Shown one piece after another: positions 1 to 64,000 of a stretch of 64,000 nt of DNA. The translations under genes were made by a program, and so were the position numbers. Numbering within the stretch: position 1 is the stretch's first letter; each line of letters opens with the position of its first letter. Origin of the DNA: Chrysophaeum taylorii (lineage: Eukaryota > Sar > Pelagophyceae > Pelagomonadales > Pelagomonadaceae); assembly GCA_029834535.1 (NCBI GenBank), contig JAQMWT010000344.1, forward strand, positions 558,001-622,000, given 5' to 3'. The notes beneath the pieces were generated by a model. It saw nothing but the letters and a program-made list of their open reading frames with translations. It did not search any database and was not told where the DNA came from.

Positions 1-1305
1 AGCGGCTTGAACGGCGGCGTCGCGCTCGTTGAGGTCGCGGTCGAGCTCGACCCCCTCGTCGTCGTCGTCCTCGTCGTCGTCGTCGTCCACGTCCCAGGCA
101 GCCTGGTACTCGGAGGTCAAGGTGGGCTTGGCGGTGTCGACCATTTCGGCATCGTTGGGCCAGGTCTGTTCGCCGGCGAGAGGATCGGGTTCCGCGAGCA
201 TCTCGAGGGGCTCGTCGGCAGCACCGGGCTCGAAGCTAGCGATAGGCGTCGACGTCCCCGGCGACTCCGAGACGTCGAGGCGTGCTATCTGTGCCGCGCC
301 AAGCTCGGGGACATGCACGAGGCGACTCGACGGTAGCGGCGCGACGCGTACCCAACCACGCACGCAGAGAAGCCCGTCGACGACCCGCGCGTCGTCGGCC
401 AAGACGGTAGATCTCGACGCTCGCCACGACGGCTCTCGCTTCTTGGCGAGGACGCACCTGACGAGCCGCAGGACCTCGTCGGGAGACGTGTCGAGCCGCT
501 GCCACGCGACCTTCTCCCCGAACTCGCCTCCAAAGTACCGCCGCGCCATGCGCTCGGCCGCCGCGTCCAGCCGCCGCTTGCGTCGCGGTTTCGCGTCGTC
601 GTTGGCTTGGCCCACGAGCACGCCCGCGAGCGGCGGCATGCCGAGGGCCTTGACGGCGTCGACAACGCGGAGCGCTTCAGGTGAGCACGCGTCCTCGAGG
701 CTCTGATACCGCAGCGACGACGAAGTCACCGATGCAGTCGACATGCGATCGTCGCCGTCGTCGTCGTCGGGCGCCTCGTTGATTTCCGGCGGATAAGCCA
801 TGCACAGCGCGATGGCGTCGGCCACCGCCACCGCGTCGAGGGTGCCCCGCACGTCGCCGTGGGCCGCCACCACGAACCGCACGTCACCGGTCGTCGCCAC
901 GACGCGCGCGCCGCCGCCCTCGTCGTCCTCCATCCCGCCCCCGCCCGCGAGCCGCAAAGCGACGCTCGCTGCGTCAACTCGCTCGCTCAACGTCACCACG
1001 GCAACCACCTTCGCCGGACCAGACTCAAACTGACGCCGCTTGCTGACCGCTGCCTCGCGCGCCAGCTGCCGGAGTTGCTTGGCCCGATTGAGCCGCGCCG
1101 CCTTGGAGGAGGACGACACTCCGTGCTTCGAGGAGGTCGACGATATGTGCTTCTTCGCCCCCGACGACGACGACGCGCTCGCGCCGCCGACACGTCCACT
1201 TCCCGCTTGCCGCCGCAGCATGCCCTTGGTCCGCCCGCGCACCGATTTGTGTTTCTTGTTCTGCTGCTTGAGCGACGTCGACGCACGGTGCTGATGCCCA
1301 GCCAT
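1..1305 (-). CDS. TSR1: Pre-rRNA-processing protein TSR1, N-terminal 435 residues
   Basis: TSR1 is a GTPase-like (catalytically dead) factor bound to the pre-40S subunit that is needed for late small-subunit maturation in nucleus and cytoplasm. The frame opens at an ATG (1303-1305) and stays open to the left edge, so the C-terminal part lies outside the window. The N-terminus has the typical MAGHQHRASTSLKQQNKKHK start, followed by a basic Arg/Lys-rich region (RLNRAKQLRQLAREA). A later segment, VVDGLLCVRGWVRVAPL then LVHVPELGAAQI, matches the AARP2CN domain of TSR1/BMS1 proteins. The stretch ends in an acidic run (DDDDDEDDDDE). No intron is seen. It is divergent to the gene at 1366 with only 60 bp between start codons. 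BMS1 is the alternative paralog, but the N-terminal motif favours TSR1. Confidence 0.88.
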   Translation of the reverse strand, partial: MAGHQHRASTSLKQQNKKHKSVRGRTKGMLRRQAGSGRVGGASASSSSGAKKHISSTSSKHGVSSSSKAARLNRAKQLRQLAREAAVSKRRQFESGPAKVVAVVTLSERVDAASVALRLAGGGGMEDDEGGGARVVATTGDVRFVVAAHGDVRGTLDAVAVADAIALCMAYPPEINEAPDDDDGDDRMSTASVTSSSLRYQSLEDACSPEALRVVDAVKALGMPPLAGVLVGQANDDAKPRRKRRLDAAAERMARRYFGGEFGEKVAWQRLDTSPDEVLRLVRCVLAKKREPSWRASRSTVLADDARVVDGLLCVRGWVRVAPLPSSRLVHVPELGAAQIARLDVSESPGTSTPIASFEPGAADEPLEMLAEPDPLAGEQTWPNDAEMVDTAKPTLTSEYQAAWDVDDDDDEDDDDEGVELDRDLNERDAAVQAA

Positions 1306-1365
1306 GATCGGTGATATATATCGCCAAGCGGTATTCGCTTACCCGTGCTTTTTTTGAAATCAACG
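1306..1365. promoter_or_regulatory. 60-bp bidirectional gap between two start codons
   Basis: The whole space between the TSR1 ATG and the ATG of the plus-strand membrane protein gene is 60 bp. It contains the palindrome GATATATATC at 1313-1322 and a T run at about 1350. Both 5' UTRs and any core promoter must fit here or overlap the coding regions. Promoter function is inferred from position only. Confidence 0.5.
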
Positions 1366-2109
1366 ATGAACGAGATTGTAACCAATTTCTTTACGGATCG
1401 GGTGGCCTCGACGGTGGGGGCGTTTGATTTCCAGGGGGCGGTCGCGCTGGCTAGGGAGCATCACGCGGTGATTCTCGCGCCCCTCGTTCTCTTCCTCATA
1501 GTTTTCAGCCAGTTCCACAACAGTTACTTTCGTGCCGTGCTGATGCTGGGGTACGCCCTCGTCTACCAGTTGAGCGAGGAGCCTGAGCTCTGGGTCTGGC
1601 CCTACGTCGCTGGCGTGCTGTGCGTCTCGGTCGTCGCTGGCGGCCGCAGCCGCGAAAGAACCGTGAGCAGCAAGGCAGAGGCATACCACCATGCGTATCG
1701 TCGCCGCGTCGCCGCCTTCTACGCCGAGCACGCTCCCGAGAAGCTCGCCAACCTCGACACCATCATGAATAAGTACCGTGGGAACGAGCGCAGACTCTGG
1801 GAGTCCCTCCAACGCAAGTATGTCACGCCCTCAAAGCAGCCGCCGCCCCCGCCCTTCGATCTCGACTCCCCCGTCCCAGACGACCCAGTCCCGGCGGCCA
1901 CCCCAGTGCCAGCGTCGCCAATCACGACCACCGCGATACCGAAGACGCCGGCGGCCACCACGACGACGCCGCCGAAGACACCGTCGGCCACCACAACGAC
2001 GCCGAAGGCACCGTCGGCCAAGCCCGCTTCTTCCGTCGCTCGCGCGCGCGAGGAAGCCCGACGCGAACAGGAAGAGCGCCTCAAGCGCCGACTCGAACGA
2101 CGCACGTGA
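1366..2109 (+). CDS. Small membrane protein with Pro/Thr-rich tail, unknown function
   Basis: The ATG at 1366 gives 247 residues; a GTG 21 bp upstream is in frame but is not used here. Three hydrophobic segments are visible in the first 100 residues (around VILAPLVLFLIVF, FRAVLMLGYALVY and YVAGVLCVSVVAG). They are followed by a soluble motif of the form YRRRVAAFYAEHAPEKL...LDTIMNKYRGNE...LQRKY, a helical Tyr/Lys motif that I associate with many protist and flagellar proteins. The last 80 residues are low-complexity Pro/Thr/Ala repeats (TTTTPPKTPSATTTTPK), ending in an Arg/Glu coiled stretch. The name of the family is not recognised. It ends about 430 bp before the channel gene on the same strand. 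Confidence 0.75.
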   Translation: MNEIVTNFFTDRVASTVGAFDFQGAVALAREHHAVILAPLVLFLIVFSQFHNSYFRAVLMLGYALVYQLSEEPELWVWPYVAGVLCVSVVAGGRSRERTVSSKAEAYHHAYRRRVAAFYAEHAPEKLANLDTIMNKYRGNERRLWESLQRKYVTPSKQPPPPPFDLDSPVPDDPVPAATPVPASPITTTAIPKTPAATTTTPPKTPSATTTTPKAPSAKPASSVARAREEARREQEERLKRRLERRT

Positions 2110-2539
2110 TGTGTGCCATGCCTCCCTCTCGAACTCGCGAACATGTGAAGAGGATGTCCTCTTCGCCCGCATTTTCTCCTCCACACTTGCTGCCGTTGTT
2201 CCATTCCCCACTCGCCAAACAGCTCAATAGTAACAATTAATCGCGATGTTTGGCCGTCGTCGTCCTGCATGGTGGAAGAGGGGTGCTCGCTCGCTCGCTC
2301 GCGCTCATCAGGAAAGGGGGGGTCGACGACGTCGCTTTTCCCCTCGATACTGGATTCGAGTGGTATCCGGGAATCGATCGATCGATCGATCGATGGTTTT
2401 CCGAATTGAAAGAATCTGATTTTTCCTTTATCGTTACAAAAAGCAGGTCGGGTCTTTTCGAGACCTTTTTTTCGAGAAAAGGAAGAGAACCGCGAATGCA
2501 TGGCTCTGGACCGTTTGGTCAAGATATAAGGGAGGAAGC
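2110..2539. other. Intergenic, short tetranucleotide repeat
   Basis: 430 bp with no gene. It carries a GATC tetranucleotide run (about 2373-2393) and becomes AT-richer toward the next start codon, as expected for the promoter/5' UTR of the channel gene. Confidence 0.5.
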
Positions 2540-4819
2540 ATGGAGTTGAGCGAGAGCTCGCGGTTGACGACGGGCGAGGCGTCTGTGAGCCAGTTGACAA
2601 TCGAGCAACCGTCCGAGGTTGGGGAGACGTTGAGCAATGTCGAGAAGGCCGCGTGGCTCGTTGAGGAAGCGATGGTCGGCAAGTTCGACCCCGAGGGCAT
2701 AGAGAAGCAGACGCCTTTGCGGCGTAACTTGTACGTGCGTTTCGAGAACATGCAATACCCCGAACGAGCGATTTGCGTGTTTCTGCTGATGCTCGTGTCG
2801 TTCACGGAGATCCCTGGATGGTGTTTGGCAAACCGCAAGGGTTTGTTCGTGTGGCAGAACGGCCACCGGATTTGCGAGGCCCCCGGGCACGCGTACTTGT
2901 CGGGGACCGACTACTTTCCGGTGGGTCTGACGATTCTGGTGGAGATCGCGTGCGTGGCGTACCTCGCTTTCCTCGCCGTGCTCGAAACGGAGTTCGAGCC
3001 GAAGGTCGGACTGAAACTAAAGTTTAGAATTGGATTCGTCGGGACGTACGCGATAGACCTCGCGTGGTTCACGCTGGCGATATTGTTCGGCGCCTCGCCG
3101 TGGTTCCGGGTCGCCCCCTACTGCCGCGTCGGGCTCCTGTGCGTGTCGATCGACGCCGTATATACGTCGATGCGCGCCTGCGTCCTCCTGGTGCCCGCGT
3201 TTCTCAACGTGCTCGGGCTTTTCGTGCTAGCGGTCGTTTTTTTCGGGTGGCTCGCTGCGATCACCTTCGACGATTATCGATACGAAAACCACTCGGGCGT
3301 CATGGTGAACGAGGGGTTCGAGACCTTTAGCGACGCGATGTACACGACTTTTGGGTTAGCGACGACCGCGACGTGGCCCGACGCGACGTTGCCCGCGTAC
3401 ACCGCGCGACGCTTTTTTGGGATATTTTTTTTTCTCTTCGCGATGGTCACCGTGTTTTTGTTCCTCAACCTCCTGTTGGCCGTCGTCTACAACGAGTACA
3501 GCGCCTTTGTCAAACACAGATACAAGGAAATCTACTCGAACCGAGCCAAGGGCTTGGCGGCGGCGTTCAAGCTGCTCGCGACGCCTACCGGCGGCGGCGG
3601 CGGCGGCGCAGCAAAAGTCGTGACGCGCGAATCGTTCGCCGCTCTCGTCGAGGAGACGAACAAGGTCGAGCGCGTCCCCACGGTGACTCCCGGCACGCTT
3701 GGCTGGTTTTTCAGCGTCATGGACGACGACTCTTCGGGAACGATTAGCGCGCAGGAATTTTACGACGTTTGCGACATTCTTCAATACAGCTTCAAGCGCG
3801 TCGCGACCAGGACGTACGCTGAATTGTATCACCCCGAAATTGCCGCGCACCCGTGGTACCACTTCATCGCCCATCACGTCCACGAAACTCGTCTCGTCCA
3901 AAAAAGCGTGATGGGCGTGCTCGTCTTCAACGTCTTCCTCGTCCTCGTCCAGTCGTACCAAGATCTCGCCAACACCGAATCCCACATGGACGAAATGATC
4001 TGGGGCACCGTCGAGTTTTTCTTTTCGATTTTCTACTTTGCCGCGCTGGCGGCCCAGCTTCTGGTGACCCCCTTCGACGAGTTCTGGCTCAGCCCGACGA
4101 ATCGATTCGACTTGACCGTCACCGTCTTACTCTTCGTCGTCGCCCTCTACTGGATCTGTCCGTGGACAAACGTCTCGACGCAAATCTTGCACTACTTCAC
4201 CATCGTCCGACTCTTGCGCCTCGTCAACTTTTTGGTCAATTTGGATAACTTCAAGTTGATTGGCACGTGCATCGTGAACATCGTGCCCGCCTCCCTCGGA
4301 GTCGTCGGCGTCGTCTTCGCCTCGGCGAGCCTCTGGAACTCCTTTGCCGTCCAGTGCTTCGGCGGCTTGATTTACGACGGCAATCCCGATCTCGAAGACA
4401 CCGACTACCTCGACGCCCACTTCGACATCCTTAACTTCAACGACTTCAGCATGGGCTTTGGTCCTCTCCTCGCCATGATCGTCGCCGGCGGACCCTTCGA
4501 CGAGTTCAACCAAGCGCTCGATCGCGTCGCTGGATTCAAGGGTGCCGGTGTCGTCTACTTCACCTCCTGGTTTGTTGTGGGGGTTTTGATCATGGTCAAC
4601 GTCTTCTCGGCCTTTGTGATCGACGCTTTCTTGAGTCAATACGATGACGACGCCGTCTTGAACGAAGATGAAGACCTCGCCTCCCTCGACCAGTCTTTCG
4701 CCGGCGAAGGCTTCCGAATCGTCGCCTCCCGCAGCAAGACCACCGATGACATCTACAAAGACATGTTCGAGGACGACCTCAAAGAAGCGCAAGAAGAAGA
4801 GGTCCTTCTCGAAGACTGA
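2540..4819 (+). CDS. Two-pore-type voltage-gated cation channel with EF-hand linker
   Basis: 759 residues, close to plant TPC1 (about 730). It reads as two six-helix channel repeats. Repeat I ends in a pore of TPC style (FGLATTATWPDATLPAY) followed by a long S6 (FFFLFAMVTVFLFLNLLLAVVYNEY). The linker carries a canonical EF-hand loop at residues 395-406 (DDDSSGTISAQE, with Asp/Asp/Ser/Glu at the ligand positions), implying Ca2+ control. Repeat II has an S4-like TIVRLLRLVNFLVNL and a pore helix FNDFSMGFGPLLAM followed by IVAGGPFDEF. TPCs conduct Na+ and/or Ca2+ across vacuolar or lysosomal membranes. The second filter lacks the Asn-rich sequence usual in TPCs, so selectivity cannot be assumed. 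Single exon; the start is the first in-frame ATG, close after an AT-rich leader. Confidence 0.85.
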   Translation: MELSESSRLTTGEASVSQLTIEQPSEVGETLSNVEKAAWLVEEAMVGKFDPEGIEKQTPLRRNLYVRFENMQYPERAICVFLLMLVSFTEIPGWCLANRKGLFVWQNGHRICEAPGHAYLSGTDYFPVGLTILVEIACVAYLAFLAVLETEFEPKVGLKLKFRIGFVGTYAIDLAWFTLAILFGASPWFRVAPYCRVGLLCVSIDAVYTSMRACVLLVPAFLNVLGLFVLAVVFFGWLAAITFDDYRYENHSGVMVNEGFETFSDAMYTTFGLATTATWPDATLPAYTARRFFGIFFFLFAMVTVFLFLNLLLAVVYNEYSAFVKHRYKEIYSNRAKGLAAAFKLLATPTGGGGGGAAKVVTRESFAALVEETNKVERVPTVTPGTLGWFFSVMDDDSSGTISAQEFYDVCDILQYSFKRVATRTYAELYHPEIAAHPWYHFIAHHVHETRLVQKSVMGVLVFNVFLVLVQSYQDLANTESHMDEMIWGTVEFFFSIFYFAALAAQLLVTPFDEFWLSPTNRFDLTVTVLLFVVALYWICPWTNVSTQILHYFTIVRLLRLVNFLVNLDNFKLIGTCIVNIVPASLGVVGVVFASASLWNSFAVQCFGGLIYDGNPDLEDTDYLDAHFDILNFNDFSMGFGPLLAMIVAGGPFDEFNQALDRVAGFKGAGVVYFTSWFVVGVLIMVNVFSAFVIDAFLSQYDDDAVLNEDEDLASLDQSFAGEGFRIVASRSKTTDDIYKDMFEDDLKEAQEEEVLLED

Positions 4820-4823
4820 CTCG

Positions 4824-4859
<36 letters not shown>

Positions 4860-5380
4860 TTGACTGATGTTGTCACCCGGCAGACGATTCATCGCGCCGC
4901 GCGTGCGTGTTGTGGGCCCTTATCCTAGTTGTTTGTAGCCACGCGCACCGTTCTGCCCTATGCTCGCGAGCTCACGACCCTGTATTCTTGTTGTCAGCTG
5001 CCACCCTCGCCGCAACGCGTTTCTTTCTTCCCAAAAAAGTTGGCGCGACTCTCTCGCTCACTCTCACTCTCTCTTTCTCCTGGCGACTGCCTTATCCTCC
5101 TCCTCCTCCTCCTCCTCCTCCTCCTACTACTACTACTACTACTAAGAGGCTACCAACCGCCGCCGCCGCCGCCGCCTTTTCTTTCCGACCGACACAGGGC
5201 CGGAAACCCGAATGGATTGTTTGTTGTTATCGCAAGAAGGCGAGTTGATTGCGGGATGATTATTAGCATTCACACCAGAAGAAACAAGCAACAACGAAAC
5301 AATGTGCCCCAGAATCATAGTATATGGTGGTGGTGGCATCACTCATCGCCGCGAATATAATAAAAGGCAGCTCTCGAAGC
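4820..5380. repeat. Intergenic low-complexity cluster between convergent genes
   Basis: 561 bp between the channel stop and the prenylcysteine oxidase stop on the other strand. It starts with a degenerate (CTGA)n tract directly after the channel stop (about 4818-4866). It then has CT-rich sequence (5045-5090), a (TCC)n run (5096-5125), a (TAC)n run (about 5126-5145) and a (CCG)n run (5158-5176). No gene is supported; the open frames here are poly-Ser, poly-Leu or poly-Pro artefacts of the repeats. Confidence 0.75.
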
Positions 5381-6961
5381 TCAAAGTTCGGTCAAGGTCG
5401 TCCAACTCCAGGGGTCCTCTTCGTCGACGTCGTCTTGCTCGGGGAGATTCCGAGGAAGCGGCAATTCTTCTTCTTCTTCTTCTTCTTCTTCTTCTTGGGC
5501 AGGTGAAGTGCCGTTCTCCGCAACCTCGCCATCTTGAGATACGACCTCAAAATATTGCGGAACTGAGGGAGTCTCCGACGTCGTCGCGTCGCGGTCAGCC
5601 GACGGTCCGTCGTCGATGGCGGTGTCGTATTGGTAATTGATAGCGCCTCCTTCTTCGTCTTTCTTAACCAAGGCGTCCGCAACCAGGCGCGCCACGTTGC
5701 GGCCTGCGATCGCCGCAATTTCCAAGGCGCTCGTCGCCTTTTCGAAACCGCTCGAGTAGAAGAGACGTTGCGAGAGACGAAAATCAGCAAAGGACCCGTC
5801 GGGGCGCGCGTAGTTGGGATAGGCCTGCCACTCTCGCGTCTCGAGGACCGTCCAGTTGGGAAAGAACAGATCGTCGAGGTCCGCCGGCGTCAAGCGATCG
5901 CGCGAGAAGAGTTTGTAAACCCCGGGAAGTTGACTCGCCACCGAGGAGAAGCGCGCGGAAGCGTCCTCGATCACCAACGCGACCCCGAGCGGCGGATCTT
6001 CCAGAATTCGCGAATCACCTTTGACGTAGGTCGTGTGCGTCGTGCGGTAGGATCTTCGCGGGACATGCGGGAGGACGTGGTCGCCGAAAAACTCGAGGGG
6101 GGCGGCGAGGACGACGGCGTCGAACTTGAGATCGTCGTCGACGTCGAAGTCAACCGTGACCGCGCCGTCGGCGACGTCGACAACGGTTCGGTTCGTGCGA
6201 ACGTCCGCATCCGCAAGCTCGAGGAGTCGCCGGACGAGAGCGCTCATGCCTTCGCGAATGCACAACACATCTTGGTTACCCATCAACGGCGTCATCGACA
6301 CCAAGCCGGCGAGAGCGTTGAGCTCGTCGTTGCGCTGGTTGTAATTGACGCGATTGACTCCCGCAATAATCTCCCTCGCGAGCCTTTGCGCCCCCAGCGT
6401 CCGCGGCAGGCTCGCGTTGAGCCGCTCGGCGAAGGTCACGAGCGTGTCGTCGTAGAGGCCAACCGCGTCCCAAACGTCGACCGGCGACCGCGCGGCGCCC
6501 AAGTCATAAATTCGCTCAAACTTTCGCAGGAAATTCGACACGAGCCGCCGCAACGCCCATACCGCGCGGGGTCCGTACCGCATCATGAGCCATGGTGATT
6601 GCCTGGCGACGAACTTCTCGCCGTCGAACAACCCAAACTTGGTGTTGGCCGCGGGCGGCCGCGCGAGCGTCAAGTTCGCCGCGCGACTCAACTCGACAAC
6701 CAGACGATTCCCCGAAACCAAGATGCTCGCCCCGAGCTCCAACGCCCTCCCCTCGACCTCGAAGTGCTCCATTCGCCCCCCAACCCTCGCCTCTTTCTCG
6801 AACACAACCATCTCCACCGAAGACCCCAGCAGCGACCGAAGGTAATAGGCGCAACTCGCGCCCCCGAGACCTGCGCCGACGATGCCCACGCGTACCTTCT
6901 TGCTAGTCTTTGATGATGCGCTACACACGGCAGCACACAACCAAGCCACGCGCCGGATCAT
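5381..6961 (-). CDS. Prenylcysteine oxidase (FAD-dependent thioether oxidase)
   Basis: 526 residues, similar to human PCYOX1 (505). The family cleaves the thioether of prenylcysteine released when prenylated proteins are degraded, giving cysteine, an aldehyde and H2O2, normally in lysosome- or vacuole-like compartments. A hydrophobic N-terminus (MIRRVAWLCAAVCSAS) looks like a signal peptide. The Rossmann FAD motif GAGLGG is at residues 29-34, followed by the acidic strand end VVFEKE and a GGRMEHF motif. NTKFGLFDGEKFV and the NYNQ..ELNALAGLVSM segment match the family, and the flavin-binding C-terminal part follows. The final 60 residues are acidic, with a Glu run encoded by a (GAA)n tract (about 5468-5497) that may vary in length. 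Single exon; convergent with the channel gene. Confidence 0.88.
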   Translation of the reverse strand: MIRRVAWLCAAVCSASSKTSKKVRVGIVGAGLGGASCAYYLRSLLGSSVEMVVFEKEARVGGRMEHFEVEGRALELGASILVSGNRLVVELSRAANLTLARPPAANTKFGLFDGEKFVARQSPWLMMRYGPRAVWALRRLVSNFLRKFERIYDLGAARSPVDVWDAVGLYDDTLVTFAERLNASLPRTLGAQRLAREIIAGVNRVNYNQRNDELNALAGLVSMTPLMGNQDVLCIREGMSALVRRLLELADADVRTNRTVVDVADGAVTVDFDVDDDLKFDAVVLAAPLEFFGDHVLPHVPRRSYRTTHTTYVKGDSRILEDPPLGVALVIEDASARFSSVASQLPGVYKLFSRDRLTPADLDDLFFPNWTVLETREWQAYPNYARPDGSFADFRLSQRLFYSSGFEKATSALEIAAIAGRNVARLVADALVKKDEEGGAINYQYDTAIDDGPSADRDATTSETPSVPQYFEVVSQDGEVAENGTSPAQEEEEEEEEEELPLPRNLPEQDDVDEEDPWSWTTLTEL

Positions 6962-7354
6962 GCTCCCTTCGTGTGTTGGTTTCGTCGCTTCGAGTTCCGT
7001 TTTGAATTTGGTTTTGAAAAGTCGACTCTCGTAAAAAGTGCTGTGCGTCGAACTTTGCTTGAACAGTTGGGGGTTCGCTGCCCCGGTTCTCCGATCCCGT
7101 GGTGCCCCGTGCTGCTAGAGTGTGGATCTCGATCAAATCTTTCAGGGAGGGAGGGAGGGAGCTGTTCGAAACAACAACCGAACGTGACTGCGGACGACTA
7201 TCCTCCGGACGACGAGAGACCGCCAAAAGAAAAAACAAGAATCTGTGATATGCTGGTCTCTGTCTAGGCGCTACCGCCCAAAGGCGCGTCCCTGGCGCCC
7301 ATTTAAATGGTCCAGGTGATAAGAATTGAGCTCGTCGCGACGACGGAAGGGTCC
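6962..7354. other. Intergenic between two minus-strand genes
   Basis: 393 bp upstream of the prenylcysteine oxidase and downstream of the WW gene. A long minus-strand open frame runs through it, but it has no recognisable domain and includes intron sequence of the WW gene. A short GGGA repeat is seen near 7145-7160. Probably promoter and 3' UTR. Confidence 0.5.
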
Positions 7355-8469
7355 CTACGACGGAGCGCCGGGACGGGCCACGAGTCGTGGCCTTGTCCAC
7401 GTCGATTCGCCGGAGGACGTGTTGTAATAGTAGTAGCGACCATGATTCGCGTCCTGCGGGTACCACACAAGGGGGCGTCTTAGTAGGGTAGTGTCGCAAC
7501 CAAAACAGGTGCTTGACACGACAAAAAGGTCCAGCAAAGGAAGAAATGAAAAACAAGCCCTCGCGGGCGCGAGATAGATCGTGAGGAGACTCCCTCCTTG
7601 AGAGATGAACCAGCGCGGCGCCGCTCTTCAACTGATATTCGCAAAAAGACGTTCTGGCTGGCGGCGGCAAAATACGACGCTGGCAATGCACCCAGGTGGC
7701 AGCCCAGCCGGCAGGAAGCGCGGATGTGTCGCGCTCGGGGAAAGAAGATTTCTTATCTTCCTCGAGTTCCTCGATCGCTTCGGCCATCTCGCGCAGACGG
7801 GAGGCCTGGCGGCGGCGTCACGCGAGAGAGTTGCGCGAGAAAAACGCACGAAAAAGTCGTCGGAAAGCGCACCAGCGTACCAATCTGCGAATCGCGCAGC
7901 GAGCACGCCGAGACCCGCAGCGGTCTTGGCGTCGTCACTCAGGTCGCCGACGGCCGCGGCCGCCGCAGTCAACTTTTTCGAGGGCGCGCTGACCGCCTTG
8001 GCCGCTCCGTTCTTCATGGAAGCAACCGAAAGAATCGCACACTGAGCCGCGTCGAGCGACATCCACGCATCGCTCACGGCCGCGCCAGCCGTGGAACGCC
8101 TGCGGTACGGTCCCGAGGCACGCAATCCACGCGCCTTGCATTCCTCTCGCGGAGGTGCTCGCTCAGCTCGCCGAGCACGTCGTCTATGATCCTCTGCAAC
8201 GTTCGAGGCTCATTCCAGCTCGTCTTATTCGTCCTCCGATTCCACCAATACGCCGCCCCCGTCTCCTTGTCCACGTGCTTCTCCCAATTGTCGTCGCATT
8301 TTGTGGGCGCACCCTCCTCCTTTTTTACCTCTTCCTTCACCTTCTCCGTTTTCGGCTCATCATCAGACGTGTCGGACTCATACGCGGCAAACGCCGACAG
8401 CGCGTTGTTGACCTCTTTGCCTTCGTCCTCAACTTTCCTCTTTTTGCGCCGCACCAACCTTCGCCCCAT
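7355..8469 (-). CDS. Two-WW-domain protein, four exons
   Basis: Exons read on the minus strand: 8131-8469, 7850-8041, 7692-7805 and 7453-7355, all joined in phase 0 to give about 247 residues. Introns are 89, 44 and 238 nt (8042-8130, 7806-7849, 7454-7691). The first of these is the least certain. The N-terminus is a basic cluster (RRLVRRKKRK), a likely nuclear signal. WW1 reads NWEKHVDKETGAAYWWNRRT..SWNEP. WW2 is created by the last splice: LPAGWAATW joins DANHGRYYYYNTSSGESTW, ending in TRP, which gives a complete WW fold. WW domains bind Pro-rich peptides; with a basic N-terminus a role in transcription or splicing is possible but unproved. An ATG at 8469 is the first in frame; an in-frame GTG lies 12 bp upstream. 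Confidence 0.78.
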
Positions 8470-8528
8470 TTGCGTGGCCACGGGCTGCTGCTCGTGGGCT
8501 TCTGGCGCTTTTTGGTTAAGTCAAGTAG

Positions 8529-8790
8529 TGTCTTTAAATGCCGACTGCTAAGATGGGGGTGTGTGTGGGAGCATTAAGGATGGGGGTGTGTGGGGAGCAT
8601 GAAGGATGTGGGTGGGTTTGTGGGGTATGAGGGATGTGCCTGACGGGCGGAGATAAATTAGTGATGTGGGTGTGTGTGCCAAGTGGAAGGTCAACGAGGC
8701 AGGGTTTGAGTAAACTCAAAGGTTAGAGGGGGTGATCAAAGCAGCTTAGATTGGCGGGGGTGAGAGCCTCTCGAGCTGAAAGGAGAGTGA
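8529..8790 (+). repeat. Dispersed repeat copy 1 (shared ends with the element at 54.67-55.77 kb)
   Basis: The left part contains a CTTTAAATG-CGACTGCTAAG block and a GT-rich segment ending TGACGGGCGGAGATAA. About 75 bp of it (8582-8656) are essentially identical to 54.69-54.77 kb. The right part holds GAGTAAACTCAAAGGTT and then GATCAAAGCAGCTTAGATTG, both found again at 55.68-55.73 kb. The interior is short here and has about 32 bp of internal duplication near 8555-8595. The left block also resembles pieces at 13.24-13.50 kb. It looks like a small, probably non-autonomous, member of a mobile family. Confidence 0.72.
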
Positions 8791-9261
8791 GGAAGGACGT
8801 TGACGCCGCAATCCTATTATAGGGGACGGCCAGGCGCTAGCCTAAGCATCCGGGCGCCGCCAGGGACCCGGCGGCCGAGAGACGTAGGGGCCGTTGGCGT
8901 TTCTGCAAGCGCCTTGGCGCTCCCTGACGTGTTTTTAGTAATAATTCATCGTGATATACAAGACGGGGTCGAATGGGGCGGCTCATCGCGACTCGAGACT
9001 TCATCTATGGCGCAAGCATATGAGGAGAAAAGTAAATGTCGACGTCGTCGCGTTGGTATTTAGGAGGATTGATTACCTCTTCAGGAAAGAAAGGCAGGTA
9101 CGATTGCCGTTTAACCCAGACCGACCGCGGACCTTCGAGCCTCGCCACCACGTCCGGACGCACCCGCCGCCAAAGTGGGGCAATGGACGTTTTGTTGAAA
9201 CACGAGCCCATTCGAACTCCCTCGAGAATGACACGGGTGCGTGCCGGCACGGTGGACACTC
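8791..9261. other. Intergenic, nothing recognised
   Basis: 471 bp between the dispersed repeat and the stop of the dioxygenase/phosphatase gene. No conserved frame or RNA-like structure was recognised. Confidence 0.4.
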
Positions 9262-10587
9262 TTACAAAGCGAGGAGCAGGCCCCTCGTCCTTCGCGCGGT
9301 CGCGAGATAAAGCGCGAGCGTGCGGAGAGCCACAGGCGCTGAGTCAAAGACAGCAGCGACGGGGGCGATGTCATCGTCGCACCGGAGGTAGGCACGTGGT
9401 CGTCGATCCTCGATGGCTTTCTGAAGGGTAGCCGCGGCGGCGTCGAGGTCGTCCACAGCGGTCGTCGGTCGGAGGGATGGCGCGTGGAGGCGAAGAGACT
9501 CGAGACATCGCCGCCCGTGATGCGACGATGTTACGAGGAGCACGGGGACGCCGGCGCGGTGAGCGGCGACGACGTCGTTCTCGCTATCGCCAACCGCGAC
9601 GGCGCGCGTGGTCACCTCCTGCTCGAGCGCCCGCAAGAGCATGTCAGGCGCCGGCTTGAGTTGCGGTGTGTCATCGTCGAGGCCGGTCGCATATATGATT
9701 TTATCGAAGAAGTCGTCATCAGTTTCTCGCTGCGCGCCAAGCTGCCGGAGCAAGTCTCGGTGGATGATGTCGAGCGTCTCGCGCGCGAGTTCACCTTTCC
9801 GCACTGCCGACTGGTTGGTGACGAGGACAATGCGATGGCCGCGACGGCGCAAGTCCACAATCGCGTCAGCGACGCCGTCGAAGACCTGCAGCTGGTCGAC
9901 GCGCACGACGCCCGGGCTCCCGACGTCGCGATTGACCACGCCGTCGCGATCCAGAAGGACCGTCGCAGGATCGCTGTTCCAAAAGAGCCCAAACACGAGC
10001 GAGACGCGAAGCCCGGACTCGACCGGTCTCACTGCGTGCCAGCACGATCCCGCCTCGAAGACCGCGGCTTCGCCAGCCTCGAGTCTGATCAGCTCGCCGT
10101 CGAGTTCCAGCTCGCCGCCACGGTAGTCGGCCGCATCTGAGAGCGCGAGCACGGTCGTCAAGCGGCGACGCCCCTGACGACCGCGCGTCTCGTCGTCCAA
10201 ATGTCGTGCGAAGTAGTCGCCGACCCCGTACGCGCACAGCTGGACGTCGTTCAGCGAGAACTCGCTTCCAGGCCGTTGCCAGCGCAGCGCCGCGGCGACG
10301 CCCAAGCACAACGGCTCGAAGATAGCCCTTACCGCGTCGGGCGCCTCGAACGCCTCCACGAGGCCCCGACGCCCTTCGCTCGCCATTCGCCGCTCCTCCA
10401 CTGCGTCGAGCAACGCTCCCCACGACCGAACGCCAACGCGGTCCATAGCAAGTTCTCGGAGCGACGCGAGCTGCTCCTCGCTGGCGCCACGCACCACCTT
10501 TGCGTTGGCCAATCTGGGGGGGTATGCAGCTAGTCCGGAGACGTGCGCGGCCAACGCGACCAAGAGAATATTCGTCGTGTTGACCAT
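9262..10587 (-). CDS. Fusion: 2-oxoglutarate/Fe(II) dioxygenase + HAD phosphatase (GmhB/HisB-N type)
   Basis: 441 residues from the ATG at 10587. Residues 1-21 are hydrophobic (NTTNILLVALAAHVSGLAA) and may form a signal peptide or anchor. Residues 90-203 are a prolyl-4-hydroxylase-like fold with the Fe(II) triad H129-x-D131 (FARHLDDE) and H184 (CWHAVRPV); R194 is a likely 2-oxoglutarate contact. Residues 208-385 are a HAD phosphatase: motif I LLDRDGVVNRD with D213/D215, motif II VTNQS (T257), K311 and motif IV GDSEND. The long sequence after motif I resembles D-glycero-D-manno-heptose-1,7-bisphosphate 7-phosphatase/histidinol phosphatase. Both catalytic sets are intact. Substrates are unknown; the joining of these two activities is unusual. 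The frame is uninterrupted, so fusion by frameshift is not needed. Confidence 0.85.
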   Translation of the reverse strand: MVNTTNILLVALAAHVSGLAAYPPRLANAKVVRGASEEQLASLRELAMDRVGVRSWGALLDAVEERRMASEGRRGLVEAFEAPDAVRAIFEPLCLGVAAALRWQRPGSEFSLNDVQLCAYGVGDYFARHLDDETRGRQGRRRLTTVLALSDAADYRGGELELDGELIRLEAGEAAVFEAGSCWHAVRPVESGLRVSLVFGLFWNSDPATVLLDRDGVVNRDVGSPGVVRVDQLQVFDGVADAIVDLRRRGHRIVLVTNQSAVRKGELARETLDIIHRDLLRQLGAQRETDDDFFDKIIYATGLDDDTPQLKPAPDMLLRALEQEVTTRAVAVGDSENDVVAAHRAGVPVLLVTSSHHGRRCLESLRLHAPSLRPTTAVDDLDAAAATLQKAIEDRRPRAYLRCDDDIAPVAAVFDSAPVALRTLALYLATARRTRGLLLAL

Positions 10588-11831
10588 ATCCTCCCCCCCG
10601 GACACACCGCCCTTACCACCCTTCGAGGAGTTTAGTACTGTTTACTCCCGCAAAGCGCCGTGAACCCCCCAGGTCGTCTCAGATGCCGCTCTCGATGCGA
10701 ATGTTCGGAAGCGCACCACAAACAAAGCATGTAAATCGAAACCCCCGAGCTCAAGGTTGGCGAAGACGACGTCCTACGCTCCATCTTTAGAATGTCGACG
10801 GCAACGGCAACGTCCGCTTCAGGATGGTGTGCGGACTGGAGACGTGACTGAGATCATGGACTGTGTCTCGCTCAGCGGCACCAAGTGGATCGACAGGCTC
10901 ATCATCCATCTGTAGTTTCATTTCCAGGGTTCATGAATTATTATTCGCGCAATATGTTCACTGGTCACCTCGAAGCCCCCAAGTGGGTGAAGGTATCCGT
11001 AGATCGAATGCACGTCGTGCACCAAGGCCGTTCGTGGCGACCGCCTCAAAGTCCTCAACGAGACGCGCGCCGTAACAGATGGATGTCGGTGGAATGAACG
11101 AACGAACGCAGATCCAAGGTTATCCTCGAGATCCCGCAATATACGTGGGCCAACAACTGACGTGCCTCTGGAGCAAGGGATGTTGCCGCGAGAATGAACC
11201 AAAAACGGTCTTTATAACGACGACGAGGACGATGGATAACGAGCCCGGTCGCCATAGGCACGCGTGCCCCGCTGCCTACGAGGCTACGAGGGGGGATCGC
11301 AATTTTTAATTTTTGTCGCCAGCAGCGAGCACTTCCCGAGTCCATATGTGTGCGCGAGGTGGCTGCTTGGTTCCAAGCGGACCGAGGTCGACTATAGGGT
11401 CCTATGTTTGTTTATTGCAGCCGGCCGTTGGGAGTAAGCCGCCCGCGGCAAAATACGTCAGAAGGTACTGCAGGACGTCGCGCTGTAGAGAAAGAGCGCT
11501 TGCCGATGAAGATGATTTGCCTCGAATGAGATTGTGGATTTTTACGTATACGGACCCGTAGTTGTTTAGATAGACCTCGCTTCTTCGACAGTTCCTCGAT
11601 GGAGTTTTGTGCCCCCACAAAAAACTCGCGCTCCTTCGGCGCTGATATTCGCCCAGCCGGCTTGCGGCGCGTTGTGCATATGCCAGGCTCAGGCATATGT
11701 CAAAACATTAACTTTGTAGTTACCCCGTCTCCGAGCCTTCGGTCCGACACGCTCACAACCCGAAACGCCACTCCTTCACCGACGGACGGGCAAACGTGCC
11801 TCGCCCGCCGGGAGAGCTCAAGACGCCACAG
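10588..11831. other. 1.2-kb intergenic region, no gene recognised
   Basis: Open frames of 60-100 codons exist on both strands, but none has a domain, consistent composition or splice-supported extension. The sequence upstream of 10605 is the likely promoter of the dioxygenase fusion. Base composition is lower in GC than in neighbouring genes. I see no transposon ends. Confidence 0.4.
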
Positions 11832-13169
11832 CTATGCGGCGGATTCACGCTCACGAGCTTGCGACGACGACGCGAGTTCGGCGGGCGCTGTGGGTGGTGG
11901 GTCTTCGAGGGGACGCCAGTCGTCCTCGTTGGGGTCGAACGGGATCGTGTCGGGCTCGTCCGGGCCGAAATCTGGCGAACGGACAGAAAGCTCGCCAGTG
12001 TCGGGGTCGCGGACAACAGTGCAGGCGTAGACGCGGTCGTCGCCCAAATAGGTGACGCCGATCTTGGCCCCAAGTGGCGGCGGGGCTCGGTTTTGTGCGG
12101 GTTTTCGGGTGAGGACTTTAGCCTCGTTCACGGCATCCTCGAAGCGCGCTCTGGGCTTGCGGGCGAGCTTGGCGGCCTTGTCGATTTCGGGGTCGTGGTC
12201 GGCGTAGGGCGAGAGGCTCGCGGGGGCGACGAAGCCGAGGCTCGATGATTGGGGAAAACCGAGGAAGCGGACAAGGTGCTTTGCCCCGAGGAACTTTATC
12301 GCGCGTCGTCTCAGCTTTGGGTCGTCGAGCGCGATCGGATCTAAGACGATGGCGGGCCATTTGGGTTCGGTCGGCTTGTCCTGCGCCCAGACGACCGCCT
12401 CAAACATGGCCGACCACCCGGGCTGCGCCTCGATCTTGGCTGCGAGCGCGAGCTTCTCGGCCGCGCCTCGGACGAGGGGCGCGTCGGCGCCGGCGAGGGT
12501 TTCAAAGTCGGGGATGGCGCGCAGGTGGTCTTCAACCTTGGCCGAGTGTCCGAGCTCGTTGAGCACCGTGTCGCTCACTTCCACGAGGTTGCCGCGCTGG
12601 GCGCCGAGTAACAGGGTGCCTCGGTAATGCTTGCGGCCTTGGCGGCGCGTCCAGGCGTCGACTCGCGCGAGCGAGCCGTCGCGCGCGAAGAAGTGGCCGA
12701 GCACGTCGTCGCCCTCGACGCGCCACGTCGTCTCCACCGTTTCCGGCTTTGTTTTTTTTGCCGCGGTCGACGACGACGAGGAGGCGGCGCCTTTCTTACG
12801 CTTGGTCGTTGCAGCAGCAGCCTGAGCTGCCGCGCGCCTCAGTTCGTCTAGCGTCCTCGAGCCGACGAACTCGGCAAACTCGCTGAGGAGCGCCTCGTCG
12901 TCGCCCAAGAGCTTGAGACCAACACCCGCGACCTCGGCTCTGTCGCCGCGCGTGTGAAACGCCTTCATAACGTTGACGACGGCCATAGGGATAGTAGCCT
13001 CGGCGTACTTGGCCTCGAGTCGTCGCACGAACGCGACGAGCCCTTCGAGTCTGTCCTCGTTGAACAACAACTCGTCCTCTTCTGTTTCCTCGGTAGCGTG
13101 CTGCAGCAGCTTCTCGCGACGTCGCGACGCGAAGAACGAGCGGAGGCTCTCGACTGGGCTCTCCGCCAT
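11832..13169 (-). CDS. PWWP-domain chromatin-type protein
   Basis: 445 residues from the ATG at 13169; the frame extends 18 nt further upstream only to a non-ATG codon. Residues 35-85 are a helical domain (EGLVAFVRRLEAKYAEATIP...VVNVMKAFHTRG) of the TFIIS-N/LEDGF type. A low-complexity Lys/Ser linker follows (TKRKKGAASSSSS). Residues about 262-335 fit a PWWP domain: VVWAQDKPTEPKWPAIVLDP, then HLVRFLGFPQSSSLGFV and LSPYADH. PWWP domains bind methylated histone H3 tails and DNA, so a nuclear chromatin role is likely. A C-terminal Tudor-like segment (GAKIGVTYLGDDRVYACTVV) adds to this. It is divergent to the FKBP gene, with repeat sequence between them. Family-level call is firm; the exact ortholog is unknown. 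Confidence 0.75.
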   Translation of the reverse strand: MAESPVESLRSFFASRRREKLLQHATEETEEDELLFNEDRLEGLVAFVRRLEAKYAEATIPMAVVNVMKAFHTRGDRAEVAGVGLKLLGDDEALLSEFAEFVGSRTLDELRRAAAQAAAATTKRKKGAASSSSSTAAKKTKPETVETTWRVEGDDVLGHFFARDGSLARVDAWTRRQGRKHYRGTLLLGAQRGNLVEVSDTVLNELGHSAKVEDHLRAIPDFETLAGADAPLVRGAAEKLALAAKIEAQPGWSAMFEAVVWAQDKPTEPKWPAIVLDPIALDDPKLRRRAIKFLGAKHLVRFLGFPQSSSLGFVAPASLSPYADHDPEIDKAAKLARKPRARFEDAVNEAKVLTRKPAQNRAPPPLGAKIGVTYLGDDRVYACTVVRDPDTGELSVRSPDFGPDEPDTIPFDPNEDDWRPLEDPPPTAPAELASSSQARERESAA

Positions 13170-13199
13170 CGTATGCCAAGGGGTCAACTGCGAAGAGGG

Positions 13200-13525
13200 G
13201 GAGTTTTTAACAGGTCGACGACAGCTGAGAGGAGGGGGGGGCTTTAGGGTTTTGGTGCGTTGTGTGGGGAGACGTGAGGGATGTGCCTCGCCGGAGTTGA
13301 GGATAAAGACGTGAGGCCAGCAGCCCGAAAGGCGGGGTCCTCGCTAAGCCGCGGGCGAGGGTTTTTGAAGGTCGACTGCTAAGAAGAGGGGTGGCGAGCG
13401 GGGGCGCGGGCGTTTGCGGGTTGGGTGGAGACGTGAGGGGGGCCGGAAAGGCGGAGGGTGTTTGAAATTCGACTGCTAAGAGGGGTTGGTTGGCTTCGGT
13501 GGTTTTAAATAATGAGTCGACTGGG
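13200..13525 (+). repeat. Cluster of three related repeat blocks in a divergent promoter
   Basis: The motif TCGACTGCTAAG, or a close variant preceded by TTTNAA-like sequence, occurs near 13206 (weak), 13372 and 13470. Each is followed by GT/GA-rich sequence of the kind seen in the repeats at 8.53 and 54.67 kb (for example GACGTGAGGGATGTGCCT). The blocks lie between the PWWP and FKBP start codons, so they may be inserted into, or serve as, promoter sequence. Confidence 0.6.
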
Positions 13526-13601
13526 CCGGCCTCGAGGGTTTTTTTTTTCTATATGAAAACAACGAGGGTAACTATTAGCGTAAATAAATATTAGCTTTCG
13601 G

Positions 13602-14246
13602 ATGCTGGCGAGGGATGAGCTCGAGCAGGTCGAGAGGACGATCCGACGCGCGGTCAAGCAGCGCAACATCGCACGGGAGAAGAAGCGGTTCGATGTCGCC
13701 GATGAGCTAAGAGAGCTTCTTTTGGACCTCGGCGTCGAGCTTAGCGACACTTCGGGGACGACGACCACGTGGGAATGGAAGGAGCTGCCGGAGGTCGAGG
13801 AGGAGGAGCCGAAGAAGAAGAAGAAAAATAATAAGAAAAAGCGACAACGAGAGGAGGAAGCGGAGCCGGTGGCACCAGAAGAAGACCCCGAAACCAAACC
13901 CGAGCCGCCGAAGAAGCGAGTGCTAGAGCTCGCGAACGGCGTCTCCGCCACCGTCCTCAGGGAGGGCGTCGGCCCCGAGGAGGCGCGCAAGGGGACCACT
14001 ATCAACGTGAAGTACGCCGGAGTCCTCGCCAAGAGTGGTCGTCAATTCGACGCCGGAAAATTTTCATTTACGCTCGGGGCGGGCGATGTCATCAAGGGCT
14101 GGGATGTTGGGTGCGTGGGTATGAAGCTCAAAGAGCGTCGCCGCCTCACGATTCCCCCGAAGATGGCCTACGGCGCAAGAGGCGCGCCGCCCGACATTCC
14201 GAAAAATGCCACCCTCGTCTTCGACGTCACTCTTCTCAAGGTATAA
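13602..14246 (+). CDS. FKBP-type peptidyl-prolyl isomerase with CysRS-like N-terminal motif
   Basis: 214 residues. Residues about 110-214 are a complete FKBP domain (GTTINVKYAGVLAKSGRQFD, FTLGAGDVIKGWDVG, GMKLKERRRLTIPPKMAYG, ending ATLVFDVTLLKV), which catalyses cis-trans isomerisation of prolyl bonds. The middle is an acidic/Lys-rich stretch (KKKKKNNKKKRQREEE) like that of nuclear FKBPs of the FKBP39/46 class. The first 45 residues (RNIAREKKRFDVADELRELL then LGVELSDTSGTTTTW) closely resemble the C-terminal helix/strand motif of cysteinyl-tRNA synthetases. That is an unexpected partner. Single exon; divergent to the PWWP gene and convergent with the gene at 14468. Confidence 0.88.
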   Translation: MLARDELEQVERTIRRAVKQRNIAREKKRFDVADELRELLLDLGVELSDTSGTTTTWEWKELPEVEEEEPKKKKKNNKKKRQREEEAEPVAPEEDPETKPEPPKKRVLELANGVSATVLREGVGPEEARKGTTINVKYAGVLAKSGRQFDAGKFSFTLGAGDVIKGWDVGCVGMKLKERRRLTIPPKMAYGARGAPPDIPKNATLVFDVTLLKV

Positions 14247-14467
14247 CGCGTGGGAGACAGACATTACGTAGGCGTGCATCTGCAGCACTTTCCTCGTGGT
14301 AGGTGGTAAATAATACTGCCGAATAAAATACTGAAGCTGCTGCCGACGATGATGATGATGCAATGGGGGTTCGCGCATCTCGAGAACGGGGACATGCCTT
14401 CAAGCCGTCTGCGTCTACCAGGTGAGGTCCGTGTCTATAATAGGTGAGGGATGAGGCGCATCCAAGT

Positions 14468-15224
14468 TCAACTCTGGGCCTTTCCCTCGAGGGCCGCGAC
14501 TTTGTCGACAAGCGCAGCCACGGTGTCCTTGAGTTCGGCGACTTGGGCTTTGAGCGCCGCAATTTCCTCGTCCGGCGACGGCTTGTCGCTCTTGCCCATG
14601 TGAGCCATGGCGATTCGGAGCGCCGCGAGCCGCGAAGACATCGACTCTGCCGGTGGCGCCTCTGCCCCCTACGACGAGAGTCAACAACATAATCCAAAAG
14701 AAAGTACTCGCCTCGTCGCCGTCGACGTGCTTGGCCGTTTTCATGCTGGACATGAGTCCCGAGATGCGCGTCGAGGCAGCGTCGAGGCCTGAACGGCCCG
14801 CGTCGACGATGCCCTTGAGGCGGTCCTTGGTGGCGCCGTTGTCTTCGACGGCTTCGCCCTCGGGCTTGTCCTCGGCCTCCATCTTCTGCGCCTCCTTGGT
14901 TTCCTCCGACTTCTCCGTGGACTTGACGAGGCGTGACATGGTGTCGCCCGCTGCCGCGCCCATGTTGTGCATGGTCGTGTTGGCCGCCGCCCCGACGCTC
15001 GAGAGGCCGTCGCTCATCTTTTTGAGCCACCGCGGCTGCTCGCCGTCTTTCTTTTGCAGAAAAAACACTTTCTTCGTCGAGCCCTTGCCGTCGCTCATGG
15101 TGCCCTCGCCCGCCGACACGAACTCCTCCGCCGGCGGCGTCACGGCCTGCGGCGGTTTCTCGGGAACCTCGTCGCCGCCCGCGTCCTTTTCGGGCGTCGT
15201 CGTCTCGCTCTCTGCGCTCAGCAT
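14468..15224 (-). CDS. Small coiled-coil protein, two exons, unknown function
   Basis: Exon 1 is 14708-15224 and exon 2 is 14468-14661, separated by a 46-nt GT-AG intron (14662-14707); phase-1 joining gives 236 residues. The N-terminal half is Glu/Lys-rich with KKVFFLQKKDGEQPRWLKKM and a helical middle (GLSSVGAAANTTMHNMGAAAGDTMSRLV). Exon 2 adds a clean heptad segment (EEIAALKAQVAELKDTVAAL) and ends KAQS. Without splicing the frame would read on into a Gly/Arg-rich sequence that has no features. No family was recognised. It is convergent with the FKBP gene (about 220 bp apart). Confidence 0.7.
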
Positions 15225-15716
15225 GATCTTTATTTTTTAGGAAAATGCAAGCAACACTTACCACCACTCAACTCACAACACAAAACGTGTCGTTTGGGAG
15301 CTTTTTTTTTTCTGCGTCGTGTGGTACTGGGGGAAGAAAAAAGAATAAAGGAGGTGTGTGCTATTAACGGTCACGAAACTAGAGAGCGGAGGGGTCGGCG
15401 GCCGGGGGCGAGCGACGTCGGCGGAGAGAAGAAGCAAGAGCGGCGCGAACGAAGTCTACTGCACGACAACGACGACGAGGGCCAAGCTGCGCCATGCCGA
15501 GATGGCGCGACCACGACGCGTGTGGTGTGCCCTATCTTCTTCTTTTTTTTCCGGCGATGCCTATCGCTCTCGGTCACCCTAGTGAGAAGCGGCCGAGGAC
15601 GAAGCAGGCTCACTCCCCCACGGCACGAAAAGCAAGGGGGTGTGCTTTGTTTGGGAAGAAGACGACGAGACGAGGGTGGGGGAGAGCATTGCGGCGGGTT
15701 TTGCGGCGGCGAGGGG
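15225..15716. other. Intergenic between two minus-strand genes
   Basis: 492 bp; promoter of the coiled-coil gene plus the 3' flank of the DYRK gene. A T run lies at 15301-15310. The open frames are GC-rich shadows without domains. Confidence 0.4.
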
Positions 15717-17515
15717 CTAGGAGATGGAGGTCTGCGTGCCCGCGTCGCAGATTCGCGGATGGTGACCGGCGTTGTCGGTCGAGGGCACGACGTGCGCGCA
15801 GACGTCCATCGGCTGCGCAGGCGGCGGGTCGGAACTTCGGCGTCGCGGCGCGGCCGTGGGCGCCGAGATGCTCCGGGCGTCGCTGCGTGGAGGAAGGGGG
15901 TAAATTTGGAGGCGAGAGGGACCACGACTTACCCGTTGGTGAGATACCTGCCGTCGTCGGACCTCGCGGGATGCAATTGGGCGTCGGACCGCGCGGGGTG
16001 CGCGGTGGCGTCGGACGACGAGTCGCCGACGTAGTCGACCGGATGTTTGATGATGCCCGAGTGCGGCGGAGGCGGGGGGGGAGTCGAGGAAAGGACGTGG
16101 GTCGAGGCCCAAACGGAGTCGTTGAGGAAGGAGTGGCGAAGGGCCTCGTCGGGTTTTATGCGCGTAGTGGGCGAGTAATCGAGCATGCGGTGGATGAGGT
16201 CGAGGAAGAGCTTGTAGTTTTGGTCGGCGTGGCCGGGCTCGCCCTTCCTTCGGCCGCCGGGGCCGCCGACGGCGGCACCCACGATCGAGGCGATGCCTCT
16301 CGGCCTGTGGTCCTCGTGCATGCTCGTGTGAGGCTCGGACGTCGTTGTCTGGACGGTCGCGTCCGAGGCCGAGCGCGGCCTTCGCTTGAGCGCCCATCGG
16401 TTGTCGGCGCCGAGATCGAAGAACTGGTCTCGGCTCGCTCGATCGGCCGCGTTGATCATCGCCTCGGGCGGCATGCCGAGAACGTCGACGAGTTTGCGCA
16501 TCTGGTCGAGCTGGTCGGCCCCGCTGAAGAGGGGTTCGCCCGTGTGCATCTCGACGAGGATGCAGCCGAGCGACCAGACGTCGATCGCGACCGTGTAGGG
16601 CAGGCCGAGCATGACCTCGGGGGATCGGTAGAATCTCGACTGGATGTACGAGTACATGCGCCGATCCATGCGGCACGACGACCCAAAGTCGATGACCTTT
16701 ATCGCCGATCGCTTCGGATGTCGGAGCAGGATGTTCTCGGGTTTGAGGTCGCAGTGGATGATCGCGACGTCCGGTCGCGCGAGGAACGCGAGCGCGTGCA
16801 GAATCTGCTTGGCGAACTTTCGCACGAGGTTGAGCGAGACGCCATGGAACTGCGTGTTTTTCAACAGTTCGTACAAGTTGTACGACAGCATCTCGAAGAC
16901 GAGGCACTGGTGCCCCCGGAACGTGAAGTGGTCGACGAGCCGGACGATGTTGTGCTTGTCGTCGCGGTCGGCCGACCGCAGCGCGAGCAACAGCTCGATC
17001 TCCGTCCGCGCCTGGAGGGCGAAGGGCTTCTTCGATTTTATGATCTTGATTGCGACGTCGCTCTGCGTCCGCGTGTCGCGCGCTCGTACGACCTGCCCGA
17101 ACGACCCCTTGCCGATCCGGTCCTTGATCACGTAGTGCTCGCCGAACGCGTCCTCGAGGTTGACAACGTAGTCGTAGTTCTCGTCGTCCCACTCGCTGCT
17201 CACCTCGTCGCGATGCTGTTGCTCCGTCTTCCGACGTGTCTTCCGTTCGTAGTACACCTGTAGACGACGACCACATGAATGACACACGGAAGAACGCGCA
17301 CGGGATTTTACTACTCGATCATCATCATCATCATCATCATCTTCTTCTTCTTCTTCGAGGAGGAGGAGAAGAAGAAGAAGAAGAAGAAGAAACAGAGGAA
17401 GGCTTTTTTCACCCCACAAAAAGAAAACACGCACCTTGTTGATGAGCTTGTAGGTGTCGATGAGCTGAACGCTCATCTTGTAGAGCGGCCGCTCTGTGTG
17501 CGGTCGCGTCGCCAT
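15717..17515 (-). CDS. DYRK1-type dual-specificity kinase, three exons
   Basis: Exons 17435-17515, 15933-17257 and 15717-15882 give 523 residues. The N-terminal [10 protein letters not shown] joins [10 protein letters not shown] across intron 1 (17258-17434), reproducing the conserved DYRK NAPA/DH-box leader (as in human DYRK1A, ...TYKHINEVYYAKKKRR), then DENYDYVV. Kinase motifs: [30 protein letters not shown], and the activation loop [13 protein letters not shown] with the autophosphorylated second Tyr. DYRKs autophosphorylate that Tyr and then act on Ser/Thr. Intron 2 (15883-15932, 50 nt, GTAAGT donor) adds a C-terminal Pro/Ser-rich tail ending DAGTQTSIS. Intron 1 is 177 nt, a multiple of three with no stop, so retention would insert 59 residues; homology argues that it is removed. 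The ATG at 17515 was chosen. Confidence 0.9.
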
Positions 17516-17799
17516 GAGACCGACCGAGCCGCGTTTTATGATCGGCCCGTGGGGACCTTGGTGGGGCCCTGGGGGCCTAGTCGGCGCCACGGGGCCGACG
17601 GCGAGGCTCCTGGCGCGCTCGCGGGCCACTCGTAATACGCTCTAACAGGCGGCCCAGAGCCCGCCGCCCGTGAGGTTCGCGGACCCGTCGCCCCTCTTCG
17701 AAGCAACAAACGGCGCAGAGGGGTTCCCCACCCCGTTACAAGGACACCGACTCTTACCCTTCTTCCATTCTTTCTTCTGATAGAGAAAAAAAAAAGAAA
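17516..17799. promoter_or_regulatory. Divergent promoter region, DYRK / poly(A) polymerase
   Basis: 284 bp between the two start codons. A Kozak-like purine run (AAAAAAGAAAATGG) precedes the poly(A) polymerase start. No TATA box is obvious. Assignment rests on position. Confidence 0.4.
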
Positions 17800-20079
17800 A
17801 TGGCGGCGGCGGCGGCGAGCGGCGGCGGGATTGTCGAGCCGCTGCTCAAGCCCTTCGAGGAGACCGCGCCGCCGGCGCGGTACGAGACGCTCGAGACGTC
17901 GCTCGCACGGTTCATGGAGCAGCGGGTGCCGATCGAGAGCGATGCGGAACTTCGGCGACGCGAACGCGTGATGGACGAGCTCAAGGTCGTGTTCCAGCAG
18001 TGGGTGTTTTCGGTGTGCCGCGGCAAGGGTCTGTCCGAGGAGCTCTCCCGGGGCGCGGGGGGCAAGATCTACACGTCGGGGAGCTACCGTCTGCGCGTCC
18101 ACGAGCCGGGCGCCGACATCGACAGCGTCGGAGTGGGGCCGAAGCACTGCGAGCGCGAAGACTTTTTCGCGAGCTTCAAGGCGGCGCTGCAGGCACACCC
18201 GCTCGTAGAGAACTTGCGGCCGATCGAGAGCGCGGCAGTTCCCATCATGACCTTCGACATGGACGGCGTGAACATCGACATGCTCTTCGCCAAGCTCCCG
18301 CTGAACGCGGTGCCCGAGACCGTCGACATCGACGACGACAACATCCTGCACTCGGTGGACGAGGCGACCGAAAAGTCGTTGAACGGCCCGCGAGTCACGA
18401 ACCTGATCTACAAGCTCGTCGCGCACAACTACGAGTCGTTTTTGCGCGTGTTGCGCGTCGCGCGCGTCTGGGGAAAGCGGCGCGGAATTTACTCGAACAA
18501 GATGGGGTATCTCGGGGGTGTCAACTTCAACATTCTCGTCGCCCTCATCTGCCAGCTCTACCCGCGGGCGACCCCGGCCTACATGCTGTGCAAGTTCTTC
18601 CACATATTCGCCAAGTGGGACTGGCCGTCTCCCGCGATTTTGTGTCGGCCCGTCGACCATCGCCTCGGCTTCGAGGTGTGGAACTCGGCGCAGCACCTCT
18701 ACGGCCGCGCCGCGGCGGAGCACGCGCGCCAGAACCTCATGCCGATCGTGACGCCGGCCTACCCCGCGATGAACTCGGCCGCCAACGTCAATCCGTGGAC
18801 GTTTCGCGTGATCAAGGACGAGTTCGAGCGCGCGTCTCGCGTTTGCAAGGATATCGAAACTCTCCATCTCCTCAATTCCGAGTTGTCCTTCCGCAAGTCG
18901 GAGGCCGAGCTCGCGCGGAGCTGGGGCCGGCTCGTCGAGCCCTCTGACTTTTTCGCAAAGTACGACACGTACCTCGCCATCAACTTGCTCGACCTGTCGG
19001 CCGCGGCGGCGCCCGACGAGGCGCAGAAGGGCGCCGGCTCCGAGGCCGGCGAGGCGCCGCTCTTCGACGAATTCAAGGCCTACATCTCCTCGAGGCTCCG
19101 GAAATTCGTCGAGCGCTTGGGAAACCTTCCGTTTTCCCAGGTCCACCTCTTCCCGAAAGAGTTCGAGGTCGCTACGGCGCCTATCGAGGGCGTCTCCAAA
19201 GCCGCGTCGTACTTTGTCGGGGTCGTCGAGGACGTCGCGAGGCTCCGCGAGGGCGAATCTCTCGTCCTTACGCACGTCTGGACCACCTTCTGGGAAAAGG
19301 ACGTCGCGAGGTTCAAGCGCCTCGAGCTAACCCTCGACGTCCGCCTCGACCACCTCAAGTGGTCGAAGCTTCCGGAGTTTGTGTTTGGCGACGAGCAGGA
19401 GCGCAACCGCGTGAAGCGCGTGCGCGCACGACGCCGCCGCGAGAAGCTCGAGGCCGAAAACCCGCAACCCGACTCGATCTCCTTGGACGACCTCGCCAAG
19501 CAAGTCGAGGCGATCGTCCCTCCGCTCCCTCCCGATCACAAACCGCCGCCCGACGAACCTCCGACCGAGCCGCCGGGTCCGCCGCCCGAGCCCCTCGAAG
19601 AGACCGATCTCGAGAACGAGCACCTCCCCAAACCGGCCCCCGGCCCCGCCAAGCCGGAACCCATCGGCTTCCACAACTTCCCGTCCGACCTCCCCAAGCT
19701 CGGCCCCGTCCTCCCCAAGTGGCACCCCATGGCCAAAAAGGAAAATCGCGATCCAACCAAGCGCAAGATCACCATCAAGTTTCTCCCTAACAGCCCCGAG
19801 ATGCGCGCCGAGCGAGAAAAGAGAGGCGAAGTCGTCGACGTCCCAAACCCCCCGGAAGAAGAACCCGTCTGGCGCGTCTTCCGCGCCGTCCTCCCGCCCG
19901 AGTACCGCGAACATCCCATCGATGATGATGATGAGGAGGAGGAGGAGGAGGGTGACCAAGACAAGCTCCTCGACCAAGCCCCGGCCCCTCCAGTCTTCTC
20001 TGGCACCAAGCGTCCCGCCGAAGTCCCGGTCGAGGACCTCGCCCCGGACGCTCCCATGGACGATTCCTCCTCCTCATAA
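17800..20079 (+). CDS. Canonical nuclear poly(A) polymerase
   Basis: 759 residues, the same size class as vertebrate PAPOLA (about 745). Poly(A) polymerase adds the 3' adenosine tail to cleaved pre-mRNA in the nucleus. The nucleotidyltransferase signature is complete: GSYRLRVHEPGADIDSV with the metal-binding D106 and D108, and NIDMLF with the third carboxylate D160. The central domain (NGPRVTNLIYKLV, FLRVLRVARVWGKRRGIYSN, GYLGGVNFNILVALICQLYP) and the RNA-binding domain (HLFPKEFE to FWEKDVARFKRL) follow. The C-terminal 180 residues are Pro/Glu-rich, with a short acidic run (DDDDEEEEEE), unlike the Ser/Thr-rich tail of animals. Single exon. Confidence 0.93.
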   Translation: MAAAAASGGGIVEPLLKPFEETAPPARYETLETSLARFMEQRVPIESDAELRRRERVMDELKVVFQQWVFSVCRGKGLSEELSRGAGGKIYTSGSYRLRVHEPGADIDSVGVGPKHCEREDFFASFKAALQAHPLVENLRPIESAAVPIMTFDMDGVNIDMLFAKLPLNAVPETVDIDDDNILHSVDEATEKSLNGPRVTNLIYKLVAHNYESFLRVLRVARVWGKRRGIYSNKMGYLGGVNFNILVALICQLYPRATPAYMLCKFFHIFAKWDWPSPAILCRPVDHRLGFEVWNSAQHLYGRAAAEHARQNLMPIVTPAYPAMNSAANVNPWTFRVIKDEFERASRVCKDIETLHLLNSELSFRKSEAELARSWGRLVEPSDFFAKYDTYLAINLLDLSAAAAPDEAQKGAGSEAGEAPLFDEFKAYISSRLRKFVERLGNLPFSQVHLFPKEFEVATAPIEGVSKAASYFVGVVEDVARLREGESLVLTHVWTTFWEKDVARFKRLELTLDVRLDHLKWSKLPEFVFGDEQERNRVKRVRARRRREKLEAENPQPDSISLDDLAKQVEAIVPPLPPDHKPPPDEPPTEPPGPPPEPLEETDLENEHLPKPAPGPAKPEPIGFHNFPSDLPKLGPVLPKWHPMAKKENRDPTKRKITIKFLPNSPEMRAEREKRGEVVDVPNPPEEEPVWRVFRAVLPPEYREHPIDDDDEEEEEEGDQDKLLDQAPAPPVFSGTKRPAEVPVEDLAPDAPMDDSSSS

Positions 20080-21131
20080 ACCTGCAAGTTTTTTTGCGCT
20101 GCCAATTTCTTTCCTTTTTGCTAGGAGACGTCTAGTTTGAATTATATGTCAGTGGTTTCTTCCACGCGCGCGGTGTTCTCGCGGTGGGGTTCTATTACGT
20201 TTCTTCGTGCGCCAGTAAACACTCGTGTTTTGAATTTAATAAATCGCGCTGGTCTTTAAAGAGAGAAGACGTCCCGGGGGCTGGGGGCCAAGATTTTACA
20301 CTTCCCCGCCCGTGTCGACTCGTGTCCGGTGTTGAGCGACGCGAGGCGAGGCGAGCGAGGAGGAGGAGACCTGCGCGACTTGAGCGGCATTCCATGCTCG
20401 GCCGGCTGCACTTGCGCACTCGAGTGCTCGTGGTCGTACGGAACCGCAACCTTGAGGAGCCAGGGCCAGCGCACCGTTGTTGTCTGTCTCGTGACGGCTC
20501 AAGCTCGGGCGTGGTGACACGGAGCTACGGCTACGGTGACGCAGCTGGCGATGCCGAGCGAATGGGTGTTCCTCGTGGAGTCACCGGTGAGTGATCCAAC
20601 CAGCGTTGTGGGGCCTTGACTCGTACTACTCAGCGGCGGCGACGCAAGCCCTAGGCGGGGACGGTTGGTGGGTTTGTGGATGAGCTGGGGTTCTCCGGCG
20701 CGATAATCCAACGCGCGGCTTTTTGCGAAAAAGCGCTATACTAAGGCCCACGCTGTGAGCTGACGACGTGATGGTGCCAGGGAGTCTGATGGTATTTTGC
20801 CGCTGCTGCCGCTTGGTTTGATTGATTCCCGGCTTTTAGTTTCGTGGTTACTATGATACAATCGTCGTGATGGTTTCCTTCCATGCGATTACATTCCGGC
20901 ACTCATATTTTATTACATTTTTTTACGATAGAATCTGATAGATAGATAGATAGATATCGCTGATGTGCGGCTCAGCAGCTCACGGAGTAGGTCTCTCCTC
21001 ATGTTTCGAAGGACGACGACGGATTCTCATTCACCACAAAATTGTAGACTTTCGAAAACCTTGAATTTGAAGGAGGGTATCGTGTTATTATTATCATCAA
21101 AGGATTATTTATTTATCAGAAGGCGCTAGCT
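20080..21131. other. 1.05-kb intergenic region with simple repeats
   Basis: This lies between two plus-strand genes. AATAAA occurs at about 20237, about 155 bp past the polymerase stop, and is a possible poly(A) signal. A (GATA)n run is at about 20936-20957. GC content falls sharply toward 21130, with ATTATTATTAT-like sequence just before the next start. No gene is supported; the open frames of 60-135 codons lack features. Confidence 0.45.
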
Positions 21132-22393
21132 ATGGGCGGCGTCTCGCGGGGGGTGTTCGTGAAGTCTATTTTGCCGGCCGTTGTGGTGATGCTCGCCGTG
21201 GGTCCCACAAACTTTGTGCTGTACAAAATCCTGTTTTCGAGCTACGGCGGTCGGTCGGCCTTCTTCGTGATGCAAGGCGTGAATTTGCTGTACGTTGTGT
21301 ACGGCGCGTGTGTCCTCGGGGTGTTACGATGGAAGACGTCCGAGATCACGCCGGCGATGGAGGCGCTGCCGACGTATCCATTCGCCGTGATGGCGGCGCT
21401 CGACTGCCTGGGCGGCCTCTGCGCAGCGATGGGGGCAGCCGAAACGCCCGGGCAATTGCAGACGTTGCTGAATCAGAGTCTCGTCCCGTGCACGATGATC
21501 GCATCGCGCGTGTTGTTGGGAACGACGTACTCGGTTCGCAAGTGTGTCGGGGCGGGCGTCATATTGTGCGGGGCCGTCGTCGTCGTGTCGGGGGTTCCGG
21601 CCGAAGACGACGACGCGTCGTCGCGCCGCGGGACGGTCGCGGCGCTCGTTTACTGGGCGTCGAACATCCCCATGTCGCTGAGCGCGGTGTACAAGGAAGC
21701 GCGGTTCGGGAACGACCCCATGGACGTCCACGTCATGTATCTCACGCAGCAGGTGTCCATCTATCAGTTTTTGTTTGGCTTCGCGTTCGCGCCCGTCGAG
21801 ACCGTTCCGGGCGTCGCGACCAAAGAGGGTCTACCGCTCGGCGCTGTCCTCGGCGACCTCCGCCGAGAGTCGTTGCGGTTTCTCGCGCGACCCCTCTCCC
21901 TGAAGAGCCGACTTTTGCTCCTGTACGTCGCTGCTAACTTTGTCCTCAACGTGACGGGCCTCTACGTCGTAAAGGTAGGAGGCGCGTCGCTCTCGGCAAT
22001 CGCCTACGCTCTCCTCTGGCCCTGCTCGACGCTCGCCTTTTCCGCCCCCTGCCTCGGCCGCTTTCGAGAGCCGCTACGCATCGAGACCCTCGTTGGTCTT
22101 GTCGTCGTCTTTGCTGGCTTTTTCCTCTACGAGCTCGAGGACATCCTTCCGGCAGACTTCTTACGCCGGCGCTACTCGGCCGCCCTCCTCGACACCTCGC
22201 CTCGCGCCGAGGCACTCCCCCTCGCCCCAAAGACCCCGGACACCGCCGTCGACGCCTTCCACGAGCGCATCGTGCTCGTCCGCGTTCCCATTCGAAGAAC
22301 GAGGAGCTTCGACCGCCAGACGCCAAGTTGGAGACGAGGCCGCGGCGGCGACAACAACCCCGGAGCAACCAGACAGACGCGCCACCTTTCGGT

Positions 22394-22427
<34 letters not shown>

Positions 22428-22517
22428 AACGCCGATCGTCGTCCCGCCCACGAAGCGCCACCCCACGAGCGCGGCGGCGTCTTCCTCGAACTTGCGCCGC
22501 CGCCGCCGCCGCCCTAG
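21132..22517 (+). CDS. CRT-like (chloroquine-resistance-transporter-like) membrane transporter
   Basis: 461 residues with about ten membrane helices in the first 340. Family marks are LLNQSLVPCTMIASRVLLGT (helix 3-4 region) and YWASNIPMSLSAVYKEARF (helix 5-6 region), both close to the drug/metabolite-transporter branch that contains Plasmodium CRT and plant plastid CLTs. Relatives move small peptides, glutathione or amino acids across vacuole or plastid membranes; the location here is unknown. The last 120 residues are hydrophilic, with an Asp run (about 22395-22430) and a terminal poly-Pro. Its stop is only 39 bp from the stop of the minus-strand gene at 22557. Single exon. Confidence 0.85.
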
Positions 22518-22556
22518 CTACGAAGCTCGAGTTCTCATAGTTTATAGAGGCGAGAT

Positions 22557-25500
22557 TTAAGAAGCCGGCTCGACGACCAGGTCGCGCCCTGGAGTGGAGG
22601 GCGGTCCCCCGCGATAGGCCCAGCGCACCGCGTTCGGTAGGCTGTCTTCGGTGTCTCGCGTCGAGGGCCGCGACCCGGATCCTAATCGGGCCGCGGGCTG
22701 TCGCGCGGCCGCGGCGACGAGCCGACTCAGAGCATCGTCGACGAGACCGGGGGGGTCCTCCGAGGACTCGCCGGCAGCGATGGCGCGATCGGCGGCCGAC
22801 TCGAGTCTAGTGAGGCGGTCCAGTCGGGCCTCGTTCCTCAGTCTCACCGCGTCGAGGTCTATCGTCGACGCGTTCGCGGGCTTTGTTGATGACGACGACG
22901 ACGAGCTCGAATGGGGTCGAAGAGTAGTCTCGGACGCCGCGTTCTGTGCTCTCTCGTCGTAGAGCTCGGTCTCGACCGTCCGGCCGTCGGGGAAGACGAG
23001 GCAACTCTCGGCCACGGCGAGGAGCTGCGACGACGGCGGTCGACTACTCCCCGCCGTGGCCGTCGCGCCCGCGCGAGCGAGCGGCGATTCACGCGACGGC
23101 AGCCGACGCCCCCGGGCCGATTCCAACGCGGCCTCGAGGTTCGCGGCGGCGACGGGAAGAATGTTCAGCGTCGGAGGTGGGCTGCGTTCCGGCAGTTTGT
23201 AGCTGTAGACGGCCTCGCGCGACGGCGGGACGACCCACCCGCCAATATCGTCGTCTGACCGAGACGAGTCCTCGGTGATGTTGCTGGGCTGTCTGTTGCA
23301 AGCTCGCGACGCCGCTGCTGAGACTCGAGGAGAGCCACCAAAGGGGCGCGGCGGAGAAAAGGTCGACGACGTGCCTCTCGAGTTGTCGGCGGCCTCGCGG
23401 TTAAGGCGGCGCGCAGGAAGCATCGCCTCGGGCAGAGACAAGATCTCTCCTTCGGCGCGCAGAACCGCCGCCTCCTCGTCAGGAATGCTCGGCGGTGGAT
23501 AGATTGAAGAGACGGCACTCTCCGTCGTCGGCGGGCGCGTCGGGGGCGAGCGCGACGACGCGAACGCGCGTACCGGTTCGGGCGCGACCACCGCTGTCGT
23601 CCGAGAATCGACCGTCGTTCGCGACTCGACCGAAGATGCGGGCCGACCTTGTGTCGGGCGATCTTCCTCCTCGGCGGCGAAGCGTGCCGCGAGCTCCCGC
23701 TGCTCTCGCTCGACGCGCGCGTCGTCCTCGGCATCGCGGAGACGCTGCAGGCGTGCCTCGTCTTCGCGTTTCCGGCGACGCGTCTCGAGGTCGGCTTGTT
23801 CGTCCGTACTACTACTCGCGACGACGAGTGGCTGCTCATTTCGTTTGTATGCCGCCTCGAGCTCGGCGCGCTCGCGCTCGAGCTTGAGTTCCTCGGCGCG
23901 TTCTCGGACGGCAGCTTCCTCCGCTTCGCGCTTGCGCGCAACCTCGCGTGCCGCGAGGTCCGCCTCGAGCTGCCTCGCGTATGCCTCAGCTTTCGCCTTG
24001 CGCCCGGCCTCCTCGTCTTCGTCCGCCACGATCAACGTCGCCAGCGCGTTCTCCTCGTCCCGCGGCGAGGACGCGTCGCAATCCGGTTTGGTGGCATCGA
24101 TACCCTTGGCCAGCATCGCCTCGGCTCGCACCCGTCCCGCGCGGTCGCGCGGATCGACGCGCACGAGCTGGCCCGTCGGGCCGATACGGTACCCGGGTGG
24201 CGGCGCGCCAGACGACTCTGCCTTCGTGCGCGGCTTCCGCGCTTCCTTCTCGCGGATCTGTTCGCGCAGCTCTGCTGCGATGCGCTCCTCGGCCAACCGC
24301 TGTTTTGCCTCGCGTTCCAATCCCTCGGCACCCGGAAACCGCCGCGCCTCTGATCCCGGCGTGTTTTTTTCTCTAACGTGCGCGTGCGATTCGTGCTGCC
24401 ATCTCGTGCGTTCGTCGGCGCGCTGGTTGTCTCGTCCTCTAGTAAATATCGGGAGGAGCCTACTATCACGAGGTGGCTCTCCGTAATCATCGTCGGCATG
24501 CTTGTCGATAAGTCGATGATGGTACGTCTCGGGTCGATCAACGCCAGGGGGCTCCCTGACTGAAACGCCGCCGTCGAGACGCGTTGTGTCCCTTGGCTCT
24601 CGCGGGCCTGGGCCAGGAGGTTCCTGGTGGTGCTTTCTATAGTCAGCATTGCCACGCGGGTCGTCCCAACCATGGAAGGGCTCCAGCATACGTGCACGTT
24701 GAGGCACTGAGTCGCCGTACTCCCCGTAACCGTCATCGCGTGGATCGTCGCGTCGATGATGCGCACGCTGCCGAAGACCTTCGCGGTGAAGCTGCACCTC
24801 CCTGTACTCATCTGCGCGTTGGTTTTTCCATCCAAGGTCAGTCGGGCCTCCGTGCCGAGACCAGTCTTCCTGTCGCTGATCGCGCTCCGAACGCTGGTAG
24901 TACTCGGTGGGCGGCGAAGCAAAGTGGCTTTCGGTTTCCGGTGCCCGGCGTTGGCGATAGGCATCAGCCGGAGGTTGCCGCCGATCACGGCGCTCGAACG
25001 GCCGCTCTTGTCGGTCTTCTGGCTGATCATCGAAAAGCCGCTTGCGGAGCTCGGCGTTGCCGTACACTTGTCTTTCAGCGCCGAGTCGCTCGGCGGCCAC
25101 CTCGTTACGTCGCGTATTTTCGGCTATCTGCCGTCGTAATTCCGCAGCATACGTCTCCTTGTCGGCAGCCGTCGTGCGTGGCTGCGGATCCACCAAGACA
25201 CCACCGCCAACTTCAGCCGAGCGTTCAATCTTGCGTCGCGTATCCGCCTCCATTTGCTCTCGAAGCGCCGCAGCATACGCGCGTTGTTGGCCTGCGCGCT
25301 CGTCGTCGCGCGCTACGCCATGGTCAGTGAATATCGCCCTCGCCTCGCCACTCTCGCTGGCCGCCCTCCGTCGTCGCTCCTCTGCCATCTGCGCTTGCAG
25401 CGCCGCGGCGTACTCGCGCTTTCGATCGCCCGCTTCCGGGCGAACCTCGCCAAACATTCCCTCCCCCGCAGTCACTTCATCGCATTCACCTCGTCGGCGC

Positions 25501-26375
25501 CGCTCGTCGGCCATCTGCATTTGCAGGGCCGCGGCGTAAGCACGCTTGCGACCATCATCGTCTCGACGAGGTTCCCCAAATAATGCCTCTCCTGCCGGCG
25601 TCTCGTCGCAAGCAGCACGAATTTTTCCTTCCTTTTCCATCGGCTTGTGCGGCGAGTCCGAGTATTCTTGACGCACACCTTCATCCACATCTCGACGAGT
25701 CTCACCAATTGTCCCCTCGCCAAACGGTGAATGGTGGTCGCAAGCTCGTCTCCTTCGTCGATGCTCTTTCTCCTGTTGCTGCAGCGACGCGACGTATTCG
25801 CTCTCATGTTTTTCTCGTCGAGCTTGATTGAACAAAGGACCCTCACCAACCACGGGTGTGCTCTCTTCATGGCGCCGTTCATCTTTGAGGCTCGCAATAA
25901 AATGATCTTCGTGCTCGTCGTTATGTCGGCGCACCTGTCGGAACGGACTCTCGCCAACTTCTCTTCGTCGCTCGTCGTGGACTTGCGACGACGGGTCATC
26001 ATCACCTTGTTGTGACGGCGCGTCCGGCGGTCCGGGTTTCTGATTAGGCACGAAATGAGCGATGTAATCTTCACGTTCCCGGCGAAGCGCCGCCTGCCTC
26101 GCAGCAAGCAAGTTACCGGAGAACACCTGCGGTTCTACAGTAAATCGCAAATCGACTGCCCTCTCCTCCGGAGCGGGCTGCTTCTCCACGGACTGCTCGA
26201 CTGGATGCAAACTTGCCAAATACTCCGCTAATTGCCGCTTGCGCTCTTCGGCCGTCCGACCCGGTGGCTCCACGACCGCCTGCAGTGGCCGCTCCTGTTG
26301 TGTCTTCGCGGCGATCCTCGCTGCTCGAGCCTCGGTTTTTGCTTTGAGCCGAGCGTCACGCTTGCTTAGCGCCAT
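22557..26375 (-). CDS. CSPP1-like centrosome/cilium coiled-coil protein, 1272 residues
   Basis: One uninterrupted exon. Ten or so repeats of a short motif (R-x-YAAALQ-x-QM-x-x-ERRRR and variants: YAAALREQMEADTRRK, YAAELRRQIAENTRRN, IAAELREQIREKEARK) lie at residues about 85-480 and again near 750-850. They are separated by linkers with (V/M)FGE or VYGN tetrapeptides. This arrangement of [YA]-x-x-LxxQ[MI]-x-E+K/R blocks is what CSPP1/CCDC66-type proteins of centrosomes, spindle poles and axonemes show. The C-terminal third is Ser/Pro/Arg-rich and disordered, with scattered short helices. It probably binds microtubules. Identity rests on motif style, not a full domain, so another repeat-rich coiled-coil protein remains possible. 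Convergent with the CRT-like gene. Confidence 0.62.
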   Translation of the reverse strand: MALSKRDARLKAKTEARAARIAAKTQQERPLQAVVEPPGRTAEERKRQLAEYLASLHPVEQSVEKQPAPEERAVDLRFTVEPQVFSGNLLAARQAALRREREDYIAHFVPNQKPGPPDAPSQQGDDDPSSQVHDERRREVGESPFRQVRRHNDEHEDHFIASLKDERRHEESTPVVGEGPLFNQARREKHESEYVASLQQQEKEHRRRRRACDHHSPFGEGTIGETRRDVDEGVRQEYSDSPHKPMEKEGKIRAACDETPAGEALFGEPRRDDDGRKRAYAAALQMQMADERRRRGECDEVTAGEGMFGEVRPEAGDRKREYAAALQAQMAEERRRRAASESGEARAIFTDHGVARDDERAGQQRAYAAALREQMEADTRRKIERSAEVGGGVLVDPQPRTTAADKETYAAELRRQIAENTRRNEVAAERLGAERQVYGNAELRKRLFDDQPEDRQERPFERRDRRQPPADAYRQRRAPETESHFASPPTEYYQRSERDQRQEDWSRHGGPTDLGWKNQRADEYREVQLHREGLRQRAHHRRDDPRDDGYGEYGDSVPQRARMLEPFHGWDDPRGNADYRKHHQEPPGPGPREPRDTTRLDGGVSVREPPGVDRPETYHHRLIDKHADDDYGEPPRDSRLLPIFTRGRDNQRADERTRWQHESHAHVREKNTPGSEARRFPGAEGLEREAKQRLAEERIAAELREQIREKEARKPRTKAESSGAPPPGYRIGPTGQLVRVDPRDRAGRVRAEAMLAKGIDATKPDCDASSPRDEENALATLIVADEDEEAGRKAKAEAYARQLEADLAAREVARKREAEEAAVRERAEELKLERERAELEAAYKRNEQPLVVASSSTDEQADLETRRRKREDEARLQRLRDAEDDARVEREQRELAARFAAEEEDRPTQGRPASSVESRTTVDSRTTAVVAPEPVRAFASSRSPPTRPPTTESAVSSIYPPPSIPDEEAAVLRAEGEILSLPEAMLPARRLNREAADNSRGTSSTFSPPRPFGGSPRVSAAASRACNRQPSNITEDSSRSDDDIGGWVVPPSREAVYSYKLPERSPPPTLNILPVAAANLEAALESARGRRLPSRESPLARAGATATAGSSRPPSSQLLAVAESCLVFPDGRTVETELYDERAQNAASETTLRPHSSSSSSSSTKPANASTIDLDAVRLRNEARLDRLTRLESAADRAIAAGESSEDPPGLVDDALSRLVAAAARQPAARLGSGSRPSTRDTEDSLPNAVRWAYRGGPPSTPGRDLVVEPAS

Positions 26376-26480
26376 TTCGTGCCGCGTCCCTAACTAACCC
26401 GCTCAGCCCTTTCAGTTAGTTTACTCCCTTACCCTTTGCAGCCACGGAGGCGCAGTTCCATGATCGGTCGCGTCGACTGG
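26376..26480. promoter_or_regulatory. Upstream flank of the CSPP1-like gene
   Basis: Sequence immediately 5' of the ATG at 26375, moderately AT-rich (TTAGTTTACTCCC). Promoter role is inferred from position. Confidence 0.3.
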
Positions 26481-27379
26481 GGCCTCACCTCGCCCCTGGC
26501 CTCGACCCTGATGGTTGCGTCGAGTACGACCGCGGTCCAAGAGGAGACGCTACATCGCGCAGCAGTGGTACCCAGCTACAGCCGCCGCCGAGCTCCGCCG
26601 CTTCGACGACGCCTTCCTCGATTTCGTCGTCAACGCTTACGGAGTTGCGATTCGTTGAGTATTTGACGCCGACGACATAGTCGCCTTGTGTCTCCTCTGT
26701 CTCTACCGCGCGGAGTGGTGTTGGCGGTGTCCGCACTCGCGTCGATCTCAGCCTCGCCGCCTTCGTCGCCACGGCGGCCGAAGTGTCCCGCACTTCGTAA
26801 CCTGCTGCAACTCGACGGTTGCATTGTGTTTCGTGAATATCTACCCCGGCGCACTGGGCGCCGATTCTTTCCGAGCCGGCAACGAGACGTGCGTTTGGCG
26901 ACACCTCCTTGGCTTGGGCTGCCGCCTGGTGCGGACTTTGGAGGATGCACGGACTGGGCTTCGCATCGAACTCCTTAGGTCTATCATCGCTTCCCCCGGG
27001 GGCGCTGGCGAACTCGTTGAACGCCCCATCTCCCACGAGTTCGTTTCCACGGGCGTCTTCGTGTGTTCAGCCGCTCTCTCTTACTCTTGCCCAAATTCCA
27101 GCGTGCCGTCACCACTCAGCACGGGGGACAGCTGCTCTCCGGCGACTGGTGGCCTCGCTCTCGATCGACGATGTTATCAGGACGCGGCGTCCTCGCGAAC
27201 GCGTTCTCCACCAACTTCATCAGCTCGTGCCCCCCTTTTTTTGGGTTGTCCGCGCCCAACCGCTGCTGGGCTCAGACGTGCACCGTGTTCGTCAGCTGGC
27301 GTGCGAGGGTCTCGTGGGTGGTTACGAGCGTGCTTCTCAATGCGCGCGGTGGACAACTTTTCACCTTCAACCGCCTCGT

Positions 27380-27895
27380 CAATCTCGACTCGGCGCGGAT
27401 AGTCTGGCACGACGATGGCGTGCTTCATCGTATCGTCATCATCCTCCGCGAGGCCTGAATCCCCGTGCAGTCCGAGGTCTTTGGCGTCTTCGTCAATGTT
27501 GTCGGCGCTCCGGCCACTTCTCGCGACTTTACGCGCGTTACTGCGGCAACCTCACCCAGCGCCATGTCGTGCCCGACGTCCTCGTCGCGGTTGGCTGTGA
27601 TGAACTTTACCACGTCTGCCAAGAAGCTCGCCTGGAGCGCGACGTATACTGCCGGGGGCATGCGCTCCACCGATCCCTCCCTGTGGACTAGTGCCGTGCA
27701 CACCGAGTACTCTAAAACCTCGCTCACGGCATCGACAATGTCTTCGCGACTGCAGGCGCTTCGCCACTACCCGGTCTCTCGGGCTCCGTCGAGCAAAGCT
27801 TGCGTAGCTACGGCATGGTCCTCGTCTTCGGTGCGTTTTCGGCGATATGCTCGAGGCGTGCCACGAGCTCGCACTCGCCTGCGCGACCCAGATCG
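27380..27895 (-). CDS. Unidentified multi-exon gene, three internal exons supported
   Basis: Minus-strand exons 27812-27895, 27556-27749 and 27455 to about 27370 join in frame through a 62-nt intron (27750-27811, GTAGCT...CTGCAG) and a 100-nt intron (27456-27555, GTGAGG...TTCAG). Together they read DLGRAGECELVARLEHIAEN, then EDIVDAVSEVLEYSVCTALV, ASFLADVVKFITANRDEDVG and MKHAIVVPDYPRRVEIDEAV. Composition and codon use look protein-coding. I could not recognise a family. The first exon is not fixed; an ATG with MDAAEMG lies near 27950. The 3' part is not resolved either: conserved-looking pieces such as HELMKLVENAFARTP (about 27.2 kb) and a frame at 26485-27036 suggest further exons down to about 26.5 kb. 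Confidence 0.5.
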
Positions 27896-28425
27896 CTGTG
27901 CGGACGACGGATCGACAGCGGCTACGCCAGTATCAACGACGGCCCATCTCCGCCGCATCCATCGCGAGTGGGGCCTTGCAGCTGCGTTGGCCGGGCTAGC
28001 CGCACCCTAATCGTCCTCGTCGCGTCGCCACCTCAGGCAGCCGAACCCAGGTCGCCCACCCAACAGGACATCACACACTCTGTCGCATGAAGGTCCGGCG
28101 GCAGGACTCCCTGCGCCTGCGGGCTGGCCCTCTCCTTTCGTCCTTTCGTCACCGAACTCACGACGGGTCGGCGGCGGCTTCGACTGAGCCCCTCGGTGCC
28201 AGTCTTGGGCTCCCTTTCATACGCCTTGTTGTGGAAGGGTGTCTTTCCTTAGCGCGACACCTCGTTAAGCAGTCGGATATCATAACTGAACACCCGCTTC
28301 CACCTCGAAAGAGAAAAGCTGGCAGGTGGGGGCATGAGCATGTGGAGTCTCACGACCACGGGTAGAAACGTCCCCGGCAACCCACCGCGTAGGTGTGAAG
28401 CCCAACCAGAGAAGATGTCAGGAGT
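27896..28425. other. Flank between the unidentified gene and the ankyrin gene
   Basis: 530 bp. Probably holds the 5' end of the unidentified minus-strand gene and the 3' flank of the ankyrin gene. Nothing else recognised. Confidence 0.35.
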
Positions 28426-31400
28426 CTACTTGGCTTTGCGCTTTCGCCCGGGCCTCTTTTTCGAGCGCATCTTCTTCTTCGAATTGCGCTCGTTTCGCTG
28501 GCGGACGGCAATCTGGATGCTCCTGGCAGCGGCCTCTTGTTCTCGATGTCGAATTTCGGCTTGTTCTTGGGCTTCGAGAATGTCGGAGTAGAGCGCACCA
28601 CTGGCGAAGCAGGACTCGACGTGGTGGTCGTCTGGGATAGAGCAGGTGGCTTGGAGGATGCGGAGCACGTCGGTCGCATCTTGGAGTGCTTGGATATGCG
28701 ATGAGCATGGTCGTTTCGACTTCTCGAGGGTGTAAACGGCGCGCGCGAGTTCGACATGGACACGTTCGGCATGCAAGAGGTCGGCCTCGATCGGTGTCGT
28801 CTGCGGAGCAGCGAGAATATGACGGAGAAGTTCGGACGAGCGTAGCTCGATTGCAACGTCAAGAACTGACATCCCGTTGCAGTCGCGGAGTGAGACGTCA
28901 GCGCCAGAGTCTAAGAGCAGTCGCATGGTGCCTAGGCGCCGGGCGAGCGTTGCGAGTAAGAGTGGCGTGCGGTTGTTGATGTCATGGATGTCCACTCCGT
29001 CCTTTACAAGTGCACGCAGTGTCGATTCATGGCCAAGGGCAGCTGCGACATGAAGCACACTCATACCACCCAGCTCGGCCTCGAGCCCGACCGTGCTACC
29101 GTTTGCAAGGAGGAGTCGGGTGACATCCGCAGACGCACCGACAAGTGCCGCGAGGGAGAGTGGCGATGGCGCGGCGTATGCCGGCGGGTGCGCCCCTCGT
29201 TCGAGGAGCCATCGAACGACGTGTGAGGCATTCGCTAGTATTGCCAAATGGAGTGGCGCCAATATCCGCCTGCTGCTTGGCACAGGGGCTTCGCCCTCAC
29301 AGGATCCTCCGCTGGGTGCGGGTGCGGGTGCTGACGCAGGCCCGGATGTGCGCGCTGGTGTCTCCAAACTTCCTGTTGGCGCAAGAACACCGCAACGCGT
29401 TCCAACGTCAAAGGTCGGCAAGCATATCGCAGTCTCGACCGGAGGACAGACGATCAGCTCGTCAAGCGGTGCGCCTTTTTGGAAAGCTCGCTCAAGGACG
29501 GGAATTGCCGCGTCTCCCATCCGCTCAACAGAGAGGTGCACGACGCCTGCGCCGAACTTGGCATCGCAGGGTTTGATCAGCAAGTCAAATGTGACGTCGT
29601 CGCGCGCAAGAAGCTCCGCGACCGCCTCCGCGCGACGGTCGAGGTTCGGCACTCGTTGGTCGTAGTCAGCACCAGCCGCACAGTGGACCGGCGTGCGCCC
29701 TTCGGTGTCCGTGGCCGCTATGAGCTCTCCTGATGATGGAAGGCGGTTGACGACAACGGGCGGTAAGACCGCATTACGGAAAGCATCGTCCAAAATGCCA
29801 GAAACAGTGAGCCGCGTTTTCTCGACACTAGTGCGGCCGGCGCGGGCGTTGTCGAAACGCGCCTCACCGCGAGGCGAGTGACAGCCTTCGACAAGCAACC
29901 GCTCGACCACTTCCAACATGCCTGCATCTCCGAGCCGAGAGCACGCAATGTGCAGCGGTAATCTTCGCCGCATGTCGCTCAGGTTTGGTTGGGCGCCGGC
30001 TTCGAGCAATGCCAGCGCGAGCGTCACATCTCCGCGCCAAAGCGCCGAGTGCAATGGTGTCGTGCCGTCGCGATCGCAACAGTCCACGCGTCCCCCACGT
30101 TCTACCAAGAGAGCGACGAGCTGCTCCGAGCGTGAACGAATCATCGTGAGCGTGCAGTGCATCAAGCCGTCGATTAGGACCTCCATCGAAACACCCTCGA
30201 TCGCCCAATGCAGTGGGAACTTGCCAGTCGTGCCGTTTGCGACGTTTGGGTCGGCACCGGCGCTTAGCAGAGTTGCCACAAACTCCGCGTTTCCTTCCAG
30301 CTTGGTTTCCTCGTCGTGCGCGGCCAGTGCGATGGAGACAGCGTCCGCACTCGGTGCAACGAATGCATACTCTAAGATGGGTGCGCCAGCGCTGTCAAGC
30401 ACATCTACATCGGCGCCCTTACCGAGCAACGCGACACCTTCGGCCAGACTGCCTCGCGTGAGTGCACGCGCGAGTGGTGCCGTTCTTGCTCCGTCCGCGA
30501 CGTCGACGTCCACGCCTGCCTCGAGCAGCGCTCGCACAACACTCGAGCATCGTCCAGCAAGCGCCGCAAGGAGGGGTGTCGACGCGCCATGTCGTCGCCG
30601 GCGGTCGTCGGTTGCGCTGCTTAGGATGGTTACCCATTGCTCGTGTGTCGGTCCGCCGCGCTCATCCAGCCGCGCCCCATCTGCAGCATGTGTCGCAGCC
30701 ATGGTCGCTTCCCACGACATTTGCGCTTCGCGTTCAGCAAGCTCAGCCTCACTGATTGGCCTCGAATCGGGGACTTCCTCTGTCTGTTGTTGTTGTTGTT
30801 GGCCCTTCTTCTTTGCCGCCTTTTTCTTATCAGCCTTGATTTGCTCTGCTGCGAGCGCTGCGTCTTGGTCAGCGTGCGCTTGTTTGGCACGTGACTCCTC
30901 GAGTGAAATCGAAAAGGCAAGCGCACCAGCAGCTGCCGCCCGCGCATTTAAACGCGCAACTCGCATCGCCGCCCTCTCTATAAGCTCGAAGGACAAGCTT
31001 TGCGCCGAAGACACCAGACTGTCGACCCCGGAGGATGCATCAGGACACCAGTTTCGGACTGTCTCTTCGCTGGACAGCGCGGCGAGGGCCACGAGACCAC
31101 CCAATCCGATTGTCGTGCCGGCGAAACGATCGACATCAAGCGGCTGCAGTGAAGCTTCTCGGCTCAAATCTCTCGTCAACGCCCGTACCGCGAACACTGC
31201 CGCCTCACACTGCGACACTAATGCCGTCGGGTGGAAGAGCACGCTCAGTGGCAATGCCAACACATGCACATAAGGCCACCACTGCCTCGCGCTCGGGTCG
31301 GCCACGTCGTGAGGCGCCTCAAAACTATCGTTGGCATCGATGTTTGCGTCGTCGCCTTGGAAAGATGGCGGTGTCCACGACGCGGCTGCGGTCAGGAGAG

Positions 31401-33429
31401 ATGCCCTGCCTTTTTCGGTGGTCGCTAGTGCTGCCAACAGATTCATCGTCGAGTGGTGCAGATCATCGCGCATAAGTGCTCGCCGGCGGCCCCAGTACGG
31501 CGCGTCTGACTCGTAGTCCAGATCGCTTTCCGCAAGTGCCAGTGCCGTCTCAGCCGTTTGTGCTGTAACGACTGCGCGCTCGATATTCTCATCCGCAGGC
31601 GCTTCGTCTTCATTTTTTCTATGAGGCTCAACTGCCAAAAACGCCAGCAGATCCGCAATGAGAGCTCGCGCCGCGACGTCAGTGTATGCCGTAGTTGAGC
31701 CTTCGCTTGCGACCGCACTCCAGTCGACTCTCGCCGGATCCCAAACTCGCACGAACGCGCTGTCACCCACGGTCTTGGCGAATGCGGTGTCGAGGGTTTC
31801 CAGCGCCCCTTCCCTGGCAACTGCAGCCCTCGTTGCTGGGGCTGCGGTGACGACACGCAACAGGACTCGGCATGCAATGGCAGCGCCAATCCCGGCGTTG
31901 ACCGCGAAGAGGTCGTCGTCTGCAATTGCGGTCTCTGCGCTAGTCGTCCAAACGGCAACGACAGCCAACAAGGGCTCAACGACCGAGACGCCCAGCGTCT
32001 TCGCGTTTTTGCTAGCGAGTGTCTCAGCGAACCGGATTGCGCGGACGCGAGCGTCAAAATCTGCCTCGAGCTTCATCGCGGCGACGAGCTTTTCCATGAA
32101 CTCGTCCTCAAGCACGAGCAACTGGCCGTCATGATGCGCAAGACAGTGTAAAGCCTTTTCGAGAGTAAACCGGAGCCGGGGCGTGCCGTCAGGCAATACC
32201 AAGAGCTTGAGAAGCTTCGTTTGTGCGCTCGGTGTTACTGCAGCACAGGCTTCTCCACCGAAAGCCTCAACCAAGCGCTGGAAACACCGCGCCGTCACCG
32301 CAAGGAGCGCGTGGATTTCGCCGCCCTGCTCGGCAACCTCCAAGCAATATTGCAACGCGTTCGTCAGCGCGGTCGCTGTCTCACCACAAGGGACTTGACT
32401 GTTGTCGACAGCAGCCGAGGTCACTAGGAGCTGTTCGAGGACACTGACGCAGTGGAGAAGCTCCGTTTTCAGTCCCCCTCTCTCGATGACGACGTCTTTG
32501 GTGAGCCGCAAAATTTGGTCGAGAAGGCTTTGTGAAGCGACGCGTTCGGTGACCAGAGCCTTGGCTACGCCCGACTTGTTGTCAGCTGTCGTGGCAGCAA
32601 GCAACTGGAGTGATGGCGGGACAAGAACGTTATACTCGCCGAATGCCGAAGAGCAGACTACGAGCGCACCGACGGCATCCGCGTGCACAAGCGACGCGCA
32701 AGCATCAGGTGACGCCGTCCCTTCCCGCACTTCTAGAAGATAGTCGAGCGCGGAGAGTGACGTCGCCAATATCTCCACTTTCTTGGCAGCGGAAGCGTCG
32801 TCTTCTTCTTCTTTTTCTTCGCCTTCTTCATCAGCCTGTTTTTCTTGTTCTCGCTCCCGGTCTCGTTCTTGCGGCGGGGAGTAGCGCTTGAGGACCTCGG
32901 CAACGGCTGTGATCGGGTTTCCCGCGCGCATTTGAAGCGCGAAGCTCTTCTTTACACGAGCCGATGGCGACTTGAGGGCCAGTACGAGATAGCCATACGC
33001 ACGTAGCGCAAGATGTACGACGTCTATACACTCGTGCCTAAGCAAGTCCGTGTAAAGCCGACCGCCAGGAAGTTTGTTTGCTTTCTTATCCGTGGCCTCG
33101 AAAATCGCGCGCGCGTTGTTGTGCGACGCGTCATCGCCTATCGCCGTCGCTTCGAGGAAGTTGACGACCGCCCCCATCGCCGCCGCCACGATATCCTCGG
33201 TATTTTTTTTAGATGGTACGCACAAATGCAAAAGCGGCGCGAGACACTCGCCCTTGACGAGGCATTCGTTATTCTCATCGCACTTGGCAATGGCCGCGAG
33301 CTTGTTCTGCGCGTCCTTGGCCCTGAGTTGCTTGACCGTCTTGCGCCACTCCCCGATTTTTCGTTTCTCTAGCGCCTTTTCGCTCACCTCCTCCTGACCC
33401 ACGACGGCCTCGAGGGCCGTCGCGTCCAT
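28426..33429 (-). CDS. Giant armadillo/ankyrin-repeat protein, 1667 residues
   Basis: A single 5-kb exon. Residues 1-900 are alpha-helical, armadillo/HEAT-like repeats (for example NECLVKGECLAPLLHLC, VVHLALRAYGYLVLALKSP, ALDYLLEVREGT, and the RFTLEKALHCLAHHDGQ type). A Lys/Gln linker (KADKKKAAKKKGQQQQQQ) follows. Residues about 930-1530 carry ten or more ankyrin repeats, e.g. STPLLAALAGRCSSVVRALL, GTTPLHSALWRGDVTLALAL and SVLHVAAALGHESTLRALV, including a variant with LHLAILANASHVVRWLLERG. The end has an IQ-like helix (AAARSIQIAVRQRNERN) and a very basic tail (KKKMRSKKRPGRKRKAK). It is a scaffold by architecture; partner and location are unknown, though an IQ motif would allow calmodulin binding. 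Head-to-head with cyclin L. Confidence 0.82.
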   Translation of the reverse strand: MDATALEAVVGQEEVSEKALEKRKIGEWRKTVKQLRAKDAQNKLAAIAKCDENNECLVKGECLAPLLHLCVPSKKNTEDIVAAAMGAVVNFLEATAIGDDASHNNARAIFEATDKKANKLPGGRLYTDLLRHECIDVVHLALRAYGYLVLALKSPSARVKKSFALQMRAGNPITAVAEVLKRYSPPQERDREREQEKQADEEGEEKEEEDDASAAKKVEILATSLSALDYLLEVREGTASPDACASLVHADAVGALVVCSSAFGEYNVLVPPSLQLLAATTADNKSGVAKALVTERVASQSLLDQILRLTKDVVIERGGLKTELLHCVSVLEQLLVTSAAVDNSQVPCGETATALTNALQYCLEVAEQGGEIHALLAVTARCFQRLVEAFGGEACAAVTPSAQTKLLKLLVLPDGTPRLRFTLEKALHCLAHHDGQLLVLEDEFMEKLVAAMKLEADFDARVRAIRFAETLASKNAKTLGVSVVEPLLAVVAVWTTSAETAIADDDLFAVNAGIGAAIACRVLLRVVTAAPATRAAVAREGALETLDTAFAKTVGDSAFVRVWDPARVDWSAVASEGSTTAYTDVAARALIADLLAFLAVEPHRKNEDEAPADENIERAVVTAQTAETALALAESDLDYESDAPYWGRRRALMRDDLHHSTMNLLAALATTEKGRASLLTAAASWTPPSFQGDDANIDANDSFEAPHDVADPSARQWWPYVHVLALPLSVLFHPTALVSQCEAAVFAVRALTRDLSREASLQPLDVDRFAGTTIGLGGLVALAALSSEETVRNWCPDASSGVDSLVSSAQSLSFELIERAAMRVARLNARAAAAGALAFSISLEESRAKQAHADQDAALAAEQIKADKKKAAKKKGQQQQQQTEEVPDSRPISEAELAEREAQMSWEATMAATHAADGARLDERGGPTHEQWVTILSSATDDRRRRHGASTPLLAALAGRCSSVVRALLEAGVDVDVADGARTAPLARALTRGSLAEGVALLGKGADVDVLDSAGAPILEYAFVAPSADAVSIALAAHDEETKLEGNAEFVATLLSAGADPNVANGTTGKFPLHWAIEGVSMEVLIDGLMHCTLTMIRSRSEQLVALLVERGGRVDCCDRDGTTPLHSALWRGDVTLALALLEAGAQPNLSDMRRRLPLHIACSRLGDAGMLEVVERLLVEGCHSPRGEARFDNARAGRTSVEKTRLTVSGILDDAFRNAVLPPVVVNRLPSSGELIAATDTEGRTPVHCAAGADYDQRVPNLDRRAEAVAELLARDDVTFDLLIKPCDAKFGAGVVHLSVERMGDAAIPVLERAFQKGAPLDELIVCPPVETAICLPTFDVGTRCGVLAPTGSLETPARTSGPASAPAPAPSGGSCEGEAPVPSSRRILAPLHLAILANASHVVRWLLERGAHPPAYAAPSPLSLAALVGASADVTRLLLANGSTVGLEAELGGMSVLHVAAALGHESTLRALVKDGVDIHDINNRTPLLLATLARRLGTMRLLLDSGADVSLRDCNGMSVLDVAIELRSSELLRHILAAPQTTPIEADLLHAERVHVELARAVYTLEKSKRPCSSHIQALQDATDVLRILQATCSIPDDHHVESCFASGALYSDILEAQEQAEIRHREQEAAARSIQIAVRQRNERNSKKKMRSKKRPGRKRKAK

Positions 33430-33584
33430 GTTATATTAATATCGATCGTGAGTGATGGCGCTACTTTCCCATTGATCCGTTGAACGCCCCAACGTGCTTA
33501 TCACCCGACGACACGGACGCGAACGCGAGGATCAAGGACACCACAACGTAAAAGAAGGCTCTCCGCGTTCGATCATCACGACCA
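33430..33584. promoter_or_regulatory. Divergent promoter region, ankyrin protein / cyclin L
   Basis: 155 bp between start codons. It contains the palindrome ATATTAATAT at 33433-33442, four bases from the ankyrin gene ATG, followed by ATCGATCG. Promoter function is inferred. Confidence 0.4.
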
Positions 33585-34370
33585 ATGTCGGATGACTCGG
33601 TGTTGCTCCCCGCGGAGATTCTGGCGCGGTCGCCGTCGGTGGCAGACGGGGTGAGCAGTGAGGTGGAGATGGAACACCGCATCTGGGCGTGTGAACTGAT
33701 CCAGGAGGCAGGAATCCTGCTGCGTCTACCGATGGTATGCATGTGCACGGCGCAGAACCTGTTACATCGTTTTTACTACCGCAAGTCGCTCAAGCGGTTC
33801 GACGCGCTGAGCGTCGCGATGGCGTGCTTTTTCCTCGCGTGCAAGATCGAGGAGAAGCCGAGGCGGATCCGCGAAACGCTCTTCGTGTTTCACTACATCT
33901 GGCGTTGTCGCGTCAAGACGGCTCCCAGGACTCTCGATCTCGGAGGGCCCCGCTACAACAGCTGGAAAGCAGACCTCGTCAAGACCGAGAGGCACGTTCT
34001 CAAGGAACTCGGATTTTCGTTCTATGTCCTCGACCACGCCCACAAGTTCATTCTCTTCTACGTCAAGATCCTCGACCTCAACCGCGACGTCGCCCAACGC
34101 GCCTGGAACTACCTCAACGACTCGATGCGCCTCGACTTCTGCCTACGATACCGCAGCGAAGTCATCGCCTGCGCCGCCATCTTCATGGCCGCGCGCGCCC
34201 TCCAAAAAAAACTCCCAACTGAAGGTGACGCCACGTGGTGGGAGGTTTTCCGCGTCAAAAAAGACGAATTGGACCAAGTCGTCCAGGGTATTCTCGACCT
34301 CTACGCCCGTCCCAAAGTCCTATGGCTCACGGCCCTTACCCCGACCTCACCCCACGCCGCCACATCCTAG
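33585..34370 (+). CDS. Cyclin L (transcription/splicing cyclin)
   Basis: 261 residues. The double cyclin fold is clear: HRIWACELIQEAGILLRLP, the MARCYL-like segment VAMACFFLACKIEEKPRRIR (family: ..ASKIEE.PRRIRD), the second box YNSWKADLVKTERHVLKELG, then FYVKILDLNRDVAQRAWNYL. The EEKPRRIRE plus ELIQEAGILLRLP combination is typical of cyclin L, partner of CDK10/11-type kinases in nuclear speckles, where it links transcription and splicing. The long Arg/Ser tail of metazoan cyclin L is missing; the protein stops soon after the second fold. Cyclin K/T are the alternatives. Single exon. Confidence 0.85.
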   Translation: MSDDSVLLPAEILARSPSVADGVSSEVEMEHRIWACELIQEAGILLRLPMVCMCTAQNLLHRFYYRKSLKRFDALSVAMACFFLACKIEEKPRRIRETLFVFHYIWRCRVKTAPRTLDLGGPRYNSWKADLVKTERHVLKELGFSFYVLDHAHKFILFYVKILDLNRDVAQRAWNYLNDSMRLDFCLRYRSEVIACAAIFMAARALQKKLPTEGDATWWEVFRVKKDELDQVVQGILDLYARPKVLWLTALTPTSPHAATS

Positions 34371-36790
34371 GGCGGCGTATTATTATTGTGGTGTGCAACT
34401 GCCAGGCTCAAGAGCCAGAATAGATTATCGTAGGGGAGAAGAGAGAAAGAAAGAAGAAAAGACCACGAACTACCGCCGCGGTGGAGAAGGAAGTGCAAAT
34501 GGAGAGAGACAGTAGAGAAGAAGAAGAGGGGCAACACGAGCAGGGCACGCAGATAGGGAGCGTGCCATAACGAGTGTTTGAGGGGGGGGGAGTATGGGAT
34601 TTGGCTCAGAGGCATGGCCGCCGCAACCGCCGTCGCCGCCGATACCGCCCATGTTATGGAGCAATCCAAGTCCGCCGCTTGTACTCGGGCGGGAGAATGA
34701 TCCCGCTCAACGCAGGTTGAACGCATGTTGTGGAAAATGGAAAGAGAACCCAAACTTGGGCCAAAGCACTGAAATGGAGGAGACACTTATCAATTTTTAT
34801 TATCATTATTATTATTATTATTGCTATCGCGCCTATTGTGCCGTATAGTGGTGTGTGAGGTCTTATCTCACTCCGCGTCATTACCTTCGCATCTTTACCA
34901 GTGCCTCGCTCTAATGTGCTGCGATGACGATCGAATACCAGCGCAAGACTAGTGCCGACCGATGGCGAGTTTGACTGGGAATTCTTTGTGCGACGCTGTT
35001 GTTGTTGCAATATCACAAAGCATGAGGAGGGTTCCAACAGGATAACATCGTATCAAGCGTCCTAAATGCCAAATTCCATGATTCATGATACGGCCGATAG
35101 GGCGGCAATACGCGTGATGCTCGTGGGCATGTGCACGCAAGAGCTGCCGCTGGCTCGGCTTCCTCGCCTTGGATCATGGGTTTTATCCTGCGGCGGTGGA
35201 GATTGCCATCAGTCTTGATCTCTTTCGCAGTCTATTTCATCTTTACGAAGCTGCCGTCACCGGCACTGCCTCGATATCATTCTCTGCATGGCAATAGGTG
35301 ATGGCGCGTGCTCCATTGATTGTTGATTCGCATCGATCTCTAACGCCACGTTGAACTTCGTGCCCTCCCGTTCTCGAATTTAACGAGTTGTCTGGCGCTG
35401 ACTTTTCTTGCAGTACCCATACGGCGGCAGCATACGTACGACCTGCGGGCGGGACCCAGCCTCTCTTTGCTTGCCCCGCGGCTGGGCGATGATCCTGACT
35501 AGGCCTCGGGATACCTACGCCCTCCAGTTACTACTCACGCCAACCCCCCTGAAAGCTCTTCGTGCTCCCGTTTGCACGCATCCTCTTGGCAGTCTTTACA
35601 TTCACATTATAATTTGCATGGTTTGCAACTCCCAGGCTCGAACTTGAGTCCATGAACAAGAATGGATGGCTACCACCTTCATTGCTTCAATCTGTACACA
35701 TCTGCGCAATATTGATACTTGAACACCCGTCTCTCATACCCTTGCATACTTTCGCACCCCCCTCTCTTCGCAGTCGACCACGAAAATCCTTGCCAACTCC
35801 CCCGATCTCCTCTGCGAGGCAGGAAAAGGGGTGCGCGTCTACAAAACTTGACATGGCCAAGATCCTCGTAGACTACGAGGATGTCGGGCACGGGGTGGCT
35901 TTCTCTCCGCCTCGCACGGTCACCATCAGACCGCCATCTCGAGACATGAGCTGACAAAATGTCTATGGTGAGAATATGGGCTAAATCGACAGCTGTCCTC
36001 AGAGGAGGGTGCTGACGTAGGCTTGGGTAGAAAGGGCTATGGGCGGTGCGGAAGCCGGGTAAGGAATGCATGGGAGGGTAAAGCAAACCGTAAGAGTTGC
36101 CGTTACAGGCCTCATGAAGCGCTGCACTCTGAGCCGGATAAGAAAGTTCGTACGAGCCGTTAACTATGTTTCAGTTTGTACTAAGACATACTCAACGGAT
36201 CGCTGAGCTATGTTCATTTGTACTCAAGCAGTATGTGCCGCCACGCCGCGAGATCGTCGCGATGGAACTAGTCCCCATAGTGAAGTCGGCATCCTTTCGC
36301 CCCCTCACGCAAAAAAAGGAAAAAGCCCACGCGTTGTAGGACCCGTCGTTGCGGCGCGGGCTAGTCTCGTTTTCTTATCCGACCCTAGACAGACTGCGGT
36401 TGTTTCTGAAAGATTTGCGGAGGGACATGCGTCGGAAAAGTGCAGCTAGCGGCAATATTTTTTCAAGAGTGACGCTGCGGTCTTCGACTGTCTTGATTTC
36501 AGGCTCGAGCTTGCGGTCACGGGGATGAGATGTGGGCTTATAACTGCAGGGAATTCTGCAGACTCCTGCTCTTGTTCCGTACGTCGAGGACGCGATCTCT
36601 TCCTTGCCTTTCTCCTACCCTTTGCACCAAATCAAATAGTCCCCTGATTGGCTTTAGTCGAGCGCGCCCCGTAGGTACGTAGACTTATTAAATGCTAACC
36701 TAGGTGTAGTTCTACGTGTCGTCTGTCTTGTGCTGAGGCTACGGGGACTAACCTGTTCCCTGAACGCTATAACTTGCCAGACTCACACGG
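34371..36790. other. 2.4-kb gene-free region left of the retroelement
   Basis: Lower GC than the surroundings; no convincing gene. An (ATT)n-like run is near 34797-34822. GCAACT-CCAGGCTC-like words recur at about 34.39 and 35.62 kb, which may be remnants of an old repeat. I looked here for a long terminal repeat matching the 44.7-45.5 kb side and found none. Confidence 0.4.
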
Positions 36791-36816
36791 TGAGACGGGA
36801 TGGTTCTTCAGTGACT

Positions 36817-38560
36817 TTATACCACTGCCTTGCGGAATATTCTGCAATAACACTTGATTTTGTCGTCCTCGCCGAGGCCGACGTAAAAGCGGAGAGCGAT
36901 ACGATTGGTCTTCCAGTCGTAGGACTCGTAAATCTCGGCGACATAGATTGTGGTACCCCAGCTGCGATCCTTGAAATCGGGTATCCGAAGGACGATGAAG
37001 TGACCGCGCTTGTTGTCGTGACGAGGAACATAGGGCAGTCGAGGTTTGGCGGCGTCGACGATAGGAGGGACTGATATCGGTGTAATTTTTTGCTGGGCGT
37101 GAACGACGAGGTCTTCGGCACGGTCATCGAGGGACTTGATCTTGTAGGAGACATGCGAAAGGCGCTTGGTGATAAGGAACTGTCTACGCCATTCGGGGCA
37201 CAGCTTGTTCTGAGGCTTGGGGATGTACAGGAGGGCGTGTGGTCCTTCGCTGTACTCGACGTCGACGTGGTCGGCATCATAGAGCAGCTTATGCTTCTCC
37301 TTGGCCTGTTGGTGAGCTTCAGCTACTACTTGGGTGTAAAACTTGATAGCGCCCTTGGTATCTGGCAATACATCTAAGCGAGTCTTCGTGTAGAACATGG
37401 ACTGGGCTGTTGATCGACGTGTAGTCGATCGGCAACATCGCCAGGCGGTTCGTCCGAAGCATGAATGGCGAGATTTTGTTGCCGGGAGTGTACTCGCGGT
37501 TGTAGCAGAACGAACAATACTTGGCGAAATCGGGCCAGTCCGTGATATTGCGGTCTTGGAGGCAAGCGCGAAGAAAAGCATTGAGAAACTTGTCGACGCG
37601 CTCGGCGGGGTTGGCTTAAGCGTGGTATGGCATCGTCGTGCTGTAACGAACGGCGAAGGCGGCGCAAAATTCGCGCATGAGCTCGTTGCAGAACTCGCTA
37701 CCGCTATCGGTGATGAGCTTGAGTGGTAGGTGACCCTGCAAGAGGATGTTGTTGACAAAAAAGAAAGAACTCGAGAATCATCTCGACTGACTTGTTCGGA
37801 ATGACGTCGAGGATCAAGAAATGTGAGAAAGGATCAAACATGACGAAAATATGGGAGTGAGGTCCGTGATTCGGATGAGGCCCGTGATTCGGAAGGGGTC
37901 CAAAGAGGCCCATGCAGAGGGCGGCACAGTTGCCATCATACTTGGGTTGTCGAAGATGACCATGGCTCTGGCGTTCGGGTTTTCTGGCAGACGAAGAATT
38001 GGTGAATAAAGTTACCGACATCGCTCGACATGTGCGGCCATCAAAAAAGCTCGGAGATGGTTCGACGAGTGATATCGCGACCCATATGACCACCGTTTAC
38101 AGGGCTGTCATGTTTCAGACGAATGATCTTCTGGCGCATCGTCGCAGGAGCTACCATCATAGGAAGCAGGTCGGCGACCATCCGGTACAAAACGACAGTG
38201 ATGATCTCAAAACGACAGTGCCCGTAATTGCGGAAAGAGTGACCGTTGGCCATGCGATCACGGATTGACTCGCCCATGTCATTGGTCTTCAGGGCTTTGG
38301 CAATCTTGCTCAGGGATAAGTTCTGTGGGATGGCGTCGATGTAGGCATGTATTACAGCAGCGTCGTGAAGAGGATGGCGTTGGTTATGTATACAAACCTT
38401 CTGGCGTTGTCGCGTCGCGCTAACGATGCACAGAGTACAGGGATCATCTGGGGGATCTTCCTCCACGTCGGGGATGTCCGTGGTGATAAAGGACAAGGTC
38501 ACATTACAGCCAGGGATCGGCTTGTCAAGATCAAGTGTCCGATCGGGCGACGCGACAAGC
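36817..38560 (-). mobile_element. Part of the retroelement: integrase region
   Basis: Fossil part. A zinc-binding HHCC-like N-terminal segment (about 38.1-38.0 kb), core-like sequence with a DPFSHFLILDVIP strand (about 37.8 kb) and a C-terminal domain with GPHALLYIPKP and KLCPEWRRQFLI (about 37.2 kb) are recognisable. Integrases of this class insert the DNA copy into the host genome. The region is broken. Confidence 0.75.
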
Positions 38561-39952
38561 AATCAGGTATGCTCATATCAGGGAACTTGCGAGGTTTGTA
38601 GCCAAGCTCTGGGTCGAAATTTGCGAGGCTCAATGCCCAGCGGGCGAGCTGACCAGACGAGTGCGTCGTGTTGCGCGAGAAGGTCAGGTTGCGGTAGTCC
38701 GTCTCCAAAACAGTGCGGTGCACTTCAACGTACTGTCGGAAGTGCTCCAGACACAGGATGACAGCGAGAACTTCGATGCGGCGTGGCTTGTACTGGCGCA
38801 TCTCTTTGGTGACGGCTCGATTCCAGTACTCAATCACGTGTTCTTCCCGAGTCTCAATCCCGTTTTTGTCCTCGACTTCGACAACATGAGAAAGGTAGGC
38901 ACCAACGCCGTCCTTGGAAGCATTGGGTCGAATCTGGAACGGTAGGTCGTAGATGTGGTGGCACACTCCGCGAGACTTGACCAGCGCTTCGATGGTCGTG
39001 TTCCAAGCCTTTTGGCTCTCCGGCGTTCATTTGAAGGGAACGTCATCTAGGCAGAGTCGGCGCAGCGGTTCTGCAATCTTCCAGTAGACCTTTACATACC
39101 GGCGGCAGTAGTTGGACATGCCGATGAAAGATCGGATCTGGGCCTTCGGCGAATTACCAGTGAGAGCACCAGGAACGGGCATCTTCCGTAATGCATCTAG
39201 CGTCTTAGGATTCGGCTTCAGACCTTCGGATGTTGATATGTGCCCGAGGAAATCGATCTCGTCCTGAAGAAGATGGAACTTCGAGGTTCGACCACTGTCG
39301 CCTTTCCGAGCGAGGTGACGCAGAAATCCGATCAAACACTGGAGGTGGCTGTGGAGGTCGTTCGTGCCCAACATGATATCGTCGATGAAGGCGATCAAAT
39401 CACGATACATCCACTTCGACAGGTCGCTTGCCATCTGTTTGCAAAAGAGGGCTCCGGCTGTCTTCACTCCCAGCCGAAGTCGCAGAAAGCTGTGCGCACC
39501 AAGAGGGCTAACCATGGTGACGGCATCTTGAGCGTCGCGGTCTAGACGTTAGTTGTTATAGCCTCACTGGATATCAATTGACTTGCGCCACCTTCGGCCG
39601 GCGAGGAAGGCTAGTGCATCATCTTGCCACACGTTTGGCCAACGGTCGTCGTTGAGTTGCTGGTAGTCGACGGCACGAGAGGCTTTTGACGTCAGATCTC
39701 CACCCACTTCTTCGGCAGCATCAGTACAGGAAATCCTCACGGCGAATTGGCCCGGCGGACCACTCCATCGCGGCACCACTCAGTAATCTGCTTTCCTAGG
39801 CACTCTAGTTGGCGGGCGTAAATCAATAGGATGTCATTTTGATCGGCTTTCGGACTCGAATCCTTGAAGCGCAACGACACAGTACGTGAATGGACGTGTC
39901 TCATAATAGGACCGATGAATGCCCAAGAGTATCGTGCGCAGTGGGTCAGCAT
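38530..39952 (-). mobile_element. Part of the retroelement: reverse transcriptase and RNase H
   Basis: Fossil part. The RT palm motif appears as AFIDDIMLGTND (about 39.4 kb) with upstream PLGAHSFLRLRLGVKTAGA and downstream FLGHISTSEGLKPNPKTL. The tether/RNase H start reads IRPNASKDGVGAYLSH and continues to RRIEVLAVILCLEHFRQYV. These are the standard Ty3/gypsy motifs. The region is broken. Confidence 0.85.
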
Positions 39953-40629
39953 CAGTTTAGCATCCTCTTACTAGCGCGGGTGGTTTGGAATTCCCAGTTC
40001 TTCGACGACTTCGTCTCCTTCTTCTTTGGTTGGGACTTGCACTTTCATCGCCTCGTTGTCCTTCAAATGTTCGAGAGTTTGCGGCAGCAGCGGACGCTCC
40101 ATCTTCGTCGCGCGGCGCATCGATCCACGGCACATCGAACTTTTCTTCATATTTGAATCGGACTTCGGGCTTGCTTTTTCTTTTCCGGTGCCTTCGTTCG
40201 TCGCGCTCGTTGAAATGCTTCGATGAACGAATCGGGGTCGGGAGGGTCCTTAGAGAAGAAATAATGCGACGTCCCCGGCGCGGCCTTGTCCTGCGGAAAG
40301 CGGGGTTCTGGTGGTTTCCATTTGGTGGGGTTGTATTACTCCCGTTTCGGGATGAACGACACGACGCTGGTGTGGACGTTGAGGACGGGTTGATCAGCGT
40401 CCATGGGGTCCGACAGAAACGTAAGAAGTTGTTCGGGTCGTCAATGCGGCACAGAGCGTCGTCGCGAACGGTGCCGGTGTTCCGCCAAGGCGGTGGCACA
40501 AAGTTATGAAACTGGCACGCGAGGGTGGCGAGCATGTCGGGTGGTATCACGGACGCAAGGTGCTTGAAACAATCCGTGATAGTCATGTCTAACCATCTGA
40601 AGTCTTCAGACTTTGTTATTGAGCGGCGG

Positions 40630-41410
40630 TCATCTCCACGGAGAGCGGCTTCGCGTCGGAGCGGTGCGGACCGACGCGTATCGGCTGGCAGGTTTGCGTG
40701 TACGCCGGTTCGGCGGCGAAACGACACTTCCCGAAGTGGCTGTAGTCTGTAGGACCTCCGGTTCATCAGGGTATCCAAGTCGGGCACCGAAGGCCTCCTG
40801 AAGAGTCGGGCAGGCCTTGTTGACCTCCTGGAAATTGAGCGGATGGCTCGAGATCATAAGACGTTTGCGGTCAGTACCGGTGTTGTCGCGGAGAAGACGG
40901 TGACGTACACGTATAGGTACTGTCGAACGACGTGCAGTAGGAGCGAAGGTTCTTGCTCTACTAGCCAGCACCGCACACCGGACATTCGAAAGAGGTTGGC
41001 GGTCCAGTTCGTGGCGGTGACTCCTTCTCCAACATGGCGTAAGGTCAGATTCGCGCGAGATGAGGACACAGGGAGGTGTGCCCACGACAAACGAGTTCGA
41101 CCATTCTTCTCGCTGCAGATAGTTATCGATCAGCTGTAGCGTGGTCTTGTACTGCCCGCAGAGCGTGTGCTTGACTACCGGTATGTGGGGGAAGTTGGCC
41201 TTATGAACCTTGAGCGCGGTTGCGGTTGCGACGAATCGATGCCAAAGGCGACACGGTAGGAGGTGCCGTGGCGCTCGTCGGCGCGCTGTATTCCGAGGGT
41301 TCCTCCGCCCATGCCGGCGAAGAGCATCACAACATTGGTGTAGGTGAAAGGGCTCCAATGGAGTCGGCTGTGGCGCAGCAGAATAGCATCTCGAATCTCC
41401 TCGCGGGAGG
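40630..41410 (-). mobile_element. Part of the retroelement: cytosine-5 DNA methyltransferase-like domain
   Basis: Fossil part, located between the protease and the reverse transcriptase. Visible signatures: a SAM-binding motif I, VVMLFAGMGGGTLGI, followed by AFGID (motif II); ALKVHKANFPHIPVVKHTL (motif II/III region); VVGTPPC, the Pro-Cys dipeptide of the catalytic motif IV; and a later KRLMISSHPLNFQEV then CPTLQEAFGARLGY segment like motifs VIII to X of C5-methyltransferases. C5-methyltransferases carried in retrotransposons have been reported in dinoflagellates and charophyte algae. The domain is not in one open frame, so activity is not expected from this copy. Confidence 0.75.
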
Positions 41411-41948
41411 TGCGATGGGCGTCTGCGGGTCCATCATCGTCGGAGGTCTTGTCGTCAGAGTCACTGAAGATTGAATCATTTTGGAGCAGCATCGGCCGCT
41501 CGCTGCCGGTTTGTGCTTCATTGCTAGCGATCGACACCCAGAATGATGCGGCACTTGTGGCGTCGGCCGAAGCGTCGACGATAATCGGTGTCACCGTGAG
41601 TTCCCCGGCGCAACTGACAATATCGCCCAGAGCAATTCGATGACCGCGTACGAGGGTGGTGGGCGCGCAATCGGTGGACGAGTGGGTAACTACGGCGGAC
41701 TTCGGGTCGGCGCAGTCGTGCGTTGAACAGGTTCCGGCCACGACCCCGACGTGTTCCATATACGAAGCGGTAGCCACAAAAGCGAGCCCCGAGCTCGTCG
41801 AATGAGAAAGTGTCACGGGCACATTACATGTACGGCCGGGCTGCACCAGTACTGTTCGTTTCGCGTTGGCGCACACTGGTTGGGTCGAAACGCGCGTCAT
41901 CCGGCTGCGGACATCGGGGGCTTCCCCGATCGTCACGCTTGCGAGAGA

Positions 41949-42350
41949 TCAAATCGGTGGTGGCCGGAGCATGTCCTGCATGGTCCACTCCAGCTGCACA
42001 ATCCGCTTGCCGCGATCGAGCTCTGCTTCGGCGATCGCAGTCTGCTGTCTGGCGTAGATTGGCGCGATAATGGGCTCGTTTTCGTATAGCGCACGGTGAG
42101 TCAACGTGGGGGCCGAAACTTTTCGTCCAAGGTAAGTAATCTCTCGCCGCTGGTAGACAGCCTGCGAGTGGTGGAGCAGAATGCGGTTCTTCGGAAAGTC
42201 CACGACCGACCCTAAGGCCTCGATGTCGCGGCAGCCGAGCAGGAAGAGTTTGTTGGTGTCGGCAACGATGGCAACTATGGGCACCGTCATCTCGTCGGTA
42301 ATAGTGACCCGTATGGCGACGCACTCGTCGATCCGAGTTTGAATTTTCAC
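41949..42350 (-). mobile_element. Part of the retroelement: retropepsin-like protease
   Basis: Fossil part. LLGCRDIEALGSVVDFPKN, followed by RILLHH, has the flap-to-C-terminal layout (LLG-x-D...G...V-D...N-x-I) of retroviral-type aspartic proteases in Ty3/gypsy elements. The catalytic DTG-like start could not be placed with confidence. Confidence 0.6.
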
Positions 42351-42730
42351 GAGCTACAGCAGAGTTCCCCGGTCGATTATCAACTTTCCCCCGTCGAAAT
42401 TGGCTACTCGGTCGCGACAATACAAGTCCACGCCACTACAGTGCTGAACTATCGTCCACTGGCGAGGGAGAACACGTGGGCGGGCATAAAAGTCGGCCGT
42501 CCTGGATCCAGGCAGCAAATCGTCTTCAGTCCTCTTTCGACCCGCGCTTCGTAGTCGGGCGAGAGCGCTGCGTGGCAACACAACGGCTCCTGCAGAGCGT
42601 CGTCTCCGGCAACGGGCACGAGGCCGTCATTGGCTTCCATTGTCCTCAGCCAAAGGGTCGTGTCGGCGATTAGCCAGGTCTTCTCTGGGTTGTCGGCCTC
42701 GGGAGGTCGAGGTGGGGGTCGGTTATAGAA

Positions 42731-44670
42731 TCACATGATCTCGAGGGTGTTCATCGGGCGGCTCGGCGCGGGGTCGTCGATCGGTCGCGCCGTCTGCGAG
42801 TCTCGCCTCTCAGTCGAACGCCCATCGCGCTTCTTCAAATTCTTTGCCAAGGGTCGGTCCGCAAAACCGGCCTCGGTACGGCGGTACGCGGGGCCGTAAG
42901 GTCTTGGCGCAACTTTGTAGTCCCCCCCAAACATGCTCTCAGCACGCGGCCGGCATCGTCCGTTCGTCGTCCGCGGCTGCCCGGGATCGTCCGTGCCGTG
43001 TCTTTCCAAAGTTCTTTCCTCCAAGCGGGGAGGTGGTTCCAGCTCCTGTACCTGTTGCTGTGAGGTTTCTTCCCTGCACATGTGGATGGAGGGAACGGAT
43101 TCTTCTGCGTCTGATTCGTCGTCTTGATACGGCTCGTCAGATCTTTCGTCTCCGATGAGCAACGTAGCGTTGCTTTCCGCGCTTTATTGCACCAAAACTT
43201 GCGAAGCTTGGTCGCGCCTCGACGAGGATGGTAGCTGTCGCGGCGATGAGCGGTTCCTCCGCGTCGAGCCCTTTTGCTTCGAAGGTCGTCGTTTCGGCTT
43301 GGACTTCTTCCCGTTTGTCGTCTCCTTCCCTCGGCGCAGTGGGGTCAGCTTCGGCTCCTGCCTCAACTTCTCTTTCGGTTTCGGTTTCAGTTTCAGTTCC
43401 AGTTCCGGGGGGGGTGGGTGGAAAAAAAGGATGCGCCGCCACGGGCGCGTCGGTCGGGTATAGCGCAACGTCGGGTGTCGCGTTGAATTGAATCGTAGTG
43501 ATCCTGGTGGCAAATGCGTCTGAATTGATCTTTTCGGAAGCGTGTGAGTCCTCATCTAAGATGTCGCTGTCCGAGTCGTCGGTGATGAGATCCGGAAGCT
43601 CGTCATCGTAGGCGTCGTATAGGATTGGCTGCGCGGCCCGACTGCGCGTAGCGGCGAGAGATTGGTCGGATTCGTCGTCGGAATCATCGATGAGACTAGG
43701 GATGTCGTCATCGTCGTCAGTTCTGGGCGGAGCGCTCGGGATTTCGATCTCAAATCTGTCGTCAACCGATTCGTCGCGGAGGTAGCGTTCGGCTGCAGGG
43801 CGTACTTTTTCGGCGGCAGCGGCGAGGGCCTCGTCGAGCTCTTTTGCTGGCATCTTGTCGATGACGCAAAGCGCACGGTCGCGTGGACATGGTCTGGTTG
43901 CGAGTCCATCCGACTCGACATAGCGTGGTCGCTCTGGTCTGGTGGAGTCCAGTCATCGAACGTGCCATGGCCGAAGGTTTAAGAAGCGGCGATTGAAGAC
44001 GTGAACACGCAGCCGGCGCTGCCGGTCGTCGTCGAGCTGTCGTAAAGGATCCCGCGTAGTCGACCGGAGGCGCGTCTCGGTCGGGAACACGTTCCAGGCT
44101 GCGATGCAGCTCGTATTCTGGGCCCTCGTGGTCGTCCCGAGCTGTTCTCGTTCGTGCGGGTCGGGTCGATTCGGCACGCGCGCTGCGCCACCGAGATTCT
44201 TCCTCTTGGCGGCGCTCTTGTTCGGCGTGGTTGCGTGACGTTTCTTCTTGACACTCGTCGTCTCGTTTACGGCGTAGGCGCTCACCTCGTTCACGGCGTA
44301 GGCGCTCGTTGGCGGCGCGCCGCTCGTCCTCCCTTTCTCTCTGTTCTCGTCCTAGTCGGTCGTCTTCGCCGCTAAGTTTGTCGATCCTTATCAGAGCGAG
44401 TCGATCTCGACGAATAATCTCTTCTCGTATATCTCGCAGTTCCGCTCGAAAATCATTTTCGTCGTCTCCTTGCTCCTCGGGTTCTTCTTCTGAACGTGAT
44501 GTGTTCGTTGCTGGCCGGGAGGTTCCACTCTCCTCAGGCAGGTCGGCAGCCGTCGGCTCGCGCTCGGTTTCCTCCTCGAGCGCCTCGATGAAGGCCGTGT
44601 AGATGTCCGGCACCGGTATTTCGTCGCGGTTCTCGTTCACGTCTTTCACCTGACAAGCCTGTTGTTTCAA
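42731..44670 (-). mobile_element. Part of the retroelement: gag-like region
   Basis: Fossil part. Arg/Glu-rich coiled sequence (44.5-44.2 kb) and an acidic Ser/Asp region (43.85-43.2 kb) precede the protease, in the place where gag is expected. No zinc knuckle is visible, so the call rests on position and composition. Confidence 0.45.
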
Positions 44671-44700
44671 CGTGCCAACGTGTCTTGCGTGGCCGTCGTT

Positions 44701-45564
44701 GATGCTTGCTCGCGTCCCTCGGCGACTTTCGGGGTCGTGCTTCGACTCTTCTGTCGGCCGAGCTCGTCTTTTTGTGCGAGTCGCGTACTCGCGTTCACGT
44801 CGTTGCGTGCTTGCGCCTGTCCTCTGGCAATGCTAGTCTCGTCCGCGAACTCGAGACGAGGGTGAGCTGGGTGTCGCTTTTGTTCGGCTGGATGCCGGTG
44901 AGGGTGACCTGGGTGATGCTCTGAAAGGTGCTGCTCTTGGCTGCGCGGTCGTGGGCAGTTCGTCAGCTGCCCGCAAAGTTGTTGACGACGCGTCGTCTCC
45001 TTGATGCGGACCTTGATGCATTGCTCCGGCTCGGCGCGAGGTCGTGGTTGATCAGGCCGCGGTTTGCGTCTTCTTTTTTTCCCGCAACGGAATTATGCGG
45101 CTGAGTCCCTTACCCGATATAGATGAGATCTCATATATCCACCACCTGCGACGACATGCAACGGCTTGGACATTATGTCAACGGCTCGGAATAAAACTGT
45201 CGTGTTAATTGATTTTCTTCAACGTCAACGGCTCGAATGCAACGGCCAAGGATCGCACTACGTATACTTGTACTAAGTTGTAGTGCACATGGCCAAAAAA
45301 AAAAAATCGCGAAAGCGATTCGTGAGCTGTCAGTGTTACATAAATAAGCCGCCGAAGTTTTTGTAAATGAAGCAGCTGGGGGCACACCGGGAAAGTTTCT
45401 TAATGAGAATTTGTTTCTCTCCATTGATTTTATCTTTCTCCGGAGTTCGTAGTCTGAACAAAACAAACTACAGTGTAGTATGGTCCCATTTTACGATATT
45501 TTACGTTTGGATCGCGAACGGTCACTGAGTGCGCGCCACGTCCTGAAAGAGACGGCATAGAAGA
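44701..45564. other. Intergenic between the retroelement and the desaturase
   Basis: 864 bp. CAACGGCT-type words recur three to four times at 45.16-45.26 kb, with an A run at 45295-45306. An RNA gene or terminal repeat was not recognised. The last 150 bp are the likely desaturase promoter. Confidence 0.4.
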
Positions 45565-47024
45565 ATGTGCGTCGCCAAGAAAATCGGGCCGGCCATTGGG
45601 TCCGAGATGGTGGCAGTCGAGGACAAAGTGTACGACGTGTCCAAGTTCCGGTCGGCGCATCCCGGCGGACCAATGTTTGTGTCCATGTTCGGCGGTCGCG
45701 ACGCGACGCTCGCCTTCCAGACCTACCATGGTCGGCCATTTCCCCACGACAAGATGAAGGAGTACCTTGTCGGAAGCGTCGACGACCCCGTTGCCCCCGA
45801 TCCCGACCTTGCCGAGCTCCAGGTCAAGGTTCGCGCGGCCGTTGGTGCCGGCCGACCATCTTTGGCGCAAAAAATTAAGGCCGTTACGTTGGTAGTGTCT
45901 GCTGTGCTGCTGGAGCTGTCATGCCTGTGGTCGCGCAACTGGCTCAAATCTTGTGTCCTGGGCCTCTTGTTTGCGCTCATCGGTCTCAATGTTCAACACG
46001 ACTCGAACCACGGGGCAATGCGCTACGGCGGCTGGACTCAGTCGTGGATCGGAGGCTCGCAGCTGATGTGGATCCAAGAACATGTGAGACTCTTCTTCTG
46101 CACCGCACTTCCATTGTCGCGACATGTCGTATGATCCGTCTGGCCGCGCTTCTTCCAGCGCGTCTGGCCGCGAGTACACCAAGTCAGCGGTTTGACGCGT
46201 GACTGTCTGGAAGCACCATGCCTGTCACCTCGTGTTGTTGTTCACCTGTCGTCCGACGTCATTTAGCCTTGAATATAAATGTCTTTTGTCGCTCGTGTGT
46301 TAATTTCGCCTTCCAATTGTGCCCGACCTCGACGTTTTCGGCTTAGGTCGTCCTGCATCACCTCCACACGGGCACCGCGATGGACCCCGATGCGCAGGGC
46401 GTACCCGTGCTTAGGCTCAATGCCGACGATCCGTGGTTCCCCTGGGTCCGGTTTCAGCACTGGTACATACTCATTCTGGAGATGGGGTATGGGGCCATCC
46501 CGCTCTTTGGTTCGTTTTTTGAAGTTCTCGCCTGGCAGCACAAGCTCCAGAAAAAGTACCAACTCTCCGAGCTCGCCAAGCCCTGGCGCCTGCAGAACCT
46601 CGCCATGTCCCTCCTCTTCTACGCGCGTCTCATCGTCATCCCTTATTTTCAAGGTGAACTTCGCAAGGCGATTGCCACGTTTGCAGTGGGCGGCTTTTAC
46701 TTGGCATTTTTTTTCTTTCTGTCCCACAACTTCACCGAAGCGGACTTCACGCAGAATACATTTTTCAAACAGCAGGTCGCGGCGTCCTCCAACGTCGGCG
46801 GATCCTGGCTTAGCTGGATTAACGGTGGTCTCAACTATCAGATTGAACACCATCTCTTCCCACGAATCGCTCACTCGCACTATCCTACCATTGCGCCCAT
46901 CGTCAAGTCGTTCGTCACCGCCAAAGGCGTTCCCTACGTCCATTTCCCCACTGTTTCAGCGAATCTCAAGTCCGTCTTCGCTGGCCTCGAAAAGTTTGGT
47001 TTACCCCCAAAGAAGGATGACTAA
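45565..47024 (+). CDS. Cytochrome-b5 front-end fatty acid desaturase, two exons
   Basis: Exon 1 45565-46083 and exon 2 46347-47024 (263-nt intron 46084-46346, GTGAGA...TTAG, phase 0) give 398 residues. Front-end desaturases (delta-4/5/6/8) introduce double bonds between an existing one and the carboxyl end of long-chain acyl groups in the ER. The N-terminal b5 domain has the haem motif HPGG. His box I is HDSNH. Box II, QEH-VVLHH, is created across the intron. Box III is QIEHH, with Gln as the first ligand as in all front-end enzymes. Membrane helices lie between boxes I and II and in exon 2 (ATFAVGGFYLAFFFFLSHNF). Regioselectivity cannot be read by eye. An in-frame ATG at 45607 is an alternative start. 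Confidence 0.9.
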
Positions 47025-47725
47025 CACTCCCCACAACTCCCTTGCACACGCCCTTTAACGCACTATCAAAAGTCGAAACACCACGGTGGTGTGACACGCC
47101 ATTGTACACATCGACCCTGTTGATTACCTCTGCTTCAGTTTTTGTTCGTTCTTCTGTGCGGTTTATGTTGCACGTTCTCCGCGGTGTTTCTCTAGGCTCT
47201 CGCTCGCTTTGTTGCGCTATCGAGTATTCGCATTTTCCCCTTTCTCCCAATTCACCTCTGCGACGATTACTTCCAGCTTCCTCCTCGGCGACTCATCGCG
47301 CGACATTTCCTCCCTATCGCTTCCGCGCGCCTTAACTGCTTTTCAGCACCTTGTTTTGCCGAGTACTCTCGTCGGCCGCTCGCTCCGTTCGCCTGCTTGC
47401 TTCGCACCCACGTGGCGTACGTCCTCGTCGATTGCGCTCGACTCGGCTCCTTCGCTTGCTGCTTTTGTACAGTTTGTACATAAACACCACGCAATGACCT
47501 CTCGGTGGTTCTTGACGGGCGGATGTTCTTTGTGTGCGTGCTTGTGTGCGGATCGGGTCGTTGGTGTTGTTTGTGCGTAAGGGTTGTTGAACGCCCGGGC
47601 ATAGTATACCCGGATTTTCGAGGGCTGGACTCACGCACATGGGTAGGAAAAAAATTCGGCCAATCAATCTCCGGCGGTGCTGTGTGCTTTGCTGCGCCGT
47701 TAGGAGGTGATACAAAACCCAGGGC

Positions 47726-47770
<45 letters not shown>

Positions 47771-48143
47771 GCCTTCCGTACCAATTACATTTCGCCACAC
47801 CGGGACTTGAGAGTCTATTTAACTCAATGCAGGGCATTCGGTCATAGGTGCTGAGCACCCGCACTGGGGCAGTGGAGCTGTTGAGCCCACGAGTGCGCGG
47901 GTTGTGAAATCCCCCGAGCTCGAGCGACGACGAGGGATTTCGGACCGTGCATGTCGCCAGTTTTTTTGCCACGACTGCGTCGACTGGCACCATCACATGC
48001 TGAGCGCCGTGGCGCTGCGTGTCTATGAAATTGTGACGCAGCTGTCAGGCCACGTCGCAGCCTCTGGCCATGATGGTGCGGCTCTTTCGTAGCTGGTTGG
48101 CGGGCGTTCTCTAGTAGAATGATATCCGACATTATTAAAATAA
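47025..48143. other. 1.1-kb intergenic region
   Basis: Between the desaturase and the SF-assemblin stop. CT-rich sequence at 47.2-47.35 kb. No gene recognised; the open frames on both strands are formed by the repeat at 47.73 kb or have no features. Confidence 0.4.
47724..47772. repeat. (CTGT)n microsatellite
   Basis: About twelve uninterrupted CTGT units. Confidence 0.95.
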
Positions 48144-48968
48144 TCAACCGTTGGTTGTGTCGGGTGAGGTAATTATGGTAAGTGAGCTCTGGAGTTTGTT
48201 GGTGTACTGGTTCATGGCCTTGATAATTTTGTCGTCGAAGAGCTCGCGGCTGGTGATCTCGGCGTCGATTGCTGCCTGGATGGCTTCAATTTCTCGGGCA
48301 GTGACCGCCCAGAGTTGGATGTTGCTGGATCGTCGCGAGGCGACAAGGTGCGTGAGTTCGTTGTGGATTTCCACGAGCTTGGTCTGGCGGACCTTGCGCT
48401 CCTGCGCAAACTTTGCCTCGACTTGGCCCTCGTGTTGTTCCATTTGGGCAATGATCCTGGCCTCGCGCTCGAGGCGGTCCTGGCACTCGCGGTCGAACGC
48501 GGCTTGGAACTCGTCGAGGAGCTTGGAGAGGTGGCAACTTCGTTCGTTGACCTCTTTGTGGATGCGTCGCTTCTCGTCGTCGAAATGAGACTCGATTTCG
48601 CCGGCGCGGCGCTCGAGTTTGTCGAGTCGTTCGTGTACTCGTCGGATTTGGTGTTCGAGGAGCGAGTCGAATGCGGCGTCCGCGCGCTTGAGCTCGGCGT
48701 CGCAGTGCGCGATGAGCTCGCGGTGACCTTGGTCCTGGTGCTTGGCACTCGCCTCCAGTACTTCCTCGAGTCGCTGGATTTCCGCTTTCGTCTCGGCAAT
48801 CTTCTTTACATCTTTTTCGCGCCGTTCCCGCGTCTCCTGGAGCATTGTCTGCTCGAACGGCTCGAACCCCTCCAGTAATTCCTGAAGCTTTTGACCCGTT
48901 GCCATGTTTTTGACATCGGGCATCGCCTCCTGCTTTGTCTCCTTCTTTCGTCGTGCTGGCGCCGTCAT
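48144..48968 (-). CDS. SF-assemblin-like striated-fibre coiled-coil protein
   Basis: 274 residues from the ATG at 48968; the frame upstream of it has no family similarity. SF-assemblins polymerise into the striated microtubule-associated fibres of flagellar roots. The protein is nearly all alpha-helical with a non-helical head (TAPARRKKETKQEAMPDVKN), then a long rod: LQELLEGFEPFEQTMLQET, DAAFDSLLEHQIRRVHERLD, CHLSKLLDEFQAAFDRECQD and EARIIAQMEQHEGQVEAKFA. Length and head-rod plan match SF-assemblin/beta-giardin (about 270-290). It indicates a basal-body root system in this organism. Divergent to the HTTM gene, 120 bp between starts. Confidence 0.82.
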   Translation of the reverse strand: MTAPARRKKETKQEAMPDVKNMATGQKLQELLEGFEPFEQTMLQETRERREKDVKKIAETKAEIQRLEEVLEASAKHQDQGHRELIAHCDAELKRADAAFDSLLEHQIRRVHERLDKLERRAGEIESHFDDEKRRIHKEVNERSCHLSKLLDEFQAAFDRECQDRLEREARIIAQMEQHEGQVEAKFAQERKVRQTKLVEIHNELTHLVASRRSSNIQLWAVTAREIEAIQAAIDAEITSRELFDDKIIKAMNQYTNKLQSSLTIITSPDTTNG

Positions 48969-49088
48969 CGTCCAAGATATTATTATATCTGACGGTTTTT
49001 CCGGACAGAGTTTTTTTTTTTTATTCCGGTGTGGTACGCAGAAGGAGAAAGTCCCTGTGCTGCCGCCAGACGCCGCCGAAGGAATTAA
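48969..49088. promoter_or_regulatory. Divergent promoter region with AT palindrome
   Basis: 120 bp between two start codons. It holds the perfect palindrome arms AGATAT-TATT-ATATCT at 48975-48990, seven bases from the SF-assemblin ATG, and a long T run at 49012-49022. Promoter function is inferred. Confidence 0.45.
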
Positions 49089-50787
49089 ATGTCGAGCGAC
49101 GACGATAAGGTCGCTCGATACGCACGGCTCTGGGGCTGCGCGCAGGTTTTGGAGTGGTGGTTCGGCAATTTGGCGGCACGGAGGCCCTACGACGTGATCC
49201 AGCTGTCGCTTGTCGGCGCGGCCATCGCGGCCCCCACCTCGAAGGGCCTCGTGTGCGCTGCGTTGCTGGCGCGCGTCGGAAACCTGTTCACGCGGTTGCC
49301 GTGCGCGTTTGATGCGGAAGTCCTCTCGTCGCTGAGCGACGCGACGGTTTTCCTCGCGATCGTCACCCAGCGCGTCCGGTCGCTGCCCGAGACGACGCGC
49401 TGGCAATTAGCCACGTTTTACTTCGCCGCTGGGTTTCTCAAGGTCAACACGAGCTTCCTCGAGCCCACGACGTCGTGCGCCAGCACCTATTTTATCCAGA
49501 TCCTCGACGTCCTCGCCCTCCCGACCCTCGCGCCATTCGCTTTCCGGCTCGCGGGCCTCGCGACGATAGCGTTGGAGTGCGGCATCGGCGTCTCGTTTGC
49601 CGTTTCGCCGCGCCTCGCTGTCTTTCTCGCCGTGTCGCTGCACGCCGGCATCGCGATCACCCCGCCGCCAAACAACATAAGCGGCTTTGGCGTCATCTGC
49701 GCCGTTCGGTGCTTTTGGGTCCTCGGCGGACCGCCGCGCCTATCTCCCGGCTTGCTCGCGGGCGCCGCCGCCGCGGCCGCCGTCCTCGGTGGCCTCACGA
49801 GCACGCTCCACGGGATCCCGTCCCCGCAGATACCTTTTGTGCCACCTCTCGACTACCCCGCCGTCGTTTTTGGCGCACTCGCGTTTCTTTGCCTCGCGAC
49901 GAAGCCGGAGCCCGGCGAGCGCGACTCGACACTCCTCGCCCTCGGCGTCGCCGGGGTGGCCCTCTGGTGCTACGTGCCCATCATCCTCGGCCTGATGGAC
50001 GGGGCCTCGCCAAATATGCGTGTGCGACAAAGTCGCCACCGAGTCACTTCTTTCTTCGCAGGTTTTCAAACTTGCGCATGTCGGGCGGCACCAACCACCT
50101 CCTCGGATTGCCCACGGGCCTCCTCCAACAGTGGTACGCCGACGACAAGACCTCCGTCTTCTCCGGCGGTGTCCTGCGGTGAGTACTACGCAAATTATTG
50201 CCGACAGACAGGCTGACTGACGAAAGGTGCCTCGCAGCGTCGACGCGTCGAATTCAACGCTCCTCAACGCGCTTCATCCGGCCGAGCTGACGCCCATCCT
50301 CGCCGACGGCGCCCGGCGCCTCCTTCGCGAAAACGGAAACTCGGGGCGATTTTGGAACCCCGCCGTCGCGAGCATCATCGGCCACAATCTCATTCCTAAC
50401 CCGTCGTTCGACCTCCGCTACACGTTGCCCGCGTACGAACTTTTCCGCGCGCTCCGGTTGACCTCGGAGCCTTTGGATCTCACCTTCTCCAAGCTTCCCG
50501 GCGCTGTGGGCGACGAGGCCTGGCGTCGCGGCGATCGAGGCATTCAACGTACCGTCAACCTCCAGTTCTCGCCCCGTTTCCCCGCGGTCGTCAATTGCAC
50601 GGTCCTCTCGGCGTCGCGCCCCTGCGACGATGACGACCTCTTCTTCCAGGACTTTATCGACGCGCCACCGACCCTCCTGAATCAGCTCGGACGCGCCTTG
50701 CTCAGCTGGAACTCCTACGTCATCCTTCCCCGTGAGGGCCCGACGAATTCCCTCGCCCCAGACGAGCTCCCCTGTTACGGTTCCTGA
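49089..50787 (+). CDS. HTTM/vitamin-K-gamma-carboxylase-like membrane protein, three exons
   Basis: Exons 49089-50017, 50062-50178 and 50238-50787 give 531 residues. About eight hydrophobic helices; FYFAAGFLKVNTSFLEP and LAVSLHAGIAITPPPNNISGF, followed by MFSNLRMSGGTNHLLGLPTG and a lumenal C-terminal domain, fit the horizontally transferred transmembrane (HTTM) family related to vitamin-K-dependent gamma-carboxylase. The reaction here is unknown. The conserved MFSNLR is restored only if the 44-nt intron 50018-50061 uses a GC donor (AT|GCGTGT...GCAG|G); the neighbouring GT sites give the wrong frame. The second intron (50179-50237, 59 nt) has a GTGAGT donor. Divergent to SF-assemblin. Confidence 0.75.
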
Positions 50788-52072
50788 TCACGCGATCGCG
50801 TGGATAAGATGGCCGTAAGCGCGACGGCGAGCCCGCTCGCGAGTATACAATAAAGCCCCCACCACTATATTTATTTTCCTCCGGGCACGCTTGGGCTGTC
50901 GTCAAACACACACACACGAATGCGTCGGCGGTGCCCATGTGTGACCGACCGCCCTCTCCATGGTGAAAAATTTTGAGCCCGAATTCGGAACATTATTATA
51001 CTCGAAGATCAATGCGCAATGCTGTCTACGGTCTAGACTTGGGGTGGTCTGCTGTTGATTCGGCTCATTCATTGTCGACTAGCTGCGTGGCTGGAGATAC
51101 ATCGCGACATCGTGTCCACACAACGTAGGCTTGCTTGCTTGCTTGCCTGCCATAGGTGTTCTTGCGTGTTTCGTCGCCTTGCTGACGCATGGTGTTATTG
51201 TCGGAAAAAACTCCATACAGATCGAGGATCAAGACTGCATGCGGTTTGAGATTGGCATACGCCTTTTTTTAAGTTGCAACGGAGCTTGTCTTGTGGGTTT
51301 TGTGAGTGATAAAAACTCCGGTATGGATGCCAGCCCCTAATAATAATACTTTTTTCACTCGGCAATGGGAAGAAGCAGCCGGCGCTGCACAGCATCTACC
51401 GCGTCAAGGGCTCGGGGACGCACCCTGACCGCCAACCCAAGTAGTGACGGTGCTTTCTTGCGCAGCATGATTATGTCGACAGGACGACTTCAAGACGCCC
51501 GGTAAAGAGCACAAATGCGTGATGAATCATCCAAAGCATGTTGGAATCGGTGTTGCTGTGACGCCAGGCATTTCGCTGCGAGTCAGAATTGTTGATTTAC
51601 AACGCGCGCGACCGCGCGAAGAGCGAGTAGAGAGCATTTCGCTGCGAGTCAGAATTGTTGATTTACAACGCGCGCGACCGCGCGAAGAGCGAGTAGAGAG
51701 AATGATTCTCTCTGACTCAGAAGGGATGCTCCCTATCCTGGACTTTACCTTGGCACTTCTTTCGAGAACGGCGCTATCGTCGACCAGACCGACATGAATT
51801 GTGCCGCTTTCCGTCGCGTGCGCCAAGGTTCATGTCGCCCGCCTCTTACTTTCACGCAATGCTACATCATGAACGAAGAAGGAAGCTATTTATCGTCTCT
51901 CGCCAATTCGGCCACGTCGACGTTGTCTCGTTGTTGGGGTATCGGGGAATCGCTTCTGTCGTTCGCGAAACAACGACTAGGTGCACGCCTTCTTCCGAAA
52001 CGCCCAGGGGAGGCTACCATCGTGTCGAAGCTCAGGGTTATTATTATTTTTGATTGTTGGAAAGTCGAACAT
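50788..52072. other. 1.3-kb intergenic region
   Basis: Flank between the HTTM gene and PGAP1. AATAAA at about 50849 may be the poly(A) signal of the former. A 66-bp tandem duplication lies inside (separate entry). No gene recognised. Confidence 0.4.
51569..51700. repeat. Perfect 66-bp tandem duplication
   Basis: Two identical 66-bp units, 51569-51634 and 51635-51700, starting CATTTCGCTGCG and ending GAGTAGAGAG. Each contains a GCGCGCG/CGCGC inverted core. The lack of any mismatch implies a recent event. Confidence 0.95.
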
Positions 52073-54010
52073 ATGGAGGACCGTCATTTTCATTGCGGAT
52101 GTGCAGCCATAGTGGCAGTCGCACTCGTCGTTTGCAACGTGCCCTTCGGTAACCATGAAATCTTATCATCAACCCGAAGAAGAAGATAAAGGTTTCGGCA
52201 GGGGCGAACCGTGTGGCAAACCGATGCGCCATGACGCGCATGCGTCCAGTATTCGAGGAGGCGGATGTCGACGTGACCTTTCAAGCCGCTAAATACTCGG
52301 TCGTACGTTATCGAGAGAGGGGCTATGATGCAAGGCCTCGTGGGCGTTGCGCGACGCTATTCATCCCGGGGAACGGGGGGAGCTTCGCGCAGGCGCGTTC
52401 GCTCGGGTCCGAGTTGGCGCGGATCGAGGCAGACATCGTATGTCCGCTCCATTAAGCGATGATTTTTTCAGTGGTCCTGCAGGATCTCTTTGCCGTGGAT
52501 CTCCTCGAGGAGCTGGCGGCGTTCGACGGACGTGTCCTTGAGCGACAGGCCGCGTTTGTCGCGAAGTGCGTCCGCGTTTTGAGATCGACGTACCCGCTGG
52601 TTTTAGTGGTCGGCCATTCCATTGGTGGCTTTCTCGCTGCCGCTGCGAGCGGCGATGCCGCCATCGCCCTCGCGGCACCACTTGCCGCGCACCCCATGGC
52701 TGCTGACCCGCGGCTTGACGGACTTGCGCGACGACGTCGTCGGCTCGAAAACGTCGCCGTATCTGTGAGCGGCGGACCGCGCGACTGGCAGGTGCCACTG
52801 CATGCCGGCGTGAACGGTATATCACTCTTTCATCTCAGGTCGCGGACTGGCTCGCGAGCGTAGAGGCTGCTCACGTCACCGCCGAGGACATCGTTGGTGT
52901 CTCCACCGACCACCAGTGTGTGCTCTGGTGCAACCAGCTTGTCCGCGCGATCGCAGGCGCGTTGGCGCTCTTGTTGGTGACACATGTCTCGCCGCGTGTT
53001 CATAGGCGCGCTGTCGCTACGGCGTTGATCAGAAACTTGTCAAAAGGGGGTGGTCATGTCGTCTGTCACAGGTTCGACGCGGCCTCAGCAGTTGATGGCG
53101 ACGAGGCACGCGTCGTGCTGCGACGACGGCTCGTGCCTCGTCCGCGCCGCCGCGTTCCCCCTCCGTCTTGGGCCGTCACAATCTTCGACGGGGCAGCGAT
53201 GTTCGGCGCCGCGCGACCCTTTATGAGAACAAACGACGTATTTGTCGCAGGTTCCCAGATCGCCGTCTGGGCGTTGCCTCGTGCGATCAGCCTGATCGCC
53301 GCGTGTCTCGTTCAAGACCGCGCGGCAAAAGTCGCCTTACCACTCGTCGTTTTCGGCTCTGAGATGCTGACCGGCTCATCGATCGCCGCAGCTCTCGCGG
53401 CCGCTGTTATTCTGACTGTACTATATGTCATGATCGCATCGAGCCTTGCCCCTTTGTCGTTCATATTGCGAAGACTGCGACAATCATCGCCCCATTGGAC
53501 GCGTGTTCAGCGAATCGTCGTGATCATCTGTGCTCTGACGCTTCACTTCTATTGCAAGCGACATCCATTGCCGTGCCTCGTCGCCGCAGCCGTCTTCGCA
53601 TCTGATACTGGCGTGCGTTTTGATCGTGACATACATCGGACGGGCGTCTTCACAAACAGGCGGCGGCTCTCTACGGATGTTGCGCGGCCTCGCTCGCTCC
53701 AAGCTTTGTCGCGGTCTCGACAGCTACGGGTCAGCTTGCTTCTCCTTCGATCGAAGAGATGTTGCTCGCCTTTGTTCCTTTATGCCTCCAGGTCCCCCTG
53801 GTGCAGCGACGGTGGCGACTTGGTGGTATCTTCGCGGAGACTACTCTACCGCACGTCACCGCGACCTACTGCGTCGTCGTCGCGACAACTGCGCGGCCAC
53901 GACTTCTCCTAGACGCCGCAGTCGCATACGATGTCGCTTTGTTCCTTACGGCACTGCAGCGCGCTCGGCACTCGCACACGTTCTTCATGATTAATGGAAA
54001 CGCAGATTAG
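52073..54010 (+). CDS. PGAP1: GPI inositol-deacylase PGAP1-like, at least five exons
   Basis: PGAP1 (yeast Bst1) removes the acyl chain from the GPI inositol in the ER, a step needed for export of GPI-anchored proteins. Exons 52073-52148, 52202-52437, 52483-52791 and 52839 onward are joined by introns of 53, 45 and 47 nt. The start encodes a signal anchor (AAIVAVALVVCNVPF), then the family hallmark NRCAMTRMRP, ATLFIPGNGGSFAQARSLGS, DLFAVDLLEELAAF, the lipase serine motif GHSIGG and DHQCVLWCNQLV. Multiple C-terminal helices follow (e.g. SSIAAALAAAVILTVLYVMI). Splicing after about 53.5 kb is unresolved: another helix-rich frame (53759-54010, FVPLCLQVPL...) probably forms the last exon. The gene looks shorter than animal PGAP1 (about 920). 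Confidence 0.82.
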
Positions 54011-54668
54011 CATGATGCAGGGTCCTGCTAAGGCTCGTTGGAAAATCATGGCGCCGTCGACGTTGAACGAGTGCAATATATCCCAATTACACTTTCGCCT
54101 TTACACCCCCGCACTTACACTTCGATTTTTGCGGCGTAGTAAATAGGGCACCGGCTTCGAAAACGTAGCTCAAAGCCATGACTCGCTCGTTTCGCGCTAT
54201 AGGCCGCGCGCGTAACGTCGCTTCGAGCGTTCGCGGGTGCACGGATGCAAGGCCCGCGTCATATAGTTTTATGCACCGTGTCTTTTGTGAGGTCGCGACG
54301 CGTGTGGGCGGAGTTTATGTCGCGCCTGGCTCTCAATCTGGTATTATCCGTCACTTGCTCCGGTGCCCACTGACCTATTTCATCGATCGATCCGTAGATT
54401 CGCGTAAGTCGGATGCCCGTGTGGTGGTCTCACGCCTCTTGTGAGCAGTAACCGTACTCGCAGAGTTTCGGCCACGGGAGTGGCTCAGCGACGTTGGAAT
54501 GGGTAGCGGAGGCGCTACCGATTATCTGGTCGCTCAAACCTGGGTTTCGTCTCGAGACGGTGGCCATCGCCCTTGTCAAGATCCCTCCCTGCCAACATTA
54601 CCTCCCGAAGTCCTAACTACTAATCGACAGATGTTTGTCTGTCTGTTTGTTTGTCTGTCTGTCTGTTT
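54011..54668. other. Intergenic, TGTC-rich at its right end
   Basis: A plus-strand frame at 54178-54444 (88 codons) has no features. A degenerate TGTC/TGTT microsatellite occupies about 54632-54671, directly abutting the Helitron-associated repeat. Confidence 0.45.
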
Positions 54669-55765
54669 GTCTTTAAATGTCGACTGCTAAGAGGGGGGTG
54701 TGTGTGGGGAGCATGAAGGATGTGGGTGGGTTTGTGGGGTATGAGGGATGTGCCTGACGGGCGGAGATAAGTACGCGGGACCTAGTCGGGGTCATCGCCG
54801 AGGCGTGGGGCAGGCGAAGAGAGGACGGGCCCCGCCCGTAGGTCGTACGCATGCTGCCGCCGGACGTATGTGCGACGAAGGGTGACGTCCTGCTGGGATC
54901 GGGGGGTCTGTCTGTTTGTCCCTCGATTTAGGGTAAGGATCAGGTAGGCGCGAGAGCCAGACATTGATCCTCCAAGCCGTCTACGGCGACCTCGCAGACT
55001 ATTTCCACGACCCGCGGCGGCTCTTTCAGCGCGCCATTCTCACGCCCCGTCGAAACGATGTTGTCGATGCTGACAACGCGCGCATGACCGCGGCCTTTTT
55101 TTCCCGGAGACGAGGCGTCGGAGTTATTTTCGGCTGACTAGGCTGGGTCGGAAGACGACGCCTCGCTCTTTACAGTAGAGTTTTCAACTCCCTGACAACC
55201 AACGGCATGCTGACTTTGATCGCGAGCTTAATGTCTTCCCAACCTCGACCCGTCGCACGGCCACTGCAACGGTACCAGATACATGATCGATCGTGTCGTT
55301 GTCACCGAGGCTCCTCCAACCTATATCGCTTAAGGCCCGCCTACGCCAAACGATCAACAAGAGCCAGGGCCAGACGCCCCGCGAGGTCGGCGTCCTCTTT
55401 CCCAAGCCCATCTTCTGCCATGTCCAGCTCTACGTGGCTCTCTGTCGATCGGCATCCCCGAGGATATACTCATCTGGGTCGACGACTCCACCCTACCCCA
55501 CACGTGCTGCGCAATACCGATAAGCCCCCTCCCGGCGTCTACACGCGCACTATAAGTGAACTTACTGGGACCACGTGAACTTACTGGGGTTTGAGATTGG
55601 GACTAGGTGAACTGAGTGACCAGGTGAAACTGGGACCAGGTGAACATTCTGGGGTTTTAAGAGTAAAGGGTTTTTAGAGTAAACTCAAAGGTTGGCGGCG
55701 CGTGCGGATCAAAGCAGCTTAGATTGGCGGAGGCGAGAGCGACGAGCTCAAAGGAGTTGGTGTGA
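54669..55765 (+). mobile_element. Helitron remnant: PIF1-type helicase pieces between shared repeat ends
   Basis: Left end 54669-54770 and right end about 55668-55765 match the small repeat at 8529-8790. Between them are decayed pieces of the Helitron/PIF1 helicase C-terminus: DYFHDPRRLFQRAILTPRRN with a VVDADNARM continuation (from about 54990), GHCNGTRYMIDRVVVTEAPP (about 55.26 kb), and TINKSQGQTPREVGVLFPKP then CHVQLYVALCRS (about 55.35-55.45 kb). These correspond to the last helicase motifs, in three frames and with stops. No Rep (HUH) nuclease is seen. A CTRR-type 3' end with hairpin was not found with certainty, although GAGTAAACTC near 55.68 kb can pair with upstream bases. Confidence 0.72.
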
Positions 55766-55862
55766 GCTAGGTGAACTTACTGACCAGGTGAACTTATACG
55801 AAACTTACCGGGACCAGGTGAACTTACTGTTGTTAGAGATTGGGACTAGGTGAACTTACTGG
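55556..55862. repeat. Degenerate minisatellite, unit about 18-20 bp
   Basis: Imperfect copies of the unit GGTGAACTTACTGGGACCA, about ten of them, at 55556-55650 and 55765-55862. They are interrupted by the Helitron right-end repeat. Confidence 0.8.
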
Positions 55863-55926
55863 CCTGCACTTGTCGTCAACTATTCAAAATTAGTTAGTTT
55901 CAAGACCCTACCTTTCCGTCGGTCAG

Positions 55927-56096
55927 GAAACGCCGCGAGGACGACGACGTGCGCGTTGTGCGACGATCTCTTCACCAACGTCAACCGCCGGCACCACTGT
56001 CGCAAGTGCGGCTGCCTCTGCTGCGGCGCCTGCTCGACCAAGACGGTCTCCCTTCTGGACGGGCTGTTCGAAGATGGTGGACTATCGAAAATTTGA
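55927..56096 (+). pseudogene. Orphan FYVE zinc-finger exon
   Basis: A splice acceptor (GTCGGTCAG) is followed by an open frame with the FYVE pattern CALC...F...RRHHCRKCGCLCCGACS. FYVE fingers bind phosphatidylinositol 3-phosphate on endosomes. The first Cys pair, the basic RRHHCRKCG patch and the third Cys pair are intact; the frame stops at 56096. No upstream exon is visible, because the sequence 5' of it is minisatellite and Helitron remnant. It may therefore be a gene whose 5' part was lost. Alternatively it is the N-terminal exon of the CS-domain gene at 56074: a GT...AG pair of 28 nt (56077-56104) would restore frame into it, but such an intron would be exceptionally short. Confidence 0.6.
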
Positions 56097-56811
56097 TTCG
56101 ATAGCGTGCGACGAGGAAAGTAGGCTGAGGGCGAGGCCGTTCGCAACGCATTTGTCCTGGCACAACACCGTGGAGGAGGCGACGGTCCAAGTTCAGCTCC
56201 CCGAGGACATCACGCAGGGCAACGTTCGCGTTAAGTTCTCGACGGACGTCGTGCTGATCGAGTTCGGACACGAGGATGGCCTCCAGATCGTGCGACTGCC
56301 GCACCCTCCCGTCGTAGCTAGAGCTTGTCGATGGACAATGGGCCGTCGTGCCTTTAAGGAAAAGAACGGTGAGGCGCCGTGTGCCACATTGACTCTTGTC
56401 AAAATGGAGCCGGGGCTTTGGAGCCGAGAAACCTTTGGTGGCGCGAACAACGACGAGCAAACGCCACCATCGCCCAAGGATGACGATGAGATGGGCGGCG
56501 CATTTACTTGGGCCCAAGACGGCGAACACATCAGCATCTGGATTTGGCTTCCAGAGGGAACATCAATCAATGCCAAGGACGTTCTCGTCGACTGCGAGCG
56601 GACAAAGCTCCGCGTCCGTATTGACTGCCCCGACGGCACAGTCGGCGAGTACGTTCGCGAACTTGCAGCGCCTGTGCTACCCGATGAGACTATCTGGCAG
56701 TTCGACGATGATGAGCCTCGCCAACGCCGAATTCGCATCGACCTCGTCATGAAAGATTTGGCCGACTGGGCAAACGGGCCGTTCAAATCCAACACCCCGC
56801 CATCACGATGA
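56074..56811 (+). CDS. Tandem CS (p23/NudC-like) domain protein
   Basis: 245 residues. Two beta-sandwich CS-like units are visible: the first around HLSWHNTVEEATVQVQLPED to VVLIEF, and the second around GGAFTWAQDGEHISIWIWLP with VLVDCERTKLRVRI and the closing ETIWQFDDDEPRQRRIRIDL. CS domains are Hsp90 co-chaperone modules (p23, Sgt1, NudC). The second has the typical W-x-Q-x...V-x-I-x-I-x-x-P start and a Trp near the end. The first lacks the usual leading Trp-x-Gln-x-x. The ATG lies inside the FYVE exon in another frame, so the true N-terminus is uncertain. No other domain. Confidence 0.7.
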   Translation: MVDYRKFDSIACDEESRLRARPFATHLSWHNTVEEATVQVQLPEDITQGNVRVKFSTDVVLIEFGHEDGLQIVRLPHPPVVARACRWTMGRRAFKEKNGEAPCATLTLVKMEPGLWSRETFGGANNDEQTPPSPKDDDEMGGAFTWAQDGEHISIWIWLPEGTSINAKDVLVDCERTKLRVRIDCPDGTVGEYVRELAAPVLPDETIWQFDDDEPRQRRIRIDLVMKDLADWANGPFKSNTPPSR

Positions 56812-58067
56812 TGCCGGTGCTGAGTATCTATCCCCTAGCCTGTCCGTCGCATACGACGGATGAAAGAGACGACTTTTTGTGCTCATAATCATCATGAAAT
56901 TGGGTTATGAATGGCCTTGTCAGTTGACGTACGGTCGTGGTCTCAACGAGGCATTCCGTCAATTCCATACACCCGCAGCGACCTGGTACTCCCGCGCTCA
57001 AAACCGTAACACCTCGCGGCAACAAATCTACTCGTCCTCAATCCCCCTTTCTACCCCCCCCCGTTTCATCTCCCAGCGACCCTACTTCCACGCGCCGTAT
57101 GGCGGTGGGAGTAGCCTACGCCCTATGCTTTGGGCTGCTGGCCTCTTGTTAGGTAGTTAATTAGTTAGATAGAATGGCCTTATATGGACGGTGTCTGCCG
57201 TACGCGCAAGGCCCATGCCGAATACTCTACTTTTTTGAACAAAGCAAAGCGTCATCAAAAAGAGCATGATCGGGCGCGATCAGCACTTCGGTGTTACAGC
57301 GCGAACGAAGGGGAGAAAGACACTCACATCAACGGGAGGAACAAATCAAAAGGCATTCGAGGCACCCAGATCAAGATTGGAGTGTGCGACTTCTCTCTAT
57401 CGGTGCATTCAGTGTGAAGTGAAGGCGATGGGCTATGAGCGCAGGTAATACATATGGTGGTTGAAGACTAGTTGGCACGAAGCAGATAGTGCAGTTCGAA
57501 GCAGACAGTCTCTGCTTCTCCTTGTGTGAGCTCTCCTGGGTTTAAGAATGGAGCGGGCATTGCGAGGTGCTTATGCAAATCAGCTTCATCTCCATCTTCA
57601 CAAAAAAAAAAGGCGAACGACGCAGCCATACGCAAAGGCGGATGCAAAGAGGACAAAGTTCGTTGGCCATACCATTGTGTTGCGGGTACGAGATCGTGGG
57701 ACTTCATTCAATACCGGTGATCCATACCCAGAAGGAAAGCTCCTGGGAAGTTGATGTCGACAGCAGCAGTCAGGAACGGTCATGTTCAAGATTCCTTGAC
57801 CTAGTGCGTACCGTGAGTGCACGACGACATCATCCTCATCAAAGAACACGCGCCACTCGAGACCGAAGCCGTGACGACTTCGAGAACTCGGTCAAATCCT
57901 AGAGGCCAACAAGGATGAACGCCGCCGATTTTGCGGTTCTTCATGCGCGCGACCCATCAGCCAGGCTCGACAAATGTTCCTTCCCGATGCGCGCGCTGAA
58001 AGCTTTCTGGGGCCTGGCGCGTGGTTACCGCCCTGGCCGTCATTCTCCTCCGTGTAATACTGCCCCC
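56812..58067. other. 1.26-kb intergenic region
   Basis: Between the CS gene and the cyclophilin stop. TTAATTAGTTAGATAG-like sequence at 57157-57172 and an A run at 57602-57611. Short frames only, without features. Confidence 0.4.
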
Positions 58068-58820
58068 CTAAGGCGACAATGCGTGGGGCTGTGGTGGCGA
58101 GGTGCGGGGGGACAACGCCGCATTTGAGGAAGAAGGAGACTTTGAAGGAAGGACGCCGCAGTTGGCGACGAGGACAGTCTGGACGGGCTTGCCTCGCTGA
58201 GTGAAGACGGTGTCGTGGATCTTCAGGATGGTGTCGAAGCCCGAGGTGACGCGGCCGAAGGCGACGCAGCGGCCGTCCATGTGGGGCGCGGACGCGAGCG
58301 TCACATAGAACTGGGAGCCGTTAGTGTCTCTGCCGGAGTTGGCCATGGTGAGAATGCCCGGGGCGGAATGCGGGATAAGAAAACCCTCATCGGGGAAGTA
58401 ACGACGACTCGCAAAGGCCGAGTGCGAGCCGCCGGGTGTCTCGACGTTCCCGCCCATGATGGCGACGTGCTTGACGACGCGCCTCGCGAACTTGCTCCCC
58501 CCGTAGTCAAATCCGCTCGGGGCTTCGCCCGAACAGAGGAGGCGGAAGTTAGCGCAAGTTACAGGGAGGATTTCGTCGGCGAGCTCAAACTCGACGACGC
58601 CGGCCCCCTCGCCGTCTACGCTGAGTTCGAAGAAGCATCGCGACCGCCGGGCCTTGGTCGCGCCGTCAGCCGCATCGAAGTCGAAAGACTTGGGCGCGTT
58701 GTAACGCGTAAAGCCCGCGGGACCCTCGCGTTGGTACTTCTGCCACCACCCACGACCACTGTCTCGCCCACACCTCCTCGGCACCACTACAAGTGTGCGT
58801 CGCAACACCGCCAGCAGCAT
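58068..58820 (-). CDS. Cyclophilin-type peptidyl-prolyl isomerase, probably organellar, divergent active site
   Basis: 250 residues. The N-terminal 40 residues (LLAVLRRTLVVVPRRCGRDS) are Arg-rich with almost no acidic residues, like a mitochondrial or other organellar targeting peptide. The cyclophilin core runs from CFFELSVDGEGAGVVEFELA to VQTVLVANCGVL: VTCANFRLLCSGE, SKFARRVVKHVAIMGGN, GILTMANSGRDTNGSQFYVT, HMDGRCVAFGRVTSGFD. The Arg of F-x-R and the Gln of GSQF are kept, but QGGD has become MGGN and the usual His in DGKHVVFG is Cys/Val (DGRCVAFG). Activity may be reduced or substrate choice changed. Single exon. It is head-to-head with the PG-rich-repeat gene (127 bp). Confidence 0.87.
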   Translation of the reverse strand: MLLAVLRRTLVVVPRRCGRDSGRGWWQKYQREGPAGFTRYNAPKSFDFDAADGATKARRSRCFFELSVDGEGAGVVEFELADEILPVTCANFRLLCSGEAPSGFDYGGSKFARRVVKHVAIMGGNVETPGGSHSAFASRRYFPDEGFLIPHSAPGILTMANSGRDTNGSQFYVTLASAPHMDGRCVAFGRVTSGFDTILKIHDTVFTQRGKPVQTVLVANCGVLPSKSPSSSNAALSPRTSPPQPHALSP

Positions 58821-58947
58821 TGCGGTGATGCCCTTGTGTTACACTAAACCCTTGTAAGTTAGGGTGTTTGTACCGGTTAATAGTGTTAGTGTCGGTGAGA
58901 GTTAACCATTCCGAAGATCTCTTGCGAGTGAGTGAGTGAGTGAGCTC
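58821..58947. promoter_or_regulatory. Divergent promoter region, cyclophilin / PG-rich-repeat protein
   Basis: 127 bp between start codons; includes a short (GAGT)n run (58926-58942) immediately before the plus-strand ATG at 58948. A GTG 12 bp upstream is in frame but was not used. Inferred from position. Confidence 0.35.
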
Positions 58948-61900
58948 ATGGAGGAGGCACGAGAAGGTCTTTCGGCCAACGACCGGGCTCGCACCCAAGT
59001 CGCTGCATTGCGTCGCGAGATCCAAACTCTTCGCGAAGCACTGGTTACGTCTGCTCAGGAGAACGAGAGGGCAGTGGTGCCTCAGGCCCCAGATGCTCGG
59101 ACCGGCGCCAATCAGGTGCCTGATCAAGTCCCAGATGCTCAGATCGAGACGGTGGTCCAGGATATGACATTCGATGGTCAAAACAAGCAAATGATTATGC
59201 CGTCTGGCGGTTCTAACGGCGGGAGTAAGCCAAGGTGGCGTCCGCCTGTCCGTCGCGCGATGCCGCCTCCATCGGGCATCGCGCTGGCAAAGGCCCGTGC
59301 GGCGCTGTCGAATCACAAATTGGGGAAGACAGCGAAGCACTTTGTGTGCGTCGCAAATCTCGGGCCTCGAGGCGGGCCCGAAGAGTATGCGACACGCGAG
59401 GCCAAGCGTGCCAAGCGGCTCAAAATGATGAATCAAGGTCATCAGTCGCCGGGCCCTGGATCGTACGACGTGACCCCACCGCTACCCTGCGAACCGCGGA
59501 TCGCCGCCGCAAAAACCCACGAGAAGCGACGGCGCCAGCTGTGTGCACGATGTTATGCACAGTGCTGGTGGGGCTGCGAGTGCGAGTGCCACGACATGGT
59601 GGACGACGACGCCCCTTCGGAGAGCGTGAGCACGCGCGGCGCCCCGAGTACTACGACCGAGACCCCGCCCGTCGCGGAGCTGACGTCTGAGCCACGGTCG
59701 TCGTCACGGACGCGGGTCGTTCCTCCTCAGTGGGTAAGGACGTTACTCAAACGCAACCAAGACGCGGGTGATTTCTCTGTCGAGCTGCGCGAGCTCGACG
59801 CTGCTCTGCGACGACCGCCAACATCCCCAGACGATGGTGACGAAGCGGCGACGCGCCTCGTGGCCAAAGTCGTTCGTGCGGCCAAGAACAAGGACGGTAC
59901 TGTCGCACAGTGGTTCGCCCGCGTCTGCGACATCAACGGCGAAGTTATCAGTAACGACGATTTGTCGGCGACGATCGCCGAGATGCAACGGCGGCTCGAC
60001 GGCATTACCGAGGCAGCGCTTGCAGAGCTTCTGGTCTTTGCGACGGACCACAATGAGGCGCTCTCGTGGGGATGCCTGCGAGCAGCCGTGCACCGCACGC
60101 TACTCGCCCCACGTGTCGTCGCGAGCCGCGTTCGTCGTTCTCTCGACATACGCAAGGAGCGTACAGCAGATCTCTTTCAGCGTGCGCAAAGCAAGACCGC
60201 GGCAGGGCTCGCGTCGATCATCGCACCTTGCCTAGGTTCGCTTGTCGAAGAGTTCGCGGGTCCGATCACCCAGACTATCGTCGAAGGGCCGTACCCGGTG
60301 CGGCAACCAACGCGTGCCTGCTGTGCGGCGACCTGTTATTACGGCTGTCGTTGTACATGTCACGAAACAAACATTACACAGCACCAACCTCGAAAACGTC
60401 AAGGGGAAGAAGAAGAAGAAGAAGAAGAAGAAGAGGACGAACGCGTCAAAACTCTCAGCCTTGAGCTCGGCGAGCGCGTCGAAGTGCGTGGCATTCATTC
60501 TGACGCGTGCTTCGGGGGAGTCGTGGCTTGCGTCTATGAGGATGCCATCGACGTGCACTACGACGATGGCAAGTACGAAACAGGCGTCGCGCTGAGCCGT
60601 CTCGATCGAAGTCACGCATTGCTTAGGGAACCGTCATCACAACGAGAGCCGAAAGATCCACCGCGACGACAGCTGGTGCCGAGCACTAAGATCGAGCCCA
60701 GTAGAAAGATCGCCATGCCGCAAAAGCCAGAGCCTCCGATTGATGCCGTGGTGCAGCCGCGACTGCGCGGCGTGGTCGCATGGCGGCCGCCGTCCCGCAA
60801 AAAGAAGGTAGAGGATGTCGTTGGCAAGGATGAGCGGGAAAGCGGGCTCGAGCAAGCGGAACGAGCTGTCGCCAAGCGGCGGGATGTGGGCGCATATGCG
60901 TGGAGCACCGTCGACCGTGGACTGTTGCCGAAGGCCGTCGAGACTTTGGACTTTGAGAAGGAGATGCCGGAGACGCCCGTGTCCCTCCAGGGCGGGGTGC
61001 GTGCACACGTGCCTAGCTACGTCTACAACGAGCCGTCGACGCCGCCGCTGCGGTCGATAAAAAACAGCTTCGAGGGGAACACGGGTCCGGGCAAGTACGA
61101 TCCCCAGTGGGAGGCAACGCGTCGGCGCGCGCCCGAGGCTCGCATCGGCGAGAAGAAAACCAAGCCGACCCCGCAGGCCGCTCTCCTGCAGTGGCGGCGG
61201 CGGCGCGACGCGAGGAAAACTGCTCCCGGCGGCTACGATGTTGAGCGCGCCGAAGCGGCCAGCTCTCGGCATTCGCGCGTGGTCGGCGGACACATCATGC
61301 CTGGCAGGCAGCATAGAGCGCGACTCAGACCGGACCAAATGGCGCAGGAGCTCGAAGAGGCGGAACGGCTCGCTCGGAAGCGGCGCCGCACCGAGCAGCG
61401 GGCCGCGAGGGAACGGAAACGCGCCGATCGTGCCTTGCGAGCCAAGTTTCGGCGGTGGCGTAGCGAGAAGCTCGGAGTGGCCGAGAGCAAGCTCTCCACA
61501 TCATCGGAAGAAGACTGCAAAGACGACGACGAGAGTAAGACAATCGAGTCGACGGACGACGAGGCGGCGACGCCGGCGTCGCTCGCGCGCGCGACACGGC
61601 GCCACCAAGCAGTGGCGACGATTCGACCGGAGCCACAGACACCGGAGGCTGTCGCGAAGAAGAGATTCGATGTCAAGATGCGCGAGGCACGACGAGGCCC
61701 GAGTGCCTACGACGTAGAGAAGTCTTACGCACTCGTCGAACCAAAGGTTGCGGGTGGTGCTAGGTTTGGCGCCGAGGCCAAAACGCGGACCAACAAGTTG
61801 AGGACGCGAGCGGCCGTCATGATCGGCATCAAGCGCGCCGCGGAGCAGGCAGCACGAGCGGCACGGGACAAGCTCGTCGCCCCCCAGCTCCAACATGCCT

Positions 61901-63615
61901 GGGGGGCGTCGCCCAAAGGAGACGAACCACAAGAGCTTGCGGCATACCGAAGAAGTTTCGTCCGCACGTCAAAGCCTGTGTTTCGCTACGTAAAGGAGCA
62001 GGAAACCCCAGATCTGGTGAGGCGGAAGCGTGCGGACGAGGATTCCGCACGAACGCGGCGAGAAGCTGCCGCCGATCCAACCTTCGAGGCTGTTCGACCC
62101 AAAGATCCGATAATCAACTTGTCTGGGGGACTCGGCCGCGACAAGCTCGAGATCCTCCACAAGGACATCGTGCGACTTTCCCATTTCGGTTCGCCGACGC
62201 ATCGCAAAGCGCTCAAGGCGCCCCGTAGTCCCCCTAGTAGGGATGTCGAGTCCGCTTTTCGCGCTTTACGGCCGGAGGAAACGGGTGCGGTCTCCGCCTT
62301 TATGGCGCCGGAGCGCGGTGAGTTCGCAGACGAGAACGACGAAGGCGACGTCCTGGAGCTCTCGCCGGCATCGCCGCCGCGCAAGCCTGCCGGGTTCACG
62401 TTCCCAAAAGCGGAGCGGCTTAATCCACCACAGGATTCAAAAGAAGGGGACGCGCTCGATCTCGATGCGGACCGCGAGGCCATCGGAAGGCGAACGGCGC
62501 CGGGACACCGGTTCATGCATTTCTCAAAGCAAGCCGAAGACTTCGCGGCGTTGTCGGCGCCATCGCCCGACGACGAGGAACTTTGGCTGTCCCCGCGACC
62601 CATCGAGCGGTCGGAGCCGGGGGGCGTGTCGTTCTCGAAGGCACCGCGCTTCGAGAACGACGACGTCCGCGGGGACGCGACGCCACAGCCAACGCTCGCT
62701 TTGTCGCCGCGCCAGGCAGGCAAGCCGCGGACGGACGCAGGAATTTTCGACTTTTACTCGCGGCAGTCGGCTCGCTGGGAGGTGGACCTCCATCTGAGCC
62801 TCGACGAGGCCGAGCTCGACGCGGCGTGGCTGGCCAGCGAGCTCGAGGCCGCGCCACGCATCGACGAGGCAGAGCGCGCGGCGCGAGGCGCGCTGCAGCT
62901 CGCGGCGGCCGAGTCGAGCCGCCGCGCGCCAGACTTCTCCGGTTGTCGCAGCCAACGCTTCGAGACGACACGCGAACCGCGAGAAGGCGACGCCCTGGAC
63001 CTCGACCCGAATGACGATCTTCGACGCGCGGGCACGGGGGCCGTCGCGTGGTCGCGCCAATCAGATCGCTGGCGACCTCCCGAGAATGACCACGAGGGCG
63101 ATGTCCTGAAACTCGAGCTTGTTGTTGCTGACGAGGTGCCGCCGCGCGGTCACGTCGACTGGAGCCTCGCACCTCCCAGAGAACAGTCATCGAATCAGAA
63201 GAAGTTTGATCATCCGTTACTCGGGCCCGAGTCCGACGTCGCCCTACGCCGACGACTTCCAAACGTGGTCGACATAGAAAATCAACAGAGTCGCGACCAA
63301 GGTCTCCCTGCTGACGTCGACGCCGCGCGCGAAGGCGACGTGCTCCTCCTGAGTCCGGGCTCGGCCTACGCGCGGAGGTCGACCGAGCAGGCTCCGCGCG
63401 CCGTCCACTTCCCACCCAAGCAGCAGCAGAAGATTCGAACGGGGAAGCAGCCCGAGAAGAACCAACAACAGCGCGTCCCTCCCACACAAAAGTCACCGGC
63501 ATCACCATCGCGGCCGCAAGATACCGTGCTCAAAGGCGACGGCACGAACCTCGTCGTCGCGCTCGCGCGCCTCAAAGTCGCCGTCGACGACTCGAACCGT
63601 CCTCGGCAAAAATAA
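58948..63615 (+). CDS. Large sperm-tail PG-rich-repeat protein with Cys motifs and Tudor-like domain
   Basis: 1555 residues in one exon. Scattered PG-rich (STPGR/SHIPPO) repeats: SPGPGSYDV (about 59.45 kb), TGPGKYDP (about 61.08), APGGYDV (about 61.22) and GPSAYDV (about 61.70); such proteins sit on axonemal doublet microtubules. Two related Cys motifs, CARCYAQCWWGCECECH (59539-59592) and CCAATCYYGCRCTCH (60316-60363), could bind zinc. A Tudor-like fold follows (LGERVEVRGIHSDACFGGVV to DVHYDDGKYETGV). Long Arg/Ala/Glu helices lie at 61.3-61.5 kb. The last third (62.3-63.4 kb) has about seven copies of a 40-residue repeat with an EGD(V/A)L-x-L-x-P start and an F-S-K-x-x-R-F end. An N-terminal coiled coil (ARTQVAALRREIQTLREAL) may dimerise it. 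A basal-body or axoneme role is likely. Confidence 0.72.
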   Translation: MEEAREGLSANDRARTQVAALRREIQTLREALVTSAQENERAVVPQAPDARTGANQVPDQVPDAQIETVVQDMTFDGQNKQMIMPSGGSNGGSKPRWRPPVRRAMPPPSGIALAKARAALSNHKLGKTAKHFVCVANLGPRGGPEEYATREAKRAKRLKMMNQGHQSPGPGSYDVTPPLPCEPRIAAAKTHEKRRRQLCARCYAQCWWGCECECHDMVDDDAPSESVSTRGAPSTTTETPPVAELTSEPRSSSRTRVVPPQWVRTLLKRNQDAGDFSVELRELDAALRRPPTSPDDGDEAATRLVAKVVRAAKNKDGTVAQWFARVCDINGEVISNDDLSATIAEMQRRLDGITEAALAELLVFATDHNEALSWGCLRAAVHRTLLAPRVVASRVRRSLDIRKERTADLFQRAQSKTAAGLASIIAPCLGSLVEEFAGPITQTIVEGPYPVRQPTRACCAATCYYGCRCTCHETNITQHQPRKRQGEEEEEEEEEEDERVKTLSLELGERVEVRGIHSDACFGGVVACVYEDAIDVHYDDGKYETGVALSRLDRSHALLREPSSQREPKDPPRRQLVPSTKIEPSRKIAMPQKPEPPIDAVVQPRLRGVVAWRPPSRKKKVEDVVGKDERESGLEQAERAVAKRRDVGAYAWSTVDRGLLPKAVETLDFEKEMPETPVSLQGGVRAHVPSYVYNEPSTPPLRSIKNSFEGNTGPGKYDPQWEATRRRAPEARIGEKKTKPTPQAALLQWRRRRDARKTAPGGYDVERAEAASSRHSRVVGGHIMPGRQHRARLRPDQMAQELEEAERLARKRRRTEQRAARERKRADRALRAKFRRWRSEKLGVAESKLSTSSEEDCKDDDESKTIESTDDEAATPASLARATRRHQAVATIRPEPQTPEAVAKKRFDVKMREARRGPSAYDVEKSYALVEPKVAGGARFGAEAKTRTNKLRTRAAVMIGIKRAAEQAARAARDKLVAPQLQHAWGASPKGDEPQELAAYRRSFVRTSKPVFRYVKEQETPDLVRRKRADEDSARTRREAAADPTFEAVRPKDPIINLSGGLGRDKLEILHKDIVRLSHFGSPTHRKALKAPRSPPSRDVESAFRALRPEETGAVSAFMAPERGEFADENDEGDVLELSPASPPRKPAGFTFPKAERLNPPQDSKEGDALDLDADREAIGRRTAPGHRFMHFSKQAEDFAALSAPSPDDEELWLSPRPIERSEPGGVSFSKAPRFENDDVRGDATPQPTLALSPRQAGKPRTDAGIFDFYSRQSARWEVDLHLSLDEAELDAAWLASELEAAPRIDEAERAARGALQLAAAESSRRAPDFSGCRSQRFETTREPREGDALDLDPNDDLRRAGTGAVAWSRQSDRWRPPENDHEGDVLKLELVVADEVPPRGHVDWSLAPPREQSSNQKKFDHPLLGPESDVALRRRLPNVVDIENQQSRDQGLPADVDAAREGDVLLLSPGSAYARRSTEQAPRAVHFPPKQQQKIRTGKQPEKNQQQRVPPTQKSPASPSRPQDTVLKGDGTNLVVALARLKVAVDDSNRPRQK

Positions 63616-63679
63616 ATAATAGGACGGACAATCTCGTGCATGACCCACCCAAAAAAGGAGTGTCATTCGTCGGAATGAC

Positions 63680-64000
63680 TTATCTCCACGCCCTCGAGGT
63701 CGTCGTCCTTTTCGATGATGACGATAGCGAGACGGGCGTTCTGGGGACGCGGTGCCCGGCGCGAAGTTCGTGGAGCCGTCGGGCGGCGCGCGCACGAGTC
63801 TTGGTGTCGTGGCCCTCGCAGATAGCGTGTATAGCCGTGAGAACCTCCCGTTCGCGGTTGGGATCTCCCGCGGGAGGGAGGGCGTCGAGGAGCGCGTCGC
63901 GGAGGCAGTCGCGCCGACGTCGGTCAGCCCCCCTCGCGAGAGCGATGTCGACGTCGGTAAGCGTTTCCTCGAGACGGGCTTGGACTATGTCGGCGGTGGC
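63680..64000 (-). CDS. C-terminal part of an unidentified alpha-helical protein (cut by right edge)
   Basis: A minus-strand frame is open from the right edge to a stop at 63680-63682. It reads ADIVQARLEETLTDVDIALA, CLRDALLDALPPAGDPNRER, EVLTAIHAICEGHDTKTRAR, then RRLHELRAGHRVPRTPV. It is Ala/Leu/Arg-rich and predicted helical. An alternative end in another frame (IVIIEKDDDLEGVEISHSDE, stop at 63663) could be used if a small intron with an acceptor near 63758 exists. Family not recognised. Convergent with the PG-rich-repeat gene (64 bp between stops). Confidence 0.5.
   Translation of the reverse strand, partial: ATADIVQARLEETLTDVDIALARGADRRRRDCLRDALLDALPPAGDPNREREVLTAIHAICEGHDTKTRARAARRLHELRAGHRVPRTPVSLSSSSKRTTTSRAWR

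Follow-up and report, generated by a model that had tools for sequence, protein, structure and literature searches.

A C5-methyltransferase-like domain in a decayed Ty3/gypsy element of the pelagophyte Chrysophaeum taylorii and in its open relatives

RESULTS

The 64,000-nucleotide stretch of Chrysophaeum taylorii DNA analyzed here (the window) contains, on its minus strand, a broken Ty3/gypsy element in which a methyltransferase (MTase)-like domain is placed between the protease and the reverse transcriptase (RT). Pieces resembling the polyprotein of an intact relative elsewhere in the genome (locus L024, contig C5) run from 42580 to 36468 on the minus strand at 37-75% identity and are collinear with it; the order of protease-like stretch, MTase-like domain, RT, RNase H, and integrase is that of L024, and stops and frame changes throughout mark the window copy as decayed. 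The first piece that matches the polyprotein (42434..42580, minus strand; 37% identity over 49 amino acids) is followed by a protease-like stretch containing LFLLGCRDI (42024..42338, minus strand; 48% identity over 105 amino acids to L024 residues 869-973), which was recognized as a protease by eye and has no match in Pfam. No match to the gag-like part of the relative was found upstream of 42580, to about 45100. On the other side of the MTase-like domain, and again on the minus strand, RT and RNase H occupy 38499..39659 (75% identity over 379 amino acids to L024), with the RT profile PF00078 at 39027-39548 (34.6 bits) and the RNase H profile PF17917 at 38499-39026 (78.4 bits). The integrase, H2C2 and core, lies in several frames at 37349..38232 (minus strand; pieces of 56-62% identity to the L024 residues that match PF17921 and PF00665), and the C-terminal end of the polyprotein lies at 36468..37386 (minus strand; pieces of 47-64% identity to L024 residues 2576-2778). 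Long terminal repeats (LTRs) of the window copy were searched for and none were found. By DNA, the closest locus is on contig C50 (75% to the window element), with the main family at 70-72%. A host front-end desaturase gene of the cytochrome-b5 type (CTAYLR_000305; window 45576-47024) adjoins the 5' side of the element, and CTAYLR_009499 is its paralogue (71%).

The MTase-like domain was traced by ungapped tblastn of the 406-residue domain of L024 against the window. Six collinear minus-strand pieces in different frames, with 37-60% identity to this domain, together cover 40425..41405; about 161 of 325 residues are identical (~50%; sum E 2.6e-90), and the best window match outside the element reached 27.0 bits (E 0.64). 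All on the minus strand, and with motif names given by eye, the pieces carry motif I (VVMLFAGMGGGTLGI; LFAGMGGGTLGI) and the start of motif II (41229..41405; 51% identity over 59 amino acids), the Pro-Cys motif IV, VGTPPC (41065..41229; 60% over 55), a motif-VI-like WLVEQE (40872..41069; 53% over 66), a motif-VIII-like RKR (40747..40869; 46% over 41), a stretch towards the C-terminal end (40625..40741; 51% over 39), and a motif-X-like end, FKHLASVIPPD (40425..40619; 37% over 65). A seventh piece with one stop lies at 40306..40389 (minus strand; 43% identity). By eye, the motifs stand in the order of C5-MTases. None of the four window frames and none of the six window pieces matches the C5-MTase profile PF00145 when tested alone; the window domain is identified as C5-MTase-like through its homology to intact family members, whose domain does match PF00145. 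A chance motif is ruled out, since 325 residues align collinearly with homologous intact copies.

A first-pass annotation of this DNA had proposed a DNA MTase-like segment at 40630..41410, between the protease and the RT of a Ty3/gypsy-like element, with a SAM-binding motif I, VGTPPC, and later C5-MTase-like blocks. Its placement agrees with the six collinear pieces and with the protease-like stretch, RT, and RNase H that flank them, and all of the named motifs were found by eye in the homologous pieces. The segment itself is real; its lower limit has to be moved, as the domain continues for some 200 bases further, to about 40425. We conclude that the window element is an eroded Ty3/gypsy copy of a polyprotein type in which a predicted C5-MTase domain is fixed between protease and RT.

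Searches of the host genome (70.8 Mb, 697 contigs; C. taylorii is a pelagophyte of the Stramenopiles, Ochrophyta) showed that this polyprotein type, here called family A, is abundant. Used as a DNA query, the whole element of the window matched 82 times, with the RT part covered at 39 places besides the window. With the family-A MTase domain as a protein query, all 102 scored matches (the best 102 of 1146 candidates) had 76-100% identity, 76 of these 102 rows, as counted from the table, were without an in-frame stop, and the two longest open frames surrounding the domain among the scored matches measured 3063 and 3067 amino acids. L024 itself has an uninterrupted frame of 2839 amino acids in which the MTase-like domain is followed by RT, RNase H, and integrase (PF00078, PF17917, PF17921 [H2C2], and PF00665 [rve], the Ty3/gypsy order). 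The presence of at least 102 family-A MTase matches in the genome rules out a single odd insertion, and the domain occupies the same position in many family-A elements. The system had initially been described as a fossil, which is true of the broken window copy and not of family A as a whole, in which many related copies have open frames and evolve under purifying selection (see below). The copy numbers of family A, and of the second family described below, may be inflated by duplicate contigs. Contigs C10 and C297 have near-identical rows and places in the searches for both families, and C25 and C521 in the search for the second, which suggests that they are duplicated (haplotype) contigs.

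Family-A copies are adjoined by LTRs of ~340 bp that start with TGTGGCG and end with CGCCACA, as judged by eye. At least part of the MTase domain is present in 11 of the 13 family-A loci examined (L015, L016, and L018-L028; window excluded). L026 (C444) has the gag-like part joined to the linker before the RT, without protease and MTase, and its LTR pair consists of two direct end repeats that are 97% identical over 313 bp; this copy (L026:1213-8631) resembles a family-A derivative with an internal deletion, perhaps a non-autonomous one. L025 (C50) was dropped as an MTase-less relative because an LTR on the opposite strand truncates it upstream, which makes it uninformative. For 20 of the 39 RT loci an MTase is listed directly upstream and for the other 19 none is, a count that draws on the best-scored candidates alone and cannot show absence. 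Four of these 19 carry a broken, partial, or rearranged MTase (C53, C464, C671, and the second C491 copy, in L020), and the remaining 15 comprise the cut-off L025, the MTase-less L026, and 13 loci counted from the match listing alone. The copy on C671 (L023:2647-8573) lies between two LTRs that are 98.8% identical over 338 bp, and has the first part of its MTase inverted, as if it had been rearranged or had inserted into itself. In the protease-like stretch of the L024 polyprotein (about residues 820-960), the sequence reads VDGMADVS by eye, instead of the usual D-S/T-G-A; this may be a protease active site of unusual sequence, or it may not be the active site at all.

We consider it highly probable, from profile matches and motif order, that domain A is a C5-MTase. 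Tested alone, it matches PF00145 with 24.5 bits (cut-off 22) over profile positions 2-51 of 324; the whole L024 polyprotein stays below the cut-off (18.4 bits), and in alignment A3 seven of 14 rows match, none of them window pieces. PF00145 and TIGR00675 (17.9 bits; cut-off 100.65) are the best families, and the one other match, DUF4964 (15.3 bits; cut-off 30.7), is located after the MTase part, so that the best family in the library for this domain is a methyltransferase family, as first annotated. A family-A profile with the window pieces added was compared, with column shuffles as control, with a panel whose two eukaryotic families were DNMT2 and DNMT5, one of them built of DNMT2s alone. 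The score against DNMT2 was 50.7 (maximum of 100 column shuffles, 26.9), with the similarity limited to columns 25-76, that is, motifs I-II; the score against DNMT5 was 16.8, which 23 of 100 shuffles reached. When the rest of the domain (motifs IV-X) was compared alone, there was no clear match: its score was reached by 1 or 2 of 60 shuffles against DNMT2 and by 3 to 33 of 60 against DNMT5, and the score of segment IX-X against DNMT2 by 1 of 60, motifs IX-X themselves having been placed by eye. The best MTases in a PDB search with domain A were DNMT2 chains (14.5 and 14.4 bits; E 0.1, not significant), which appeared among unrelated chains. Two AlphaFold models were unusable (mean pLDDT 27 and 31, the latter for domain A).

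At the level of motifs, PPC (motif IV) is present in all 10 family-A copies with data and in the window copy. Motif VI is EQE and not ENV, with Glu in 10 of 11 copies and in the window, and Asn absent; motif VIII is xxRxR in 11 of 11 copies (canonical QxRxR). One of the 11 copies has E changed to D and one has a motif-I G changed to E. This conservation carries little weight because 83% of family-A columns are invariant; PPC, the motif-VI Glu, and R-x-R are also common to family A and the window lineage, though these share only about half of all residues. A likeness to DNMT2 over the full length was not seen, PPCQP and ENV both being absent by eye. The motif order I-II-IV-VI-VIII is kept, with 38 residues from Cys to Glu and 70 from Cys to R-x-R. 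In M.HhaI, the distance from Cys81 to Glu119 is 38 residues and that from Cys to R-x-R is 82.

A genome search with PF00145 gave at least 57 matches (best 123 of 474 candidates scored). The two best, L001 and L002, look like host genes, L001 being DNMT2-like (138 bits to human DNMT2) and L002 DNMT5-like (430 bits to Cryptococcus Dnmt5). Among the 55 others, 12 were examined and all 12 belong to a second element family, family B, whose MTase exceeds the PF00145 cut-off of 22 bits in three copies (38.6, 32.1, and 29.9 bits; about profile positions 24-169). The family-B pol of L034 has a DGGAS protease motif at residue 80 (by eye), the MTase from about residue 306, an rve match of 17.2 bits (cut-off 32.6) at 1016-1110, and RVT_2 with 133.2 bits at 1686-1933 (97.9 bits in L035); an integrase before an RVT_2-type RT is the Ty1/copia order. 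A protein search with the family-B MTase gave at least 120 matched stretches, some of them parts of one copy (best 113 of 606 candidates). P-C-Q, E-N, and K.R, seven core residues in all, are identical in 12 of 12 copies and the V of ENV in 11 of 12, with 36% of columns invariant. About 300 residues after motif VIII, a motif IX/X-like end, RYATLNEIAK..FKALANAVP, was seen by eye, for which Pfam gives no support. The conserved stretch between motifs VIII and IX (L034:4834-5376), which has no Pfam match, may be either a target-recognition domain of large size or a separate domain fused to the MTase.

Against the DNMT2 profile the family-B MTase scored 28.3, a score reached by none of 100 shuffles (highest 26.5), and against DNMT5 it scored 21.4, reached by 3 of 100. 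The profile scores of 16.8 for A and 21.4 for B indicate that neither looks like a recent copy of the host DNMT5, and this host gene as a recent source of A or B was not supported. DNMT6 is described from Pelagophyceae (PMC9998398, in its available text); none was seen among the 14 of 57 PF00145 matches that were inspected, a search in which intron-split genes can be missed. A profile comparison of the A and B MTases detected no similarity between them. As two element classes carry two dissimilar putative MTases, both after the protease, these are best read as two captures; the two enzymes may still have a deep common origin.

Selection was assessed by pairwise NG86 dN/dS, with pairs of fewer than 60 codons or with dS <=0.01 left out. 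The family-A MTase has a median dN/dS of 0.272 (11 copies, 55 pairs), and the other parts of family A have medians of 0.077 for RT (64 pairs), 0.099 for RNase H (64), and 0.082 for integrase (55), with 0.392 for the protease-linker part (58 pairs) and 0.590 for the gag-like part (10 pairs). In family B the median is 0.157 for the MTase (12 copies, 66 pairs), with 0.146 for integrase (36 pairs) and 0.240 for RT (15 pairs). Both MTase domains are under purifying selection; in family A, constraint on the MTase is clearly weaker than on RT and integrase. Since decay after insertion raises these ratios, they probably understate the constraint in lineages that are active.

CpG occurs at 1.28 times the expected frequency in the window element and at 1.32 times in the remainder of the window; with flanks included, the observed/expected ratio spans 1.22-1.31 among six family-A loci and 0.98-1.08 among seven family-B loci. 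In family A the share of C/T differences is 0.043 at CpG, 0.037 at CpA, 0.036 at CpC, and 0.056 at CpT, and in family B 0.143, 0.088, 0.120, and 0.154, respectively. Neither CpG observed/expected nor C/T changes at CpG gave any sign of heavy CpG decay in family A, which argues against lasting dense CpG methylation of its copies, or for good repair. The first-pass annotation had also suggested that such an MTase could mark the element's own copies or affect host silencing; CpG decay, the one footprint tested for such effects, is thus not visible in family A. In family-A loci L019-L024, L027, and L028, C/T differences peak at CpT, where the transition/transversion ratio is 4.9. The family-B loci L029 and L033-L038 have CpG observed/expected of about 1.0, compared with about 1.3 both for gypsy loci and for window DNA outside the element; a difference in methylation or in base composition may set the copia copies apart.

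DISCUSSION

Cytosine methylation silences retrotransposons in many hosts, so a retrotransposon that keeps its own methyltransferase is a paradox. Three such elements are already in print, SymbioLINE-Dnmt, SymbioDIRS-Dnmt3, and KnitGypsy-Dnmt3 (PMC5890265), and de novo CG methylation is described there as shown for the MTases of Symbiodinium DIRS elements. KnitGypsy-Dnmt3 of Klebsormidium nitens resembles family A in having a C5-MTase in a Ty3/gypsy Pol, many copies, and purifying selection, with a Ka/Ks below 0.2 (PMC5890265) compared with a dN/dS of 0.27 in family A. It differs in that its MTase is a Dnmt3, whereas domain A weakly resembles DNMT2 in motifs I-II and belongs to a stramenopile host, and in that its repeats are DIRS-like (PMC5890265), whereas the family-A relative L026 has an ordinary LTR pair. 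The Symbiodinium elements SymbioDIRS-Dnmt3 and SymbioLINE-Dnmt share with families A and B the presence of C5-MTase retroelements of at least two classes in one genome (PMC5890265); however, Symbiodinium is a dinoflagellate with DIRS and LINE elements, and those of C. taylorii are LTR elements, gypsy and copia, known from sequence alone. An orchid Ty3/gypsy element with an m6A RNA demethylase (PMC9289625) likewise joins gypsy to a nucleic-acid-modifying enzyme, though of another enzyme family, an RNA demethylase, and in another host.

Other reports come close to the elements described here. "LTR Copia and DIRS" elements with DNMT3 are mentioned for streptophytes and dinoflagellates (PMC12344493, citing PMC5890265); in the passage available, the Copia mention may be the same case as the Gypsy element of PMC5890265, or possibly another one. 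Ty3/gypsy and DIRS elements encoding DAM or DCM are listed for groups that include Stramenopiles, in a text that does not separate adenine from cytosine enzymes (PMC6338049). The accessible part of a study of marine stramenopile elements reports no such MTase (PMC3145265), and "transpos" is absent from the main text of the C. taylorii genome paper (PMC10366177). A literature search that took in few subscription papers and preprints found no C5-MTase described from a retroelement of pelagophytes and no clear example in copia. Among 5.8 billion proteins there was no relative of A (0 of 4819 candidates) or of B (0 of 4558) in a search that needs shared 5-residue words and similar length, that missed the alga's own copies, and that is weak on other pelagophytes; two scans of viral contigs, with patterns that are not MTase motifs, had 127 and 154 pattern matches, of which none was confirmed as a relative. 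The earlier suggestion that this could be another lineage is borne out, a pelagophyte stramenopile being distinct from the two lineages in print, dinoflagellates and charophytes. The present case extends this list by a stramenopile host, an element of the copia type, and a genome with MTases in two LTR superfamilies.

We tentatively favor a reading, quite possibly correct, in which an active A-type MTase, carried together with RT and integrase, methylates the element's own new cDNA, so that the copy would arrive already marked. The active domain would be present in the particle with RT and integrase, and cytosines of the newly made cDNA would be methylated before or at integration, a mechanism already put forward for the DIRS elements of Symbiodinium (PMC5890265). 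Once marked, the cDNA could escape being recognized as foreign, or the mark could set the chromatin state at the new insertion site, and a host DNMT5-type enzyme could then maintain what the element had written. DNMT3 is described as missing from most stramenopiles except diatoms, DNMT5a as present in pelagophytes, and the DNMT5 of Cryptococcus as involved in maintenance (PMC9998398, in its available text); element MTases could thus be a source of de novo methylation. The position in Pol, the many copies, the open frames, the purifying selection, the second putative capture in copia, the de novo CG methylation by Symbiodinium DIRS MTases, and the DNMT5-like and DNMT2-like host enzymes speak for such cDNA marking. 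The weak profile support for A, EQE, the unusable AlphaFold models, the weaker constraint compared with RT and integrase, the lack of a CpG footprint, the MTase-less L026, and the 19 of 39 RT loci for which no MTase is listed directly upstream speak against it.

Several of these observations bear on other readings. Domain A might be an RNA methyltransferase of the DNMT2 kind that methylates the tRNA primer or the element RNA and so aids priming or RNA stability, as RNA methylation is discussed for SymbioLINE (PMC5890265). Among the profiles tested A matched DNMT2 and not DNMT5, its best PDB MTases are DNMT2 chains, and the missing CpG decay would fit an enzyme that acts on RNA; we nevertheless regard this as unlikely, for the match is limited to motifs I-II within a panel with two eukaryotic families, the PDB hits are not significant, the DNMT2 signs PPCQP and ENV are not seen in A, and B has no likeness to DNMT2 beyond its score. 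The same lack of a CpG footprint, along with EQE in motif VI, the higher dN/dS of the family-A MTase compared with RT and integrase, and the E to D and motif-I G to E changes in single copies, would be consistent with domains that are no longer enzymes and are kept for binding of nucleic acid or SAM, for particle assembly, or for spacing in the polyprotein. This we hold to be unlikely, in view of the seven core residues that are the same in all 12 family-B copies and, with little weight, of PPC in 10 of 10 and R-x-R in 11 of 11 family-A copies, both of which recur in the window lineage.

It is also conceivable that the host genome is the main target of the MTase, which would act in trans and either disturb or saturate host methylation or slow transposition and so spare the host. 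The large copy number of A and B fits this, and it has been proposed for Symbiodinium (PMC5890265), but the window outside the element is also without CpG decay, and we find this reading quite improbable. Least of all do we expect domain A to be another class-I methyltransferase or a chance likeness, although the profile support is confined to motifs I-II, the AlphaFold model of A is unusable, the window pieces match nothing, and the whole polyprotein stays under the PF00145 cut-off. PF00145 and TIGR00675 are the best families with DUF4964 as the sole other match, below its cut-off, and the motif order is that of C5-MTases with the Cys to Glu distance of M.HhaI, though the distance from Cys to R-x-R is 70 and not 82, which makes this last alternative very improbable.

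Methylation of the element's own cDNA by its MTase could also be part of a larger scheme, in which two unrelated LTR superfamilies would have independently fixed unrelated C5-MTases at one and the same position, immediately behind the protease, these would jointly be the de novo source of methylation in the genome, and the host DNMT5 would copy the mark. We put this forward as a speculation that is distinctly unlikely; if it were true, silencing marks would be set by the parasite and not by the host. The question of why elements keep MTases is testable in one culturable alga with public long-read and RNA data. These include PacBio reads of strain NIES-1699 (SRR22085545, named in PMC10366177) and RNA-seq (SRR22085759); one of the nanopore libraries was made from whole-genome-amplified DNA. 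The two families also occur side by side: gypsy-type LTRs like those of L026 are found in copia (family B) loci (L031:4157-4466 and L037:8876-9196), in L031 directly beside the copia MTase, which suggests gypsy insertions into copia elements.
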